Shown here: in pieces, positions 1 through 64,000 of the stretch
Layout of the letters: every line of letters starts with the position of its first letter
Position numbering within the stretch: the first letter of the stretch is position 1
Assembly (NCBI RefSeq): GCF_001657475.1
Contig: NZ_LXEY01000021.1
Span: forward strand, 62,001 to 126,000
Direction of reading: 5' to 3'
DNA length: 64,000 nt
Origin: Enteractinococcus helveticum
Lineage (GTDB): Bacteria > Actinomycetota > Actinomycetes > Actinomycetales > Micrococcaceae
Program-made: the position numbers and the translations under genes
The notes under the pieces: model-generated
What the model saw: only the letters and a program-made list of their open reading frames with translations
Database searches by the model: none
What the model was told of the DNA's origin: nothing

Positions 1-498
1 TGCTGGATCCGTCGAGTTGCCTTCCACCGATACGGTGATCGGGGTATCGATCTCAAGGTTGTCAGCAACGGTGATCACGGTGGCTTGGCTGAATGATGCC
101 CAGGCTGCCGCAGAGGTGCGGTCGTCTGGGATCATGAAGGAGCCGAGGCGTTTGTCGTCGCGACCGACGGTTTCGATGGTGACACCATCGACTTCGGTTA
201 CCGAGACTTTTGGTGCAGCACCGGTGAGCAGTGCGTCGTCGCCGTCTGGCAGGTGCAGCCCGGCCAAACGGTGCAGCGGGGTGAAGCGCCAGTCTTCTTC
301 TTCACCGGTCAGGACCGGGAAATCCGCAAGGTTGTAGCTGGTGGGACGGTCCGCGCGTGAGGTACCGAACTTTACTTCGTCGGTGTCGGACTGCTGGCCA
401 GCCGCTTGCTTGACGACAAGTGTTTCGCCTTCTTCGCCCATCCCTGGGATCAACAGGGCTGGACCGTCGTCGAGAGTAGTTGCGTCAGTGTTGGCCAC
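1..498 (-). CDS. sufD: SufD, Fe-S cluster assembly scaffold subunit (5' part only)
   Basis: The first 166 residues of SufD are visible; the rest lies beyond the left window edge. SufD forms the SufBC2D scaffold with SufB and SufC, which builds Fe-S clusters in the cytoplasm. The start chosen is GTG at 498, two bases after the sufB stop, preceded by a GGATCGGTGGG-type purine-rich stretch at the end of sufB. The visible part has an acidic N-terminus, then a segment with PTSYNLADFPVLTGEEEDWRF around residues 50-70, which resembles the SufD N-terminal region preceding the beta-helix. Position directly after sufB in the same direction supports the call. Confidence is limited only by truncation. 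Confidence 0.85.
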   Translation of the reverse strand, partial: MANTDATTLDDGPALLIPGMGEEGETLVVKQAAGQQSDTDEVKFGTSRADRPTSYNLADFPVLTGEEEDWRFTPLHRLAGLHLPDGDDALLTGAAPKVSVTEVDGVTIETVGRDDKRLGSFMIPDDRTSAAAWASFSQATVITVADNLEIDTPITVSVEGNSTDPA

Positions 499-500
499 GC

Positions 501-1961
501 TTAGCCCACCGATCCTTCCATTTGCAGTTCAATGAGTTTGTTCAGTTCCAGTGCGTATTCCATCGGCAGGTGACGCGAAATGGGTTCTACGAAACCGCGG
601 ACGATCATGGCCATGGCTTCTTCTTCTGATAGGCCACGGCTCATCAGGTAGAACAGCTGCATTTCGGAAACCTTGGAAACGGTTGCTTCGTGACCCAGGG
701 TGACATCGTCTTCGCGAATGTCGATGTATGGGTAGGTGTCGGTACGGGAAATCGTATCGACTAGCAGCGCGTCACACTCGGTGTTGTTTGTGGAGTTCTT
801 GGCACCTTCGGCGATCTGGACCAGACCGCGGTACGCGGAGCGTCCACCACCACGGGCAACAGACTTGGAGATGATGTTCGACTTGGTGTTTGGTGCCAGG
901 TGAACCATCTTGGAGCCGGTGTCCTGGTGCTGTCCAGCACCAGCAAATGCCATGGTCAAGGTTTCGCCTTGGGCATGCTCGCCGGTGAGGTAGACGGCCG
1001 GGTATTTCATGGTGACCTTGGAACCGATGTTGCCATCGACCCATTCCATGGTGCCGCCTTCTTCAACGACTGCCCGCTTGGTAACCAGGTTGTACACGTT
1101 GTTCGACCAGTTCTGGATCGTCGTGTAACGAACGCGGGCGTTCTTTTTGACGATGATCTCAACGACGGCGGAGTGCAGCGAGTCAGTCTTGTAGATCGGT
1201 GCGGTACAGCCTTCGACGTAGTGAACGTAGGAGCCCTCATCGGCGATGATCAAGGTGCGCTCAAACTGACCCATGTTCTCGGTGTTAATCCGGAAGTAGG
1301 CCTGTAGCGGGATCTCGACGTGAACGCCTTTAGGAACGTACACGTACGAGCCACCCGACCAGACAGCGGTGTTCAGTGCGGAGAACTTGTTGTCACCAAC
1401 TGGAATCACGGAACCGAAGTACTCTTTGAACATGTCTTCGTGTTCTTTCAGACCGGTATCGGTATCCAGGAAGACAACACCCTGACGTTCAAGCTCATCG
1501 TTGATCTGGTGGTAGACAACCTCAGATTCGTACTGGGCTGCCACACCGGCGACAAGACGCTCGCGTTCGGCTTCTGGGATGCCCAGACGTTCGTAGGTTT
1601 CCAGAATGTCTTCTGGCAGGTCTTCCCAGCGGGTTGCCTGACGCTCGGTCGAGCGAACGAAGTATTTGATCCGATCGAAATCGATACCGGAGAGGTCTGC
1701 ACCCCAGGTTGGCATCGGTTTTCGATCAAAGTAGCGAAGACCCTTCAGGCGGGTTTTCAGCATCCACTCTGGCTCGTCTTTTAGCGCAGAGATGTTGCGG
1801 ACGACGTCTTCATTGAGGCCGCGTACCGCTTTTTCGCCAGCTGGATCCGGGTCATGCCAGCCGAATTCGTAGGGTCCGATGGCTTCCAGTTCTGGGTTTG
1901 CATCCAGAACGTCTTGGATGACACCGGGATCGGCGGTTTCTTGACTGATTTGATCCGTCAT
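501..1961 (-). CDS. sufB: SufB, Fe-S cluster assembly scaffold
   Basis: A 486-residue SufB, the usual length for the family, and the scaffold partner of SufD and the SufC ATPase. Family signatures seen include the [20 protein letters not shown] stretch, the EGCTAPIY segment, and the C-terminal [11 protein letters not shown]…[20 protein letters not shown] region; the Cys in NNTECDALL corresponds to the conserved cluster-assembly cysteine. A TTG at 1967 lies in frame, but an AAAGAGG ribosome-binding site is followed by 6 bases and then ATG at 1961, so 1961 is preferred. The gene lies 96 bases downstream of sufR and is followed at once by sufD. A TATAAA-like -10 overlaps the upstream gap and may give sufB its own promoter. 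Confidence 0.96.
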
Positions 1962-2057
1962 TATCAACCTCTTTTATAACGGGTCGTGATTTGGTGATCA
2001 TCAAACAAAAGCCTGTTGCGACTTTCGGTGATTATGGTTTTTGTTCGTCCACTAAAA

Positions 2058-2804
2058 CTATCTGGAACTCGTTGCTGCTCTAAGTGACGCATGTGCTGCC
2101 CGCCCCAATGGTACGTGGGTGTTACACACATGGCCACCTGTGGGCATCGTCGCGAGTCGTCGAACGTCTACTTCTAGTAAACGCGCGAATAGGTCAGTTT
2201 CTTCCTCACAAAACAGTGGAAATTCTCCGGCTAGTTCTTGGATTGGACAATGTCCCTGGCAGATCTGGGCGGCGCGCAGGGTGGTAACCTTCGCGGTTCT
2301 TCCTGCGCGGCGTGTCGTTGCCGCGAAACCGAGCTCCGCGAGCACGCTGGTCAGCGTTTGAATGCGATCGTTGAGTGTTGAGTTCTCGGTGATCTCTTCA
2401 TGGAAGCGCTGTTCGATGTTGCTGAAATAGTTGCGGGCAAAGCCCCGCAGGGCGTCTTGCCCACCGAGTTCACGGATTGCTGTCATCGCGTCCTTGGCCA
2501 CGCCCAGGTAATCGTCGCCGAGTTCAACCTGACCCTGTTGGGTCACAACATATCGACGTGATGGGCGTCCAGCTCCGCGTTGGGAACCCGAGACGGCTTT
2601 GACCTCAACGAGCCCCTCTTCTTCGAGTGCATCCAGATGACGACGCACAGCAGCGGCCGTGAGATTTAGATTCTTACCGATCGTGGCAGCGCTGACCGGT
2701 CCTTGTGACAGGACAGCATGCATGACCTTTTGGCGGGTCGTTTTGGTGGGACCGCTACCAGAAGTGGGATTGTCCGAAGGGCTATCAGCGAATTTAGTAA
2801 ACAT
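2058..2804 (-). CDS. sufR: SufR-type Fe-S-sensing transcriptional regulator of the suf operon
   Basis: A 248-residue winged-helix regulator. The N-terminal HTH (about residues 25-90) includes a recognition-helix region TAAAVRRHLDALEEEGLV and a wing rich in Gly/Arg before the RRYVVT strand. The C-terminal half carries four cysteines at 182, 186, 199 and 227 in the pattern C-x3-CP-x12-C…HVC; SufR proteins of cyanobacteria and mycobacteria hold a redox-sensitive Fe-S cluster in this region and repress suf genes when the cluster is present. It sits immediately upstream of sufB on the same strand, as in other actinobacteria, and is divergent from the ABC exporter. Direct autoregulation is inferred from family knowledge; I did not identify an operator. 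Confidence 0.9.
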   Translation of the reverse strand: MFTKFADSPSDNPTSGSGPTKTTRQKVMHAVLSQGPVSAATIGKNLNLTAAAVRRHLDALEEEGLVEVKAVSGSQRGAGRPSRRYVVTQQGQVELGDDYLGVAKDAMTAIRELGGQDALRGFARNYFSNIEQRFHEEITENSTLNDRIQTLTSVLAELGFAATTRRAGRTAKVTTLRAAQICQGHCPIQELAGEFPLFCEEETDLFARLLEVDVRRLATMPTGGHVCNTHVPLGRAAHASLRAATSSR

Positions 2805-2815
2805 GGTATGCCCTA

Positions 2816-2821
2816 ATTATA
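2816..2821 (-). promoter_or_regulatory. -10 box of the sufR promoter
   Basis: On the minus strand a perfect TATAAT lies 11 bases before the sufR ATG. No strong -35 is seen; TAGCCA sits 16 bases upstream. The site lies in the 190-base divergent gap between sufR and the ABC exporter, which would also have to hold the SufR operator. Assignment rests on sequence match only. Confidence 0.5.
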
Positions 2822-2994
2822 GACAACTTCGGCTATTTGGCTAGCCAGGTCCGTATGTTCCTGCTCACGGACGACGATGTTTTGCTGTTGGCCAAGACTG
2901 GAAAGCCGCCGCGTGACAATAATTGCCAGAATATGCGGCTAAACTAAGGCCGTATTTATTCTTGATTCTGCACAAGTGTTGTGATTTCTCGTTC

Positions 2995-3924
2995 ATGCTG
3001 TCATTAACAAATGTTCATCGCGATGTGCCGGCTCGTAACGGCCGCTTCCACATTCTTAAGGGAGTGAGCTTCCAAGCCCAAGCCGGTGAGGTCACAGCCC
3101 TGCTGGGACCCAATGGTGCAGGGAAAACCACCACGCTGTCGATAGCGCAGGGCATTGATAAGGCTAGTGCTGGAACAGTCCGGTTGCTTGGTGTTGACCC
3201 ATATCGCGCCGGAGCGGACCTACGCAGCCAAGTCGGCGTGATGTTGCAAGACGGCGGCTTGCCGATGGCAGTCACCGGGGAACGGTTACTTCAGCACCTG
3301 CAACGGCTGTATCGACAACCTGCCGATATCGACGCCTTGATGGACCGTTTAGACATCCACGACTTTAAAGACCGGCAGATTCGGAGGTTGTCGGGTGGGC
3401 AACGACAACGGCTGGGCATGGCAGCAGCCTTGGTAGGCCGCCCGCGGGTTGTTTTTCTGGATGAGCCCTCGGCCGGACTCGATCCGGTATCCCGCCGTAT
3501 TGTGTTTGAACTCATCGAAGAGCTCAAAGCTGTGGGGGTGTGCATTATTTTGACGACGCATTTGTTAGAAGACGCCCAACGATTGGCCGATCACGTCGTG
3601 TTGATTCGTGACGGTCGAGTTGAAGCCTCGGGTTCAGTCCAGGAACTGACCGCCACAGGGTTGAGACCGCCGTTTACTTTCCGGGTAGCCGAGGAGTTGA
3701 CCGTTGAACAACGTCAGGATTTTCCGCCGCACCTGAACTTGTCCCGTGATGACCTTCAAACAGAATCCTTGACGTGGTGTGTCTCTGGCATCGAAGGGCC
3801 CGCCGATCTTCACGCGCTGACGGCATGGATGGTCCGCCACGACATCATGCCCATGGATATGGGATTGAATAGCAAGTCACTTGAAGACGTATTTTGGGAG
3901 TTGACGGCACATGACCACGCTTGA
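2995..3924 (+). CDS. ABC exporter ATP-binding protein
   Basis: A 309-residue ATPase of the DrrA/CcmA (ABC-2) exporter class. Walker A GPNGAGKTT is at 38-46, the signature LSGGQ at 132-136, and Walker B VVFLDE at 152-157 followed by PSAGLDP. The C-terminal third (after about 220) is an extension typical of ABC-2 drug or polysaccharide exporters. Start at ATG 2995 is chosen because alignment to the family begins there; the in-frame upstream 24 codons have no family resemblance. It overlaps the permease gene by 14 bases, so the two form one transporter. Substrate cannot be read from sequence. The location between suf and ctaA is common in actinobacteria. Confidence 0.9.
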   Translation: MLSLTNVHRDVPARNGRFHILKGVSFQAQAGEVTALLGPNGAGKTTTLSIAQGIDKASAGTVRLLGVDPYRAGADLRSQVGVMLQDGGLPMAVTGERLLQHLQRLYRQPADIDALMDRLDIHDFKDRQIRRLSGGQRQRLGMAAALVGRPRVVFLDEPSAGLDPVSRRIVFELIEELKAVGVCIILTTHLLEDAQRLADHVVLIRDGRVEASGSVQELTATGLRPPFTFRVAEELTVEQRQDFPPHLNLSRDDLQTESLTWCVSGIEGPADLHALTAWMVRHDIMPMDMGLNSKSLEDVFWELTAHDHA

Positions 3925-4681
3925 TCTCACGCCGGTAGAAAGGTCGCACTCAGCATCTTTGGTCTCCAAAGTATTAGCGCAAGGTCGCTACGAAACCCGG
4001 GTGACGGTGACCAACGGCGAGCAACTGTTGGTCTCGATCATTCTGCCGCTGCTGGCCTTAGCCGGCCTGTATTTCACCGACCTGTTTGATACTCCCGGTG
4101 GGCCCTCTACTATCGACATTGCAACGCCGGGGATCCTGGCGCTATCCGTGTTGTCGTCTGGGTTGACTGGCCAAGGCATCGCGACGGGTTTTGACCGCCG
4201 ATACGGCGTGCTGCAGTATCTGGCCACCACTCCCTTGGGCCCGATCGGGCTGCTATTGGGCAAAGTTGTTGCCGTCCTGATGGTACAAACCACCCAACTG
4301 GTGGTCATCGGTGGCGTGGCCCTGCTATTGGGCTGGTCCCCTGACGTCTCCGGTCTCGGCACTGCGCTGCTATTCGTCATCCTGGGAGCCATGACCTTTA
4401 CGGGATTGGGCTTACTGATTGCCGGGACAGTGCGCGCCGAAGCGACCCTGGCCATCACCAATATCTCCTGGGTCATCTTAGGTGCGTTGGGCGGCGTCGT
4501 CTTCCCAGTAGCTGAATTCGCCGGCAGCGTGTTTATCGACTATCTTCCGTCGGCAGCCCTTGGAAACGGGCTGCGCGCTGCACTCTTGGATGGCAGCTTC
4601 GACGGCTTCTCACTGGTCATTCTGTGCATCTGGGCCGTCCTACTAAGCCTTGGCACTATACGCTGGTTTAAGTGGCGTTAA
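3911..4681 (+). CDS. ABC-2 type exporter permease
   Basis: A 256-residue membrane protein with about six hydrophobic segments (starting near residues 40, 75, 115, 150, 185 and 230). It ends with a Trp-Phe-Lys-Trp-Arg tail. Its start overlaps the 3' end of the ATPase gene by 14 bases, so translation is coupled and the two products should form one exporter. Family: ABC-2 membrane component, with GVVFPV around the fifth helix. The substrate is unknown; lipid, drug or heme-related roles are possible. Location beside ctaA invites a link to heme or cytochrome oxidase maturation, but this is only inference. Confidence 0.85.
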   Translation: MTTLDLTPVERSHSASLVSKVLAQGRYETRVTVTNGEQLLVSIILPLLALAGLYFTDLFDTPGGPSTIDIATPGILALSVLSSGLTGQGIATGFDRRYGVLQYLATTPLGPIGLLLGKVVAVLMVQTTQLVVIGGVALLLGWSPDVSGLGTALLFVILGAMTFTGLGLLIAGTVRAEATLAITNISWVILGALGGVVFPVAEFAGSVFIDYLPSAALGNGLRAALLDGSFDGFSLVILCIWAVLLSLGTIRWFKWR

Positions 4682-4699
4682 TCCATGTGCCATCACCAC

Positions 4700-4717
4700 G
4701 AGTGTGGCAACACACTC
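4700..4717 (+). promoter_or_regulatory. Small hairpin with GCAA tetraloop upstream of ctaA
   Basis: GAGTGTG and CACACTC form a perfect 7-base-pair stem closed by GCAA, a GNRA-type loop. It lies between the permease stop and the ctaA ribosome-binding site (AAGGA, 8 bases before ATG). There is no following T-run, so it is not a classical terminator; a role in RNA stability or processing is possible. Confidence 0.4.
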
Positions 4718-4743
4718 ACCACGAACATTGAAGGATTCTTTTC

Positions 4744-5760
4744 ATGACTACTTCAGGCGATCGCACGGCCCGCAGCTGGGTTGATGTGCTAATGCCTCGC
4801 ACGTTCACCCTGTGGACCATGATTCTCGGCGTAGCCTCAGTCATCTCCCAGGCCGGCATTATCGTCACCGGTGGTGCCGTGCGCTTGACGGCGTCGGGCC
4901 TGGGCTGTTCCGAGTGGCCACGATGCACCCCCGACTCCTATGTGACAACCCCGGAGATGGGTATTCACGGGATGATCGAATTTGGCAACCGTCTACTGAC
5001 CTTTGTGCTGGCTGCCATTGCCGTGCTCATGATCCTGGCACTACTGCGGGTCCGCAAGACGCACCGGTCACTGTTCAATATGTCGATCGTACTGTTCTTG
5101 GTTATTCCGGCGCAGGCGGTTATCGGTGGCATCACCGTCTGGACCGATCTGAACCCATGGGTTGTCAGCCTGCACTTCATCGTCTCGGCGATCATGGTTT
5201 CGGTCGCGACATTTTTGGCTCATCGCATTGGTGCTGAACGACGTGCTCGCCTTACCCACAATCATCCGGTCCGGGTGCAGGACGGTCAATCGAACCGACT
5301 GACCCGCGTCTCTGCGATCGTGATTTATGTCGCCGGCTGGGTCGTACTGCTCGTCGGTACGGTCGTGACCGGGTCTGGTCCACACGGTGGCGATCCAACA
5401 GCTCCGCGCCACGACTTTGACCAATTGCTGGTGAGCCGCATGCATGCCGCCCCCGTCTACCTCATGACCATTTTGGCGATCGTGGTGGCCATCATGATGT
5501 ACCGCATGGATACGTCACAGCGGCAGCGTCGGGCAGTCTGGACACTCATCGCGGTGATCGTGTTCCAGGCCCTGGTGGGCTTCTACCAGCACTTCAACGG
5601 GCTACCGATCCTTGTTGTTGGCTTGCATATGGTCGGCATCGGACTGGTCACCTGGGCCATGACCCTGGTGCTGGACGTCTTTACCGCAAAGTACACCACT
5701 AGACCCACCCAAGCCGAACGAATTGCCGAAGGTTCAAGAGAACATCTGGCCTCTGCATAA
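4744..5760 (+). CDS. ctaA: Heme A synthase (COX15/CtaA family)
   Basis: A 338-residue integral membrane protein that oxidises the heme O methyl group to give heme A for aa3-type cytochrome oxidase. About eight membrane helices are visible. Conserved features include the early QAGIIVTGGAVRLTASGLGC segment with its SGLGCSEWPRC cysteines, a first His-containing helix (GIHGMIEFGNRL), a second internal repeat with GTVVTGSGPHGGD, and HAAPVYL and GLHMVGIG histidines that would bind heme. A clear AAGGA site precedes the ATG. The partner ctaB (heme O synthase) lies 1.4 kb downstream in the opposite direction, separated by a VanZ-like gene and a lipoprotein gene. Confidence 0.95.
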   Translation: MTTSGDRTARSWVDVLMPRTFTLWTMILGVASVISQAGIIVTGGAVRLTASGLGCSEWPRCTPDSYVTTPEMGIHGMIEFGNRLLTFVLAAIAVLMILALLRVRKTHRSLFNMSIVLFLVIPAQAVIGGITVWTDLNPWVVSLHFIVSAIMVSVATFLAHRIGAERRARLTHNHPVRVQDGQSNRLTRVSAIVIYVAGWVVLLVGTVVTGSGPHGGDPTAPRHDFDQLLVSRMHAAPVYLMTILAIVVAIMMYRMDTSQRQRRAVWTLIAVIVFQALVGFYQHFNGLPILVVGLHMVGIGLVTWAMTLVLDVFTAKYTTRPTQAERIAEGSREHLASA

Positions 5761-5800
5761 TCTCAAGCAGGAAGGCCTCAAGGTTTCCTAATGTGCAACA

Positions 5801-5834
5801 ACTGCCAGCGTCGTCATCGGCGCTGGCAGTTTTG
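5801..5834 (+). terminator. Rho-independent terminator after ctaA
   Basis: A perfect 10-base-pair stem (ACTGCCAGCG / CGCTGGCAGT, 5801-5810 and 5821-5830) with a 10-base loop is followed by TTTT. It begins 40 bases after the ctaA stop and separates ctaA from the low-G+C vanZ-like gene. Confidence 0.85.
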
Positions 5835-5933
5835 CATTGGGCGATAACACAAATTACGGTCACTCCACGTTTGATCAGTTATCGATGAGTAGTAACACAA
5901 AAGTTCACGTCATGGTGCGCAGGGGCAGGTCAG

Positions 5934-6446
5934 ATGTCTATGCGGCAAACATTCAAGGCATGCTTCAACATCAGTTTCATTTGCTATGTATTGGCACTGA
6001 TCATGCAGCTCTTTATTGGAGTTATGTTTGTCGGCATGAGGGGTCACGCCTTGGCTGACGTGCCGTTGGTCGAATACCTCAGAAGCTCGCCGAACTTTGT
6101 GCCATTTCGGACGATTCGTACCTATGCGGTGTCCATTGTGGACGAAGATTTGAGTACCAGCATTGCGATAAAGAATCTGCTGGGCAACGTGATCTTGTTT
6201 TTACCAATGGGAATCTATCTGCCGTACTACATCAAAAATATCAAGAGTACCGGCCGATTCACTTTGTCGATGATCGCATTGTTGTTCTTGGTTGAAGTCA
6301 TCCAGCTCGTGACGCAAAGAGGCAGCTTTGACATCGACGACTTCATTCTCAACATCGTGGGCGCCTTCTTGGGGTATGGTTTTTGGAATTCGAAAGTAGT
6401 GCAGAAGATGCTCGTACCACAGGCAGCCGCGCGGCAGTCTCTGTAG
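5934..6446 (+). CDS. VanZ-like membrane protein
   Basis: A 170-residue protein with four to five hydrophobic helices and the VanZ-family pattern: an NLLGNVILFLPMG helix around residues 82-95 and a second conserved block with FDIDDFILNIVGAFLGY near 140-155. VanZ-like proteins confer low-level teicoplanin resistance in some cases, but most have no proven function. An AGGGG site at 5921-5925 supports the ATG at 5934; a second in-frame ATG at 5940 is possible. Base composition is visibly more A+T-rich than ctaA and ctaB on either side, and codon choice differs, so horizontal acquisition is likely. It stands alone, flanked by terminators on both sides. Confidence 0.8.
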   Translation: MSMRQTFKACFNISFICYVLALIMQLFIGVMFVGMRGHALADVPLVEYLRSSPNFVPFRTIRTYAVSIVDEDLSTSIAIKNLLGNVILFLPMGIYLPYYIKNIKSTGRFTLSMIALLFLVEVIQLVTQRGSFDIDDFILNIVGAFLGYGFWNSKVVQKMLVPQAAARQSL

Positions 6447-6550
6447 AGCAACGGTCCCCCGCTGGGTTTGGTCCGATTGGGACTGCGTAAGAGAACCATG
6501 CTCAAGCACATGCGGACTTTGGTTGGCCGGGATGTCAGTGTGTAAGTAAA

Positions 6551-6591
6551 GCGAAAAGCACCCGCGCTGTGATGTCGCGAGTGCTTTTCGG
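6551..6591. terminator. Bidirectional terminator between vanZ-like gene and lipoprotein gene
   Basis: Long inverted repeat: arms of about 15 bases (GCGAAAAGCACCCGCG at 6551-6566 and CGCGAGTGCTTTTCGG at 6576-6591) with few mismatches, with A-rich and T-rich ends inside the stem. It lies between two convergent genes and can serve both. Confidence 0.75.
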
Positions 6592-6612
6592 CAGTGTTTT
6601 CAGTCTACGGTC

Positions 6613-7152
6613 TTACTGGCCTAGCCCATCGGACGGGATTTCTTCGCCGTCGTCGGATGGCTGCTCAGTAGTGTCCGTCGTCGCATCGGATTCGACGGTC
6701 TCGTACCACAGGGCGCTGATTAGACCGGTGTTGTCAACCTGGATGTGCAGATCAACCGGTTGGGCGGTCAGATCCGGTGTCAGCCGGGTGATCCCATAAT
6801 TGGGTTCAGGTTCCTCGTAGTCGGATGGCACAAACGGCAACGACGGCCGCAATTGTGAGTTCAGCGTGCCCACCAGCGAGTCCACGGGGATGTCCTCGGA
6901 CAGTTCGGGCGAAACGCGTGGGTACCAGTCTTGTTTATTGATGGCTCGGACGCCGTTGATCTCTTCCACAACCCATTCGGAGGTCTGTGCGACCTCGGAA
7001 TCTGGGAAAGTGACTTCTGCGACGTGGGTTGGCGGTGCGCCTTGATCTGGGAGGTCGTCAGCGATGTCAGGATCCGCGACGCAACCGGTCAGTGTCAGTG
7101 TCGTTGCGGTGACAAGAGTCAGCAGGATGGTGCGTGGTGTTGATAGTTGCAT
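6613..7152 (-). CDS. Predicted lipoprotein of unknown function
   Basis: A 179-residue exported protein. It has a short positive N-terminus, a hydrophobic core (residues 8-20) and a lipobox LTGC with Cys at 24, so it should be lipidated by Lgt (also in this window) and anchored outside the membrane. The mature part is acidic and ends in a low-complexity Thr/Asp/Glu-rich tail; I recognise no domain. It starts only 3 bases after the ctaB stop and has no clear ribosome-binding site of its own, so it is probably translated by coupling from the ctaB message. A role linked to cytochrome oxidase biogenesis is a guess from position. Confidence 0.75.
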   Translation of the reverse strand: MQLSTPRTILLTLVTATTLTLTGCVADPDIADDLPDQGAPPTHVAEVTFPDSEVAQTSEWVVEEINGVRAINKQDWYPRVSPELSEDIPVDSLVGTLNSQLRPSLPFVPSDYEEPEPNYGITRLTPDLTAQPVDLHIQVDNTGLISALWYETVESDATTDTTEQPSDDGEEIPSDGLGQ

Positions 7153-7155
7153 AGT

Positions 7156-8148
7156 TTATGGTGCGGTGACCATGTCTCCCATGAGTGGTGCCCCGACGAA
7201 GGGGTCCACGGCAAGCGCGACGAAGATCAACGTCAGATAGGTAATGGACAGGTGGAAGACCCGCATGGCCTTCTTATCAGTGAAGTCCGGGCGCTGGGAG
7301 TCACGATAGAGTTTGTGGGCTTCGTAGATGAACCAACCACCCGAAACTGCAGCAGTTGCGGTGTAGACGATGCCTGCCCAACCCATGGGAAGTAACAGCA
7401 GTGAGAAAATCACGGTTGCCCAGGTGTAGAGCACAACCTGCGAGGAGACCCGGCGCGATGTGGCGATGGCACCTAGCATGGGAACATCGACTTCTTGGTA
7501 GTCCTCTTTGTACTTGAGGCTCAACGGCCAGTAGTGCGGAGGCGTCCACAGGAATATAACGACAAATAGGACGACGGCGGGCCATTCTACGGTGCCGCGG
7601 ACTGCGGCCCAAGCGATCAGGACCGGGAAGCACCCGGCCAGGCCGCCCCAGATGATGTTCTGTTCGGTGCGGCGTTTCAGGATGATTGAGTAGATGACAA
7701 CGTAGAAGAAAATTGCGGCAACACCAAAGGCGGTAGCCAGCCAGTTGGTACCCACCGCCAGGATGGCGATCGAAGCTGCGGTCAACACCCACGAGAACAT
7801 CAGGGCTTCGCGTGGGGTGACTTCACCGGTCACCAGCGGACGGTTTTTGGTCCGCTTCATATGTTGATCAATGTCACGGTCGATGTAGCAGTTAAAGGAA
7901 CCGGATGCTCCGGCCGCCAGTGCGCCACCGACCATGGTGGCCAAGATGGTCCAGAGGTCAGGCCATCCTCGGTGAGCAAAAATCATGGTTGGCAGCGTGG
8001 TGACCAACAATAGTTCGATGACTCGGGGTTTCGTGAGTGCCAGATACGCTTTGGCCTTACGTCGAAACCCGATTTTCTCTCGAGTCGGCTCCGAAGCAGA
8101 AGTGAGCGATGTGCTCTGTTTGGTTGCGGACTCTAGCGATGTTGACAT
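7156..8148 (-). CDS. ctaB: Protoheme IX farnesyltransferase (heme O synthase)
   Basis: A 330-residue UbiA-family prenyltransferase that adds farnesyl to heme B to give heme O, the substrate of CtaA. About nine membrane helices are visible. The first Asp-rich motif appears as [15 protein letters not shown], which carries the conserved N-x3-D-x3-D, and a second conserved block [19 protein letters not shown] lies near residue 200. The ATG at 8148 is preferred over the in-frame TTG at 8151 because GAGAG lies 5 bases upstream of it. The gene diverges from tkt, the usual arrangement in actinobacteria. Confidence 0.96.
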
Positions 8149-8352
8149 CAATACTCTCGTGTTCTAAGTAACAAGTCAGTAAATCTTTGGCTACCGTGAC
8201 ATGTCGGTGCCTCTATATAGTGTAGCTGGTGTGTAACGCCTCGCGCGCAAATCATGGCTGTCTATGCCTTTTGCCCGGTAAGCTTAGAGGGTGTTTTTGC
8301 TTTAGCAGCACCGAATTGGCTCAACTATCGCTACCTTTCAGGAAGGCATTTC

Positions 8353-10500
8353 GTGGTCTCCTCCGCAACAAATCCGTCCGTCTCGACGACTGCACTCAAC
8401 CGCCAGCTTCCCGCCCGAGAGTATGTCTACTCTGATCAGGACCGACGCGTGGTTGACACATTACGCGTACTCGCCGCAGATGCGGTGGAAAAGGTTGGGT
8501 CGGGCCACCCGGGCACCGCGTTTTCCTTGTCACCGGTTGCCTGGCAGTTGTTCCAAAACATCATGCACTTTGATCCCAGCGATCCCCACTGGGCAGGCCG
8601 CGACCGCTTCATCCTCTCCCCTGGTCACACGTCGCTGACGCTGTACCTACAATTATTCGCCGCCGGTGCTGGACTGGAAATGGAAGACCTCCAGGCGTTG
8701 CGTACGTGGGGATCAAAAACACCCGGTCACCCGGAATACGGCGATACCGACCACGTAGAAATTACCACCGGCCCGCTGGGTCAGGGTCTGGCCTCTGCTG
8801 TCGGCTTTGCCTATGACCAGCGTCGTGTCCGTGGTCTCCTTGACCCACAAGCAGCTCCCGGTAGCTCACCGTTTGATCACCACGTGTTCGTTATTGCCTC
8901 CGACGGCGATCTCCAAGAAGGCGTGACCTCTGAAGCATCGTCGCTGGCTGGTACTCAGGAACTGGGCAACCTCATCGTCATCTGGGACGACAATAAAATC
9001 TCCATTGAAGACGACACGGACATTTCCTTTACCGAAAACGTAGAGCAGCGCTACGAGGCGTACGGATGGCATGTGCAGCGCATCGATTGGTTGCAGACCG
9101 GCGACTACGTCGAAGACACCAAGGCGCTGTACGAAGCAATCATCAATGCCAAAAAAGAAACTGATAAACCCTCGCTGATTTCGCTGCGCACCATCATCGG
9201 CTGGCCATCACCGACCAAACAAAACACCGGTGGTATTCACGGCGCCAAACTTGGCACCGAAGAACTTGCCGGCCTCAAAGAGGTCTTAGGCTTCAACACC
9301 GATGAACACTTCGTCATGGACGAGGCACTATTGGAACACGCGCGCACTGTGGGTCAACGCTCCGCGGAGTACCGTAAAGACTGGGAAGCTGCTTATCAGA
9401 GCTGGCGAGAAGAAAATCCTGCTGCCGCTAGTCTTTATGATCGCTTGGTAGCTGGGGAACTACCAGAAGGCTTCGACGACGCATTCCCAACCTTCGAAGC
9501 ATCTGAAGGATCCATGGCCACACGTGCGGCATCTGGCAAAGTACTGTCGGCACTGGCCGATATCATGCCTGAATTGTGGGGTGGCTCAGCCGACCTGGCG
9601 GGCTCAAATAACACCACCATGGCCGGTGAACCATCGTTTTTGCCTGTCGAGCGCCAAACAACCAGCTGGTCGGGTCACCCATATGGGCGTACCCTGCACT
9701 TCGGGATCCGTGAGCACGCGTCTGGATCTATTGTCAACGGAATTACCCTGGGTGGGCTCACCCGCGGCTATGCTGGCACGTTCCTGATTTTCTCGGACTA
9801 CATGCGCCCCGCGGTACGGCTGGCAGCACTGATGGGTGTGCCATCCATTTACGTCTGGACCCACGACTCGATCGGTCTGGGCGAAGATGGCCCAACTCAC
9901 CAGCCCGTTGAACACCTGGCAGCACTGCGTGCGATCCCGAATCTCGACGTCGTCCGCCCAGCAGATGCCAACGAAGTTTCGGTTGCGTGGAAGACCATTC
10001 TGTCGCAGCGCGAACGTCCATCCGGGATGATCCTGTCTCGTCAGGGACTGCCGGTCTTTGACCGCAGCCAGGACGGGTTCCGTCCAGCCGACGGTGCCGC
10101 CCGCGGTGCTTACGTGATGATCGAAGCCAGCAACGACGACGGCGAAACGACGCCTGATGTGGTACTGATTGCAACCGGTTCCGAAGTTCAATTGGCCGTA
10201 GAGGCCCGTCAAACACTTCAGGCTTCCGGCATTGCCACGCGCGTGGTCTCCGCACCCTGCCTGGAATGGTTCGATGCCCAAGATGAGGCCTACCGCAACG
10301 AGGTACTGCCGGCAGCTGCGCTCCGAGTCTCGATCGAGGCCGGTGTTGAACAAGGCTGGCAGCAGTACACCAGCGGTCATGGCCACTCGGTCTCCCTGGA
10401 ACACTTCGGTGCCTCGGCTGACTACCAGACCCTGTTTAGCAAATTCGGTATTACCGCCGAAGCCCTCGTGGACAAAGTCAACAGCCTCTACAACGCCTAA
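8353..10500 (+). CDS. tkt: Transketolase
   Basis: A 715-residue thiamine-diphosphate enzyme of the non-oxidative pentose phosphate pathway, exchanging two-carbon units between sugar phosphates. The ThDP domain shows SGHPGTAFSLSPVAW near the N-terminus, GPLGQGLASAVGFA, and the SDGDLQEGVTSEASSLAG…DDNKISIEDD block that binds Mg-ThDP. The pyrimidine domain shows HFGIREHASGSIVNG and the THDSIGLGEDGPTHQP motif. I chose GTG at 8353 because a strong AGGAAGG lies 6 bases upstream and family similarity begins there; the longer reading frame from 8254 adds 33 residues without family support. It is followed 9 bases later by tal, in one operon. Confidence 0.96.
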   Translation: MVSSATNPSVSTTALNRQLPAREYVYSDQDRRVVDTLRVLAADAVEKVGSGHPGTAFSLSPVAWQLFQNIMHFDPSDPHWAGRDRFILSPGHTSLTLYLQLFAAGAGLEMEDLQALRTWGSKTPGHPEYGDTDHVEITTGPLGQGLASAVGFAYDQRRVRGLLDPQAAPGSSPFDHHVFVIASDGDLQEGVTSEASSLAGTQELGNLIVIWDDNKISIEDDTDISFTENVEQRYEAYGWHVQRIDWLQTGDYVEDTKALYEAIINAKKETDKPSLISLRTIIGWPSPTKQNTGGIHGAKLGTEELAGLKEVLGFNTDEHFVMDEALLEHARTVGQRSAEYRKDWEAAYQSWREENPAAASLYDRLVAGELPEGFDDAFPTFEASEGSMATRAASGKVLSALADIMPELWGGSADLAGSNNTTMAGEPSFLPVERQTTSWSGHPYGRTLHFGIREHASGSIVNGITLGGLTRGYAGTFLIFSDYMRPAVRLAALMGVPSIYVWTHDSIGLGEDGPTHQPVEHLAALRAIPNLDVVRPADANEVSVAWKTILSQRERPSGMILSRQGLPVFDRSQDGFRPADGAARGAYVMIEASNDDGETTPDVVLIATGSEVQLAVEARQTLQASGIATRVVSAPCLEWFDAQDEAYRNEVLPAAALRVSIEAGVEQGWQQYTSGHGHSVSLEHFGASADYQTLFSKFGITAEALVDKVNSLYNA

Positions 10501-10509
10501 GGACTCTTT

Positions 10510-11628
10510 GTGACTCAGAATCAGTACACCAAAGCCCTCGACGACGCCGGTGTGTCACTGTGGCTGGATGACCTGTCTCGTGACCGCCTAACCTCCGGCG
10601 ATCTACAAGAACTCATCGATACCAAAACCATTACGGGCGTCACTACGAATCCGGCGATCTTTGCTAAGGCCCTGACCAGTGGGAACGCCTATGACAAACA
10701 GCTCACGGAACTGGCGGCCTCGGGGGCAGATGCCACCACCGCCGTCGTGGAAATGACCACCGATGATGTCCGCGCTGCCTGCGATGTGCTGGCCGATGTC
10801 TACACTGCAACCGATGGCTACGACGGTCGCGTCTCGATCGAAGTTGATCCTCGACTCGCACGCAACACTGAGGAGACGATTGCTCAAGCCATCGAACTCC
10901 ACCAGAAGGTGGGCCGTGAAAATGTCATGGTCAAGATCCCTGCTACAACCGAAGGACTTCCAGCGATCACCCAGGTTCTGGCCGAGGGCATCAGCGTCAA
11001 TGTCACGCTGATCTTCTCCTTGACCCGGTACCGCGAAGTTATCAACGCATGGCTTGCTGGATTAGAAGGGGCTCGCACCAACGGTCATGATCTGTCGAAG
11101 GTCCACTCAGTGGCGAGCTTCTTCGTATCCCGTGTAGACACCGAAATTGACAATCAGCTCGAGGCTGCTGAGCTGCCTGATAACCAGGTGCAGCAGTTGC
11201 GGGGTCGTGCCGGTATTGCTAATGCTCGGCTTGCCTACAGGATCTTTGAACAGATGCAAGAAACGGAACGTTGGCAGTTGCTCGCCTCCTCGAATGCCCG
11301 GTTGCAACGCCCGCTGTGGGCTTCCACAGGCACCAAGAACCCGGAGTATTCCGATGTGCGCTATGTCAATGGTCTCGTGGCTGAGCATACGGTCAATACC
11401 CTGCCGGAAGCCACTCTCAATGCGGTGGCTGATCACGGTGAGATTACCGATAGCCGCATCCCGGAATATTACGATATGGACGACGAGGACCTCGATGCGT
11501 TAGCTCGTGCCGGAGTGGACTACAACCAGGTTGTAGAGAAACTCGAAGTAGAGGGTCTCGAAAAATTCGTTGATGCCTGGAATGCGCTTCTCACTGATAT
11601 TGAGGAACAGCTCAAGAGTCACCAATAG
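10510..11628 (+). CDS. tal: Transaldolase
   Basis: A 372-residue transaldolase of the actinobacterial long class, which moves a dihydroxyacetone unit between sugar phosphates through a Schiff-base lysine. Conserved blocks are LWLDDLSRDRL near the N-terminus, TITGVTTNPAIFAKAL, VSIEVDPRLA, and ENVMVKIPATTEGLPAI, whose Lys is the expected catalytic residue. The GTG start at 10510 is preceded by AAGGA overlapping the tkt stop, so the two are translated from one message. In many actinobacteria zwf, opcA and pgl follow; here a strong terminator and an oppositely oriented rpf gene follow instead. Confidence 0.96.
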   Translation: MTQNQYTKALDDAGVSLWLDDLSRDRLTSGDLQELIDTKTITGVTTNPAIFAKALTSGNAYDKQLTELAASGADATTAVVEMTTDDVRAACDVLADVYTATDGYDGRVSIEVDPRLARNTEETIAQAIELHQKVGRENVMVKIPATTEGLPAITQVLAEGISVNVTLIFSLTRYREVINAWLAGLEGARTNGHDLSKVHSVASFFVSRVDTEIDNQLEAAELPDNQVQQLRGRAGIANARLAYRIFEQMQETERWQLLASSNARLQRPLWASTGTKNPEYSDVRYVNGLVAEHTVNTLPEATLNAVADHGEITDSRIPEYYDMDDEDLDALARAGVDYNQVVEKLEVEGLEKFVDAWNALLTDIEEQLKSHQ

Positions 11629-11637
11629 ACTCATAGG

Positions 11638-11690
11638 ACACGACTGGGCCCGGTGCATTCTGCAAGGAATGCACCGGGCCCAGTCGTGTT
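11638..11690. terminator. Strong terminator between tal and rpf
   Basis: A perfect 23-base-pair stem (11638-11660 with 11667-11689) and a 6-base loop TGCAAG, followed by a T-rich end on the plus strand. It lies between convergent genes and can stop transcription in both directions, though the T-run is best for tal. Confidence 0.9.
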
Positions 11691-11707
11691 TCTAGGTTTA
11701 GCCCATA

Positions 11708-12394
11708 TTAAGGAATGACGATCTGCTGTCCGGGATAAATGAGGACGGGGTCAGCGATCGTGGCTGCATTAGCTTCGTACAGGGCCTGCCAACCACCGCT
11801 GACACTATGTGCCTGAGCGATCTTTGACAGTGTGTCCCCTGCTGCTACCGTGTAGGTTTTGCCGCTTGGGGCAGCCTGCTGAGGTGCAGCTTCGGCTTGT
11901 TGCTGGACAGGCTGGGACTGCTCAGCTGGTTGTTCCACAGGTGCCTGCTGCTGTTGGGATTGTTGTTGCTGCTGGGCTGGTTGCTCTTGCTGGGCCTGTT
12001 CGCCAGAACCGCCGGATGGCTGGGCGTTACCCGATAAGCCAAGCTGAGAAGAGCAGGCTGGCCATGCGCCCCAGCCCTGCCCGTCGAGGACGTTTTCGGC
12101 GACAGAAATCTGCTGCTCGCGGCTGGCATTAGCGGGGTTGCCGGAGCCGCCATAGGCTTCCCAGGTCGACTGGCTGAACTGCAGCCCGCCGCTGTAGCCG
12201 TTGCCGGTATCAATGTTCCAGTTGCCGCCCGATTCACATTCGGCCAGCTGGTCCCAGGTGCCGCCATTGTCCGCATTGGCGGGGGCAGCAAAGCCAAGGA
12301 ACGGGAGGGAAATCGCAGCAGCTGCGGCCAGCGATTTGGCAGCGAACTTGCCGCGTGATGGTTTCTGCATACGATGCCGAGGTTGGGTCTTCAC
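11708..12394 (-). CDS. rpf: Resuscitation-promoting factor (Rpf) with LysM domain
   Basis: A 228-residue secreted muralytic enzyme that cleaves peptidoglycan and helps dormant actinobacteria resume growth. A Sec signal peptide ends near AANA at 41/42. The Rpf fold follows (about 43-118) with the hallmark ECESGGNW, where Glu54 is the expected catalytic residue and Cys53 would pair with the Cys in PACSS, and GGLQFSQSTWEAYGG. A Gln/Pro-rich low-complexity linker (about 122-175) joins it to a C-terminal LysM wall-binding domain (about 178-228, TYTVAAGDTLSKIA…YPGQQIVIP). The start is GTG with AGGA 10 bases upstream. It occupies the place where oxidative pentose phosphate genes usually lie. Confidence 0.93.
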   Translation of the reverse strand: MKTQPRHRMQKPSRGKFAAKSLAAAAAISLPFLGFAAPANADNGGTWDQLAECESGGNWNIDTGNGYSGGLQFSQSTWEAYGGSGNPANASREQQISVAENVLDGQGWGAWPACSSQLGLSGNAQPSGGSGEQAQQEQPAQQQQQSQQQQAPVEQPAEQSQPVQQQAEAAPQQAAPSGKTYTVAAGDTLSKIAQAHSVSGGWQALYEANAATIADPVLIYPGQQIVIP

Positions 12395-12726
12395 GTTTGG
12401 TCAGTCCTTTCCTTCGCACTATTGCGATAGGGATCTCGTGTGCAGGCCATGGTTGGTCATCTTGAAGATTTTTGATGAATATTTGACGATGCCAACGGTG
12501 CTGAAATGACCTGAGGTTGCCACACTACAGCTTCTCGATTTGTTATCAAACCGTGATGCAGAAAAACCACTATCGAGCAGTCCCTCCCTCATGGCTTGCT
12601 CAACTCATGCATCGTATTTGACCTTGTCAAAGGAGGGTTTATTTACTTTAAAAGTGGACCTTTTAATGCTCTGTGAATCACCTTAGGAAAACCTTACGCA
12701 TGTGCTCAGTCCGTGACTTAGATAAC
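12395..12726 (-). promoter_or_regulatory. Long leader of rpf with two inverted repeats
   Basis: This gene-free stretch lies upstream of rpf and is richer in A+T than its surroundings. It holds two short palindromes: TTTGAC-CTT-GTCAAA at 12617-12631, and TTAAAAG-TGGAC-CTTTTAA at 12648-12666. On the rpf strand a TTGACA overlaps the first palindrome and could be a -35 element. About 220 bases then remain before the rpf start, which suggests a long 5' untranslated region. I looked for the c-di-AMP (ydaO) riboswitch known from other rpf genes and could not see its conserved core. Confidence 0.4.
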
Positions 12727-12760
12727 AAAAAGGGGTGGCAAGGTTTCCCTCTGCCACCCC
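12727..12760 (-). terminator. Terminator after secG
   Basis: On the minus strand a 9-base-pair stem GGGGTGGCA / TGCCACCCC (12752-12760 with 12732-12740) is followed by TTTTTGT. It lies 33 bases after the secG stop and ends the pgk-tpiA-secG transcript. Confidence 0.88.
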
Positions 12761-12792
12761 AATATCGAAGTATTAGGCGTCCATTTTGTGGG

Positions 12793-13041
12793 TTAGAAGT
12801 CACCCGAGAATCGGGACATGATTCCAAGCACCAGGATGATGCCACCCCACAGCACAGCCAGGGTGATCGTCAACCGGTTGAGGTTCCGTTCAGCGACGCC
12901 GGAAGAGCTTAGACCACTGGTGACACCACCGCCGAACATATCGGACATGCCTCCACCACGGCCCTTGTGCAGCAGGATGGCAAAGACCAACGCGACTGAC
13001 ACGATCACCAAAATGATCTGGAGCACAAGTTCAAAATTCAA
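12793..13041 (-). CDS. secG: SecG, preprotein translocase subunit
   Basis: An 82-residue protein with two membrane helices (about 5-22 and 55-75) separated by a Gly/Ser-rich loop containing GRGGGMSDMFGGG, the hallmark of SecG. It associates with SecY and SecE and improves protein export. The start is TTG at 13041 with GGGAA upstream. It follows tpiA by 23 bases in the same direction, the standard actinobacterial order pgk-tpiA-secG. Confidence 0.94.
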   Translation of the reverse strand: MNFELVLQIILVIVSVALVFAILLHKGRGGGMSDMFGGGVTSGLSSSGVAERNLNRLTITLAVLWGGIILVLGIMSRFSGDF

Positions 13042-13064
13042 CGGCTATTCCCATTCTTCAACGA

Positions 13065-13880
13065 TTAATCGGTTACCAGGTGGTGTTCGAACCTGACAAT
13101 ATTAGCAAATTCCTCATCGTCTAGGCTGGCTCCGCCGACCAAGACACCATCAATGTCACGTTCTCGCATAATGGCTGCGACGTTATCTGCTTTGACAGAC
13201 CCACCATACAGCACGCGGATTGCTTGGGCGGTTTCGGTGTCATACAGTGCTGCGAGTTCTTGGCGAATCGCTGCACCCATTTCTTGGGCATCGGCTGGGC
13301 CAGCGACCTCGCCGGTGCCAATGGCCCAGACGGGTTCATAGGCGATCACCAGTTCGGCGACGGCGGCCGCATCAACATCTTGAAGTGCTGTACGAAGTTG
13401 TTGCAGCGTGAAGTCGACGTGTTGTCCTGCTTGGCGAGTCTCTAATCCTTCGCCGACGCACAGGATGGGAGTCAGGTCGTGTCGTAGAGCGGCCTGAAGT
13501 TTTGCTGCGACGACGTCGTCGGATTCTTGATGAATACTGCGGCGTTCAGAGTGGCCGATCAGGACATAGGTGCACGCAAGTTTCTTCAAGAAATCGCCGG
13601 AGATATCGCCGGTGTAAGCGCCTGCATCGAATTGTGACACATCTTGGGCACCATAGGTCAGCTCGAGCTTATCGGCCATGGTCAGCGTTTGAACGCTGCG
13701 CAGGTCCGTAAACGGTGGGAAGACGGCAACCTGGACTTTGTCGAAGTCATGATCGTGATCGGTCAGTGTCCACGACAGCTTTTGCACCAGGGAGACGGCC
13801 TGGAAGTGATCCATGTGCATCTTCCAGTTGCCGGCAATCAGTGGGGTGCGAGTGTAGACACCGTCGGTCTTTGAGGTCAA
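13065..13880 (-). CDS. tpiA: Triosephosphate isomerase
   Basis: A 271-residue TIM-barrel enzyme interconverting glyceraldehyde-3-phosphate and dihydroxyacetone phosphate. Conserved parts are AGNWKMHMD (catalytic Lys), the IGHSERRS block (catalytic His), [14 protein letters not shown] (catalytic Glu, then the mobile lid) and YGGSVKADN for phosphate binding, ending in GVLVGGASL. The start is TTG at 13880 with AGGAG 8 bases upstream; no ATG fits. It is flanked by pgk and secG in one operon. Confidence 0.97.
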
Positions 13881-13923
13881 TGAAAGTACTCCTGTGTTGT
13901 GGGGTGGTGGCGTGCCGGAAGGA

Positions 13924-15147
13924 CTATTTGGTCAGAGCGTCAATACCTGGCAGGGCTTTACCTTCCAGATATTCCAGGGATGCTCCCCCACCGGTTGAGA
14001 TATGGCCAAACTGGTCGTCGTCAAAACCCAGGGCACGGACGGCTGCCGCTGAGTCGCCGCCTCCCACAACCGATAGGCCATCAACTTTGCTCAGAGCGTC
14101 AGCGACCGTACGGGTGCCAGCGGCAAAGTTTTCCATTTCGAAAACGCCCATCGGACCATTCCAGAACACTGTGGCGGATGCAGCAATGTGCTCGGCGTAG
14201 GCCTTGGCGGTTTCCGGGCCGATGTCTAATCCGAGGGCGTCGGGGCCACCTGGACCGGAGGTCATGGCATCCACCGCGACCACGGCGTGGGCCGCATCCG
14301 CGCTGAAGGCTTCAGCTACAACGGTGTCTACGGGGACGACGATCTTTGCGGCGCCAGCAGCTGAACGGGCGAGGTAGTCTTTGACGACCGGGATTTGATC
14401 TTCTTCTAATAATGACGAGGCGACGTCATGCCCCTGGGCTTTCAGGAAGGTGTAGGCCATGCCGCCGCCGATCAGTAACGTATCGGCGCGATCCAGGAGG
14501 TTGTCGATGACCGCAAGCTTGTCCGACACCTTCGAACCGCCCAGTACGACTGTGTAGGGGCGCTTGGGCTCAAGGATGAGTTGGTTTAGGACATCAAGTT
14601 CGGTTGCGACCAGGGTGCCTTGGTAGCTGGGCAGGATGGTCGCGATGTCATAGACCGAGGCGTGTTTGCGGTGTACTGCACCGAACGCGTCGTTAACATA
14701 TGCGGCGTGATCCCCTGCCAGGGCTGCGATTTCTTGGGCAAGTTCGGTACGCTCGGCGTCGTTCTTGGACGTTTCGCGAGCATCGAAGCGGACGTTTTGC
14801 AACAGCAGAATCTGTCCCGGTTCAAGTTGCTGGGCGTGCTGTTGTGCATCGGGGCCCGTGACGTCGTCGGCCAGGGTCACAGGAATGTCGGTCAGCTCGC
14901 GCATGCGCTGGGCTACGGGTGCCAGTGAGAATTCTGGAGTGACGGTACCGTTGGGGCGGCCTAAGTGTGCCATGACAATAACCTTGGCCCCGGCTTCGGC
15001 CAGTTGGGTGATGACCGGCAGGCTGGCGCGGATGCGGCCGTCGTCGGTGACTGTGCCTTCGTCCAGTGGACAGTTGAGGTCGGAGCGAACTACTACGGTA
15101 CGTCCGGAGGCTGTGGGCAGCAGGTCACGAAGGGTTTGGGCCGTCAT
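13924..15147 (-). CDS. pgk: Phosphoglycerate kinase
   Basis: A 407-residue two-domain glycolytic kinase transferring phosphate from 1,3-bisphosphoglycerate to ADP. Visible motifs are [12 protein letters not shown] near the N-terminus, [19 protein letters not shown], the [10 protein letters not shown] hinge block, [10 protein letters not shown] and the [11 protein letters not shown] nucleotide site near the C-terminus. ATG at 15147 is preferred over the in-frame TTG three bases upstream because of spacing to the AGAGAAG site. The gap gene that normally lies upstream is missing; the next gene upstream is sodA. Confidence 0.97.
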
Positions 15148-15235
15148 CAATCTTCTCTTTGGTCTCGACTATTGGGGAGGGCCGCATGTGCGACCGTCAC
15201 CATCTTAGTCATTTCGGTTGCGGTTTGGGTTCTCA

Positions 15236-15278
15236 CACACGAAGGACCTTTCGCCAGGTGGCAAAAGGTCCTTGTGTG
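15236..15278 (-). terminator. Probable terminator after sodA
   Basis: An extended hairpin: AAGGACCTTT / AAAGGTCCTT (15242-15251 with 15264-15273) is lengthened outward by CACAC / GTGTG and inward by GCC / GGC. It lies 34 bases after the sodA stop. The T-run is weak, so termination may be partial and pgk may receive some read-through. Confidence 0.6.
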
Positions 15279-15312
15279 GAGTAGTAGGTAACCGGTTAGT
15301 CCGGTTGACCGA

Positions 15313-15939
15313 CTAGTTTGGGGTCACAATCTGGGAAGCGCCCGCGCGGGCGGCTTCGAAGCGTTTCTGGACGTCGGCCCAGTTGACGATGTTCCAGATG
15401 GCTTTGACGTAGTCTGGTTTGACGTTTTGGTAGTCCAGGTAGAAAGCGTGCTCCCACATGTCCAGCATGAATAGTGGAGTGGTTGCTACGGGGACACCGT
15501 TTTGTTGGTCGTAGAACTGTTCGATAACCAGGTTGCCACCGATTGGTTCGTAGGCCAGGATGGCCCAGCCGGAGCCCTGGATGCCCAGCGCCGCAGCGGT
15601 GAACTGTGCCTGGAAGTTGTCGAAGGAACCGAAGTACTCATCGATTGCAGCAGCGAGTTCACCGGTTGGTTTGTCGCCACCGTCTGGAGACAGGTTGTTC
15701 CAGAAGATCGAGTGGTTGGTGTGTCCACCCAGGTTGAATGCCAGGTCCTTCGACAGCTGGTTGATGTTGCCGAAGTCGCCGGCTTCGCGAGCTGCCGCGA
15801 GTTTTTCCAGTGCAGTGTTGGCACCGTTGACGTAGGTGTTGTGGTGCTTGGAGTGGTGCAGTTCCATGATGCGACCCGAGATGTGCGGTTCCAATGCACC
15901 GTAGTCATAGGACAGTTCTGGCAATGAATAAGTAGCCAC
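15313..15939 (-). CDS. sodA: Superoxide dismutase, Fe/Mn family (probably Mn)
   Basis: A 208-residue cytoplasmic superoxide dismutase. The four metal ligands are visible as His28 (ELHHSKHH), His76 ([10 protein letters not shown]), Asp160 and His164 (DMWEHAFY). A Gly-Gly before the second ligand and the QQNG segment near 145 match the Mn-type more than the Fe-type pattern. The GTG start has an excellent AGGAGG 6 bases upstream. It sits between whiA and pgk, where a gap gene would be expected, and has its own hairpin terminator. The call Mn versus Fe is inference. Confidence 0.95.
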
Positions 15940-16106
15940 GTATTCCTCCTGATAAGTCCGGATGGTAATCCGAGATGGTACTGAAGTGTAAACCTCAGCA
16001 AAATAGTTGGTTCTACAATTTGAACCACTTCATCTATCTTAGGCCGAGACCCCCGGGGGCTGGTCAAGGGCTGAACGCTTATCCGTCTGCGAACAGCCGT
16101 GTGATG

Positions 16107-17090
16107 TTAGTTGCGATCGCGCAGATCAACCGGGACCGCTTCGTGGGTGTCGGGGATGCCTAAGTCCTTGGCACGCTTGTCAGCCATGGCCAGGAGACGA
16201 CGGATGCGTCCGGCAATCGCGTCTTTGGTCATGGGTGGTTCGGCCAGGCGTCCCAGTTTGTCCAGGGAGGCGTGCTGGTGTTCAACACGGAGCCTGCCAG
16301 CGTATTTCAGGTGGTCAGGAACGTCGTCGCCAAGAATTTCCAGGGCACGGGTGACGCGGGCACTGGCGGCCACGGCGGCCTGAGCGGAACGGCGCAGGTT
16401 GGCGTCGTCAAAATTGGCCAGACGGTTGGATGAGGATCGGACTTCTTTGGTCGTGTGACGCTGCTGCCAGGTTTGCACGGTCTGTTCGGCCCCCATGACC
16501 ATGAGCAGCTTGGTGATGGTGTCGGCGTCGCGGATGATGACCCGATCGGCTTGGCGGACTTCGCGGGCCTTGGCTGTGACACCTAATCGGCGCGCAGCGC
16601 CTACCAGGGCCAGGGCAGCTTCGGGCCCTGGGGCTACGACTTCAAGTGCTGAGGAGCGTCCGGGTTCCGTGAGCAAGCCCTGGGAGAGGAAGGCTCCGCG
16701 CCAGGCGGCAGCAGCATCAGCCACCGTGCCGTTGACGACGGCCGGGGGCATGCCGCGCACGGGACGACCACGCGGGTCTAATAATCCGGTTTTACGGGCG
16801 AGTTCAGCACCGCCTTCCATGATGCGCATCACATAACGGGTGCCGCGTCGGGAACCGGAACCGGCCAGGGTGATCAGTTCGCATTCGGTGCCAAACGTGT
16901 CCCGCAGTGTGGTGCGCAACCGGCGGGCTGCGGCCTCGTGGTCGAGTTCGGTTTCGATAATGAGTCGCCCGGGTAACAGCTGCAATCCCCCGCCAAAACG
17001 GAGAATACCGACAACCTCTGCTAAACGTTCAGAAAGGCGCGTGACGGGTACGCGCGCGAGTTCGTCTTTAGCGGTTGCGGTAAGTGCCAT
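16107..17090 (-). CDS. whiA: WhiA, DNA-binding regulator of cell division/sporulation type
   Basis: A 327-residue protein with an N-terminal homing-endonuclease-like (LAGLIDADG-derived) domain and a C-terminal helix-turn-helix. The N-terminal block [25 protein letters not shown] and the [10 protein letters not shown] segment match WhiA; the C-terminal part contains [18 protein letters not shown] and a final HTH around [24 protein letters not shown]. In streptomycetes WhiA controls sporulation division; in non-sporulating actinobacteria it affects division and chromosome handling. It ends the uvrC-rapZ-yvcK-whiA run, a conserved gene order. Confidence 0.96.
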
Positions 17091-17150
17091 GGGGTGTTCA
17101 CTATTCTTTCTTCGCGCACCGGCGCGAGCGGTTACTAATCTTCCTGGCGG

Positions 17151-18206
17151 TTAGGAAGCAATGGAGTCGAAGGCTTCGGAGAACGCCACGGCGAGTCGCA
17201 GCGGATCGTGGACGTTGTCGCGATGCTCGTCCTTTACCTTACTAAACACCACGGTGGCGCCAAGTTTTTCCGCTGCCTGACAGAATTCATCGCGGTGATC
17301 ATCGGTAACCACGGTCGGGTCAGCAATGATGACGTCGAGACGAAATTCTGGCGCATAATAGTGCAGCACCGACAGGTGTTCGGCTGCTGACATGCCAACA
17401 GTCTCGGTGGTGGAGGGTTGCAGGTTCATGACCAGGCAACGTTTAGCCGGGGTTTGGGCCAGCGCAGCGCGTTGTTCGGCCAGCAGCAGGTGTGGCAATA
17501 CCGAGGTGTACCAGGAGCCGGGTCCGAGAATGACCCAGTCGGTGGAGTCAATGGCTTTCAGCGCTTGCGGGGTGGCCGGGGCATCGGCGGGAGACAATTC
17601 TATGTGACTGACTCGGCCGCGGGCAGCGGTTTTGGCTAGGCGGTCCTGTCCGATGACGTGGCGTTGCGTGAGTCTGCCGTCGTCGCCGTCGCCCAGCACA
17701 GTGCCCGATATGGTCATCGGGGTGGTCGACATCGGTAGCACGACACCACGGGCGCCGAGCAGCGCTCCGGCCCAGGCCAGACCATCGACCGGGTCGCCGA
17801 GCAGTTCCCACAGGGCAACAATGAGTAGGTTGCCCAGCGCGTGGTTGTCCAGGGTGCCGGGGTCGCCGTTGGTGGTGGCGGTTTTGAAGCGGTGCTGCAT
17901 GGTGTCGCGCCAGGTACGGCCCCAGTCGGTGTCATCACACAGGGCTGCCAGGGCCATGCGCAAATCTCCGGGTGGCAGGACATCCATTTCTTGACGGATG
18001 ACCCCCGAGGAGCCGCCGTCATCGGCAACCGTGACCACCGCGGTGATTTCACCGGAGATCAGTCGCAGCGCGGATAACGTGGCGTAGAGGCCATGGCCGC
18101 CACCCAGCGCCGTCACGGATAGATTTGGAGCGTAGTGGCCAATGGTTGCGCGTTCTGGTCGGTTAACGGGCGCCAGCGGAAGCTGCCCGGTGACATGCAT
18201 GCTCAT
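17151..18206 (-). CDS. yvcK: YvcK/CofD-like gluconeogenesis factor
   Basis: A 351-residue Rossmann-type protein of the CofD/YvcK family, with an N-terminal VTALGGGHGLYATLSALR nucleotide-binding loop, VTVADDGGSSGVIRQEM and a central GPGSWYTSVLPHLL block. The Bacillus homologue binds UDP-sugars and is needed on gluconeogenic substrates and for normal cell wall. Its ATG overlaps the rapZ stop in an ATGA, so translation is coupled. The reading frame and length are complete. Confidence 0.95.
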   Translation of the reverse strand: MSMHVTGQLPLAPVNRPERATIGHYAPNLSVTALGGGHGLYATLSALRLISGEITAVVTVADDGGSSGVIRQEMDVLPPGDLRMALAALCDDTDWGRTWRDTMQHRFKTATTNGDPGTLDNHALGNLLIVALWELLGDPVDGLAWAGALLGARGVVLPMSTTPMTISGTVLGDGDDGRLTQRHVIGQDRLAKTAARGRVSHIELSPADAPATPQALKAIDSTDWVILGPGSWYTSVLPHLLLAEQRAALAQTPAKRCLVMNLQPSTTETVGMSAAEHLSVLHYYAPEFRLDVIIADPTVVTDDHRDEFCQAAEKLGATVVFSKVKDEHRDNVHDPLRLAVAFSEAFDSIAS

Positions 18207-19096
18207 TCGCGCCCCATATCGCGGTGGCTCACGCGCACACGTACTCCGGGGAAGGTGCTCAGGCGGCGGGCGATTTCGTAGGTGATCGCCACGGAGCGGT
18301 GTTTGCCGCCGGTGCAGCCAAATGCCAGGGTTGCGTAGTGCTTATTTTCGGCACGATACCCGGCGATAACCGGTTTCATCATTTCAACGTAGCTTTCAAT
18401 GAAGTCGGTGACCCCATCTTGGGACATCACATAGTCGGAGACCTGGTGGTCTTGGCCGGTGTAGGGGCGTAGTGCGGGCACCCAGTGTGGGTTGGGGATG
18501 AAGCGCACATCGGCCATGTAGTTCGAGTCCTGTGGGACGCCGTATTTAAAGCCAAACGACATGACGTTGAGTCGGATGACGATGGGCCCGGATTCGGTGA
18601 ACAGTTCCGTGGTTTCGGTGGTCAGATCGTGGACGTTGAAATCGGAGGTGTCCAGGATCATTTCGGCTTGCTCGCGCAGTTGCGCCATGAGGTCACGTTC
18701 TCTGGCGATCCCATCGAGAATTGAGCCGTCACCTTGCAGCGGGTGTGGACGACGCAGGGTTTCGAAACGACGGACCAGGGCCTCATCGGAGGCGTCGAGG
18801 AAGAGCACCCGCAGCTCGGCGCCGTCGGTGCGTAACTGGTTCATGGCCTCTTGGAGGGATTCGAAAAATTCTTTGGACCGGACGTCCACGACCAGGGCAA
18901 GTTTCAGCGGGGTGTCAGGGTTTTTGCCGATCAGCCCGGCCATCGTGGAAAATAACTGGGGTGGCAGGTTGTCCACGACATACCAGCCAAGGTCTTCAAG
19001 GGAGTGCGCGGCGGTGGTGCGTCCTGCACCCGACATGCCGGTGATAATCAGGACTTCTGCGGTGTCCGGTTTGACCGGTTCGAGTTCGGAGGTCAT
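18203..19096 (-). CDS. rapZ: RapZ, RNase adapter-like nucleotide-binding protein
   Basis: A 297-residue P-loop protein. Walker A GMSGAGRTT lies at 20-28 and a GWYVVDNLPP block follows. The C-terminal domain carries VMSFGFKYGVP and FGCTGGKHRSVAI, typical of RapZ. In E. coli RapZ directs RNase E to a small RNA controlling glucosamine synthesis; the actinobacterial function is less clear. It overlaps both neighbours by 4 bases (uvrC upstream, yvcK downstream), so the three are translationally coupled. Confidence 0.95.
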   Translation of the reverse strand: MTSELEPVKPDTAEVLIITGMSGAGRTTAAHSLEDLGWYVVDNLPPQLFSTMAGLIGKNPDTPLKLALVVDVRSKEFFESLQEAMNQLRTDGAELRVLFLDASDEALVRRFETLRRPHPLQGDGSILDGIARERDLMAQLREQAEMILDTSDFNVHDLTTETTELFTESGPIVIRLNVMSFGFKYGVPQDSNYMADVRFIPNPHWVPALRPYTGQDHQVSDYVMSQDGVTDFIESYVEMMKPVIAGYRAENKHYATLAFGCTGGKHRSVAITYEIARRLSTFPGVRVRVSHRDMGRE

Positions 19097-21030
19097 GGGG
19101 CAAGCTTACCTGGTTCTTGACGGGGCGATTCTGTGGAGAGCGTGGTGTGAATGGTCTCGGCCAGTTTCGGACCGATGCCGGCAACGGCCTGGAGCTCATC
19201 GATGCTGGCGGCCCGAATCTTCTTCAGGGAGCCGAAATGTTTCAGCAGATCTTGGCGACGTCGCTCCCCGAGTCCGGGGACTTCATCCAGGGCCGAATGG
19301 ATCATGGATTTGGATCGTTTAGCCCGGTGGGCCTGGATCGCAAACCGGTGGGATTCATCGCGTAGGCGCTGCAGCAAATACAAACCCTGTGAGGTGCGCG
19401 GCAGCACCATGGGGAAATCATCGCCGGGGATCCACAGTTCTTCTAAGCGTTTGGCCAACCCCACCACGGGAATGTCATCGATACCGAGCTCCAGCAGCGC
19501 CTGTTGGGCGGCGTTGACCTGGGCTAATCCCCCGTCAACGACGACCAGTGATGGCGGGTAGGAGAATTTTTTTGGATCCCCGTTGTCTTCGGGATCCAGT
19601 TCGCCGGAGAGCACCAGGGGCGCATCGGATTGTTCGCGCAGGTAGTTTTTGAAGCGCCGGGTCAGGACATCGTCCATGGCTGCGGTGTCATCGCGGGCGG
19701 CGTGGCCGGTGACATTGAATTTGCGGTAGTCGCGCTTCTTGGGCAGGCCATCCTCAAAGACCACCATGGATCCCACGACGTTGGTGCCCTGAACATGTGA
19801 AATATCGTAGGCCTCAATGCGCAACAGTGGCTGGTCGAATTCCAGGGCTTCTTGCAGCTCGCGCAGGGCTGCCGAACGCGCGGTAATGTCACCAGAGCGG
19901 CGGGATTTGTGCAGTCGCAAGGCGCCGTCGGCATTTTCTTGGACGGTCTCCATTAGCTGCCGTTTGGTACCGCGCTGGGGCACTCGAAGATCGATGTGGG
20001 CGCCACGGCGTTGTGTCATCCAGGTTTCGACGTCGTCGGCATTTTCTGGCAGGACGGGAACCAGGACCTCGCGCGGAATGCGCTCGGTGTCTTCCATATC
20101 GCCATAGACTTGCAATAACAGCTGTTCCACGAGTTGGGGTTTGGTCGTGTCATCGACTTTTTCGACGACCCAGCCGCGTTGTCCACGGATGCGACCGTCG
20201 CGCACGTGGAAGACCTGGAAAGCGGCTTCTAGCTCGTCTTCGGCAAATGCGAAGATATCGGCTTCGGTGGTTTCTGGCAGGACGACGGCGTTGCGCTCGA
20301 AGACTTTTTTCAACGCTTCGATGTCGTCGCGATAGCGGGCGGCGTCTTCGTACCGCAGTTCGGCGACGGCTTGTTTCATGTGGTCTTCCAGCTCGCGCAA
20401 ATAGGGGCGGACGTCGCCATTCATGAAGGCCACGAAGTCTTCGGCTAGGGCGTAGTGGTCTTCTTCCGAGATTCGACCCACACACGGGGCAGCACACTTA
20501 TCGATATAGCCCATCAGACACGGCCGGTTAGCCAATTGGGCGCGCCGGAAGACCCCGGCCGAGCAGCTGCGGATTGGGAAGACGCGCAGCATGCGGTCCA
20601 CGGTCTCGCGGATGGCTTTGGCCGGGTAGAAGGGTCCGAAATACTTGACGCCTTTGCGTTTATCCCCGCGCATGACCAGGACTCGCGGAAATTTTTCGTT
20701 CATGGTCACGGCCAGATACGGGTAGGACTTGTCGTCGCGGTACATGATGTTGAACCGCGGGGTGAATTCTTTGATCCAGGTGTACTCGAGCTGGATGGCC
20801 TCTTGTTCGGAGGCGACGACGGTCCATTCCACCCCGGCGGCCATGTGCACCATGGTGCGGGTCTTGGGTGGCAGGGTGTTTGGGTTGACGAAATAGGAAC
20901 CCAGTCGGGAGCGCAGGTTATTGGCTTTGCCGACGTAGATGATGCGGCCGTGTTCATCCTTGAAGCGATACACTCCCGGATCGGTGGGAATGTCGGAGGA
21001 TTTTGGCCGGTAGGAGGCTGGATCAGCCAA
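19093..21030 (-). CDS. uvrC: UvrC, excinuclease ABC subunit C
   Basis: A 645-residue nuclease making the 3' and 5' cuts in nucleotide excision repair. Domains in order: GIY-YIG domain (about 14-95, with GVYRFKDEHGRIIYVGKANNLRSRL), a Cys-containing region, a UvrB-interacting UVR segment (about 210-245), the RNase-H-like domain with YDISHVQGT and VVDGGLAQVNAA carrying catalytic Asp residues, and a C-terminal helix-hairpin-helix (PGLGERRRQDLLKHFGSL…VAGIGPKLA). The start is TTG at 21030 with AAGGAGA 10 bases upstream. uvrA is 770 bases upstream on the same strand, with the acyltransferase gene between. Confidence 0.97.
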   Translation of the reverse strand: MADPASYRPKSSDIPTDPGVYRFKDEHGRIIYVGKANNLRSRLGSYFVNPNTLPPKTRTMVHMAAGVEWTVVASEQEAIQLEYTWIKEFTPRFNIMYRDDKSYPYLAVTMNEKFPRVLVMRGDKRKGVKYFGPFYPAKAIRETVDRMLRVFPIRSCSAGVFRRAQLANRPCLMGYIDKCAAPCVGRISEEDHYALAEDFVAFMNGDVRPYLRELEDHMKQAVAELRYEDAARYRDDIEALKKVFERNAVVLPETTEADIFAFAEDELEAAFQVFHVRDGRIRGQRGWVVEKVDDTTKPQLVEQLLLQVYGDMEDTERIPREVLVPVLPENADDVETWMTQRRGAHIDLRVPQRGTKRQLMETVQENADGALRLHKSRRSGDITARSAALRELQEALEFDQPLLRIEAYDISHVQGTNVVGSMVVFEDGLPKKRDYRKFNVTGHAARDDTAAMDDVLTRRFKNYLREQSDAPLVLSGELDPEDNGDPKKFSYPPSLVVVDGGLAQVNAAQQALLELGIDDIPVVGLAKRLEELWIPGDDFPMVLPRTSQGLYLLQRLRDESHRFAIQAHRAKRSKSMIHSALDEVPGLGERRRQDLLKHFGSLKKIRAASIDELQAVAGIGPKLAETIHTTLSTESPRQEPGKLAP

Positions 21031-21053
21031 GGTGGTGGGGTCTCCTTAGAAAT

Positions 21054-21734
21054 TTAGGAGGCCGTTTCGTCTGGCCTCTTATTATAGGACGCTACGCGTT
21101 GTTGACCGGTGAGTTCGGCGATGGCGTCCATGATCGTATCGGTGGTCTGGCGCCGGATGGGCAGGCTGTGTTTTGGTCCAAGTTTTTCGACGTGGATGGG
21201 TTCACCGACGCGAATCTGGAATTTTCGGGGCAGGATGATGTTGCGCCCGGGTGGTTGCAGTTTGTCGGTGTCAATGAGTCCCACGGGGACCACTGGTGCC
21301 CCGGTGGTCAGTGCGAGCCAGCCGACGCCGGTGCGGCCGCGGTAGAGGCGGCCGTCACGGGAGCGGGTGCCTTCCGGGTAGATGCCAACGCCGTCACCGG
21401 CTTCAATAAAATCCACCAGCTGGTTCAGGGCGTTGACCGAGGCGGATTGGTCGCCGCGTTCTACGGGTATGGAACCCACGGCGTCGAAGAATCCGCTCAT
21501 GATTTTGCCTTTGAGCCCGGGTTGGGTCCAGTAGTCGGCTTTGGCGAAGAAGCGTACTTGGCGGGGCAGCAGCGCCTGGATGATAACCGAGTCCAAAAAT
21601 GACAGGTGGTTGCTGGCGACAATGAATCCGCCGGTGGCCGGGACGTGTTCGAAACCTGTTGTTTCAGGTCGTGCTCCCACTCGAAGCAGTGTGCGTACCG
21701 TGGTACGCACCAGCCCAGTTTCGCCGATTGCCAT
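21054..21734 (-). CDS. 1-acyl-sn-glycerol-3-phosphate acyltransferase (PlsC-like)
   Basis: A 226-residue membrane-associated acyltransferase of phospholipid synthesis. The catalytic NHxSxxD motif is NHLSFLD with His43 and Asp48; motif III is PEGTRSRDG with Glu120, and the substrate-binding GAPVVPVGLI segment follows. An amphipathic N-terminus replaces a clear membrane helix. It lies between uvrA and uvrC on the same strand with gaps of 62 and 23 bases, so it is probably in the same transcript. Several paralogues are common in actinobacteria, so I do not assign it as the main PlsC. Confidence 0.9.
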   Translation of the reverse strand: MAIGETGLVRTTVRTLLRVGARPETTGFEHVPATGGFIVASNHLSFLDSVIIQALLPRQVRFFAKADYWTQPGLKGKIMSGFFDAVGSIPVERGDQSASVNALNQLVDFIEAGDGVGIYPEGTRSRDGRLYRGRTGVGWLALTTGAPVVPVGLIDTDKLQPPGRNIILPRKFQIRVGEPIHVEKLGPKHSLPIRRQTTDTIMDAIAELTGQQRVASYNKRPDETAS

Positions 21735-21796
21735 GGTTCCCCTCCCTGCCGTTGGACGGCAGCGTTTTTGGACGTGGACTCAATGATTCTACAACG

Positions 21797-24793
21797 TTAA
21801 GCGCGGAGCACTTCCGCTAAGAATCGTCCGGTGTGACTTGCAGACACCTTGGCAACGTCCTCGGGGGTTCCAGTGGCAACGATCTGGCCACCGCCGGAGC
21901 CACCTTCGGGGCCCAGGTCGAGGATCCAGTCGGCGGATTTGATGACATCCAAGTTGTGTTCGATCGTGATCACGGTGTTGCCCTTTTCGACAAGGCGGTT
22001 GAGCACGATGAGCAGTTTGCGGATGTCTTCGAAGTGCAACCCGGTGGTTGGTTCGTCGAGTACGTAGACCGATTTACCGGTTGCACGGCGTTGGAGCTCG
22101 GTGGCCAGTTTCACACGCTGGGCCTCACCACCCGACAGTGTTGTGGCGGGTTGGCCTAGGCGCACATAGCCCAGTCCGACGTCGACCAGCGTATTGAGGT
22201 GGCGGGCGATGCGCTGGTAGGGCGCAAAGAATTCGGCGGCCTCATCGATTGGCATGTTGAGCACTTCCGAAATGTTCTTGCCCTTATATTCAACCTCTAG
22301 CGTCTCCCGGTTGTAGCGGGCGCCGTGGCAAACCTCGCAGGGGACGTAGACGTCGGGCAGGAAGTTCATCTCAATTTTCAGGGTGCCGTCACCGGCACAA
22401 GCTTCACAACGGCCACCTTTGACGTTGAACGAGAAGCGGCCGGCCTTATACCCGCGGACTTTGGCTTCGGGGGTGTCGGCAAATAGGTTGCGGATGTGGT
22501 CAAATACGCCCGTATAGGTTGCGGCATTGGACCGCGGGGTGCGCCCGATTGGTGACTGGTCGACGTGGACAACCTTATCCAGTTGGTCTAGGCCGTTGAC
22601 TCGGCGGTGACGGCCGGGAACGTGCCGTGCATGGTTGAGCTCATTGGCCAAGACCTTGTACAGGATCTCATTGACCAGGGTGGATTTACCCGAACCGGAT
22701 ACTCCGGTCACCGCGGTGAAGACTCCCAGTGGGAATTTGGCTGATACGTTCTGCAGGTTATTTTCGCGCGCTCCGACAACCTCGACCTGACGGGCGGGAT
22801 CGATCGGGCGACGTTTCGGTGGAATCGGGATCTCTCGGCGCCCCGACAGGTAGTCACCGGTCAACGACTCAGTATTTTCTAATAGCCCTTGAACGGAGCC
22901 GGAGTGGACAATATTGCCACCCTTTTCCCCGGCCTCTGGACCGATATCCACAATCCAATCGGCTTCAGCAATGGTCTCCTCATCGTGTTCCACCACAATC
23001 AGGGTGTTGCCTAAATCGCGCAGCCGCAGCAGGGTACTGATCAGACGGCGGTTATCGCGCTGATGCAGCCCAATCGATGGCTCGTCAAGAACATAGAGCA
23101 CCCCGACCAGACCTGAGCCGATCTGTGTAGCCAAGCGAATACGCTGGGCTTCCCCACCGGACAGTGTGCCGGCGGGACGTTCCAGGTTCAGGTAGTCCAG
23201 TCCGACGTCGAGCAGGAACTTCAGTCGGGCTTTGATCTCAATGAGCACTTGATCAGCGATCTTGGCGTCGCGTGCTGATAGGTCAAGATCACGCATGAAA
23301 TTGATCGAGTCTTGCATCGGCATGGCCGAGACTTCGGCGATCGAGTGGCCACCCACCAGCACGGAGAGTGACGTGGGGTTCAGACGTGCTCCCCCACAGG
23401 CCGGGCAGGCAACTTCGCGCATATACGACTGGAAACGATCGCGGGCCTGATCCGATTCGGCTTCGTCGTGCTTGCGCTTGACGTAGTCCATAACGCCTTC
23501 AAATCCGGTGGTGTAGCGGCGTTCACGTCCCCACCGGTTACGGTAGGACACCTTGACCTTGAAATCCTTGCCGTGCAGCAGGGCCTTCTTGGCGGCCTTC
23601 GGCAGGTCCTTGAACGGCGTGTCCATCGAAAAACCGACCTCATCGGCCAGCCCGGACATCAACCGCTGCCAGTATTCGCGCGTGCGCTTACCGATGTCCC
23701 ACGGCGAGATGGCTCCTTGGCTCAGCGACAGATCAGGATCTGGGACAAGGAGTTCCTCGTCAACCTGCAGCTGCGAGCCGATACCGGTACAAGTCGAGCA
23801 TGCTCCGAAGGGATTATTGAAGGAAAATGAGCGCGGCTCAATTTCGTCGATATTCAGAATGTGACCGTTGGGACAGGACAGTTTTTCCGAAAATGACCGG
23901 TACTTAGCGCGGCCCTCGTCGTCAACCGCAGTCCACTCACCGGTATTGCGCATCTCTGGGTCGATCTCGGCGTCAATGTCCACATAGTCGACGACGACGA
24001 TGCCGTCAGCCAACTCGAGTGCGGTTTCTACCGAGTCGGTCAGACGCTGGCGGATTCCGTCGCGGATGACTAGACGGTCGATGACCACGGCGATGTTGTG
24101 CTTGATCTGTTTTTGCAGCTTGGGTGGATCGGTCAGCTGCACTTGTTCACCGTCGACAATGGCACGGGAGAAACCCTGGGCCGATAGGTCTGAGAACAGG
24201 TCGACAAATTCACCCTTGCGCCCGCGCACAACCGGTGCCAGGACCTGAAAACGCGTGCGTTCTTCAAGGGCGAGCAGCTGGTCTACGATCTGCTGTGGGG
24301 TCTGCTGGGAAGCCGGTTCGTGGCACTCCGGACAGTGCGGGACACCGATGCGCGCCCACAACAGTCGCATGTAGTCGTGAATCTCGGTGATCGTGCCAAC
24401 CGTCGAGCGCGGGTTTTTCGACGTCGACTTCTGGTCGATCGATACCGCCGGGGAGAGCCCCTCAATGAAATCGACCGAGGGTTTATCCACTCGGCCCAAG
24501 AACATGCGCGCGTATGACGATAGGGATTCGACGTAGCGTCGCTGGCCTTCGGCGAAGATGGTGTCAAAAGCCAACGAGGATTTTCCGGACCCAGATAGTC
24601 CGGTGAAGACCACGAAAGAATCTCGTGGAATGTTGAGGTTCACGTTTTTGAGGTTGTGTTCACGCGCACCCTGAACCACGATCCGATCAGGCTCGTGGGC
24701 CCCGATAACGGCTTTGGTCTGCGTTGTGTCAGGTGTCACGTCATTGGAAACCTGGTGACCTGCAGCGCCGTCAATATTATGTGTGGTGGTCAA
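21797..24793 (-). CDS. uvrA: UvrA, excinuclease ABC subunit A
   Basis: A 998-residue damage-recognition ATPase of nucleotide excision repair. It has two ABC modules: the first Walker [10 protein letters not shown] near residue 70, the second GVSGSGKST near residue 690, and signature motifs TLSGGEAQR in both halves. The second zinc module CEACAGDG…VPCEVCHG is complete; the first is in the actinobacterial form with CPNGH and CSTC. The TTG start at 24793 has GAGGG 9 bases upstream, and an N-terminal extension of about 35 residues precedes the conserved [16 protein letters not shown]. It diverges from the metallo-hydrolase gene. No LexA box was seen in the 176-base divergent gap. Confidence 0.97.
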
Positions 24794-24956
24794 GTACTCA
24801 GTCCCTCGAGTCGTTCAAGACAGTAGAAAACTAGACTTCCAGAATAGATCAATTCCTGTTATCGCATCACGTTGCTAGGTCATTCGCTCCTAGTTTTCGT
24901 CTAAAGCTAAGGAACCGGACAACAGTGGGCTATTCGCTACAACACGACGGAACGTG

Positions 24957-24969
24957 TAAATTAGCGTTC
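24957..24969 (+). promoter_or_regulatory. Leaderless-type promoter of the metallo-hydrolase gene
   Basis: TAAATT at 24957-24962 is followed by exactly 7 bases and ATG at 24970, with no ribosome-binding site. This spacing puts the transcription start at or next to the ATG. It supports the short start for this gene. Confidence 0.55.
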
Positions 24970-25662
24970 ATGTCCAAAACGTCGTCACCTATTGGTCCCA
25001 TCAAGGTTTTATACAACCTGCCCCAGGTCACCATCCGAACCCGCTCGGTTTCTGAGATGGATAATAACGTCTACCTTATTACGTCCAAGACCACCGGCGC
25101 CCAGGTTCTTATTGATGCTGCCGATGAGCCAGACGCGATTATGGAGCTAATCGAATCGGCCACCGTAGACACCCCCTGCGATCTGGATTTGGTGTCGGTG
25201 ATTACGACGCACCAGCACTGGGACCACATTCGCGCGCTCCCGGAAATTGTTGAGCGCACCCAGGTTCCCACCTCCGCAGGAACCCCTGACGCCGCGGCAA
25301 TCTATGAGGAAACCGGCATTCGTGCCAAGGTCGAGCTGCATCACGGCGACAAGGCGAAGTTCCCGGGCATCGAGCTCGACGTGATCGGACTCCGCGGGCA
25401 TACCCCCGGCTCGGTGGCCCTAGTCTATGTGCCCAACGATGACGAGCCGACCATTATCTTTTCCGGGGATTCACTGTTCCCCGGGGGCGTAGGCAACACC
25501 TGGGACGACGCCGAACGCTTCAATTCCCTGCTGACCGACGTCACCGAACGGATTTTTGCCCAATACGACGACGACACTGTGATCCTGCCCGGACACGGCG
25601 GCAGCACCGTACTGGGCACTGAGCGCCCACACCTTGACGAATGGCGTGCACGCGGCTGGTAA
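24970..25662 (+). CDS. MBL-fold metallo-hydrolase, glyoxalase II-like
   Basis: A 230-residue metallo-beta-lactamase-fold hydrolase. The metal motif HQHWDH is at 81-86 (His81, His83, Asp85, His86). Further ligands are seen in GHTPGS, FSGDSLFPGG and LPGHGG, the order typical of hydroxyacylglutathione hydrolase-like enzymes. Actinobacteria lack glutathione, so the natural substrate may be another thioester such as a mycothiol conjugate; this is inference. The in-frame extension to 24925 has no family support. It stands alone with a terminator after it. Confidence 0.88.
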   Translation: MSKTSSPIGPIKVLYNLPQVTIRTRSVSEMDNNVYLITSKTTGAQVLIDAADEPDAIMELIESATVDTPCDLDLVSVITTHQHWDHIRALPEIVERTQVPTSAGTPDAAAIYEETGIRAKVELHHGDKAKFPGIELDVIGLRGHTPGSVALVYVPNDDEPTIIFSGDSLFPGGVGNTWDDAERFNSLLTDVTERIFAQYDDDTVILPGHGGSTVLGTERPHLDEWRARGW

Positions 25663-25684
25663 ACCGTAACGAGATACTTGAACG

Positions 25685-25723
25685 AAAAACCGTTGACCAC
25701 TTCTAAAGTGATCAACGGTTTTT
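25685..25723. terminator. Bidirectional terminator between metallo-hydrolase and tam
   Basis: Stem AAAAACCGTTGA / TCAACGGTTTTT (25685-25696 with 25712-25723), extended inward by CAC / GTG. A-rich and T-rich ends on both strands let it terminate both convergent genes. Confidence 0.9.
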
Positions 25724-25737
25724 CTATGTTGTGAATC

Positions 25738-26586
25738 TTAGATGAAGTAATCCAGTTCCTTGTGCCCGACCGCAAAGATCCGACGGAATGGGTACACGGT
25801 GACTTCTTGTCCGTCCGGACCAACATACGGTGGGTACGCGGCAACCATTTCGGCTTTATACCGGGTCACGAATGCGTCGTGCAGATTCGTGGCGTGGGCG
25901 TCGTCGTGCTCTTGGAGTTTCTGCAGCACGGGGCGCAATGCTGCACCTTTGACCCAGTCATAGACCGGATCTGGTCCGGTGAGCACCTGGTGGTACGTCG
26001 TCTCCCAGACATTTGGACGGAAGCCGTGCTCCAGCAGCATGTGCGTGTAGTCCTCCACCGAATGCACAGTTTCACCGGTGTAGGCCGAATCTTTGGCCAC
26101 GGAGAAGCGTTCTTCGGAGGCCAGTTCACCGATGTACTGGTGCGAGCGAGCCACCGAGTTTCCGGGTACTTGCATGGCAAACCAGGCGCCGGGCTTCAAG
26201 GTTTTGAGCCAACCGGAGATGATATTGATGTGGTTGGGAATCCACTGGAACATCGCGTTGGACACGATGACGTCGGTGTCGGCCGGCGGCGTCCACGAAT
26301 CGGCTTCCTGCTGGCCGAAGGAGACGTTGGTCCAGGCCTCGTCGTCACGAGAAGCGACCAGCTGTTCGGCGTCGGCAATCATTTCAGCTGAGGCATCGTA
26401 GCCGGTGATATCGGCCTTTGGCCAGCGATCGGCCAGGGTCACGGTCATATTGCCGGGACCGCATCCCATATCAAATACCAGTTGCGGGGCATCCAGTTGG
26501 ATGGCGTTGGTCAAGTCCACAAAGGGCCGGGCTCGGTGGCCGGCGAAGTGCGCATACTGGGCGGGATCCCATACGAAGTTTTCCAT
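25738..26586 (-). CDS. tam: Trans-aconitate 2-methyltransferase-like SAM enzyme
   Basis: A 282-residue class I methyltransferase. The N-terminal WDPAQYAHFAGHRARPFVDL matches Tam; the SAM motif I is VFDMGCGPGNMT (about 37-48), followed by ADITGYDASAEMI and NAMFQWIPNH, the motif IV region seen in Tam. Tam methylates trans-aconitate, a toxic by-product of the citric acid cycle. It diverges from the helicase gene across 104 bases. No ribosome-binding site is present; a TAGGCT box 6 bases upstream suggests a leaderless message. Assignment to trans-aconitate rather than a similar small acid is by family similarity. Confidence 0.85.
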   Translation of the reverse strand: MENFVWDPAQYAHFAGHRARPFVDLTNAIQLDAPQLVFDMGCGPGNMTVTLADRWPKADITGYDASAEMIADAEQLVASRDDEAWTNVSFGQQEADSWTPPADTDVIVSNAMFQWIPNHINIISGWLKTLKPGAWFAMQVPGNSVARSHQYIGELASEERFSVAKDSAYTGETVHSVEDYTHMLLEHGFRPNVWETTYHQVLTGPDPVYDWVKGAALRPVLQKLQEHDDAHATNLHDAFVTRYKAEMVAAYPPYVGPDGQEVTVYPFRRIFAVGHKELDYFI

Positions 26587-26598
26587 GTGATAAGCCTA
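26587..26598 (-). promoter_or_regulatory. Leaderless-type promoter of tam
   Basis: On the minus strand TAGGCT (26593-26598) is followed by 6 bases and the tam ATG. No purine-rich ribosome-binding site lies in that gap. Confidence 0.5.
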
Positions 26599-26677
26599 AA
26601 CTGGCGCGCAAGCTTCTCAACAGGGCCGCGTTATGAATCGCAATGTTCGCGAAGCCATCGGTCCAAGAATTGGGCAC

Positions 26678-26690
26678 TAGGATGGGTTGG
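26678..26690 (+). promoter_or_regulatory. Leaderless-type promoter of the DUF3516 helicase gene
   Basis: TAGGAT at 26678-26683 is followed by 7 bases (GGGTTGG) and GTG at 26691. The box overlaps an in-frame ATG at 26682, which therefore is unlikely to be the start. Confidence 0.5.
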
Positions 26691-29324
26691 GTGCAACTGA
26701 CTGATTTTATTCCTGATCCTGACCACGGCGAAGACCTCGAGCCAGTATTGCTGTACGATCGGTTTGTTGAATGGACAACCTATCGCGGCATCGAGCTGTA
26801 TCCGGCCCAAGATGAGGCCGTGACCGAACTGGCCGACGGCAAGAACGTGATCATGGCCACCCCCACGGGGTCCGGAAAGTCCATGGTTGCACTGGCCGCC
26901 CACTTTTATGCGCTAGCCAAGAATCAGCGCAGCTACTACACGGCACCGATTAAAGCCCTGGTGTCGGAAAAGTTCTTTGACCTCATTGAGGTGTTTGGCG
27001 CCGAGCACGTGGGGATGGTCACCGGGGACTCGGCGATTAACCCGGATGCGCCCATTATTTGTTGCACCGCCGAAATTCTGGCCATCCACTCGCTGCGGGA
27101 GGGTTCTGGATTGGAAGTCGGGCCCGTGGTTATGGATGAGTTTCATTTCTTTGCCGACCCGCAGCGCGGTTGGGCCTGGCAGGTGCCACTATTGGAATTA
27201 CCACAGGCACAGTTTGTGTTGATGTCGGCGACCCTGGGCGATACGACGTTCTTTGAGGAGTCTTTGACCCAGCGCACGGGGCGCGACACCGTGACCGTCT
27301 CCTCGGCAACCCGGCCGATCCCGCTGTATTTTGAATACTCCGAGCTGCCGGTACAGCAACAAATTGAGGCGCTGGTGGAATCCAGCCTGTCGCCGATTTA
27401 TATTGTGCACTTTTCCCAGTTGGACGCCGTTGAGCAGGCCTCAAATCTGGCCTCTATTTCGTTGACGACGCGCGCCGAGAAGGACCAGATTGCCGAGATC
27501 ATTAAGGATTTCAGGTTCACATCGGGTTTTGGTAAGACCCTGAACCGGTTGATACGTCAGGGCATCGGCGTCCACCACGCTGGGATGCTGCCCAAATACC
27601 GCAGGCTCGTGGAGCGCCTCGCCCAGGATGGCCTGCTGAAGGTCATTTCAGGGACAGATACGTTAGGTGTGGGCATCAACGTGCCGATTCGTACGGTGTT
27701 GATGACCGGGTTGTCGAAGTTTGACGGAAATAAACAGCGTCACCTCAATGCTCGCGAGTTCCACCAGATCGCGGGTCGGGCAGGGCGTGCCGGATTCGAT
27801 ACGGCGGGTACCGTCGTCGTCCAGGCTCCCGAGCATGTGATTGAAAACCAGCAGGCCGATGCCAAGGCGGCCGAGAAATTTGCGAACATTAAAAATGATG
27901 AAGAACGGGCGCGCCGGATCGCGCAGTCTTCGAAATCGCAACCGAAAAAGTCGCCACCCAAGGGTTTTGTATCCTGGTCGAAGGCCACGTTTGAGAAACT
28001 GGTCGCCGCCGAACCCGAGCCGATGGTCTCGCGGATGCGCATCACCCACTCGATGCTGCTGAATATTCTGGCCCGACCGGGCAACCCGGTGACTGCAGTA
28101 CGCCGGATGATCCTGCGATCGGCCGAAACCAAAGCCTCCAAAGCCGCACTGCAGCGCCGGGCGATTGGGATTCTGCGCGAGCTGATCGTGACCGACGTCG
28201 TCGAAGTCCAAAACGAACCCGATGAATGGGGCAACCGGCTGGAGCTGACCGTCGAGTTGCAGGCCGATTTCGCGCTGAACCAGCCGCTGAGCCCGTTCGC
28301 GCTGGCCGCCTTCGAGCTGCTGGAGGCAGAGTCACCGACCTACGCCGTCGATATGGTCTCCATTATTGAGGCCACGCTGGAGGCTCCGCGCCAAGTGCTG
28401 ACCGCCCAGTTGCGCAAGATCCGCGACGAAGAAATGGCTCGGATGCGGGCCGATGGGTATGAGTATAACGAGCGGATGAACGTCCTGGATAAACTCACCT
28501 ATCCGCAACCGCTGGCCGAGCTGTTGGGCCTGCAATTCGAGATCTATCGCAAGGGTGCGCCGTGGTTGGCCGAGTTTGAGCTGCAGCCCAAATCCGTGGT
28601 GCGTGACATGTATGAGCGCGCGATGGGTTTTGGTGACTACGTGAACTACTACGGGATCGCCCGCTCGGAGGGCGTACTGCTGCGGTATCTCACCGACGCG
28701 GCCAAGGCGCTGCGCCAGACGATCCCCCAGGAGTTGCGCACCGAGGAACTCGACCTGCTCCAAGAATGGCTCGAGACGATTATCGTCACCACCGACTCGT
28801 CGCTGCTCGAGGAGTGGGAACATATGTTGGCCGACGACGTCGACCAACTCATCGCCGGCCACGAGTCGCTCGCCCCGCCCGAGCCGCCCAAGCTCACCGA
28901 CACGGTCGGGGTGTTCACGGTGATGCTGCGCAATGCGATGTTCCACCGGGTTGAGCTGTTCGGCGACGAACAAGACGCCCGCCTCGAGGCGCTGGATCAT
29001 CTGCCCGACGGCGCAGTGCCCTACACCTCGGATAACTGGGCTGACGCGCTGGATGATTACTTTGGCACCTACGAGGACCTCGATGACTCCCCTGCCGCAC
29101 GCGCCCCCGAATTCTTCCGCATCGATAAGGCCCCGAAGTTGTCGTCGTCAGAAATGGCCGATGTGGGCGCCCAAAGCGGGGACTACTGGCTGGTCACCCA
29201 GGTGCTCGTGGACCCGCAGGGCAATCACGACTTTGGGCTCAACGCCGTCGTCCACCTCGAGGCATCCAATGAACAAGGCTCTCCCGCCATCACCACACTG
29301 TCCGTGGGGACCCCGCTGTTATAA
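26691..29324 (+). CDS. DEAD/DEAH-box helicase with DUF3516 C-terminal domain
   Basis: An 877-residue superfamily 2 helicase. Motif I TPTGSGKS lies near residue 70, motif II is DEFH, motif III MSATL, and the second RecA-like domain has GVHHAGMLPKYRRLVERL, SGTDTLGVGINVPIRTV and QIAGRAGRAGFD, close to Ski2/Mtr4-type RNA helicases. The C-terminal half, after about residue 450, matches the actinobacterial DUF3516 extension, whose role is unknown. The start at GTG 26691 rests on the -10 box 7 bases before it. RNA unwinding or RNA decay is the likely role from the Ski2-like core; no direct evidence shows the substrate. Confidence 0.9.
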   Translation: MQLTDFIPDPDHGEDLEPVLLYDRFVEWTTYRGIELYPAQDEAVTELADGKNVIMATPTGSGKSMVALAAHFYALAKNQRSYYTAPIKALVSEKFFDLIEVFGAEHVGMVTGDSAINPDAPIICCTAEILAIHSLREGSGLEVGPVVMDEFHFFADPQRGWAWQVPLLELPQAQFVLMSATLGDTTFFEESLTQRTGRDTVTVSSATRPIPLYFEYSELPVQQQIEALVESSLSPIYIVHFSQLDAVEQASNLASISLTTRAEKDQIAEIIKDFRFTSGFGKTLNRLIRQGIGVHHAGMLPKYRRLVERLAQDGLLKVISGTDTLGVGINVPIRTVLMTGLSKFDGNKQRHLNAREFHQIAGRAGRAGFDTAGTVVVQAPEHVIENQQADAKAAEKFANIKNDEERARRIAQSSKSQPKKSPPKGFVSWSKATFEKLVAAEPEPMVSRMRITHSMLLNILARPGNPVTAVRRMILRSAETKASKAALQRRAIGILRELIVTDVVEVQNEPDEWGNRLELTVELQADFALNQPLSPFALAAFELLEAESPTYAVDMVSIIEATLEAPRQVLTAQLRKIRDEEMARMRADGYEYNERMNVLDKLTYPQPLAELLGLQFEIYRKGAPWLAEFELQPKSVVRDMYERAMGFGDYVNYYGIARSEGVLLRYLTDAAKALRQTIPQELRTEELDLLQEWLETIIVTTDSSLLEEWEHMLADDVDQLIAGHESLAPPEPPKLTDTVGVFTVMLRNAMFHRVELFGDEQDARLEALDHLPDGAVPYTSDNWADALDDYFGTYEDLDDSPAARAPEFFRIDKAPKLSSSEMADVGAQSGDYWLVTQVLVDPQGNHDFGLNAVVHLEASNEQGSPAITTLSVGTPLL

Positions 29325-29402
29325 GGCATCGCCTGGCGCCCGGTGCTGCGCCCGGCGCTAGACTCGAAGCACTGTGAAGATTGCCAGCGCGTTAGGAGAC
29401 CC

Positions 29403-30704
29403 ATGGCCACCGCCCCGCACATCGCAGGTTCCCCCTCCCGAATGCATGATGGCACCGGGATACGCGACCACTACTTCACTGTGCCGCTGGATCACCAGGT
29501 CCCCGACGGCGAGCAATTGATCGTGTACGCGCGCGAATTTTTTACCGACGACGGCGGTGGAAACAAGCCCTGGCTGTTGTACCTGCAGGGCGGACCGGGC
29601 GGTAAAGGATCCCGGCCCGCTCGCGTGAGCGGCTGGATGGCCGAAGCACTAAAACACTACCGGGTGCTGATGTTGGATCAGCGCGGCACCGGATTATCCA
29701 CCCCGGTGAACCGGCACACATTGACTGCTCGCGGCACACCCACCAACCAAGCCCGGTACCTGACGCATTTTCGTGCCCCGGATATCGTGGCTGACGCCGA
29801 AGTGATCCGCCGCGCACTAGGGGCTGACCCCTGGGTTACGCTGGGCCAGTCGTTTGGTGGATTCTGCACGCTCACCTATTTATCCTTTGCGCCTGAAGGC
29901 CTCGCGGGATCGATGATCACCGGCGGCATCCCACCGCTGGCCGGGCCCGCCGACCAGGTCTATCAAGCCACCTATCGCAATATGCGCGCCCGCAACCGCG
30001 AATATTTCCGCAGGTTTCCCAAGGACCTGGAGATCCTGACGAATATTTATTCTCGCGTGCGGGGCGACGACGTCGTCCTACCCGATGGTTCCCCGCTGAC
30101 GGTTGGTCGTGTCCAAGCGCTGGGCATGTATCTGGGCGGCAACACCCGGATCGATGCGTTGCACTACGTACTGGAAGAGGCCTTCATTGCCGGCACCGAT
30201 ACCCTATCGGACACGCTTTTGACCGCTGTCTACCAGCAGGTCTCGCGCGCCACGAATCCGTTGTATCTGATCCTGCACGAGGCGATTTATGCCCAACCCG
30301 GCGCCCAGCCCACCGCCTGGGCCGCCCAACGCGTGCTCGCCGACTTCCCGGACTTCAACCCCAAGAAAGCCGATACTCCCCTGCTCACCGGTGAGATGTG
30401 CTTCGACTGGTACACCGACCTGGATCCAGCCCTACAACCCGTGGCCCGGGCAACCCAGCTGATTGCCGACTGGACACAGTGGGGTCCGCTGTATGATCTC
30501 GACCAACTCGCCGCCAATCAAGTACCCGTGGCTGCCTTGGTTTATACCGACGACGTCTACGTGGATCGCGACCTCTCCCTTGCCGCCGCCGAACAGGTCA
30601 CGAATCTGCAGGTCTGGGAGTCCGACCAGTGGCACCACGACGGCATCGGTGAAGCCGGCGCCGAGATTTTCGCGCGCCTCCACCAGATGATCCAGCGCGA
30701 CTAG
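29403..30704 (+). CDS. Alpha/beta hydrolase, prolyl aminopeptidase (S33) family
   Basis: A 433-residue alpha/beta hydrolase. The oxyanion-hole motif GGPGG is at 63-67, DQRGTG at 92-97 and the nucleophile elbow GQSFGG with Ser150; the C-terminal DQWHHDGIG supplies the catalytic His. This combination is typical of prolyl aminopeptidases, which release N-terminal proline. No signal peptide is seen, so it should be cytoplasmic. ATG at 29403 is preferred because AGGAGA precedes it; the longer frame adds 20 residues without support. It follows the helicase by 78 bases; TAGACT near 29360 may be its own -10 box. Confidence 0.87.
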   Translation: MATAPHIAGSPSRMHDGTGIRDHYFTVPLDHQVPDGEQLIVYAREFFTDDGGGNKPWLLYLQGGPGGKGSRPARVSGWMAEALKHYRVLMLDQRGTGLSTPVNRHTLTARGTPTNQARYLTHFRAPDIVADAEVIRRALGADPWVTLGQSFGGFCTLTYLSFAPEGLAGSMITGGIPPLAGPADQVYQATYRNMRARNREYFRRFPKDLEILTNIYSRVRGDDVVLPDGSPLTVGRVQALGMYLGGNTRIDALHYVLEEAFIAGTDTLSDTLLTAVYQQVSRATNPLYLILHEAIYAQPGAQPTAWAAQRVLADFPDFNPKKADTPLLTGEMCFDWYTDLDPALQPVARATQLIADWTQWGPLYDLDQLAANQVPVAALVYTDDVYVDRDLSLAAAEQVTNLQVWESDQWHHDGIGEAGAEIFARLHQMIQRD

Positions 30705-30882
30705 CACCACGGCCAGAGTATTCTACACACCGGGCTCCCTCGCCTTCCGGTGTTTTCCACAACTGGTGCGGTGTGGCGAAGTTTTCCCCTAGCTGCTGCA
30801 CTCCTTGCACCGTTGCTTTCGGCGGTCGTTAGGCTGGATTCAACGCAACAGTACCCAGCCGGGTGACGGGGAGGTGAGCACC

Positions 30883-33009
30883 ATGGTGACGCGGTTACCG
30901 GATACCGAAGGCCTGATTTCTGACGCGGAACTTGATGCTCTCTCCCCTGGTGAACTCCAGGCCCTGGCATTACGCATCGTGCAAAAACAACAGCTCAAGC
31001 TATCAACCCCGGATGCCTACGATTCATTCGCTCGCCATACTTACGCGTCTGGAGCGGATTGGGGCACCGTCTGGCTGAACGACCCTGTCGAAGACCAGCA
31101 TGACGACGGCGCGGACGTTTCTGAGGGAAAACACGCGGGCCCCACACCGATACCACCGGATGAGTTCTTTAATACTCTGCCCGGGTTTGTGGATAATCTC
31201 GTCACCGCACGGCGTGTCCAAGACGCCATGATCGCTCGGCTCACGGGTTTCGCTGAAAAAGCGTATACGTTTGATCGGGACACCATGTTGGGTATCCCCG
31301 CCGAGGTGAATCTCCACAAGACTGGCAAGCGCTGGCTGGCGGATCGATTTCAACTCGAGACCCGCCAGATTTCCAAGTTCTATAACCGGGCAGCCCTAGT
31401 CACCGGCGATTTGGAAACCATCGACCGATTGGCCAAAGACCCGTTACTCCCCGAGATGGCGGCAGCCTATACAGCCGGTGAGATTCCATCCGAAAATATG
31501 GACCGGATGAGTCAAATTGCAAACCAATTTTTTGATTTCTACAACGCGGTGGGATTGAGCAAAGAGAATGCCAAAGAGATCCTAAAAACAATGGATCCGT
31601 TCTTCACCGACGCTGCCAAAGAGATGCGACCCCAAGAGCTGGCACAACAAGCAACGAAGTGGCTCAACCAAATCGCCCATATTGTGGATCCAGACGGGCC
31701 ACCACCAGAACAACGCCTGACCAAGGTCAAAAATTCGTTGACAACGCGCATCGTAAACGGCAAGCTCCACGTTAACATCATTACCGACGTCGTGAATCTT
31801 GAACTCATCGAAGCGTTGATTCTTGCAGGACTCAATTTCAAGGCCAACCAAGATAAGTTCCGGCAGGATGAGGAGCATCCCGAGGGCGATACCGCTGAAA
31901 CTGCCACAAATAACGACAGCGCGGAGTTCGACTCTCAGCCTGCATCCGCCTCCTCATCAGACACGTTCGACGACGATGCCGACGAGGAGGAAGATGAGGT
32001 AGGCCTTGATGGCTCGGAGTCAAGTACTGCAGATCGGAACGCTCAGGAACGCCTCGGAGACTTCCATCAGCGCATGGATGATGCGGTCAATGACGAAGAA
32101 ACGTTCATTGAGACCGAAGATGGCACCAAAATTTCTCGAGAGAAAGCTCGCAAACTGGATCCGCGGACTCGCGACGAAAAAGCCCACGATATCTTTCTGA
32201 CCATGCTCAAAGCCCAGGGGAAACGCTCCCCAGGTGCCGAAGGCATGGCGGAGTATAAACGGGCCCCCGCCATCTTATGGACTGTGATGGACTACGAAAC
32301 GCTGCTGCGCATTCACCGCGACCGATTGCCCCAGCAATATCATCTTGATGAACAGTTCACTCGCAGCCCCGGCATGGCTGGATATGACCCAGGACCGCCA
32401 AGGAGACTCGATCCTCTGGAAGCAATCGTTGATGAACATGTTCCACCGGGAACCACCGATCCAGAGAAATTCTTAGGTGCGGACCCCATCTTGGGCCGTG
32501 TGTGGCGCCGGAAGTCAACAGATCCTCCGGACGATCACGCTGATGTCGGCAGTGACGGAGCTGAACATCGCCGACCACAAGGTCATCCATATGTCTCACA
32601 CCGGTTTCAAACGGGAAGTATTTCTCCGGCGGCCGTACTGCAGGATCTCTGCGATGCCAAAATTGTCCCGGCGATCTTCAACCAGGGTGGTGTCCCGCTA
32701 TTTCTTGGGAAGGGAAAGCGCCTCTTTAGCGATCAACAGATCCTTGTTGCCGCCATGCTCGGCGGATGTCGTGGCCCCGGCTGTCGAGTCCCTCCGGTAT
32801 GGACTGAAGGCCACCATGGGATCTATTGGTTCCACGACGGTGGAACCAATACCACCAACCTCATCCTGTTATGCAATGCCTGTCATACCCATGTCCACCA
32901 AGGGGTCTGGACCCCAACATGGAATGACGACGGTGTCCTGTACTGGATCCCAGCACCATGGCTAGATCCCACCCAGACCCCGGTTCGAAATACCTACTGG
33001 GACGATTAG
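30883..33009 (+). CDS. DUF222/HNH endonuclease-like protein (13E12 family)
   Basis: A 708-residue protein. The middle and N-terminal parts match DUF222 (13E12 repeat) proteins, which are multi-copy in actinobacteria. The C-terminus holds an HNH nuclease core: CRGPGC, then EGHHGIYWFHDGG, NLILLCNACHTHVHQG, with the paired Cys and His residues expected to bind Zn and Mg. Between them is a strongly acidic, Ser-rich insertion (about residues 330-390). ATG at 30883 has GGGGAGG 8 bases upstream. The function is unknown; such genes spread by gene conversion or homing-like processes, but no mobility signals flank this copy. Confidence 0.88.
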   Translation: MVTRLPDTEGLISDAELDALSPGELQALALRIVQKQQLKLSTPDAYDSFARHTYASGADWGTVWLNDPVEDQHDDGADVSEGKHAGPTPIPPDEFFNTLPGFVDNLVTARRVQDAMIARLTGFAEKAYTFDRDTMLGIPAEVNLHKTGKRWLADRFQLETRQISKFYNRAALVTGDLETIDRLAKDPLLPEMAAAYTAGEIPSENMDRMSQIANQFFDFYNAVGLSKENAKEILKTMDPFFTDAAKEMRPQELAQQATKWLNQIAHIVDPDGPPPEQRLTKVKNSLTTRIVNGKLHVNIITDVVNLELIEALILAGLNFKANQDKFRQDEEHPEGDTAETATNNDSAEFDSQPASASSSDTFDDDADEEEDEVGLDGSESSTADRNAQERLGDFHQRMDDAVNDEETFIETEDGTKISREKARKLDPRTRDEKAHDIFLTMLKAQGKRSPGAEGMAEYKRAPAILWTVMDYETLLRIHRDRLPQQYHLDEQFTRSPGMAGYDPGPPRRLDPLEAIVDEHVPPGTTDPEKFLGADPILGRVWRRKSTDPPDDHADVGSDGAEHRRPQGHPYVSHRFQTGSISPAAVLQDLCDAKIVPAIFNQGGVPLFLGKGKRLFSDQQILVAAMLGGCRGPGCRVPPVWTEGHHGIYWFHDGGTNTTNLILLCNACHTHVHQGVWTPTWNDDGVLYWIPAPWLDPTQTPVRNTYWDD

Positions 33010-33040
33010 CACTACGGACAGTCACGGCATCACTTAAAAG

Positions 33041-33077
33041 AATTGCTCGCCAGGACGAAGCATCCTGACGAGCAATT
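33041..33077. terminator. Bidirectional hairpin between HNH gene and terC
   Basis: A 15-base-pair stem with one mismatch (33041-33055 with 33063-33077) and a 7-base loop. It sits between convergent genes. T-runs are short, so efficiency is uncertain. Confidence 0.65.
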
Positions 33078-33091
33078 CAATGATTTAGGTG

Positions 33092-34399
33092 TTAATCACG
33101 AGATTCTGAATCTTCGTTGTCTTTTCCATTGGTATCCGGGGCAAGGACTGGACCGTCGGTGGTGACAATACGTTGTGACATCAACGCTGGGATGCCTCGA
33201 CGGTTGGCGTCTTCTAACCGGGTTTCGTGAGCGACTCGAATAATAGCCGACCACTGATCTTTATGTTCAATAAGTTCTTCAAGGTACCGGTGTTCGGTCT
33301 CTTGGGCTCGATGAGTCCAGAAATCCATCTTTTCGGCAGCTTCCTGACGTTGCTCTGTTGTGGCATCTTCTGGAAGCAGAGTGTAACGATGAGCAAACTT
33401 CTCGGCGTTTTGCAGTGCACGTAGCGCCTTGCCCTTCGGGCTGAGCAACGAGAAGGCAATGGTGATGACAAGGATACCGATAATGACGAGCAGCGAGAAT
33501 CCAGTGCTGATTTCGATCACCGGCACATCTTCGCCGTCGTTGATGAATGGCAGGTTGTTCTGGTGCAGTGCGTGCAGCATCAGCTTGACCCCGATGAATC
33601 CGAGGATCGCGGCCAAACCGTATCCAAGGTAGACCAGTCGGTCGAGCAGGCCGTCGATGAGGAAGTACAACTGACGCAGGCCCAGCAGCGCGAATGCGTT
33701 GGCCGTGAATACGATGTATGGTTCTTGTGTTAGTCCGAAAATAGCGGGGATCGAGTCAAGCGCAAAGATGAGGTCGGTCACGCCAATGGCGACCATGACA
33801 AGCAGCATCGGAGTAAACAGACGCTTGCCGTCCACACGGGTGACGATTTTGTCGCCGTCATAGTGCTCTGCTACTGGCAAGACTTTCCGGGCAAAACGGA
33901 CCAGTGCGTTATCAGCTTCAGATCCTGCTTCTTCCGCGGATGAGAACTCAGATTTGAGCTGTTGTCCGGCGAGCAGCAAAAGGAAAATACCGAAGATGTA
34001 GAACGCATCGGACCACCATTCAAGAATGGCGGCACCCAGCAGAATGAAAATGGTACGGCTGATGAGCGCAAACGTAATACCAAACAGCAGTACCTTTTGC
34101 TGGAATAGCCGTGGTACCGCGAAACTCGTCATGATGATCATGAACACGAAGAGGTTATCAACTGATAACGCCTTCTCTGTGATGAAACCGGCATAATATT
34201 CGATCGCATGATCCGTGTCGCCAAAGGCAAAGAACACGAGACCAAAAGCCAGCGCTAACCCAACATAGATGCTCGACCAAATCGCGGCCTCTTTGAGGGT
34301 GGGGGTATGGGCTTTCCGTACGTGGAAAAAATAGTCAAAGAGGACTAAACCGACAATGACTGCAATTGTGACAGCCCAAGTAAGCCCGGTAATCTCCAT
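33092..34399 (-). CDS. TerC/Alx-family membrane metal exporter (probably Mn2+)
   Basis: A 435-residue membrane protein with about nine helices in the first 320 residues. TerC-family acidic motifs are seen: EKALSVDNLFVFMIIMTSF and TDLIFALDSIPAIFGLTQEP, each with a paired Asp-Asn/Asp-Ser that probably handles the metal. The last 115 residues are a hydrophilic, helical cytoplasmic extension (FWTHRAQETEHRYLEELIEH…), longer than in many homologues. A yybP-ykoY manganese riboswitch lies in its leader, so Mn2+ efflux is the best-supported function. The name tellurite resistance is historical. Its expression should rise with cytoplasmic manganese. Confidence 0.92.
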   Translation of the reverse strand: MEITGLTWAVTIAVIVGLVLFDYFFHVRKAHTPTLKEAAIWSSIYVGLALAFGLVFFAFGDTDHAIEYYAGFITEKALSVDNLFVFMIIMTSFAVPRLFQQKVLLFGITFALISRTIFILLGAAILEWWSDAFYIFGIFLLLLAGQQLKSEFSSAEEAGSEADNALVRFARKVLPVAEHYDGDKIVTRVDGKRLFTPMLLVMVAIGVTDLIFALDSIPAIFGLTQEPYIVFTANAFALLGLRQLYFLIDGLLDRLVYLGYGLAAILGFIGVKLMLHALHQNNLPFINDGEDVPVIEISTGFSLLVIIGILVITIAFSLLSPKGKALRALQNAEKFAHRYTLLPEDATTEQRQEAAEKMDFWTHRAQETEHRYLEELIEHKDQWSAIIRVAHETRLEDANRRGIPALMSQRIVTTDGPVLAPDTNGKDNEDSESRD

Positions 34400-34439
34400 G
34401 AAAGGGAGTCCTTCCTAGTTTTTAGGTAACTTCAATTCC

Positions 34440-34537
34440 ACAAGTCTCTCCCCCGACGTAACAACGGGGTCCGTACCCGGCCGAACAACGGTGTTCGACG
34501 TGTTGACGTGTACGGAACTTCTGGGATACTCCCTTGT
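34440..34537 (-). ncRNA. yybP-ykoY manganese riboswitch in the terC leader
   Basis: Read on the minus strand, the leader starts ACAAGGGAGTA and ends GGGGGAGAGACTTGT, whose ACAAG and CTTGT pair as the closing helix. The conserved GGGAGTA loop after the closing stem and the GTCAACACG element match the yybP-ykoY class, which senses Mn2+. Between them is a helix CGAACACCG / …GTTCGGCCGGGTACGG with paired arms. The class is typically found upstream of TerC/Alx genes, exactly as here. About 40 bases separate it from the terC start. Whether control is by termination or by ribosome access cannot be told; no intrinsic terminator is seen before the ATG. Confidence 0.85.
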
Positions 34538-34546
34538 TCTGCACAG

Positions 34547-34555
34547 ACTATATCA
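34547..34555 (-). promoter_or_regulatory. Extended -10 promoter of terC
   Basis: On the minus strand TGATATAGT gives an extended -10 element, with TATAGT at 34547-34552. Transcription would start about 7 bases later, right at the 5' end of the riboswitch, which supports both assignments. No good -35 is visible. Confidence 0.55.
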
Positions 34556-34611
34556 GGAAAATGTCCGTGGGAATGGTTGAAACCGAATGCAGTGGGCAAA
34601 AATACTGTGAA

Positions 34612-36756
34612 CTATGCGTGGCCTTCGCGCTTCATGTCGCGCAGCTCCTTTTTGAGCTCCGAAACTTCATCGCGCAGTCTGGCAGCGAGTTCGAAGTTGA
34701 GGTCCACGGCGGCCTGGTGCATCTGTTCAGACATTTGCTGGATCAGATCGGAAAGGTCCTTGGCCGGAACCGCAGCAAGCTTGGCAACCTTCTTGTCTTC
34801 CTCAGACATCGCCGATCGTTGTTGTTCCTCGGTGATCGTCGCAGTGTAACCGCGATTGCCCATTCCGTAGTCAAAGCCGGTCTTGATGCCGGCCATACCC
34901 GACATGAGATCCTGAGTATCGGCGTCTTCACGTGCCAGCTGGTCGGTAATGTCTGCGATGCGCTTCCGCAACGGTTGCGGATCAATACCGTGCTTCTTGT
35001 TGTGTGCAATCTGAATGTCCCGACGACGATTGGTCTCATCGATTGCGTACTGCATCGAATCGGTGATCTTGTCGGCATACATGTGCACTTCACCAGAGAC
35101 GTTACGTGCCGCACGTCCGATGGTCTGGATGAGTGACCGGTTCGAGCGCAGGAACCCTTCTTTATCAGCATCCAGAATGGACACCAAGGACACCTCGGGC
35201 AAGTCCAGACCCTCACGCAGCAGGTTAATACCAACCAGTACGTCAAAGACCCCTTTGCGCAGCTCCGTCATGAGTTCAACGCGGCGCAGGGTGTCGACGT
35301 CGGAGTGTAGGTATTGGACTTTGACCCCGTGTTCGACCAGGTATTCGGTGAGGTCTTCGGCCATGCGTTTGGTCAACGTCGTCACCAGCACACGTTCGTT
35401 GCGTTCTACGCGCAGGTTAATTTCATCCATGAGGTCATCGATCTGACCCTTGGTCTCTTTGACGACGATTTGTGGGTCCACCAGCCCGGTGGGTCGAATG
35501 ATCTGTTCAACAACGCCATCGGCCTGGCTGAGCTCGTAGGGCCCCGGGGTTGCCGACATGTAAACGGTTTGTCCGATGCGCTCCAGGAACTCATCCCATT
35601 TCAGCGGACGGTTATCGAGCGCTGATGGCAGGCGGAAGCCGTGATCCACCAGGGTTCGCTTCCGCGACGCATCGCCTTCGTACATGCCACCAATTTGTGG
35701 GACGGTGACGTGCGATTCGTCGATGATCAGCAAAAAGTCATCGGGGAAGTAATCCAGCAGGGTGTGTGGTGCGGAGCCGGCGGGGCGACCGTCAATGTGG
35801 CGCGAGTAGTTCTCAATGCCGTTGCAGTACCCCATTTGCTGCATCATCTCGAGGTCATACGTGGTGCGCATGCGCAGCCGCTGGGCTTCCAGTAATTTGT
35901 TCTGCGACTCGAGTTCCTGCAGGCGTTCGCGCAGTTCGTCTTCGATATCGCGGATCGCGCGGGCCATGCGATCGTCACCGGCAACATAGTGCGATGCCGG
36001 GAAGATGTACATTTCCTCTTCCTCACGAATGATGTCGCCGGTCAGCGGGTGCAGGGTTTGAATCGCGTCGATTTCGTCGCCGAAGAACTCGATGCGCACT
36101 GCAAGTTCCTCGTACATGGGAATGATTTCCACCGTGTCGCCGCGCACGCGGAAGGTCCCGCGGTGGAAATCGGCGTCGTTGCGAACGTACTGCATGTTCA
36201 CAAACTGGCGCAGGAGATCGTCGCGGTCGAGCATGTCGCCGAGTTTCACCGTGACCATTTGGGCGATGTACTCTTCGGGCGTCCCCAGACCGAAGATCGA
36301 CGAGACGGTGGCGACGACGATGGTGTCGCGGCGCGTCAGCAGCGCGTTGGTGGCCGAGTGGCGCAGGCGTTCAACCTCTTCGTTAATTGAGGAGTCTTTT
36401 TCAATGAACGTATCGGTTTGTGGGACGTAAGCTTCCGGCTGATAGTAGTCGTAGTACGACACGAAGTATTCGACGGCGTTCTTGGGCAGCAGATCCCGAA
36501 ACTCGTTGGCCAATTGGGCGGCCAGCGTTTTGTTCTGCACCAGCACCAGGCTGGGGCGCTGGAGTCGTTCAACAAGCCACGCTGCGGTTGCTGATTTACC
36601 GGTACCGGTGGCCCCCAGGAGTACGACGTCCTTTTCGCCACCTTCGATGCGCTCGGCGAGTTCGGCGATAGCTTGTGGCTGGTCGCCCGCCGGTTCATAC
36701 GGTGCTTCGACCTTGAACGGGGCAACGACGCGGTTAATCTCTCGAGCCATACTCAT
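34612..36756 (-). CDS. uvrB: UvrB, excinuclease ABC subunit B
   Basis: A 714-residue damage-verification helicase of nucleotide excision repair. Walker [10 protein letters not shown] is near residue 50; the beta-hairpin [10 protein letters not shown], domain II motif DESHVTVPQ and C-terminal helicase motifs [28 protein letters not shown] and IGRAARN follow. A UVR motif for UvrC binding ends the protein (about 670-705). Two upstream in-frame ATGs have no ribosome-binding site; ATG 36756 is chosen because a TAACAT box lies exactly 7 bases upstream and [14 protein letters not shown] matches relatives. It lies 60 bases downstream of coaE. Confidence 0.97.
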
Positions 36757-36769
36757 GCCCAACATGTTA
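36757..36769 (-). promoter_or_regulatory. Leaderless-type promoter of uvrB
   Basis: On the minus strand TAACAT (36764-36769) is followed by 7 bases and ATG at 36756, with no ribosome-binding site. No actinobacterial LexA box was found near it. Confidence 0.5.
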
Positions 36770-36815
36770 CGCCGGAGCATAACGGGTGACTACTTGTTCA
36801 CCCGCAGGCTAAGGA

Positions 36816-37427
36816 CTACACGGTGGATGGGTTCCGCAATTCTTCCCACACCGCGGCGACCTGGGCTTCTGTGTTTTCCAAGGACCCGGAATTGTCGATC
36901 AGCCAGTCGGCTACGGCGCTGCGTTGCTCATCGGTTGCCTGCGCTGCGATGCGGGCGCGGGCGTCGTCGGTAGCCATGCCGCGGGCCTTGACGAGTCGCT
37001 GCAGGCGGGTGTCCATCTCGGTGTACACCACAATGACGCCGTCGAATTTCTCGGCCTGCCCGGTTTCGACCAGCAGTGGGATGTCTTGAATAATGACGGC
37101 GTTGTCCGGGTCGGCTTCCATAGCTGCCTTGAGTTGCAGCTTGGATTCCTCGCGGACGGCGGGGTGCACCAGCGCATTGAGACGGTGGCGGGCGTCGTCG
37201 TCATTGAAGACAATATCGGCCAGGGCCTGACGGTTGAGCCGACCGAATTCGTCGAGCAGGTGGTCGCCGAAGGTTGCCACAACGTCGGCCAGAACCTGCT
37301 GGCCGGGCTCCATCAGGGAGCGGGAAATCGCATCAGCGTCGATGATTGTGGCGCCACGGTCGGCGAAAAACTGGGCGACCGTGGACTTACCTGATCCGAT
37401 GCCGCCGGTCAGCGCGAGATGACGCAT
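36816..37427 (-). CDS. coaE: Dephospho-CoA kinase
   Basis: A 203-residue P-loop kinase carrying out the last step of coenzyme A synthesis. Walker A is TGGIGSGKST at residues 7-16, DADAISR follows near 31-37, and the IPLLVETG lid region lies near 115. A strong AGGAG site lies 4 bases before the ATG. It is upstream of uvrB on the same strand and divergent from the YigZ gene, with only 26 bases between the two starts. Confidence 0.95.
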   Translation of the reverse strand: MRHLALTGGIGSGKSTVAQFFADRGATIIDADAISRSLMEPGQQVLADVVATFGDHLLDEFGRLNRQALADIVFNDDDARHRLNALVHPAVREESKLQLKAAMEADPDNAVIIQDIPLLVETGQAEKFDGVIVVYTEMDTRLQRLVKARGMATDDARARIAAQATDEQRSAVADWLIDNSGSLENTEAQVAAVWEELRNPSTV

Positions 37428-37440
37428 GATTCTCCTTCGG

Positions 37441-37453
37441 TAGACTTGGGGGC
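37441..37453 (+). promoter_or_regulatory. Leaderless-type promoter of the YigZ gene
   Basis: TAGACT at 37441-37446 is followed by 7 bases and ATG at 37454. The GGGGG inside the gap is too close to the start to be a normal ribosome-binding site. The divergent coaE ribosome-binding site overlaps this promoter. Confidence 0.5.
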
Positions 37454-38149
37454 ATGTCTCATGCCGATTCCCGTACTCGACGGTATACCGTCGTCGCCCA
37501 TCGCAACACCGTGGAGGTGACGCTCGATATCCGCCGATCTGAGTTTATCGGTATGGTGCGCCGTGTCGAGTCAGAAGACGAAGCCAGGGCCTGGATTGAT
37601 CAGGTGCGCGGGGTGCACCATGCGGCAACTCACGTGGTGCCGGCCTTTGTGCTGGGACCGGATCGCGATATTCAACGGTCTTCAGATGACGGCGAGCCGG
37701 CCGGGACCGCTGGCATGCCGATGCTCCAGGCGCTGACGAACTACCGGGCCGTGCACGATGGCGTTGAGCACGCGGATATCTCGGATGTCTGTGCGATTGC
37801 GGTGCGATATTTTGGTGGGGTGAAACTTGGCGCCGGTGGGCTGGTGCGGGCGTATTCGGATACGGTGGTTGCCGCTTTAGAACAGACGCCCCTGGTGGTG
37901 CGCCAGCGGCTCGTATTGGTGGCGCTGCAGGCGCCCCATGGTGAGGTTGGGCGGGTCGAAAATGACTTGCGTTCGGCGGGTTTTACGGTGCTGGGTACCG
38001 ATTATGCCGGCCCGCAGGCGACCATGACGGTGGGCCTGGATGACGCCGATGATGCTCTGGAGAACTTTAACGCTCGATTGGCCTCGATGACGGCGGGCGC
38101 GCTCGTTGCACAGGCTGTGGGAACGCAATGGCAGGATCTTTCCCGATGA
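37454..38149 (+). CDS. YigZ/IMPACT family protein
   Basis: A 231-residue protein of the UPF0029/IMPACT family. The N-terminal domain carries SSDDGEPAGTAGMPMLQAL and VCAIAVRYFGGVKLGAGGLVRAYS, the family signature, and a ferredoxin-like C-terminal DUF1949 domain follows from about 150. Eukaryotic IMPACT regulates the Gcn2 kinase; the bacterial role is unknown. Its stop overlaps the next start in an ATGA, so it is coupled to the methyltransferase gene and, through it, to trpF. Confidence 0.92.
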   Translation: MSHADSRTRRYTVVAHRNTVEVTLDIRRSEFIGMVRRVESEDEARAWIDQVRGVHHAATHVVPAFVLGPDRDIQRSSDDGEPAGTAGMPMLQALTNYRAVHDGVEHADISDVCAIAVRYFGGVKLGAGGLVRAYSDTVVAALEQTPLVVRQRLVLVALQAPHGEVGRVENDLRSAGFTVLGTDYAGPQATMTVGLDDADDALENFNARLASMTAGALVAQAVGTQWQDLSR

Positions 38150-39243
38150 TGACGAGACAGCCCAAGCCCGATAACATCGACCGGATGCTGTTGCAGGTGC
38201 TCGAGGAGACGTTTACTGCCGAGCCATGGCGGCGTGCGGAACCGGTTGTGGTGATCAACGATGCCACGGGTGCACTGGGTGCCTGGGCGTTGGAACGCGA
38301 CCTGCCGGTGCGCTTTGTGCAAGATTCGGCTCGCCTCGCCGCCGCACACGCTCCCGTCACCGGCCCGGTTGCCGCCGTGCCCACCCCGGAGGTACTGGCC
38401 GGTGCGGCCACCGTGGTGACTCGGTTGGCCCGCCCGCTGGAAGCACTGGAGGAACTGTCCTGGCAGGTCGCTCGCTGGGCTGCCCCAGAGGTCATGTTGT
38501 TGGCCGGCCAACTGCAACGGCACCTGAGTTTTTCATTCAATGCCGTGTTGGAACGCGTCTTCGACGAGGTATCGGCCTCGCGCGGGTATTTCAAGGCCAG
38601 GGCCTTGCGCGCTCGGCGACCAAAACCGCTTACGGGTTTGACTCCCCCACGGATTCCGCGCAAAAACACGGTCACCGTGGCCGGCCACCAGCTCCACCTG
38701 CGCGCCCACGGCCTGACCTTCGGTGCCGCACGCCTGGACCCCGGTACCCAACTGCTGTTAGCAACGCTGCAGACCCACCCGCCCGAACAACTCACACCAG
38801 AGGCCACCGTTGTGGATCTGGGCAGTGGCAACGGAACCATCGCCGCCGGACTGGCCCATAGCGTTTCGGTGAGCAAGTTGATCGCCACGGATGATTCGGC
38901 CTCGGCGGTGTTATCGACGACGGCGACCTTGGCCGCCAATGGGATTGACGGTGTCGAGGTGCTGCACCAGTCCGGGTTGGTGGAGCTTGCCGATGCGTCC
39001 GTGGACGTCGTCGTACTGAATCCGCCGTTTCACGCGGGCACGCAACTAACCAGTGACATCGCGTTTTTCCTGTTCGATGAAGCGGCTCGAACCCTGAAAC
39101 CCGGTGGTGTACTGTTGACCGTGTTCAACGCATCAAGACACTATCGACCCCAGCTGCAACACCGTGTGGGACCGACCTGGCAGCTCGCCCGGGATAAGCG
39201 TTTTATCGTTACACAATCACAGAAAGTCCACGAAAATGTCTGA
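38146..39243 (+). CDS. Class I methyltransferase, RsmC/RlmG-like
   Basis: A 365-residue SAM-dependent methyltransferase. The C-terminal catalytic domain has motif I VVDLGSGNGTIAAGLA (about 225-240) and motif IV VVLNPPFH, the NPPF form used by rRNA guanine-N2 methyltransferases such as RsmC and RlmG. The N-terminal domain resembles the pseudo-methyltransferase half of those enzymes. ATG 38146 overlaps the previous stop as ATGA and is preferred over ATG 38128. rRNA methylation is likely; the exact site is unknown. Confidence 0.85.
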   Translation: MMTRQPKPDNIDRMLLQVLEETFTAEPWRRAEPVVVINDATGALGAWALERDLPVRFVQDSARLAAAHAPVTGPVAAVPTPEVLAGAATVVTRLARPLEALEELSWQVARWAAPEVMLLAGQLQRHLSFSFNAVLERVFDEVSASRGYFKARALRARRPKPLTGLTPPRIPRKNTVTVAGHQLHLRAHGLTFGAARLDPGTQLLLATLQTHPPEQLTPEATVVDLGSGNGTIAAGLAHSVSVSKLIATDDSASAVLSTTATLAANGIDGVEVLHQSGLVELADASVDVVVLNPPFHAGTQLTSDIAFFLFDEAARTLKPGGVLLTVFNASRHYRPQLQHRVGPTWQLARDKRFIVTQSQKVHENV

Positions 39244-39793
39244 CCTGTTTGTCAAAGTTTGCGGGATTACTACCGTTGAACAGCTCGAGTGGGCCATCGA
39301 ATTGGGCTACGATGCGATCGGTCTGATGCGCGCCCCGCGTTCACCGCGCCTCGTCGATGTCGATACGGCCCGAGAGCTCATCGCCCATGCGGACGGCAAG
39401 ATCAAGACGTTTGCCGTGGGCCTCACGCTGGATCAGGTCGCACCGCTCAAGGACCAGGTCGATACGGTGCAGCTCTATGAACCCGCCGAGGTCGAGTCGT
39501 TGGCGCTGGCCTCGGACACTCCCCCATCATCGACGCAGGGCCTGGACTACTGGTTCTATGATGCCTCACACGGCACGGGGAAGTTTTCCGAAATCCCCCA
39601 GTGGGTGCACGACGTCGATGCACGATTTGTCCTGGCCGGCGGGCTGAACCCCGGTAATGTTGCAGAGGTTATCGAGCAATACCGGCCCGATGGCATTGAT
39701 GTGTCCTCGGGCGTGGAATCCAGTCCCGGAACGAAAGATTATGCCCTGATGAAGTCGTTCATTGAGGCGGCCCGGGGTGCCACGAATAACTAA
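39236..39793 (+). CDS. trpF: Phosphoribosylanthranilate isomerase
   Basis: A 185-residue TIM-barrel enzyme, slightly short for the family (about 200), catalysing the third step of tryptophan synthesis. The N-terminal FVKVCGITT carries the catalytic Cys (about residue 8), and YWFYDASHGTGKF near 105-118 carries the expected catalytic Asp; phosphate binding is by VLAGGLNPGNV and IDVSSGVESSPGTKD. The start overlaps the methyltransferase stop by 8 bases. Many actinobacteria lack trpF and use bifunctional PriA, so a separate trpF far from the trp cluster at 59-64 kb is unusual. The 3' end overlaps the convergent CPBP gene by 4 bases. Confidence 0.88.
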   Translation: MSDLFVKVCGITTVEQLEWAIELGYDAIGLMRAPRSPRLVDVDTARELIAHADGKIKTFAVGLTLDQVAPLKDQVDTVQLYEPAEVESLALASDTPPSSTQGLDYWFYDASHGTGKFSEIPQWVHDVDARFVLAGGLNPGNVAEVIEQYRPDGIDVSSGVESSPGTKDYALMKSFIEAARGATNN

Positions 39794-40551
39794 ATCAATC
39801 CGCTGCTGAGCAGAAAGATGGCCAGTCCGTGCGCCAGTGCCGCTGGGATCACGCCGCGTCGCATGCGCAGAAAAGCACAGATGAGGCCTTCCCACAGCGT
39901 AAACGCTAAGAGGGGCCACCCGACCTCGGTCACGGTGGTTGCCAGATAGGCGTGGCACGCGGCGAAGAACAGGCCCGACAGTACGGCTGCTCGAGCCGGG
40001 CTCATCGCCTTGAGTAGGCGGCCCTGGAAATATCCACGAAACAGGACTTCTTCGAACAGATTGCCACAGAGCGTCATGAACGCCAGCGCTGGTATCACAG
40101 ATAGGGCTACGGCTCCGCCACGAGTCTCGAGCGGTTGTCCTGCGGTCAACACGAACAGTGGGGCAACCACGAGAATTGCTCCAATGATCCCCAGAGCCAG
40201 CGTGCTGAGGTTAAACTTGCCCCACCAAATGAGTGCTCGCAAGGTTTTATCAGCCAGGGTGAGCGCTACTAAGAGCAGACTTGCCGCGCCGAGCATCATG
40301 AGGATGGCCGCATTGTCGGTCATGCGTATCCACGGGACGACACCATTGACCAGTCCGAAATCCCAGAGTCCTGCTGGTGTCATCCCATCCCGTATGAGAA
40401 TGAATCCGAGCACGAGCATCACGATCCGCAGTAGTGGGTCGGTATCGGTGCGTGCCAACCAGAAACACGCCATGATCAGCACGAGTCCGGGCAGGACTGC
40501 CAGACTATATGCTGCGATAACGCGTTCGACTGCGGTGAGACTTGTGACCAT
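39790..40551 (-). CDS. CPBP (CAAX-like) intramembrane metalloprotease
   Basis: A 253-residue membrane protein with about eight hydrophobic helices. The CPBP motifs are visible: EEVLFRGYFQGRL with the paired Glu and Arg, FFAACHAYLA with a His, and a third helix containing AALAHGLAIF. Members process prenylated or bacteriocin-type peptides or act in immunity, but this copy has no informative neighbour. It is on the minus strand, convergent with trpF and downstream of rpsA. Confidence 0.85.
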   Translation of the reverse strand: MVTSLTAVERVIAAYSLAVLPGLVLIMACFWLARTDTDPLLRIVMLVLGFILIRDGMTPAGLWDFGLVNGVVPWIRMTDNAAILMMLGAASLLLVALTLADKTLRALIWWGKFNLSTLALGIIGAILVVAPLFVLTAGQPLETRGGAVALSVIPALAFMTLCGNLFEEVLFRGYFQGRLLKAMSPARAAVLSGLFFAACHAYLATTVTEVGWPLLAFTLWEGLICAFLRMRRGVIPAALAHGLAIFLLSSGLI

Positions 40552-40622
40552 GTGAGCCTACTTCGTGTCGGTGTGAGCAGGTGAAAGTGATCCCCGGGTG
40601 TCAAGAAGTGTGTGGTGTAATG

Positions 40623-40658
40623 CGAAAGGCCGCCACTCAAGTGAGTGACGGCCTTTCG
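40623..40658 (-). terminator. Hairpin after rpsA
   Basis: A stem CGAAAGGCCG / CGGCCTTTCG (40623-40632 with 40649-40658), extended inward by CCACTC / GAGTGA with a G-U pair, lies 29 bases after the rpsA stop. There is no long T-run on the minus strand, so it may stop transcription only partly or protect the 3' end. Confidence 0.7.
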
Positions 40659-40687
40659 TACGTGGTGTGCCCTAGTGGGCTGACGGG

Positions 40688-42154
40688 TTAGTTACCGGTC
40701 AGTTTTTCACGCAGTGCGGCAAGGGCTTCGTCGGAAGCCAGGGTGCCGGAGTCTTCGACGTGGGTGTCTTCGTCTTCAGAAGAGTACGAAGCTGCACCGG
40801 TCTCGGCTGGGCTGGCGGTAGCGGCTTCTGCTGCTTCTGCCAGGTGGCGTGAAACCTGTTCCTTGTGTGCTTCCCAGCGAGCCTGAGCGTCAGCGTACTG
40901 CTGTTCCCAAGCGGCGCGTTCTTCTTCGTAGCCTTCCATCCATTCGTTGGATTCAGGATCGAAGCCTTCTGGGTACTTGTAGTTGCCGTCTTCGTCGTAG
41001 TCGGCTGCCATACCGTAGAGGGCTGGGTCGAAGTCGGTACCTTCTGGGTCCACACCTTCGTTAGCCTGCTTGAGCGACAGGGAGATACGACGACGATCGA
41101 GATCGATGTCGATAACCTTGACGTACAGGATTTCGTTGACCGAAACGACCTGTTCTGCGGTGTCGATGTGGCGGTTGGCCAGTTCGGAGATGTGAACCAG
41201 GCCTTCGATGCCGTCTTCGACGCGAACGAATGCACCGAATGGAACCAGTTTGGTGACCTTGCCCGGTACGATCTGACCCAGAGCGTGGGTGCGGGCGAAG
41301 ACCTGCCATGGATCTTCCTGAGTGGCTTTGAGCGACAGGGAAACGCGTTCGCGATCCATATCGACGTCCAGGACCTCTACAGTGACTTCCTGACCAACTT
41401 CGACAACCTCTGATGGGTGGTCGATGTGCTTCCAGGACAGTTCGGAAACGTGTACCAGACCGTCGACGCCGCCCAGGTCGACGAACGCACCGAAGTTGAC
41501 GATCGATGAGACGACGCCGGTACGGACCTGACCCTTCTGCAGAGCCTGCAGGAAGTTCGAGCGGGTTTCGGACTGAGTCTGTTCCAGCCAAGCGCGGCGG
41601 GACAGCACAACGTTGTTGCGGTTCTTATCAAGTTCGATGATCTTGGCTTCGAGTTCCTGACCGACGTATGGTGCCAGGTCGCGAACACGACGCATTTCAA
41701 CCAGCGATGCTGGCAGGAAGCCGCGTAGACCGATGTCGAGGATGAGACCACCCTTGACAACTTCGATGACGGTACCGGTGACAACACCGTCTTCTTCCTT
41801 GATCTTTTCGATGTCGCCCCAAGCGCGCTCGTACTGAGCACGTTTCTTGGAAAGGATCAGGCGACCTTCTTTATCTTCTTTGGTAAGAACCAATGCTTCA
41901 ACGGAATCGCCAACCTCGACGACGTCATCAGGATCGACGTCGTTTTTGATTGACAGTTCACGTGAAGGAATGACACCTTCGGTCTTATAGCCGATGTCGA
42001 GCAGTACTTCGTCTCGGTCGACTTTGACGACGGTGCCAGCCACCAGGTCGCCATCGTTGAAGTATTTGATGGTTTCATCAACTGCGGCCATGAATTCTTC
42101 AGCCGAGCCGATGTCGTTCACAGCGACCTGCGGGGCGTTGCTAGTAGTGGTCAT
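40688..42154 (-). CDS. rpsA: 30S ribosomal protein S1
   Basis: A 488-residue S1 protein with four S1/OB-fold domains (about 35-105, 120-190, 205-275 and 290-365), each ending in a LSLK- or LSKK-type strand. The N-terminus is short and acidic. A Glu/Ala-rich, low-complexity tail of about 110 residues follows the last domain, as in other high-G+C Gram-positives. It helps the ribosome bind structured or weakly marked messages. A GGAGT site precedes the ATG, and a good sigma-70-type promoter lies 105-135 bases upstream. Confidence 0.97.
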   Translation of the reverse strand: MTTTSNAPQVAVNDIGSAEEFMAAVDETIKYFNDGDLVAGTVVKVDRDEVLLDIGYKTEGVIPSRELSIKNDVDPDDVVEVGDSVEALVLTKEDKEGRLILSKKRAQYERAWGDIEKIKEEDGVVTGTVIEVVKGGLILDIGLRGFLPASLVEMRRVRDLAPYVGQELEAKIIELDKNRNNVVLSRRAWLEQTQSETRSNFLQALQKGQVRTGVVSSIVNFGAFVDLGGVDGLVHVSELSWKHIDHPSEVVEVGQEVTVEVLDVDMDRERVSLSLKATQEDPWQVFARTHALGQIVPGKVTKLVPFGAFVRVEDGIEGLVHISELANRHIDTAEQVVSVNEILYVKVIDIDLDRRRISLSLKQANEGVDPEGTDFDPALYGMAADYDEDGNYKYPEGFDPESNEWMEGYEEERAAWEQQYADAQARWEAHKEQVSRHLAEAAEAATASPAETGAASYSSEDEDTHVEDSGTLASDEALAALREKLTGN

Positions 42155-42259
42155 GTAGTAGGGACTCCGATATGGATTAATATGGTTGATAAACTTACGA
42201 GTTTCGTGACATGGCCGGTTGACCAGTCACAACAGTTTTTGCCAAAAATTAGGCAACGT

Positions 42260-42288
42260 TTAATATAGTACGGTATCCATCCTGTCAA
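42260..42288 (-). promoter_or_regulatory. Promoter of rpsA
   Basis: On the minus strand TTGACA (42283-42288), a 17-base spacer and TATTAA (42260-42265) form a near-consensus housekeeping promoter. It gives a 5' leader of about 100 bases, which is rich in short repeats and could host autoregulation by S1. Confidence 0.75.
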
Positions 42289-42390
42289 AATCAACGTAAG
42301 ACCCGCGCTGTTGTTGATGAGTTGTGAAATCTCCGGCCGTATTTTGACCGCGAGCCGACATCGAAGTGAACAGGATGTTACCGCTGGGGC

Positions 42391-45198
42391 TTAGTGCGCG
42401 GCTTCATGCCACGAGTAGCCCTTGCCGACCTGGACGTCCAGCGGGACCTTCAGCGTGGCCGCCGAGGACATCTCTTCAATCAATATGGCTTCAGCTGCCT
42501 CGATTTCCGAGTCCACGACTTCCAGGATCAATTCGTCGTGCACCTGCAGGATCATGCGGGAGTTGAGCGCTTCTTTCTCCAAACGTGCCTGCACGCCAAG
42601 CATTGCGACCTTGATGAGGTCGGCGGCCGAACCCTGGATCGGGGCGTTGAGGGCAGCGCGCTCGGCCATTTCTCGCAGCTGGCGGTTGTCGGATTGTAGA
42701 TCAGGCAGGTACCGACGTCGTCCCAGCATGGTTTGGGTATAGCCGTCCTTGCGCGCCTGGCGAACGACGTTCCGCAGGTAGCGCTGTACATCGCCGAACC
42801 GGTCAAAGTAGCTGCTCATGAGTTCGCGGGCTTCATCGACCGAGATACGCAGCTGACGGGAGAGCCCGAATGAGCTCAAACCGTAGGCCAGACCGTAAGA
42901 CATGGCCTTGACTTTGTCACGCATTGAGGTGGTGACGTCTTCGGGTTCGACTTCGAAGACCTGGGAGCCGACGAAGCGGTGGAGATCTTCGCCGTCCTGA
43001 TACGCCTGGATGAGGCCTTCGTCTCCGGACATGTGCGCCATGATGCGCATTTCAATCTGCGAGTAGTCGGCGGTGAGCAGGGTGGTGCGCTCATCGACGT
43101 GCGGGTTGGATCCGGCGACGAAAATATCGCGAATCTGGCGGCCGGCCGGGGTACGTACCGGGATGTTTTGCAGGTTGGGGTTTAGCGAGGACAATCGGCC
43201 GGTGGCTGCAGCCGTTTGGGAGAACCGGGTGTGGATGCGGCCGTCGTCGGCAATGGAGTCCAGCAGGCCCTGGACGGTCTGGCGCAGTTTGGTTGCATCA
43301 CGGTAGGACATCAAATTGTGCAAGAACGGATGATCGGTTTTTTCTAACAGATCGGCCAGGGAGTCGGCGTCGGTGGAATATCCGGTCTTGGTTTTGCGGG
43401 TCTTGGGCATGTCCAGGGTCTCGAACAGCACGACTTGGAGCTGTTTTGGTGAGGCCAGATTGACCTCTTGTCCCCCGATGGAGGCAAAAGCGGATTGCTC
43501 GGCCTTATCGACCTCGTTCGTGAAGCCTTCCAGCAGCGAGTCGAGGCGTTGGCGGTCGATGCCGATGCCGGTGAGTTCCACCTTGGCCAACACGACCGAC
43601 AGTGGGATTTCCAAATCGTGCAGCAGTGACTCGGCGTCACGCTGGGCCAGTTGGCCGTCCATCGACTCGTTGAGGCGGTGGATCATCCAAGCGTTGCGAG
43701 CGTATTGGGCTAAGAGTTTGGCATTGGCGTCGTCGTCGAGGCCTTCGATATTGAGTTGGCCCTGGTTGCTGGTGGCACTAACGGTTTCCAGACGCGTGTT
43801 CAGGTAGGTCTGGACGAGGTCTGCCAGCTCGTAGCCGCGGCGATCGGGCTGCAGGATGTAACCCGACAGCAGGACGTCGTCGGTGACGTTGACGATGGAG
43901 GTGTTGACATCGGGGCGAGCCGGCAGCGGTGCGGACTCCGGTGGGGTGGCCAGGGCTTTGAGCATCGCCTTGAGATCGTAGACGACCTTGGCGTACTGGT
44001 CATTGGCCAAGAAATCGGCGACGGCGGTTCCCAGTTCGCGGCTGGCGCTGTCTAGGTCGATGACTGCGGTGGCTTGGGCGGTGGCGAAGCTGAAGGCACG
44101 GATCTGGCCGTAGTCGCCCGGGGCGGGGATTTTGCGTCGTGTCACGGTTGCCGGTGGGTTGATGTGACTGAACACGGCGATGGGTTCGTTGACGGCGGCT
44201 AAGAATGCGGCGAAGGCCTCCGAGCTGTCGATGACCTTGGTGTCGGGCATGTCGTGGTCTTGGTCAGCGCCGTCGTCGGCATTGCCCAATTCCTTTTCGA
44301 ATGTGGTGAACACGCGGTCACGGATCGTGTTGAATTCCAGGGCATCGAAGAGTTCGGAGACCAGGTTGCGGTCTGGGTTGACCATCTCGGTGTCGTCGAG
44401 CTCGATGGGCAGTTCCATATTGGTGACCAGGGCATTGAGCTGGCGGTTGCGTTTGACGTCGTCGAGGTGCTCGCGCAGGGCCTCGCCCTTTTTTCCGCCA
44501 ATCTCGTCAATATTTTCCAAAATACCCTGCAGGCTGCCGTATTTTTTGAGCCAGCGGGCCGCGAAACCGGGGCCAACGCCGGGGACACCGGGCAGGTTGT
44601 CTGCGGTTTCGCCCACCAGGGCGGCCAGTTCGGGATACTGCTTTGGGGACACGCCGTAACGTTCCTCGATCGCGGCGGCGTCGAAGGGTGGCAGTTCGGA
44701 GACCCCGCGCATCGGGTACAACACGGTGACGTTGTCATCGATGAGCTGGAAGGTGTCGCGGTCGCCGGAGACGACGCGGGCGGTCCAGCCTTGGGCTGCG
44801 GCCTGGGTGGCCATGGTGGCGACAATGTCGTCTGCCTCGAAACCGTCAACCTCGATGCACGGGATATTCAGTGCGGCCATGACCTGTTTGGTCAAGTCGA
44901 TTTGCCCGTGGAATTCGTCGGGGGTTTTGTCGCGGCCGGCTTTGTACTCGGCGTACTGTTCGGCGCGAAAGGTTGGGACTTCGGTGTCGAAGGCCACGGC
45001 GATGTGGGTGGGTTGTTGTTCCCGGATCATGGCCAGCAGCATTGAGAGGAAACCGTAGACGGCGTTGGTGTGTTGGCCGGTTTTGGTTTGGAAGTTCTCG
45101 GCGGGTAGCGCGAAGAACGCGCGGTAGGCCATGGAGTGGCCATCGATGACCATCAGGCGGTTGGAATTCGTCGAAGCAGAGTTATTGGTAGCAGTCAC
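42391..45198 (-). CDS. polA: DNA polymerase I
   Basis: A 935-residue polymerase used in repair and Okazaki fragment processing. The 5'-3' exonuclease domain spans about 16-300 (LMVIDGHSMAYRAFFALP, VSGDRDTFQLID, GVPGVGPGFAARWL). The middle domain lacks the expected DEDD residues of a proofreading exonuclease, as in mycobacterial Pol I. Polymerase motifs are TADYSQIEMRIMAHMS, MSYGLAYGLSSFGLS and QVHDELILEV. GTG at 45198 is preferred: a TACACT box lies 7 bases upstream and similarity begins at NRLMVIDGH; the frame upstream of it (50 residues) looks non-coding. Confidence 0.96.
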   Translation of the reverse strand: MTATNNSASTNSNRLMVIDGHSMAYRAFFALPAENFQTKTGQHTNAVYGFLSMLLAMIREQQPTHIAVAFDTEVPTFRAEQYAEYKAGRDKTPDEFHGQIDLTKQVMAALNIPCIEVDGFEADDIVATMATQAAAQGWTARVVSGDRDTFQLIDDNVTVLYPMRGVSELPPFDAAAIEERYGVSPKQYPELAALVGETADNLPGVPGVGPGFAARWLKKYGSLQGILENIDEIGGKKGEALREHLDDVKRNRQLNALVTNMELPIELDDTEMVNPDRNLVSELFDALEFNTIRDRVFTTFEKELGNADDGADQDHDMPDTKVIDSSEAFAAFLAAVNEPIAVFSHINPPATVTRRKIPAPGDYGQIRAFSFATAQATAVIDLDSASRELGTAVADFLANDQYAKVVYDLKAMLKALATPPESAPLPARPDVNTSIVNVTDDVLLSGYILQPDRRGYELADLVQTYLNTRLETVSATSNQGQLNIEGLDDDANAKLLAQYARNAWMIHRLNESMDGQLAQRDAESLLHDLEIPLSVVLAKVELTGIGIDRQRLDSLLEGFTNEVDKAEQSAFASIGGQEVNLASPKQLQVVLFETLDMPKTRKTKTGYSTDADSLADLLEKTDHPFLHNLMSYRDATKLRQTVQGLLDSIADDGRIHTRFSQTAAATGRLSSLNPNLQNIPVRTPAGRQIRDIFVAGSNPHVDERTTLLTADYSQIEMRIMAHMSGDEGLIQAYQDGEDLHRFVGSQVFEVEPEDVTTSMRDKVKAMSYGLAYGLSSFGLSRQLRISVDEARELMSSYFDRFGDVQRYLRNVVRQARKDGYTQTMLGRRRYLPDLQSDNRQLREMAERAALNAPIQGSAADLIKVAMLGVQARLEKEALNSRMILQVHDELILEVVDSEIEAAEAILIEEMSSAATLKVPLDVQVGKGYSWHEAAH

Positions 45199-45211
45199 GG
45201 TATCTAGTGTA
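45199..45211 (-). promoter_or_regulatory. Leaderless-type promoter of polA
   Basis: On the minus strand TACACT (45206-45211) is followed by 7 bases and GTG at 45198. There is no ribosome-binding site. It lies in the 67-base gap after mnhG. Confidence 0.55.
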
Positions 45212-45265
45212 ACGAGCCGGTGGCCTGGGCGCGGGTTGTTCTCCACAGTTGTGCCGCACGCGGCA

Positions 45266-45709
45266 TTACGATGCGCCCAGCACCGTGTCGTCGTCGGTGG
45301 AATTTGGGCGTGCGTCGTCGTCAGGGTCCTCGAGTGGGACGTCGACATCGGGTTTCACGCCATCTTCCGGGTGAACTTGATCGTCAGCGAGGTGATCAAA
45401 ATAACCAGGGGTCATTTTGGTGCCGGTTAAGTAGGCCGCACGGGCGATTGCCATCGTGCCAATCGATGAAGTGGCGAGTTGTAGGAAGATAATGATGATT
45501 ACTTTGATGAGGTTGCCCCAAGTGGGCTCTATGAGAAACACTCCGGCCACAATCAGGGTGATGCCAACGCCTGCTGCCGTACCGACTGCCGAGATGCGCT
45601 GGTAAGTATCCGTGAATCTAAATAGGCCAACGGCGGCAAGTGAGATAACCAGCACCCCGACGACGGCCATGACGTTGCCGATGACATCGGCAATGGCTGA
45701 AAGGTCCAT
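45266..45709 (-). CDS. mnhG: Na+/H+ antiporter subunit G (MnhG/MrpG)
   Basis: A 147-residue protein with three membrane helices in the first 100 residues (AVVGVLVISLAAVGLFRF; TAAGVGITLIVAGVFL; then a third) and an acidic hydrophilic tail. The family pattern includes GLFRFTDTYQRISAVGTAAGVG, typical of MrpG. The ATG follows the mnhF stop directly (TAAATG), so it is coupled. It is the last gene of the mrp operon; polA follows with its own promoter. Confidence 0.92.
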   Translation of the reverse strand: MDLSAIADVIGNVMAVVGVLVISLAAVGLFRFTDTYQRISAVGTAAGVGITLIVAGVFLIEPTWGNLIKVIIIIFLQLATSSIGTMAIARAAYLTGTKMTPGYFDHLADDQVHPEDGVKPDVDVPLEDPDDDARPNSTDDDTVLGAS

Positions 45710-45967
45710 TTAGCGGCGCCCCCTAGTCAGTGCTCGGGCCAAGGATATGGCCGACAGGAACCCTACGACCGAGGCCACGAGGATGATGTCGAAAAAATAG
45801 TCGCCTAAAAGATCGATTCCCAGGAGGGCCACCATGCCGGCGAAAGCGAACATTAGGAGATCCCCGGCCACTGCCCGATCGGCATCGAGCGGGGCTGTGA
45901 TCAGACGAATTGCGATGGCCACCATACATACCGCCAGCAAGGCCATACCGAAATCAATACCGCTCAT
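45710..45967 (-). CDS. mnhF: Na+/H+ antiporter subunit F (MnhF/MrpF)
   Basis: An 85-residue protein with three membrane helices, matching MrpF in length and in the pattern RLITAPLDADRAVAGDLL (the conserved RxxxGPxxxDRxxA-type loop). Its start overlaps the mnhE stop by 4 bases. It is required for assembly of the multi-subunit Mrp antiporter in the cell membrane. Confidence 0.93.
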   Translation of the reverse strand: MSGIDFGMALLAVCMVAIAIRLITAPLDADRAVAGDLLMFAFAGMVALLGIDLLGDYFFDIILVASVVGFLSAISLARALTRGRR

Positions 45968-46371
45968 GAAGTGGTCCTTTCCGGTTGATGACGATTCGAT
46001 TGGTCGACGCTTTTCGGGTCGAACCCTTGACGCCGCATCGCCGCGAGGATGTGGTTCTGCATGTCTATTGAACCGTCAGCTATTGCCTCGGGGCTGCCAT
46101 CGTAGATCGAATGAACGTAGATCCAGCGGGTGCCGTCGTCATCAATATCGCTTCCGATGGTGAGCGTACCGGGTGTGATGGTGATGAAAGCCGAGAGCAT
46201 GGTGACCTCCGCATCGGTGCGGCAGTCGGTGCGTACCCGGGCAATACCGGGGTGCGCTCTCAAGCCAGGGGTGGCCAGATCTCTCAGAACCGCCCAGGAC
46301 GAGGTGATGATCTGTCCAATAAACCAGAAGACTAACCACACCCAGCGTGGCAACCAGGTTAGAGTTTTCAT
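45964..46371 (-). CDS. mnhE: Na+/H+ antiporter subunit E (MnhE/MrpE)
   Basis: A 135-residue protein with an N-terminal membrane hairpin (about 5-30) and a conserved ferredoxin-like part containing the LSAFITITPGTLTIG segment of MrpE. A hydrophilic C-terminus of about 45 residues follows. It overlaps mnhD upstream and mnhF downstream by 4 bases each. Confidence 0.92.
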   Translation of the reverse strand: MKTLTWLPRWVWLVFWFIGQIITSSWAVLRDLATPGLRAHPGIARVRTDCRTDAEVTMLSAFITITPGTLTIGSDIDDDGTRWIYVHSIYDGSPEAIADGSIDMQNHILAAMRRQGFDPKSVDQSNRHQPERTTS

Positions 46372-48017
46372 GTGCCTAGCACCGCCTCTACATAATTCGT
46401 GGTGTCCATAAGCCCTTCAGCGGCGATGCCTGACAATGTCAGTAAGAACTGCGCCCCCAGGCCGAAGATCACGGTGATGATAGCTAGTGTTACCGCGGGG
46501 GCTGCTAACGCGAAGTTTATGCGCCGTGAAGGAACCGTAGAGTGGTCTGCTTCTAAGACCGTTTGGACACCGGTAAGGGTTGTAATTTGGGCATGGGTAG
46601 CTTCCGTAGCGAGTTCCGGTGTGTAGGAAATCTCATGAGCGTAAGGGTCACGAGTCTCGGAAGTAATAATGGTTCCCGACTTCGTCGCCGGTCCCCCGGA
46701 GCCTTTTTCCCAGAACATCCCCGTCCAGATTTTCAGCATGGATAACAGCGTGATGAGCGATACGAACAGCATAATGATGACTGCTGCCATCTCACCGGCT
46801 TCGACTGCTCCGACAATGAGCATGAACTTGGCGACGAAACCCGAGAACGGTGGGATGCCAGCAAGTGATAGCGCGGCAATCATAAAAGCCACGGCGATGA
46901 CTGGTTCAGTCCGAGCGATCCCGCCCAGTGAACCGATGACGCCGGTCCCGTACCGTACTTCGACTGCCCCGGTGGACAGGAACAGGGAGGCCTTTACGAT
47001 CATGTGGTGCAGCAAGTAGAAGATGCCAGCGGTCAAGCCGAGCTCGGTGAATAATGCGACGCCTAGGAGGATGTACCCGATTTGTGAGACCATGTGGAAG
47101 CTCAGGATGGTTCGGGTGGTCTTTTCTCCCACTGCGCCAAAGACTCCGATGAGCATGGTCAGGCTGAAGAACACCACGCCGACCCATAGGAAACGGGTAT
47201 CGCCACCGTAGACGACGGCATAGATGCGATAGATGGCATAGATCGCAACCTTAGTGTGCAGACCGGAGAATAAGGCAGTGATGGCCGGTGAGGTGCCAGG
47301 ATAGGCGCGAGCCAACCAGCCATGCACTGGGACCACGGACGCTTTGATTGCTAGCGCGAAGATACAGACCGCTCCGGCAATAGCCACAGTCGCATCATCT
47401 TGAGCTTGTTCTGTCAAGACGCCGATGTTCACGGTGCCTGCAGTGCCATAGAGAAAGCCGACTCCGACCATGTACAGGGTGGAAGTCAGCAGGTTCATGG
47501 TGACGTAGAGACGGGCACCGTGAATCCGCCGCACCGGCGTATCACGATTGGCACTGAGCACATATAGCCCATAGCTGGGCAGCAGCATTACTTCAAGGAA
47601 AACAAAAAGGTTGAAGAGGTCTGCCGTAAGTAGTGCCCCGTTGACTCCGGCTGCCAAAATCAGAACCAGCGGTGCGAAATATTGGGAATTAGCTGCCCGA
47701 GAGGCTTGGGCAAACCAGATGCTCACAATGGTCAATAACAACGTCACGGAGAGCATGAGCGCTGTAAACATATCTGCGGCAAACGGAATGGCGATTCCCG
47801 CTGGCCAATTGCCCACCTGATGTCCTATGGCTCCACCGTCGTTGGCCCAAAAGTGGTACACCAACCCAGAGGCGCCGAGCAACATGGTTAGCACGGTGAC
47901 AATATTGACCGTTGCGTGAAGACGTAGACGGTGGCCGGTAGTGATCAGGAACCCGGCTATAACCAGCGGTACGGCTACAAAAAGCGGCAGGAGGGCGCCG
48001 ATGGTTTCTACGTTCAT
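46368..48017 (-). CDS. mnhD: Na+/H+ antiporter subunit D (MnhD/MrpD)
   Basis: A 549-residue proton-translocating subunit related to complex I NuoM/NuoN, with about 14 helices. The conserved Glu of the FVFLEVMLLPSYGLYVLSA helix, the Lys of AIKASVVPVHGWLARAYPGTSP and the LHHMIVKASLFLSTG region are seen. A hydrophilic loop of about 50 residues lies near 440-495 and is longer than usual. It overlaps mnhC and mnhE by 4 bases. Confidence 0.95.
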   Translation of the reverse strand: MNVETIGALLPLFVAVPLVIAGFLITTGHRLRLHATVNIVTVLTMLLGASGLVYHFWANDGGAIGHQVGNWPAGIAIPFAADMFTALMLSVTLLLTIVSIWFAQASRAANSQYFAPLVLILAAGVNGALLTADLFNLFVFLEVMLLPSYGLYVLSANRDTPVRRIHGARLYVTMNLLTSTLYMVGVGFLYGTAGTVNIGVLTEQAQDDATVAIAGAVCIFALAIKASVVPVHGWLARAYPGTSPAITALFSGLHTKVAIYAIYRIYAVVYGGDTRFLWVGVVFFSLTMLIGVFGAVGEKTTRTILSFHMVSQIGYILLGVALFTELGLTAGIFYLLHHMIVKASLFLSTGAVEVRYGTGVIGSLGGIARTEPVIAVAFMIAALSLAGIPPFSGFVAKFMLIVGAVEAGEMAAVIIMLFVSLITLLSMLKIWTGMFWEKGSGGPATKSGTIITSETRDPYAHEISYTPELATEATHAQITTLTGVQTVLEADHSTVPSRRINFALAAPAVTLAIITVIFGLGAQFLLTLSGIAAEGLMDTTNYVEAVLGT

Positions 48018-48406
48018 GAGTTATCCTGACTCCCGCCGCGTTGCGGGTCATGTTTCACGCCATCTGACCGCGACTCCGCTGCAACATCGAGTTGTTCGAC
48101 TTTCTCAGCGGTGTCATCGTTCTTATCCCCTGTCACAGCCAGGACCAACATGAAAATCGTAATCGAAAAGGCAATAACAATAGCGGTGAGGACAAAGGCT
48201 TGGGGCAGAGGATCTGCCATCGCGGAGGGATCGGCTGCAGGATGAAACGCGGGATTTCGACGTTCAGAGCCACCGGCGGCGAAGAGTACGAGGTTTCCAG
48301 CATGGCCTAGCAGGATAAACCCCAGAATGACGCGCAGCATTTCGCGTTTGGTAAATAAATACACCGCGCCGCCAGTCAGCAGCGCAACAGTAAGGGCGAG
48401 GGTCAC
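48014..48406 (-). CDS. mnhC: Na+/H+ antiporter subunit C (MnhC/MrpC)
   Basis: A 130-residue NuoK-like membrane protein with three helices and the pattern GGAVYLFTKREMLRVILGFILLGHAGNLVLFA of MrpC. The last 35 residues are a charged cytoplasmic tail. It overlaps mnhA/B and mnhD by 4 bases, so translation is coupled. Confidence 0.94.
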   Translation of the reverse strand: MTLALTVALLTGGAVYLFTKREMLRVILGFILLGHAGNLVLFAAGGSERRNPAFHPAADPSAMADPLPQAFVLTAIVIAFSITIFMLVLAVTGDKNDDTAEKVEQLDVAAESRSDGVKHDPQRGGSQDNS

Positions 48407-51264
48407 GTCTGTACCTCCTGATGCTGCTTGTCGGCAGGCTCAGTGCTTTGGCGGTTCTGATTATCTAACTGGGTTCGACCATTCTCATAGGGCTCCGAGA
48501 TTTGATTTAGACCGTGCTGGGTACCGAGCATGTTCAGCGATCCTAGGATGACCCCCAGAACTGCAAAGTACACGCCAAAGTCGAAGATGAGCGAGCTATA
48601 TACGGTGTAGCCAAGGATTTCCCAGTGCACCGGCGCCAGGTAGGAACCTTCGAGAAGGCCAATAAACCCGACCAAAGCCCCAAGAATTACCCCGATACCG
48701 ATGAGTTTCATGTAGGACCAGCGGATCGGCGCGGCGGCGTCACTGGGTGCAGCCAGATATAGCAGGGCGAAAGCTGCACCGGCGACCAGTGCTGCCACGA
48801 ATCCTCCCCCCGGATTATTGTGTCCTTGGAACAGCAGGACCACGCTTAGGACCACGAGCACTGGTAGTGCGATTTTAGTAAAGGTGCGCAGATACACCGA
48901 TGTACTGTACGAATCGGATAGTGGGGAGGACGAGACAAACTGAACCTTGCGCACAGGATTGGGCTTGCGCGACGACAACAGTGCCGCCATTGCGACACCC
49001 GCGACGCCCAAGACAGTGAGTTCTCCGAGCGTATCGAGCGCACGGAACTCGACCAGAATCACGTTTACGAGGTTGCTTCCACCGGTAACTTCGGTCCCGA
49101 GTTCAGTGTAATATTGCGCCGGTTCTGACATGCCGCGGCGCCCGGTGAGTGCAAAGGTCCCAGCGAAAGCAGCGATCCCGGCTCCAGCCGCCGCTACGAT
49201 CGCAGTAATTGATGGTTTCTCAGCTTTTCCAAACGCCTTCGGCAATCGGTGTAGCAGCAGCACCATGACAACAACCGTCAATATTTCGACCATGAGTTGG
49301 GTCAGGGCGACGTCGACGGACCCGAGAGCAAAGAACCACAAAGTGACTGAGAAACCAACGACGCCTACCACCACGATCGCTGCGACCCGGGTTTTTGCTC
49401 GTATCGTGGCAACAACGCCGACCAAAACGACGGCTACTAACAGCCAATCGCTCCACCGGGTGAGGTTTTCATTTTGCTCGGGCAATTCATCGATGGTGAA
49501 CCATCCCACACCGGCAAGAACGACCAGTAGCAGCGACGGCACGACCAGATGTCGGCCAGGGTTCAAACCGGAGGTCCATGAACTGACGACTGCGCCAAGT
49601 TCTATGCTGCTATGGCGCAACTTCTCGACAGCTCCGAGTCCGGAATATGGCAGGGGTCGGGGCACGAGAAAGGCTTCGATTCTAGGCATTTGCCATACCG
49701 CGACGACCCCTGTTGCGATCACAAGGAGCGACAGCATAAACGCTGGGTTAAATCCGTGCCATAAGGCCAGGTGCACGTCTTGAGATGTACCCACCGCTGT
49801 GGTGGCTGCCGAGCCCGCGAGGTTATCGAGCATAAACGGAGCAACGCCGAGGATAAGAGACAGGGACGCATTGATGGCGGGATAGGCCCAGAAGCTAACC
49901 GGCGCTTCATGCACGATTTGTCGATTCGCGGTGGCACCACGCGGAGTATTAATCCAGGTCCGTGGGGACCGATATAGCCCCATAGCCCCCAGTACAAAAC
50001 GACCCGAATATGCGAACGTTCCGATGGCCGTTACTACGGCTAGCAGGGTGACAAGCCAGGGCAGCATGCCTGGAAGTTCGGCGCTGAGAAACGCTTCAAA
50101 GAGAGACTCCTTCGAGACGAAACCTAATAAGGGAGGGATACCGGCCATTGAAGCAGCACCGAGGATTACAACCGTCATCGTTGCAGGCATTGCCATTTTG
50201 CGGACGGTAAGCATCCTTATATCGCGGGTACCCGCCTGATGGTCTATTACCCCCACGGCCAAGAACAGGGCTGATTTGAACAGCGCGTGCGCAATAGTGT
50301 GCACAACGGCGGCCGTCAGAGCAAAAGGCGTCCCAATACCAATCAACGCGACCAAGTATCCAAGTTGTGACATGGTCGAATATGCCAGAAGTTCTTTGAG
50401 GTCATAGCGGCGTAGCGCTGCAATAGCCCCCATTAAGGCCGTCGTCAGACCGGAAATCAGCAGCAGTGCCAACCACAATGTCTGCCCGGCAAGGACGGGT
50501 GAGAACAACAGCAATAAGTAGATGCCCGCTTTCACCATAGCTGCAGCGTGCAAGTATGCCGATACCGGTGAGATCGCCACCATAGAGTCTGGTAGCCAGG
50601 ATTGGAACGGGAACTGGGCGGATTTCGTAAACGCCGCAAGAGCTAAAGTGATGATCAACCATGTCACGATAGTCGGTTGTGTCCAGATATCGGAAGCTAG
50701 TACCTCGGTAATGACAGTTGTACCTGAGGCTGCGATCATGATGGCAACCGCAGCTAATAGCCCCAGTCCGCCCAGAACGGTAACCAATAACGTTCGTACT
50801 GCTGGTTTTCGTGCGTGTGATCCAGACCGAGCGATAAGAAAAAAGGATGCCAGGGTGGTCGCTTCCCATGCCACATACAAGACCATGAGGTCATTGGCTA
50901 GCACCAGTATTAACATTGCCAATGCAAACGCGGTCATCGACAGGTAAAAACTCGTGATCTTTGTCTTACCCAGGTATTTAGCTGAATAAAAAAGGACTCC
51001 CGCTCCGATGACTAAAACGAGAAGGCCAAATAAGAGAGACAAACCGCTGAGTCGAAGATGGAAACCGACGTTAAAAAAATCTGGTATCCATGGGTAGTAC
51101 TCAATCACTTCACCGTCAGAGCCGACGAAAGCTTTCACCAGCACCCAAGCAGCACCAGCTAGCGGTATCCATAATAACCAGCCGGCTGCCTTGCCAAGCC
51201 ATTTCGATAGTGGCGCTGCCAAGACCACGGCGATCAGCGCCCATAGTACCGAAATCAATAGCAC
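48403..51264 (-). CDS. mnhA: Na+/H+ antiporter subunit A fused to subunit B (MnhAB/MrpAB)
   Basis: A 953-residue membrane protein. The first about 500 residues are NuoL-like: AWEATTLASFFLIARSG carries the key Glu, TKSAQFPFQSWLPDSM the key Lys, then HTIAHALFKSALF. The MrpA C-terminal domain follows, and from about 790 the sequence is MrpB (KIALPVLVVLSVVLLFQGHNNPGGGFVAAL). MrpA and MrpB are separate in Bacillus but fused in many actinobacteria. The start GTG has GAAGAGGTGA upstream. Together with C-G it forms a complete antiporter for Na+ export and pH control. The IS element lies 350 bases upstream of this first gene. Confidence 0.95.
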   Translation of the reverse strand: MLLISVLWALIAVVLAAPLSKWLGKAAGWLLWIPLAGAAWVLVKAFVGSDGEVIEYYPWIPDFFNVGFHLRLSGLSLLFGLLVLVIGAGVLFYSAKYLGKTKITSFYLSMTAFALAMLILVLANDLMVLYVAWEATTLASFFLIARSGSHARKPAVRTLLVTVLGGLGLLAAVAIMIAASGTTVITEVLASDIWTQPTIVTWLIITLALAAFTKSAQFPFQSWLPDSMVAISPVSAYLHAAAMVKAGIYLLLLFSPVLAGQTLWLALLLISGLTTALMGAIAALRRYDLKELLAYSTMSQLGYLVALIGIGTPFALTAAVVHTIAHALFKSALFLAVGVIDHQAGTRDIRMLTVRKMAMPATMTVVILGAASMAGIPPLLGFVSKESLFEAFLSAELPGMLPWLVTLLAVVTAIGTFAYSGRFVLGAMGLYRSPRTWINTPRGATANRQIVHEAPVSFWAYPAINASLSLILGVAPFMLDNLAGSAATTAVGTSQDVHLALWHGFNPAFMLSLLVIATGVVAVWQMPRIEAFLVPRPLPYSGLGAVEKLRHSSIELGAVVSSWTSGLNPGRHLVVPSLLLVVLAGVGWFTIDELPEQNENLTRWSDWLLVAVVLVGVVATIRAKTRVAAIVVVGVVGFSVTLWFFALGSVDVALTQLMVEILTVVVMVLLLHRLPKAFGKAEKPSITAIVAAAGAGIAAFAGTFALTGRRGMSEPAQYYTELGTEVTGGSNLVNVILVEFRALDTLGELTVLGVAGVAMAALLSSRKPNPVRKVQFVSSSPLSDSYSTSVYLRTFTKIALPVLVVLSVVLLFQGHNNPGGGFVAALVAGAAFALLYLAAPSDAAAPIRWSYMKLIGIGVILGALVGFIGLLEGSYLAPVHWEILGYTVYSSLIFDFGVYFAVLGVILGSLNMLGTQHGLNQISEPYENGRTQLDNQNRQSTEPADKQHQEVQT

Positions 51265-51613
51265 GGTGACTCACCTCTTCGCAGAGACCGGCTCAGCAGC
51301 GCGTGGGCGAAGCACCGGTTCCGGCTTTTGAATGAATAGAAAATGGCAAAAATTAGTGCGTGGTTTCTACGCACACCTGTCAATATTGGCACAGTCACAT
51401 ACTGCTTTCAAATCGGTTTGTAGCCTTTAACCACGGAGAATTACACCTCAATGCAGACGAATTCAGCCGAAAGCATGAACTCTCAGTTACGATCCGTGGA
51501 GCTGTTCATAAGAGTGACTGGCTAAATTCTGTTTCATATCATGTATCCGAAGTTACACGAGGGGAATAACTGACCAGCTCAATGCTCCAAGCGTTTGAGA
51601 ATATGTATGTTAT
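51265..51613. other. Gene-free A+T-rich stretch upstream of the mrp operon
   Basis: About 350 bases separate the first mrp gene from the insertion sequence. The stretch is richer in A+T than the rest of the window and must hold the mrp promoter; a TTGCCA…TATTCA pair near 51330-51350 on the minus strand is a weak candidate. A 69-codon reading frame at 51360-51569 on the plus strand has no recognisable features and no ribosome-binding site, and I do not call it a gene. Confidence 0.5.
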
Positions 51614-51657
51614 GTCGCAGGAGATCGGTGACAGTTCTGTATCAGGACTTCGGTGAC
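51614..51657 (+). repeat. Left terminal inverted repeat of the IS
   Basis: It starts GTCGCAGGAGATCGGTGACA and matches the right repeat (53123-53166, reversed) at 42 of 44 bases. A further partial copy of the inner motif follows at about 51672-51690. Confidence 0.9.
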
Positions 51658-51684
51658 ACTTGATGTCTCAGGACATCGGTAACA

Positions 51685-53062
51685 CTACGGTTGTTTGGGC
51701 TGGTTTTGGAATCGGTATCGGGCGGTGCTGATGCCTTGATATTTCGTGCCGGCTGGGGGCCAAGCGTATTCAGCGATAATTTCGCCCACGGTGGTGGCAA
51801 AGATGATCCGATCATGGTTCCAGTCGGCGATGATGATGCGGCTGGCCATGGCACGGGTGACTGAAAACAAAGTGCCAGCAAAGTTGACCACGCCGTTGGC
51901 ATACACGCGGAGCTGTCGGGTGCCGGTGGCTGCGGGGTTGTGAATGCTGCCGGTGATCTTGGGCTGAGCAGTTCTGGTCTGCGGTGGGGTTATGGTGGCG
52001 GTGGCTTCCCAGAGCACGCTGAGATCGGTGATGCCTTCCTGGGCTGGTACCTCGGCCAACTGTTCGGGTTGGGTTGCTGCTGGGATGTCAGGGTCGATCG
52101 GTTGTGGCGCTGGCCGCGGTGGGGCAGCCACCGGGGTCGCGTCCCAGGCTTGTTGTGGGGTGATCCGTCCGGCAAGGGATTGGTGACCACGTTGGGTGTT
52201 GTACAACTGATCGAATTCATCGACCTGAACTTGCAGCTCTGCGCAGGTTGCGGCCAAGGGCTGTTTATCTAACCACCGGAACAGGGTCTGGTGGAAGCGC
52301 TGATTTTTTGCCCTGGGTTGTGGGTCTGCCCGGTCGACCGGTGATGGGCTCCACGCCGAAGGTTCGAGCATACGCGACCAGTTGGCTGACCCAGCCCCGT
52401 CGTTGCGGGTTCAAAGCGGTGCCGTTGTCGGTCAGCAGCCGCTGTGGTACCCCGGCTGCGGCGATGCCCTTGCGCATCACCGCCACCGCGTCAGCGCCGT
52501 TTTCAGACGGCGCCACATGCGAAGCGATGGCTTTACGAGAATGGTCATCTTGAAGTTGGAAGATCACACACTTGCGCCCACCAACCAACACGTATTCGGT
52601 GGCATCTAACTGCCAGCAGGCATTGGGGGCAGGATACACAAACCGCCGGTAGGCTGCCCGGGGCTTCTTGTTCGGTTGGACCCGGGCAATATCGCGTTGG
52701 CGAAAGATCCGTGCTAGCGACGCCACTGATGGAGGCTGCAGGCCCATGGCCAGCATTTTGTCATGCACACTGATCGGCCCGCAATCCCACCCCGAGGCTT
52801 CTAACGCTATGCGTACCGCCACCGCCTGGTCTTTGACATCTTCGGTGATTTTGGTCGGCGAGGTCTTGGGTCGGCGCGACCGTGGCTCCAGCACTGCGGC
52901 TTGTCCATCTGTGCGTGCCCTGGCACGCAGGGCGTAGAACGTTTTGCGGCTGATGCCATGTTCAACACAAAACGCGGTCACACTCCCGCGAGGTGCATCA
53001 TCAGGCCAATCACCAATCGCCAGACGGACACGGGCATCAACAGGTTCATTCTTTTTGCTCAC
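51685..53062 (-). pseudogene. IS481-family transposase, frameshifted
   Basis: Two reading frames together give one transposase: 53062 down to about 52305 (HTH region, then integrase core with QLDATEY and LLTDNGTAL giving the first two catalytic Asp) and from about 52310 down to 51685 (GKNQRFHQTLFRWLD, then the C-terminal domain). The break is in a run of six A's (52304-52309); one A fewer would restore the frame. The shift needed is +1, unlike the usual -1 programmed shifting in IS elements. In the restored frame the third catalytic position, normally Glu in the GKNERFH motif, reads Gln. The protein is therefore probably inactive twice over. Confidence 0.85.
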
Positions 53063-53122
53063 CCATCAAGCAGACCCGACCCCAACCGTTATGGAAGTGT
53101 CACCACCACAAACCCCAGAACT

Positions 53123-53166
53123 GTTACCGATGTCCTGATACAGAACTGTCACCGATCTCCTGCGAC
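53123..53166 (-). repeat. Right terminal inverted repeat of the IS
   Basis: The reverse complement of the left repeat with two mismatches (A for T and A for G in the inner half). It ends at GCGAC, followed directly by TTAACACTGTGTTAA, a perfect 7-base-arm palindrome outside the element. Confidence 0.9.
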
Positions 53167-53230
53167 TTAACACTGTGTTAAATTTCCCATGGCGTTAAGG
53201 TATCACACGGTCGTTGTCCCCGGATGGCTG

Positions 53231-54922
53231 TTAGCGATGCTTTAGGTACGTTTTTCGGAACGCGCGTTCAGCGTGCCGGTCACCCAGTAACAGCAGTGTC
53301 GCAGCATAGTTTGGCGAGATCCGCTCTATGCCAGGAAGCAAGCGATTGTCTGCATCCAGCGCACCGACGAGGTGGCAACCGGTGATGGCAAAGATCTTCT
53401 GGTCCCGTAGTAATAAACCGTCGAGCGATCGTGGTAATGGAACGGTGAAGAGTTCTTTGCCTTCCGCGATGAGAACGCGATGTGAGTGGCCTAGTTTATT
53501 CCACATGGCCGTGGCTCCGATAGTGGCATAGGACAGGACGCCGTCGGCTCCGGCGCGGTAGAGAGTGGCAACGTTGTGTTCCGAGCTCGCGCGGGAAATG
53601 ACTTGCAGTTCGGGTCGAAGACGGTGACAATACAGGGTGAGGTAGACGTTAAGGTCGTCATCGTGACTAGTAATGACCACCCCAGAGGCATCGTGCAAAC
53701 CCGCGTTGCCCAGCACGTCGAAATCGGCTGCATCGCCCTCGATATAATTCAGGTGCTCGGGGACCCGCGACGGGACCTGTTCAACGATCATGTAAGGAAC
53801 ATTGGATTGTTTAAAGGTTTCGGCTACGGCGCGACCGACGCGCCCGCCACCAAGCACCAGGACAGGGCCCTGCAACTGCTGTGGATTCTGGAACTGGTCA
53901 TCGTAGATCGCTAAGTCGTCCCGAGTGCCCGCGATGATCAAGACCATATTTTCGTCAAGGGTTGTATCTGGCTCAAACGATATGAGACGTCCCCGGCGCA
54001 TGATCGCCAGAATTTGTGCTTGGGATTGAATGCGGCGTTGTGCTTGCGCGAGTGTCGACCCGACCAGAGCCGTACCTTTTACTGCCGCCTCGGCGATCTG
54101 GGTATCACCGATTGCATCAATGATATGAGAGCGACCTGTAGTGCCAAGGACACGATTGGCAAGCTCGGTGCCGAGGGCGGAACTGAGTTGCACGACATGA
54201 TCGGCACCCGCCAGTTCAAGCACATCATGGGAAGCTTTCTTATCGGCCGTGACAGTGATCGGCACATCCTGACTGACGGCGCGAACAGTAAAGGCAACGT
54301 TGGTGTTGGTGGTATCGGCCTGGGTTGAGACCACCATCAGGGCGCGATTGGCCCCGGCGTGACGGTAAGTCGCCGGAGAATCTAAGGCGCCGACCATCGC
54401 CTCGTATCCTTCATCCTTAATTCGGCTGGCCTCGGCCGGGTCCTCGACCAGGACCACTGTCGGGGTTTTCGTCCGCTTCGCTCGAGCAATAAGGGTGCGG
54501 TTAATGCTGTCTAGCCCGATGAGTAACAGGTGTCCGCGCAGGTGGTCTGGGACTCTGCGCGGAGCACGTGCTTTGTCGCGGTCGGCAATCCATGGTGTCA
54601 CAACGAACTGAATAAATAGATACGGCAGCAACACCAGGATCAGCAGTACTCCGCTGACCAAGACGACCATTGAAAAGAGGCGTCCAGCTATGGAGGAAAA
54701 GGTGATGTCACCGTACCCCAGAGTGGACATCGTGGTAATAGTCCAATAAAGCGCGCCGCTCCAGTCATGAACTTGACCTTCGCGGGCCATCAGCCAATGG
54801 AAGATCGTGCTGTAGATGAATAGGAGTGCTATCCCGCCCAGCGCTATCCATAACAACAGCCGGGCACGGCGACGCTTTTGCTGAGCTTGAACCGCGCGCG
54901 GTTCGCGTGAAAGGTATTGCAT
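53231..54922 (-). CDS. Potassium channel with two RCK (TrkA-N/TrkA-C) units
   Basis: A 563-residue membrane protein. Two helices (about 21-45 and 83-108) flank a pore loop with the selectivity filter TLGYGD at 67-72. Two cytoplasmic Rossmann units follow: the first from about 130 (HLLLIGLDSINRTLI), a TrkA-C-like part near 270-325, and the second with VLVLGGGRVGRAVAE near 350. Such RCK domains gate K+ flow in response to nucleotides or ions. An AGGAGTG site precedes the ATG. It may cooperate with the mrp antiporter in Na+/K+/pH balance (inference). The IS inserted between the two. Confidence 0.9.
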   Translation of the reverse strand: MQYLSREPRAVQAQQKRRRARLLLWIALGGIALLFIYSTIFHWLMAREGQVHDWSGALYWTITTMSTLGYGDITFSSIAGRLFSMVVLVSGVLLILVLLPYLFIQFVVTPWIADRDKARAPRRVPDHLRGHLLLIGLDSINRTLIARAKRTKTPTVVLVEDPAEASRIKDEGYEAMVGALDSPATYRHAGANRALMVVSTQADTTNTNVAFTVRAVSQDVPITVTADKKASHDVLELAGADHVVQLSSALGTELANRVLGTTGRSHIIDAIGDTQIAEAAVKGTALVGSTLAQAQRRIQSQAQILAIMRRGRLISFEPDTTLDENMVLIIAGTRDDLAIYDDQFQNPQQLQGPVLVLGGGRVGRAVAETFKQSNVPYMIVEQVPSRVPEHLNYIEGDAADFDVLGNAGLHDASGVVITSHDDDLNVYLTLYCHRLRPELQVISRASSEHNVATLYRAGADGVLSYATIGATAMWNKLGHSHRVLIAEGKELFTVPLPRSLDGLLLRDQKIFAITGCHLVGALDADNRLLPGIERISPNYAATLLLLGDRHAERAFRKTYLKHR

Positions 54923-54952
54923 ATATCACTCCTCGTAGTCTGGTGCTGATGA

Positions 54953-55057
54953 AGTTCGTCTGCCCACCATGAAAAACTCGTTGAGGTCTGGGTGATCGCA
55001 CACGAACACCGCGGCAAATGGTCCTACTACAGCGTCATCGCCGCAGGTTTCGAATAA
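54953..55057 (+). pseudogene. Remnant of an ArsR-type repressor gene (3' end)
   Basis: Reading plus-strand codons from 54953 gives S-S-S-A-H-H-E-K-L-V-E-V-W-V-I-A-H-E-H-R then GKWSYYSVIAAGFE and a stop at 55055-55057. This matches the end of the DNA-binding helix and wing of ArsR/SmtB-family repressors (SHHLKxLxEAGLIxxExRGKWxYYxL). Stop codons in the same frame interrupt the sequence immediately upstream, and no start remains, so it is a decayed fragment of about 35 codons. Confidence 0.6.
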
Positions 55058-55548
55058 TTGGGTATTGTGCTTGACCGCAGTGATATCGCCCAATAAAAAG
55101 TGGCACTAGAGAGACCAAAACTTCACAATAAGAGTGGGTAGAGCTGCTTCATTTCCCAAGAGCCACCTGATGCGACAGCCAAGCCACAGAAACGATTCGA
55201 CGATACTCCCCGGATGTCTGCCGAGTACCACGGCTCCCAGCCGTGTAAATCCGCCAACCGAGGCCAACAATCAAAGACTTGTGCAGGCCGGAAAGAATTC
55301 CTGCTAGTTGTAACCAAACGTCGGCACTTTCGGGGTCCTGCATGCAACTGCGTAGAAGTCCGCTTAGCGGGTTTAACGCAGTTCTCAGGCGATTGGTTTG
55401 AGGCGCAACTGCTGATACAACCTGGCAGATGTCCTCGCAGGCGTGTCGACAACCTAGGCTTCAAATGAACCTCACACACGCTACTATATTTCTTGAGCTT
55501 GCCACCAGTGATGCCGAAACGCTGAGCAGTTTGCTCCGAATTGAAAAG
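55058..55548. other. Non-coding stretch between the ArsR remnant and tRNA-Leu
   Basis: About 490 bases with no gene I can support. A minus-strand frame of 150 codons (55123-55575) runs through the tRNA gene and lacks a ribosome-binding site or family resemblance. It lies at the 3' side of tRNA-Leu, a common landing site for integrated elements, and together with the ArsR remnant and the IS looks like decayed accessory DNA. No copy of the tRNA 3' end (attachment repeat) was found within the window. Confidence 0.4.
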
Positions 55549-55630
55549 TACCCGAAGTGGGACTCGAACCCACACATCTTTCGATATTGCATTTTGAGTG
55601 CAACGCGTCTACCAATTCCGCCATTCGGGC
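55549..55630 (-). tRNA. tRNA-Leu (anticodon CAA)
   Basis: Read on the minus strand: acceptor arms GCCCGAA / TTCGGGT, D-arm with GGCGGAATTGGTAGACGC, anticodon stem TTGCA / TGCAA around loop CTCAAAA (anticodon CAA, reading TTG), a long variable arm TATCGAAAGATGT typical of class II leucine tRNAs, and T-arm GTGGGTTCGAGTCCCAC. The discriminator is A73, as expected for Leu. CCA is not encoded. A TTTTC stretch follows. Confidence 0.96.
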
Positions 55631-55644
55631 TAGGCACTTGACCT

Positions 55645-55672
55645 ATTTTACACAAGTTTGTGGAATAACCAA
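55645..55672 (-). promoter_or_regulatory. Promoter of tRNA-Leu
   Basis: On the minus strand TTGGTT (55667-55672), a 16-base spacer and TAAAAT (55645-55650) lie 14 bases before the mature tRNA 5' end. Confidence 0.5.
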
Positions 55673-55746
55673 AAGAAGAGCTCTGCGTTTCTAACGTAGA
55701 ATGATCCACTGATCCCCGCCCGTCACACCGATGATATGAGGTTCTG

Positions 55747-56349
55747 ATGACAGCTACCGAGTCAACCCAGCCGATACGCATTGTGGTGGCTGAAGACGAG
55801 ACCATTATCCGTTTGGACATCGTCGAAACACTCACTGCACAAGGCTATGAGGTAGTTGGCGAGGCGGAAAACGGTGAGCGTGCTGTGGAATTGGTCGAGG
55901 AGCTTCGACCCGATGTGGTGCTCATGGACATTTCCATGCCCGTGATGGATGGCCTGTCGGCAACCCGTCATATTGCGGAACGTTCTTTGGCGCCGGTGGT
56001 GATTCTCACAGCATTTTCTCAACGGGATCTCATCGACCAGGCCACACAAGCCGGAGCGATGAGCTATATCGTCAAGCCGTTTAGTGAAACGGATCTGGTG
56101 CCGGCAATCGAATTGGCCAAAGCGCGGTTTGATCAGTTGGTTGCGCTTGAGTCAGAGATTTCGGATCTGACCGTCCGTTTTGAAACTCGAAAATTAGTGG
56201 ATCAGGCAAAGGTTTTACTGCAAGAAAAACTGGAGATCACCGAACCTGAAGCGTTTCGGTGGATTCAAAAGACTTCGATGGACCGTCGGTTGACCATGAA
56301 AGATGTTGCCCAAACGGTCATTGACCAGTTGGGCAACAATCCTTCCTAG
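55747..56349 (+). CDS. pdtaR: ANTAR-domain response regulator, PdtaR-like
   Basis: A 200-residue response regulator. The receiver domain (about 10-125) has the acidic pocket AEDE (about 15-18), phosphoacceptor Asp61 in VLMDISMP and Lys in IVKPF. The C-terminal ANTAR RNA-binding domain (about 140-195) has KVLLQEKLEITEPEAFRWIQKTSMDRR. In mycobacteria PdtaR is phosphorylated by PdtaS and prevents transcription termination in target mRNA leaders. The sensor kinase is not in this window. GAGG lies 5 bases before the ATG, and TAGAAT at 55697-55702 is a probable -10. It converges with pyk with only 4 bases between the stops, so there is no room for a terminator. Confidence 0.93.
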   Translation: MTATESTQPIRIVVAEDETIIRLDIVETLTAQGYEVVGEAENGERAVELVEELRPDVVLMDISMPVMDGLSATRHIAERSLAPVVILTAFSQRDLIDQATQAGAMSYIVKPFSETDLVPAIELAKARFDQLVALESEISDLTVRFETRKLVDQAKVLLQEKLEITEPEAFRWIQKTSMDRRLTMKDVAQTVIDQLGNNPS

Positions 56350-56353
56350 GGTG

Positions 56354-57853
56354 TTACATCGGTGACCAGCCGGACACGGCGTCCCAGCGATGGGCTGCCG
56401 GTGCTACAGCGGTGTCGATCAGTGCTGGATCTATTTCCGCAGTGGTAGCCCCCATACGGTGGACTTTGAGCATATTGGTCGATCCTGGGACGCCTGGAGG
56501 CGAGCCGGCGACCATCACCACGAGGTCATCGAGTTTTGCCAGGCCGTTTTTGACCAGTTCATGATCGATTTGTTCGGTCATTTGGTCTGTGGAGTCTTTG
56601 AACGGCACGACCTTGGGCACCACACCCCACGACAGGCACAGCACATTGGCCGTGGTGAACGAGTGAGTAAACGCATAGATCGGCTGTGGCGCGCGCAGTC
56701 GCGACAAACGTCGTGCTGAGTCACCCGATTGAGTGAAAGCCACCAGAAATGGAATGTCCAAGGACCTTGCAATATCCACGGCCGCCCGGGTGATCGCTCC
56801 CCCACGCGTGCGGGGCCGAGTACCTAATGGTGGCATACGCTCCAGGCCATGTTCCTCGGTGGACTTGATGATTTTCGCCATCGTTTGCACCGTACGGACG
56901 GGGTATTTACCGACCGAAGTTTCACCAGACAGCATGACGGCATCTGCGCCGTCCAAGACCGCGTTGGCACAGTCCGAAGCCTCGGCACGGGTTGGCCGTG
57001 GGTTTTCGATCATGGATTCTAAAACCTGGGTGGCCACAATGACTGGTTTGGCCCAGCGGCGCGCCAGGTCGATGGCGTTCTTTTGGACGACGGGGACCTG
57101 TTCGAGGGGTAGTTCTACTCCGAGGTCGCCGCGTGCAACCATGATCGCATCGAAGGCATCAATGATCTCTTGCAGGTTTTCAACGGCCTGGGGTTTTTCC
57201 AGTTTGGCAATGACTGGAATGCGTCGCCCCTCGTCCTCCATAATTTTGTGGACGGGTTCGATGTCGCTGGCGCTGCGTACGAACGACAGGGCGATCATGT
57301 CGACCCCGAGTTTGAGTGCAAAGCGTAAGTCTTCTTCATCTTTTTCGGTCAGGGCCGGAATATTGACGGCCACGCCGGGGAGGTTGATGCCCTTGTTATT
57401 GGATACTTCCCCACCGATGACGACGTTGGTCACCACATCCGTTGCGGTGACTTCGATGGCTTGCAGCTGGATCTTGCCGTCGTCGATGAGCAATTGGTCG
57501 CCGACTTCTACGTCCTGTGGCAGGCCCTTGAACGTCGTGGAGCAGATGTCCTGGGTGCCTTCAACGTCACGGGTGGTGATGGTGAAGGTGTCACCGTCTT
57601 CGAGTAAGTGTGGTCCGTTGGCGAACCGGCCGAGACGGATTTTGGGACCCTGCAGGTCGGCAAAGATCGCAACGGGTTGGTCAAGGTCGGATGACGCCTG
57701 GCGCACGGTATTGAATGTGGTCGTGTGGACCTCATGATCTCCGTGGCTGAAGTTCATCCGGGCAACATTGACTCCGGCTTTAATTAGTTCACTGGTGGTT
57801 TTATATCCCTGCGTTGCAGGGCCAAATGTGGCGACGATCTTCGCATGTCTCAT
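56354..57853 (-). CDS. pyk: Pyruvate kinase
   Basis: A 499-residue glycolytic enzyme converting phosphoenolpyruvate and ADP to pyruvate and ATP. The N-terminal MRHAKIVATFGPA is typical, followed by MNFSHGDHE, the MVARGDLGVELP active-site segment, and KPVIVATQVLESMIENPRPTRAEASD with the conserved Thr and Glu; a C-terminal regulatory domain completes it. ATG 57853 is chosen because TAGACT lies 7 bases upstream and the extra 7 codons of the longer frame are unsupported. It is downstream of lgt on the same strand with its own promoter. Confidence 0.97.
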   Translation of the reverse strand: MRHAKIVATFGPATQGYKTTSELIKAGVNVARMNFSHGDHEVHTTTFNTVRQASSDLDQPVAIFADLQGPKIRLGRFANGPHLLEDGDTFTITTRDVEGTQDICSTTFKGLPQDVEVGDQLLIDDGKIQLQAIEVTATDVVTNVVIGGEVSNNKGINLPGVAVNIPALTEKDEEDLRFALKLGVDMIALSFVRSASDIEPVHKIMEDEGRRIPVIAKLEKPQAVENLQEIIDAFDAIMVARGDLGVELPLEQVPVVQKNAIDLARRWAKPVIVATQVLESMIENPRPTRAEASDCANAVLDGADAVMLSGETSVGKYPVRTVQTMAKIIKSTEEHGLERMPPLGTRPRTRGGAITRAAVDIARSLDIPFLVAFTQSGDSARRLSRLRAPQPIYAFTHSFTTANVLCLSWGVVPKVVPFKDSTDQMTEQIDHELVKNGLAKLDDLVVMVAGSPPGVPGSTNMLKVHRMGATTAEIDPALIDTAVAPAAHRWDAVSGWSPM

Positions 57854-57866
57854 ATGCGCAAGTCTA
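57854..57866 (-). promoter_or_regulatory. Leaderless-type promoter of pyk
   Basis: On the minus strand TAGACT (57861-57866) is followed by 7 bases and ATG at 57853, with no ribosome-binding site. Confidence 0.55.
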
Positions 57867-57927
57867 GGGTTCAACCACCCGAAAGTTAATCATTGGACGC
57901 CGCTGACGGGCATGACCTACATCATGA

Positions 57928-58911
57928 TCAGGGTCGGCTGGGATCGTCGTCGTCCGTAGTGGCAGCAGGATTGTCCGCCGTGTCGTCAAGGATGTCCGGG
58001 TTGGCGGCTTCGGCAACTTCATCACGGTCGTCGCGATAGAGTTTATTGGCCTCGGCCCACTGCTCCGGGGTTTTTGGACGATTGGCAATCGAGTAGATCA
58101 GTAGTGCCAGGGCGATCAGGAACATGATCACCGAGGTCCAGGTATTGGTCCGGAGTTCGAGTCCGAAGAGCGACCAGGTTTGGGCCTGGTCTAAGCGGAT
58201 CGATTCGATGGGGATGCGACCCAGGGTGTACCAGACAATGTAGGACCACAGCATCATGCCGTTGCGCAGTTTGAAGCGCCGGTCGATGATCAGCAGGACG
58301 GCGACACCAAGCAGGTTCCACACGGATTCGTACAGGAATGTGGGGTGGAATAGGGTGTCAGCAGGTAATCCGGCTGGGAAGTTGAAGTGATCGGCTTCGA
58401 CTTCCAGGCCCCACGGCAGGGTGGTTGGTTCTCCGAAGAGCTCCTGGTTGAAATAGTTACCCCACCGGCCCACAGCTTGGGCCAGCAGGATTCCAGGTGC
58501 AATGGCATCGGCCATGGCGGGCATGCGGATGCCGTAGCGTCGACATGCGAACCAGACACCCAGGGCACCACCGCCGATGGCACCCCAAATGGCGATACCG
58601 CCTTCCCAGATCGCAAAGATTTTCGCCAGGTCACCGGTGCCATCATAGTTGGGGCCAAAGTACACGTCAGGCACGGTCAGTACGTGATATAACCGGGCAC
58701 CAATGATCCCGAAGACGACGGCCCATAGGCCGACGTCGTACATTTCTTCGGCCTTACCGCCGCGTGCAGCCCAGCGCTTACCGCCCAACCAGAAGGCAAG
58801 CACGCCTCCCAAAATGATGCACAGCGCGTAGATGTGAATCTTGACCGGACCGATTTCAAAGCCATCGAACGGTGGTGGCGGGATGGATGCCATCAGGGCT
58901 GCAAGCTGCAT
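57928..58911 (-). CDS. lgt: Prolipoprotein diacylglyceryl transferase
   Basis: A 327-residue membrane enzyme that attaches diacylglycerol to the lipobox Cys of prolipoproteins such as the one at 6.6-7.2 kb. About seven helices are visible, with the family signature GRWGNYFNQELFGEPT and the GARLYHVLT block with an essential Arg/His. A charged Asp/Glu-rich tail of about 50 residues follows the last helix. It lies 32 bases after trpA and probably reads through from the trp transcript. AGGA lies 11 bases before the ATG; an internal ATG at 58893 is an alternative start. Confidence 0.95.
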   Translation of the reverse strand: MQLAALMASIPPPPFDGFEIGPVKIHIYALCIILGGVLAFWLGGKRWAARGGKAEEMYDVGLWAVVFGIIGARLYHVLTVPDVYFGPNYDGTGDLAKIFAIWEGGIAIWGAIGGGALGVWFACRRYGIRMPAMADAIAPGILLAQAVGRWGNYFNQELFGEPTTLPWGLEVEADHFNFPAGLPADTLFHPTFLYESVWNLLGVAVLLIIDRRFKLRNGMMLWSYIVWYTLGRIPIESIRLDQAQTWSLFGLELRTNTWTSVIMFLIALALLIYSIANRPKTPEQWAEANKLYRDDRDEVAEAANPDILDDTADNPAATTDDDDPSRP

Positions 58912-58943
58912 AAGGCGAGGTGTCCTAGTGGTGGGTTGTTGCG

Positions 58944-59744
58944 TTAGTTTTTGGTGGCGCCGCTTACCAGGTGGCGGGTCAGTTCACCGACTGCTGCTGG
59001 TCCACCATCACGTAAGGCGGCCACCAGCGCGGTGCCGACGATCGCACCATCTGCGTAGGTCCCGATCTCGGTGACGTGTTCAGGCTCAGAGATACCCAGA
59101 CCAACACACACCCGTGGTGCCCCGGCTTGGTGAGCGCGTTTGACGACGCGCTCGGCGGCGTCGGACACTGACGTGCGTGCGCCGGTGATCCCCATGATGG
59201 ACACGGCGTAGACAAATCCGCGTGAGGATTCCACGGTGAGTTTGACGCGATCATCCGGGGAGGATGGTGCGGTCAAAAAGATTCGGTCGAGTTCGTATTT
59301 ATCGGATGCTTCGAACCATTCGGCGGCTTCTTCTGGCACGAGGTCTGGGGTGACGAGGCCTGCTCCCCCGGCTTCGGCGAAGCGGCGGGAAAATTCGTCG
59401 ACACCCATGCGATCCACGAGGTTCCAGTAGGTCATGATGACGACGGCGGCATCCGTGCGTGAGGTGACTTCTTTGACTATGTGGAATACATCGGCCACCC
59501 GGAAGCCGTTTTCTAGGGCTTGGCCGGTGGCTTGCTGGATGACTTCGCCGTCCATGACGGGATCGGAGTACGGTAGCCCAATTTCGATGATGTCGGCACC
59601 ATTGTTGCCCAGCTGGACGGCGGCTTCAATGGATTCATCAATGCTGGGGTACCCGGCTGGCAGGTAGCCGATAAACGCGGTACGCCCTTCGGCTCGGGCC
59701 TGTTCAATTTTCTGCGCGGTGAGTGAGCGAATCTGTTCTGACAT
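58944..59744 (-). CDS. trpA: Tryptophan synthase alpha chain
   Basis: A 266-residue TIM-barrel enzyme cleaving indole-3-glycerol phosphate to indole. Catalytic residues are Glu54 and Asp61 in IIEIGLPYSDPVMDG. The phosphate loop is near VSIMGITGARTSVS and GLGISEPEHV. ATG 59744, 4 bases after the trpB stop with GGAG 9 bases upstream, is preferred; the longer frame adds 26 residues lying inside trpB. The product works with TrpB as a channelled complex. Confidence 0.96.
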   Translation of the reverse strand: MSEQIRSLTAQKIEQARAEGRTAFIGYLPAGYPSIDESIEAAVQLGNNGADIIEIGLPYSDPVMDGEVIQQATGQALENGFRVADVFHIVKEVTSRTDAAVVIMTYWNLVDRMGVDEFSRRFAEAGGAGLVTPDLVPEEAAEWFEASDKYELDRIFLTAPSSPDDRVKLTVESSRGFVYAVSIMGITGARTSVSDAAERVVKRAHQAGAPRVCVGLGISEPEHVTEIGTYADGAIVGTALVAALRDGGPAAVGELTRHLVSGATKN

Positions 59745-59748
59745 GTAT

Positions 59749-61050
59749 CTATTCTCCAAGTCCGGCTTGATCTTCTGGGACCATACCGAACCAGGTGGCG
59801 GCGGTACTGACATCTTTATCACCGCGACCTGACAGGTTCACGATAATAACTTTTTGGTCTGCTTCGGGGGTGTTGGCATCCACGACGCCGTCTGCGACCC
59901 ATTGTTCGGCTAGGCGCTGTGCTCCGGCCAGGGCGTGTGCGGATTCAATGGCGGGCATAATGCCTTCGGACTGGGTCAGGGACTTGAAAGCGTTCATGGC
60001 TTCGGAGTCTGAGACCGGCTGGTAGCTCACGCGGCCGGAGTCATGCAGAAATGCGTGTTCTGGACCGACCCCCGGATAATCCAGGCCTGCAGAAATCGAA
60101 TGTGAGTCGATGGTCTGTCCGTCTTCATCCTGCATTAGGTAGGTGCGTGCCCCGTGGAGCACACCGACGCGGCCTAAAGTAATTGGGGCGGCGTGTTTGC
60201 CGGTTTCGACACCAGCACCGCCGGCTTCCATACCGTAGAGCTCGACGTTCTTGTCATCAAGGAAGGCGTGGAAGATGCCGATGGCGTTGGATCCGCCACC
60301 GACGCAGGCAATGACGGCGTCTGGCAGTTTCCCGGCCTGGGTCTGGGATTGCTCGCGGGCTTCTTGGCCGATGACCTGGTGGAAGTAGCGGACCATTTCC
60401 GGGAAAGGTGCTGGACCGGTCACGGTACCCAGGAGGTAGTGCGTGGTCTCCACGGAGGCTACCCAGTCGCGCAGCGCTTCGTTAATGGCATCTTTGAGGG
60501 TGCGTGCACCGATTTTCACGGCGACGACTTCAGCACCGAGCATTTCCATGCGGGCAACGTTGAGTGCCTGGCGCTGGGTATCGGCTTCGCCCATGTAGAC
60601 GGTGCATTCCAGACCGAAGAGTGCTGCTGCGGTGGCGGTGGCGACACCGTGCTGCCCGGCACCGGTCTCAGCGATGAGCCGGGTTTTGCCCATGCGTTTG
60701 GCCAGGAGTGCTTGGCCGATGACGTTGTTAATTTTGTGCGAACCGGTGTGGTTGAGGTCTTCGCGCTTCAAGAAGATGCGCACGCCCGGGTACGGTTCGG
60801 CAAAGCGTTTTGCTTCTGTCAACAGTGACGGACGGTTAATGTAGTTGGCATACAGGTCATCAAGTTCGGCAAGGAACTCGGGATCTTTAATCGCCTCGCG
60901 GAAGGTTTCTTCGACTTCCTGCAGGGCTGCCATCAGAGATTCTGGCATCCATCGGCCACCGTATTTGCCGAAGTATGGACCTTCTTGATCTCGGAAGGCT
61001 CCCTCATGCGAGGTGGAACCGGACTGTGGTGTATCCATTGGGACGCTCAT
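59749..61050 (-). CDS. trpB: Tryptophan synthase beta chain
   Basis: A 433-residue PLP enzyme that joins indole and serine to tryptophan. The PLP lysine is Lys106 in [22 protein letters not shown] carries the catalytic Glu, and GGGSNAIG binds the PLP phosphate. ATG 61050 is chosen because GGAAAG precedes it and the longer frame adds only unsupported residues. It follows trpC by 61 bases, which hold a GC-rich hairpin. Confidence 0.97.
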
Positions 61051-61076
61051 GAACTGTCTTTCCAAATACGACAACC

Positions 61077-61098
61077 GCCCCGGCACATTGTCCGGGGC
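61077..61098 (-). promoter_or_regulatory. GC-rich hairpin between trpC and trpB
   Basis: GCCCCGG (61077-61083) and CCGGGGC (61092-61098) form a 7-base-pair stem with an 8-base loop, with no T-run after it. It lies 27 bases before the trpB start and could affect mRNA processing or relative expression of trpC and trpB. Confidence 0.45.
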
Positions 61099-61111
61099 AG
61101 CTTAGAGGTGG

Positions 61112-61936
61112 TTATGATCTGCTGGCTTGTCGGAAGTCAACGATGGCCTGTTTGGGCTCTCCGTGTTTCACCAGTGCTTCGCCTACCAGCACCGCATCTG
61201 CGCCCTGGGAGGCGTACATTGCCACATCGCTGGCGGCTTTGACGCCAGATTCTGCGACTCGCACGACATTATCGGGCAGTTGATCCGCCAGTGTTCCGTA
61301 GTGGGAGGTATCGACCTCGAGGGTTTTGAGGTTGCGCACATTGATACCCACAATCTTCGAATCCACAGCTGCAGCGCGTTCGATCTCTTCGACCGTGTGT
61401 GTTTCGACCAGTGCGTTCATACCCAGTTCGTGGGTCAAAGCAAGATAGTCACGTAGCTGAGCGTCGTCGAGTGCAGCAACGATCAGTAACACGAGGTCTG
61501 CATCATGGGCGCGGGCTTCGTAGATCTGGTACTCATCGACGGTGAAGTCTTTACGCAGCAGTGGGATATCGACCCGCGCGCGAACGGCGTCAAAGTCTTG
61601 TAATGATCCGTTGAATCGCCGCTGTTCCGTAAGCACCGAGATGACTGCTGCTCCCCCAGCTTCATACTGGGCGGCCAGCTCGGCCGGAGAGTCGATCTGT
61701 GCCAGTGGACCGGCAGACGGCGAGGAGCGCTTCACTTCGGCGATGATATTGACACCGACGGGGTTGTCACGGCCACCCAGCAGTGCAGCATGCGCATCCC
61801 GCGCAGGTGAGGCCTCAGCAGCCAGCTGCTGCATGCGTGCTAGCGGGGTGTCAGCTTTTCGGGCGTCCATATCTTGGATGACGCCGTCAATAATGCTGTC
61901 GAGAACCGTTCCGGTTACGGGGTTTGGTCGGGTCAT
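61112..61936 (-). CDS. trpC: Indole-3-glycerol phosphate synthase
   Basis: A 274-residue TIM-barrel enzyme forming indole-3-glycerol phosphate. Conserved blocks are VNIIAEVKRSSPSAG (catalytic Glu and Lys), LLRKDFTVDEYQI with the active Lys, LVETHTVEEIERA, IVGINVRNLKTLEVD and VAESGVKAASDV with the second Glu. It is a single-domain enzyme, unlike the TrpCF fusion of some corynebacteria, which fits the separate trpF at 39.2 kb. GGAG lies 11 bases before the ATG. Confidence 0.97.
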   Translation of the reverse strand: MTRPNPVTGTVLDSIIDGVIQDMDARKADTPLARMQQLAAEASPARDAHAALLGGRDNPVGVNIIAEVKRSSPSAGPLAQIDSPAELAAQYEAGGAAVISVLTEQRRFNGSLQDFDAVRARVDIPLLRKDFTVDEYQIYEARAHDADLVLLIVAALDDAQLRDYLALTHELGMNALVETHTVEEIERAAAVDSKIVGINVRNLKTLEVDTSHYGTLADQLPDNVVRVAESGVKAASDVAMYASQGADAVLVGEALVKHGEPKQAIVDFRQASRS

Positions 61937-62206
61937 TTATGAGTAGTCTCCGTTGGCACCTTTACCGGCCAGGCGCATGAAGAAACCAACCGGCAGACCG
62001 ATGACGGCGATGACGATGCCGATCCACATAACGATCCAGGCTGAAGCAAGCGAACCGATAGCAGCGATGACCAGGCCGACTAGGACCAGTGCGACCAGTG
62101 ACCAACCAGCCGGTGAGTTCCCGTGGCTTGGTGATTCGTCGTGGGTAGGGTCGTTTAGAATACGCCCGTATGCATCGACTTGGATTTCATCTGTGGTGTT
62201 AGCCAT
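61937..62206 (-). CDS. HGxxPAAW-type small membrane protein of the trp cluster
   Basis: An 89-residue protein with an acidic N-terminus, the motif HGNSPAGW (a form of HGxxPAAW) at about 29-36, and two membrane helices (about 37-55 and 58-78). Such proteins are found beside trpC in actinobacteria; the function is unknown. It ends one base before trpC begins, so the two are co-transcribed and probably coupled. Confidence 0.85.
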   Translation of the reverse strand: MANTTDEIQVDAYGRILNDPTHDESPSHGNSPAGWSLVALVLVGLVIAAIGSLASAWIVMWIGIVIAVIGLPVGFFMRLAGKGANGDYS

Positions 62207-62328
62207 GTGGTGTTGCCTTTCTTACAGCCAGGATATTTCCGGCAGCCTCAAGTTGCTAGCGATGATATGTGTTCCATTGTGCCATTTTTTCTTCTGGCCC
62301 ACTGCAGAACACGAACTACTACGTGATT

Positions 62329-62943
62329 TTAGGTTGGATCTTGGCCGCGGGACAATTCATCCCACGTGTCAATCTCATCCAGCGGCCCGTTACGGTCGGT
62401 GCGCTGTTGCACACCGACGTCGTATTTTTTCGTTTTGCCCACCGGCCAGTGACCTCCTGCGGTCAGGGCGATGATCCCACCGGCCAGACCAATCAGAGCG
62501 CCAATGACCGTCAGCCATGGCAGCATCGAGACTTCGATGCTGGGCGCGATGTCTGCAATACCTGTGGTACCGGTGGTTTCGGCAATTTTCTGGGCGACCG
62601 CGTCGGTTGGGTTCAGCGCCACGTTGATGGTGGTCCAGCCCATGGTGATTGCAGCCAGCACGACGACTATGCCGATGATCCAGCGGCCAATGCGACGGGC
62701 AATGGACAGTGCCGCACCGGCTGCAACAGTGACAAGTGCCATGGCGGTGATGACCGGGGAGGCTTCCTGGCCGGATAATTCAACGCTGTGGATATGGGCT
62801 GCTTCAAAACCGGTGGCCGTCACCCAGGACTGGGTGGCACCGATGAGCGCCAGGACGCCGCCGAGCAGCATGATGATGACGGTTATACCGCGGGTAATGC
62901 CGGCAGAGCGCAGTGGCGGTTGGCTTGGTTGTGGTGTCGTCAT
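62329..62943 (-). CDS. Trp biosynthesis-associated membrane protein (TIGR02234 type)
   Basis: A 204-residue membrane protein with four helices (about 15-35, 62-82, 88-110 and 140-165), matching the small family of proteins found in actinobacterial trp operons. Conserved features are ATQSWVTA and a PWLTVIGALIGLAGGI helix. It begins directly after the trpE stop (TAGATG), so its translation is coupled. The role is unknown; tryptophan transport or sensing has been suggested for the family on position alone. Confidence 0.85.
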   Translation of the reverse strand: MTTPQPSQPPLRSAGITRGITVIIMLLGGVLALIGATQSWVTATGFEAAHIHSVELSGQEASPVITAMALVTVAAGAALSIARRIGRWIIGIVVVLAAITMGWTTINVALNPTDAVAQKIAETTGTTGIADIAPSIEVSMLPWLTVIGALIGLAGGIIALTAGGHWPVGKTKKYDVGVQQRTDRNGPLDEIDTWDELSRGQDPT

Positions 62944-64000
62944 CTATTGGGGGTCATCCGGTTCAATGGTTTGTAATTGCTGGGCGGCCAACACGGCACG
63001 GATCGCGGCGGTTGCTTTGGTCAGCGTCTCATCAGCTTCCGTGGCGGGCACGGATTCTGCGACGATGCCGGCACCGGCTTGCAGGTAGGCGACCTGGTCT
63101 TTGAGGATCGCGGTACGGATCGTAATGGCCATGTCCATGTTACCGGCCAGATCGAAATAGCCAACCGTGCCGCCGAATGGACCGCGGGCATGTGGTTCCC
63201 ATTCATCCAAGAGTTCCAGGGCCCGGTGCTTCGGGGAGCCAGACAGGGTACCGGCCGGGAAGTTGGCACGCAGCACATCCAGTGCCGTGGTGTTGGCTGC
63301 GATGTCACCTTCGACCGTGGAGACGATGTGCAGAATGTGGGAGAACTGTTGGACGATCATGTAGTCCGACACTTCGACCGTTCCCGGGGCACAAATATTC
63401 GACAGCTCGGATTTTGCTAGATCCACCAGTTGTTGGTGCTCTTCGCGTTCTTTCGGATCGGCTAACAGCTCTTCTGTGATGGCTCGAATACTGCGCGTTG
63501 GATCTTTTGGCTTTGACCCACCGATCGGGTGAGTCAGTACACGCTGGTCTTTGACCGAGACCAGGGTCTCTGGGGAAGCGCCTACGAGGTGGTAGACGCC
63601 TTCGCGGTCCGGGTATTCAAACGTATAGAGGAACATGTACGGGCTGGGGTTAATGGCCCGCAGCACACGATACGTGTCGAGCGCAGTGGCAGTGGTCGGA
63701 GCGGTGAAACGGCGCGAGATGACCAGCTGGGACACTTCGCCGTCGCGAATCGACTGCTGAGTCTTGCGCACGGCATTGAGAAATTCGTGTTCGGGCCAGG
63801 AGTGATCAATGTCTTGGGAGAAATCTCGATCCAACCAGCCGGCCGGGGCGACAGATACTGGATCAGCAATTGGTTCTACCAGGCGCTGGGTCATATCTTG
63901 GAGTCGTGCGACGGCGCGATCATAGGCCGCATCGACGCCACTTGCTTCGCCGTCAAAGTTAATGGCGTTGGCCACCAGGGTCACGGTGCCATCGAAGGCA
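62944..64000 (-). CDS. trpE: Anthranilate synthase component I (3' part, truncated by the window edge)
   Basis: The last 352 codons are visible; the 5' end lies beyond position 64000. The first visible residues are AFDGTVTLVANA. The chorismate-binding domain shows SQLVISRRF, NPSPYMFLYTFEY, GASPETLVSV, HPIGGSKPKD (the usual PIAGT/R region), LVDLAKSELSNICAPGTVEVS, VSTVEGDI, FPAGTLSGSPKHRALELL and the GTVGYFDLAGNMDMAITIRTA motif. It makes anthranilate from chorismate with TrpG, which is not in the window. The trp leader and any attenuator lie outside the window. Confidence 0.96.
   Translation of the reverse strand, partial: AFDGTVTLVANAINFDGEASGVDAAYDRAVARLQDMTQRLVEPIADPVSVAPAGWLDRDFSQDIDHSWPEHEFLNAVRKTQQSIRDGEVSQLVISRRFTAPTTATALDTYRVLRAINPSPYMFLYTFEYPDREGVYHLVGASPETLVSVKDQRVLTHPIGGSKPKDPTRSIRAITEELLADPKEREEHQQLVDLAKSELSNICAPGTVEVSDYMIVQQFSHILHIVSTVEGDIAANTTALDVLRANFPAGTLSGSPKHRALELLDEWEPHARGPFGGTVGYFDLAGNMDMAITIRTAILKDQVAYLQAGAGIVAESVPATEADETLTKATAAIRAVLAAQQLQTIEPDDPQ

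Follow-up and report, generated by a model that had tools for sequence, protein, structure and literature searches.

The window analyzed here, a 64-kb stretch of the Enteractinococcus helveticum genome, contains on its minus strand a leader (34537-34440) located between an extended −10 box, TGATATAGT (34555-34547), and a TerC/Alx-family gene encoding 435 amino acids (34399-33092); all positions given below for the leader and this gene are on the minus strand. The product of the gene, terC, matched the Pfam family PF03741 (TerC/Alx) with 158 bits and TIGR03718 with 348.5 bits, above the curated cut-off of 246.4 for the latter, in agreement with the original prediction of a TerC-family gene downstream of the leader. 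It is 38% identical to E. coli Alx over 295 amino acids and 83% identical to the TerC of the closest named locus (Micrococcaceae bacterium, L202), and the closest relatives of the genome among those compared are Micrococcaceae. The upstream gene (34612-36780), read from its sequence, is presumably uvrB, which places the leader between uvrB and terC. A large ORF (30805-33009, plus strand) is convergent with terC, and its Cys/His-rich C-terminal part is one that, by reading, we take to resemble an HNH-type nuclease domain.

The terC start codon, an ATG at 34399, is preceded by a likely Shine-Dalgarno sequence, AGGAAGGA (34416-34409). The promoter element was read in the sequence and is conserved, with TG[AG]TATAGTC occupying the same position in each of the nine leaders from the genus (L002-L010). 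A generic −35/−10 scan gave no match on the terC strand and no −35 box was found, so that the promoter call is supported by the −10 element and by how well it is conserved. Within the leader, GGGAGTA (34533-34527; GGGAGUA in the RNA) and GTCAACACG (34507-34499) accompany the closing arms, ACAAG (34537-34533) facing CTTGT (34444-34440); these elements and the extended −10 box, all of which had been named in the original prediction, are in place on the minus strand. They are real and more than chance. A loose pattern of the conserved blocks, GGGAGTATCC-N-CGTCANNACG-N-CCGG, has a single occurrence in the window and none in 100 shuffles.

A search of 197 genomes from the family detected TerC in every one, and the leader is present at 29 of the 30 best Micrococcaceae terC loci, the one exception (L028) having undetermined bases in its leader region. 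Twenty-eight leaders were aligned, and a covariance model, R1, was built from these alone. This alignment has 33 invariant positions, chiefly in GGGAGUAUCC, CGUCA, ACG, CCG, and GGAGAGACU, and standard pairs fill 91.8% of its pair cells, compared with 33.7-45.2% when the partners are slid. Its covariation score was 0.436 versus 0.217 in shuffles, a value reached by none of 500 shuffles, and 16 of the 29 pairs change on both sides. In the window, R1 matched 34542-34437 with 96 bits (E = 2.3e-21), a score on a trained sequence given that the window leader is one of the 28 on which it was trained, and gave at most 11.2 bits elsewhere. Among the 95 loci given, 94 hold matches, 95 in all, which are the relatives counted below.

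The whole aptamer, from P1 to P1 (34537-34440), is delimited by the R1 match and by covariation. The 5′ strand of P1, ACAAG (34537-34533), pairs with the 3′ strand, CUUGU (34444-34440), with covariation in the 28-leader alignment; P1 cells are paired in 100% of that alignment and in 96.8% of the wider set of relatives, with changes on both sides. P1 closes the L1 element GGGGAGUA, the class-defining feature, which is present in the window leader. The 5′ side of L1, GGAGUA (34532-34527), is found as GGAGTA in 95 of 95 aligned relatives, and its 3′ side, GAGA, forms together with the P1.2 3′ strand GGA a segment (34451-34445) that is invariant among the 28 leaders. The P1.2 5′ strand UCC (34526-34524) pairs with GGA at 34451-34449; in the wider set, 99.3% of P1.2 cells are paired, the first pair being seen as U-A, G-C, A-U, or C-G. 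The lower stem of P3 is formed by UCCGUAC (34516-34510) and its partner at 34476-34470, GUACGGA, which, on covariation and reading of the sequence, makes up a single stretch (34480-34470) with the L3 3′ side CCGG. The L3 5′ side, ACGUCAACACG (34509-34499), includes A34504 and has CGTCA in 94 of 95 relatives. Both the upper hairpin of P3, UCGAAC/GUUCGG (34498-34481), in which six of the seven pairs of the helix change on both sides among the 28 leaders, and the P4 hairpin, CCCG/CGGG (34468-34452), are covariation-supported, as are the P3 and P4 helices generally, in the 28-leader and wider alignments.

At the site of the P2 hairpin of the RF00080 model there is a short linker (34523-34516). The length of this P1.2-P3 linker is 6-8 nt in 85 of the 95 relatives, 9-11 nt in six, 4 nt in one, and 15-18 nt in three. 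A linker of 6-8 nt leaves no room for a hairpin; this branch thus lacks P2, so that P1/P1.2, P3, and P4 would meet in a three-way junction at its core. RNAalifold on the alignment preferred over P1.2 a small GGGA/UCCC hairpin (positions 10-13 with 17-20), which is unsupported because its pairs never vary apart from two broken cells. The wider set, in which P1.2 covaries, leans towards P1.2, as it was aligned to the proposed structure. Folding of the leader had been proposed as a check of the original prediction; the minimum-energy fold of the lone window leader differs from the aptamer, and its stability exceeds that of shuffles only modestly (z = −1.69, with 14 of 200 shuffles as stable).

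Another check that had been proposed, a match to the yybP-ykoY model RF00080, failed. RF00080 of Rfam 15 (class cut-off 45 bits) gave no match to the leader even at E ≤ 10 and nothing worth calling a match over the window and the whole genome, and at E ≤ 1 it matched none of 16 R1-positive loci, the window locus included; no other Rfam family matches the window leader either. The same model misses the E. coli alx leader (L051, 372-501), which the literature regards as a Mn riboswitch, so that its failure here reflects a limit of the model and is not decisive. On E. coli mntP it scored 41.6 bits, under its own cut-off. It was on account of these failures (at the window leader, at R1-positive loci, and at alx, with mntP below the cut-off) that R1 was built, and class membership was assessed with this new model.

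R1, whose training set contains no sequence from outside the Actinobacteria, recognized the E. coli alx leader with 36.5 bits (E = 1.1e-7 to 8.2e-7) in a match along the whole model. Applied to 19 loci found with RF00080, it gave E ≤ 5.3e-5 for four (L049, L032, L042, and L048); its match to E. coli mntP was weak (12.4 bits, E = 0.083). In the R1 alignments to alx and to the RF00080-found loci, L1, P1.2, L3, and P1 align with their counterparts, and P1.2 reads U-C-C/G-G-A in the window, with G-C-C/G-G-C in its place in relatives that have P2 and A-C-U/A-G-U in that of alx. The ligand-site letters are kept among the 95 relatives to the extent given above for GGAGTA and CGTCA. An unrelated conserved leader, such as a protein-binding element with a chance resemblance to a riboswitch, would fit the lack of any Rfam match but is very improbable, as R1 independently recovers alx and RF00080-found loci and the leader shares their metal-site loop letters and a covarying P1.2.

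Comparison with known systems places the leader more closely. It shares P1, L1 (GGAGUA/GAGA), P1.2, L3 (CGUCA), P3, P4, and the placement before metal exporter genes with RF00080 members, including those of solved structure from L. lactis and X. oryzae. It differs from them in P1.2, which is UCC/GGA here and GCC/GGC there, and in lacking the P2 hairpin and the four-way junction of the crystallized members. The alx leader, by reading of its sequence, lacks P2 as well and precedes a gene of the same family, but has a longer P4 region, a P1.2 of its own (ACU/AGU), and another expression platform, and belongs to another phylum. The class does not depend on P2: the S. pneumoniae mgtA riboswitch is described as a yybP-ykoY aptamer with a three-way junction (PMC9495176), a likeness by description, although it is transcriptional and controls a Ca/Mn ATPase, unlike what is proposed here. 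Another likeness, by listing, is the actinobacterial terC leader of C. glutamicum (cg2157), which a 2013 list classed as yybP-ykoY with a score of 49.13 bits from the then-current Rfam (PMC3890552). No paper on this riboswitch in Micrococcales was recognized in the open-licence PMC literature, a statement about that literature and not about print as a whole.

The leader is real and looks functional, and it belongs to a known riboswitch class, in a compact actinobacterial branch of the class that RF00080 does not recognize; the class is known and the members are new. The yybP-ykoY assignment of the original prediction held up, through the match between R1 and alx, covariation, the ligand-site letters, and gene context. 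Both this class and a TerC/Alx-type target are well supported by the comparative evidence, and the leader is very probably a Mn-sensing riboswitch upstream of a metal-exporter gene.

The distribution of the two models across genomes differs. At E ≤ 0.01, R1 found a match in at least 121 of the 297 genomes from the order and in at least 30 of 396 from the phylum. RF00080 found a match in at least 18 genomes of a 396-genome phylum sample, one of them above its cut-off, and the lists of R1-positive and RF00080-positive genomes have no overlap. All of these genome counts are lower bounds because scoring was confined to the few best candidates of a first look.

The genes downstream of the 95 matches encode TerC in 77 cases and a P-type ATPase in seven. 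Seventy-five matches had been found by the RNA model or by a DNA pattern and not through the gene; these precede TerC in 58 cases and a P-type ATPase in seven, so that 65 of the 75 are placed before an exporter or metal-homeostasis gene. The other ten comprise two HtpX-like M48 peptidases, one Na/Ca exchanger, one GreA/GreB-like gene, two loci with too little DNA, and four without a clear target. Two of the ATPases were scanned (L084 and L091), and both partial proteins matched PMR1-type calcium ATPases best, under the cut-off. The HtpX-like M48 membrane peptidase genes lie directly after the RNA at L106 (1596-1501, minus strand; P1.2 in the G-C-C/G-G-C form) and L166 (1061-954, minus strand), and an M48 peptidase is an unexpected target of a Mn-sensing RNA. 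The GreA/GreB-like gene is downstream of the match at L149 (2491-2383, minus strand), while the Na/Ca exchanger family gene follows the RNA of L115 (5456-5350, minus strand), a metagenome-assembled genome labelled Chloroflexi that may be contaminated. Tandem terC genes occur in several members of the family, and Brevibacterium daeguense (L176) has two riboswitch copies (6042-6160 and 7409-7515) ~1.4 kb apart, each before a TerC gene.

The conserved ligand-site letters and the downstream genes point to Mn2+ as the ligand. In L. lactis, the invariant L3 adenosine A41 (within UCAAUUC) is described as the Mn-specific contact, with L1 docking on L3 (PMC6754395), and A34504 is proposed as its counterpart in the window leader. 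Family knowledge further suggests Mn2+ export as the probable role of the window TerC, since efflux of Mn is reported for Alx of E. coli and TerC of V. parahaemolyticus (PMC13274385). Ca2+ is an alternative to be taken seriously: the same fold could have Ca2+ or a Ca2+/Mn2+ mixture as its physiological ligand, with TerC in another metal task such as the loading of secreted enzymes. For the S. pneumoniae mgtA aptamer, with its three-way junction, tighter binding of Ca2+ than of Mn2+ is reported (PMC9495176), PMR1/SERCA-like P-type ATPases follow the RNA in some relatives and a Na/Ca exchanger in L115, and TerC proteins of B. subtilis are described as helping to metallate exported enzymes (PMC10550928). 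We nevertheless consider this alternative improbable, since the adenosine behind the Mn-specific N7 contact has been retained (in CGTCA, as above), the downstream genes are mostly of the TerC/Alx type with its reported Mn efflux, and a GDT1-type antiporter is downstream of the RNA in one relative (L032). Mn2+ is thus the likelier ligand. A Nramp importer is encoded elsewhere in the genome, which makes Mn uptake possible and nothing more.

A link between the leader and a Mn-type sodA in the same window had also been suggested, and it comes down to proximity. The superoxide dismutase gene, with its DMWEHAFY signature (15313-15939, minus strand), is 17 kb from the leader, and a search of the 64-kb window with R1 found no second copy of the RNA, including before sodA. 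Lying in one 64-kb window does not indicate that sodA and terC are co-regulated.

How metal binding might reach terC is suggested by a second pairing. The segment ACUCCCUU (34409-34402) sits between the Shine-Dalgarno sequence and the AUG of terC and is complementary to AAGGGAGU of P1/L1; on this complementarity and on folding, it is the proposed partner that would block the ribosome-binding site (RBS) in the metal-free state. In all nine leaders of the genus, ACUCCCU(U) lies between the Shine-Dalgarno sequence and the start codon and complements A(A)GGGAGU of P1/L1, over 8 nt in eight of them and 7 nt in L010, and in L011, outside the genus, the pairing extends to 10 pairs with letters changed on both sides. 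When all 28 leaders were examined, the complement adjoined the start codon in 14 and was absent in the other 14, indicating that the platform is clade-specific; the shuffle values of this comparison lack independence among close relatives. When the window leader is folded without constraints, L1 pairs with the start region with a probability of 0.98. The platform folding, carried out on 18 of the 28 leaders, holds for part of them only, and the L1-RBS pairing probability was low in three members of the window's own genus (0.06 in L004, 0.22 in L005, and 0.08 in L010). Forcing the aptamer on the window leader carries a penalty of 8.6 kcal/mol in a model that covers secondary structure and has no terms for tertiary contacts or metal. 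With P1, P1.2, and an open L1 forced, the unpaired fraction of the spacer rises from 0.11 to 0.28, and in the same model the forced aptamer did not open the Shine-Dalgarno sequence (0.40 to 0.27 unpaired) or the AUG (0.56 to 0.41).

The slight opening of the RBS in this fold and the lack of a start-proximal L1 complement in half of the 28 leaders would also suit a Mn riboswitch aptamer that acts on transcription, via Rho or an unrecognized terminator, and L. lactis is reported to use antitermination (PMC11087558). This reading is unlikely, if by no means negligible, as a terminator scan found no T-run hairpins in 34380-34620 and the complement between the Shine-Dalgarno sequence and the AUG is maintained throughout the genus and, in its longer form, in L011. 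Clade-specific translational control is the likely mode, and in the window's clade the predicted pairing of ACUCCCUU with AAGGGAGU suggests that translation is turned on by Mn2+.

Under the proposed mechanism, the P1 5′ strand and L1 (AAGGGAGU) would pair in the metal-free state with ACUCCCUU near the terC start. Excess Mn2+ would bind where L1 (GGAGUA/GAGA) docks on L3 (CGUCAACACG), with A34504 as the specific contact, and would stabilize P1; this would free the region between the Shine-Dalgarno sequence and the start codon and so turn on translation of the TerC/Alx exporter. We hold the proposal as a whole, a P2-less Mn riboswitch of the yybP-ykoY type with a likely L1/start-region switch for TerC/Alx translation, to be highly probable. 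A tentative and more doubtful extension is that the P2-less actinobacterial branch is phylum-wide, that in the window's clade the start region competes directly for L1 and not only for P1.1, and that the three-way junction may shift selectivity towards Ca2+.

These results provide a probable metal assignment for a TerC gene. Their main value lies in exposing the gaps in the annotation of this class in Actinobacteria: RF00080 of Rfam 15 fails to see a large population of actinobacterial Mn riboswitches (one of 396 phylum genomes above its cut-off), and Rfam-based annotations thus understate the RNA control of manganese in this phylum.
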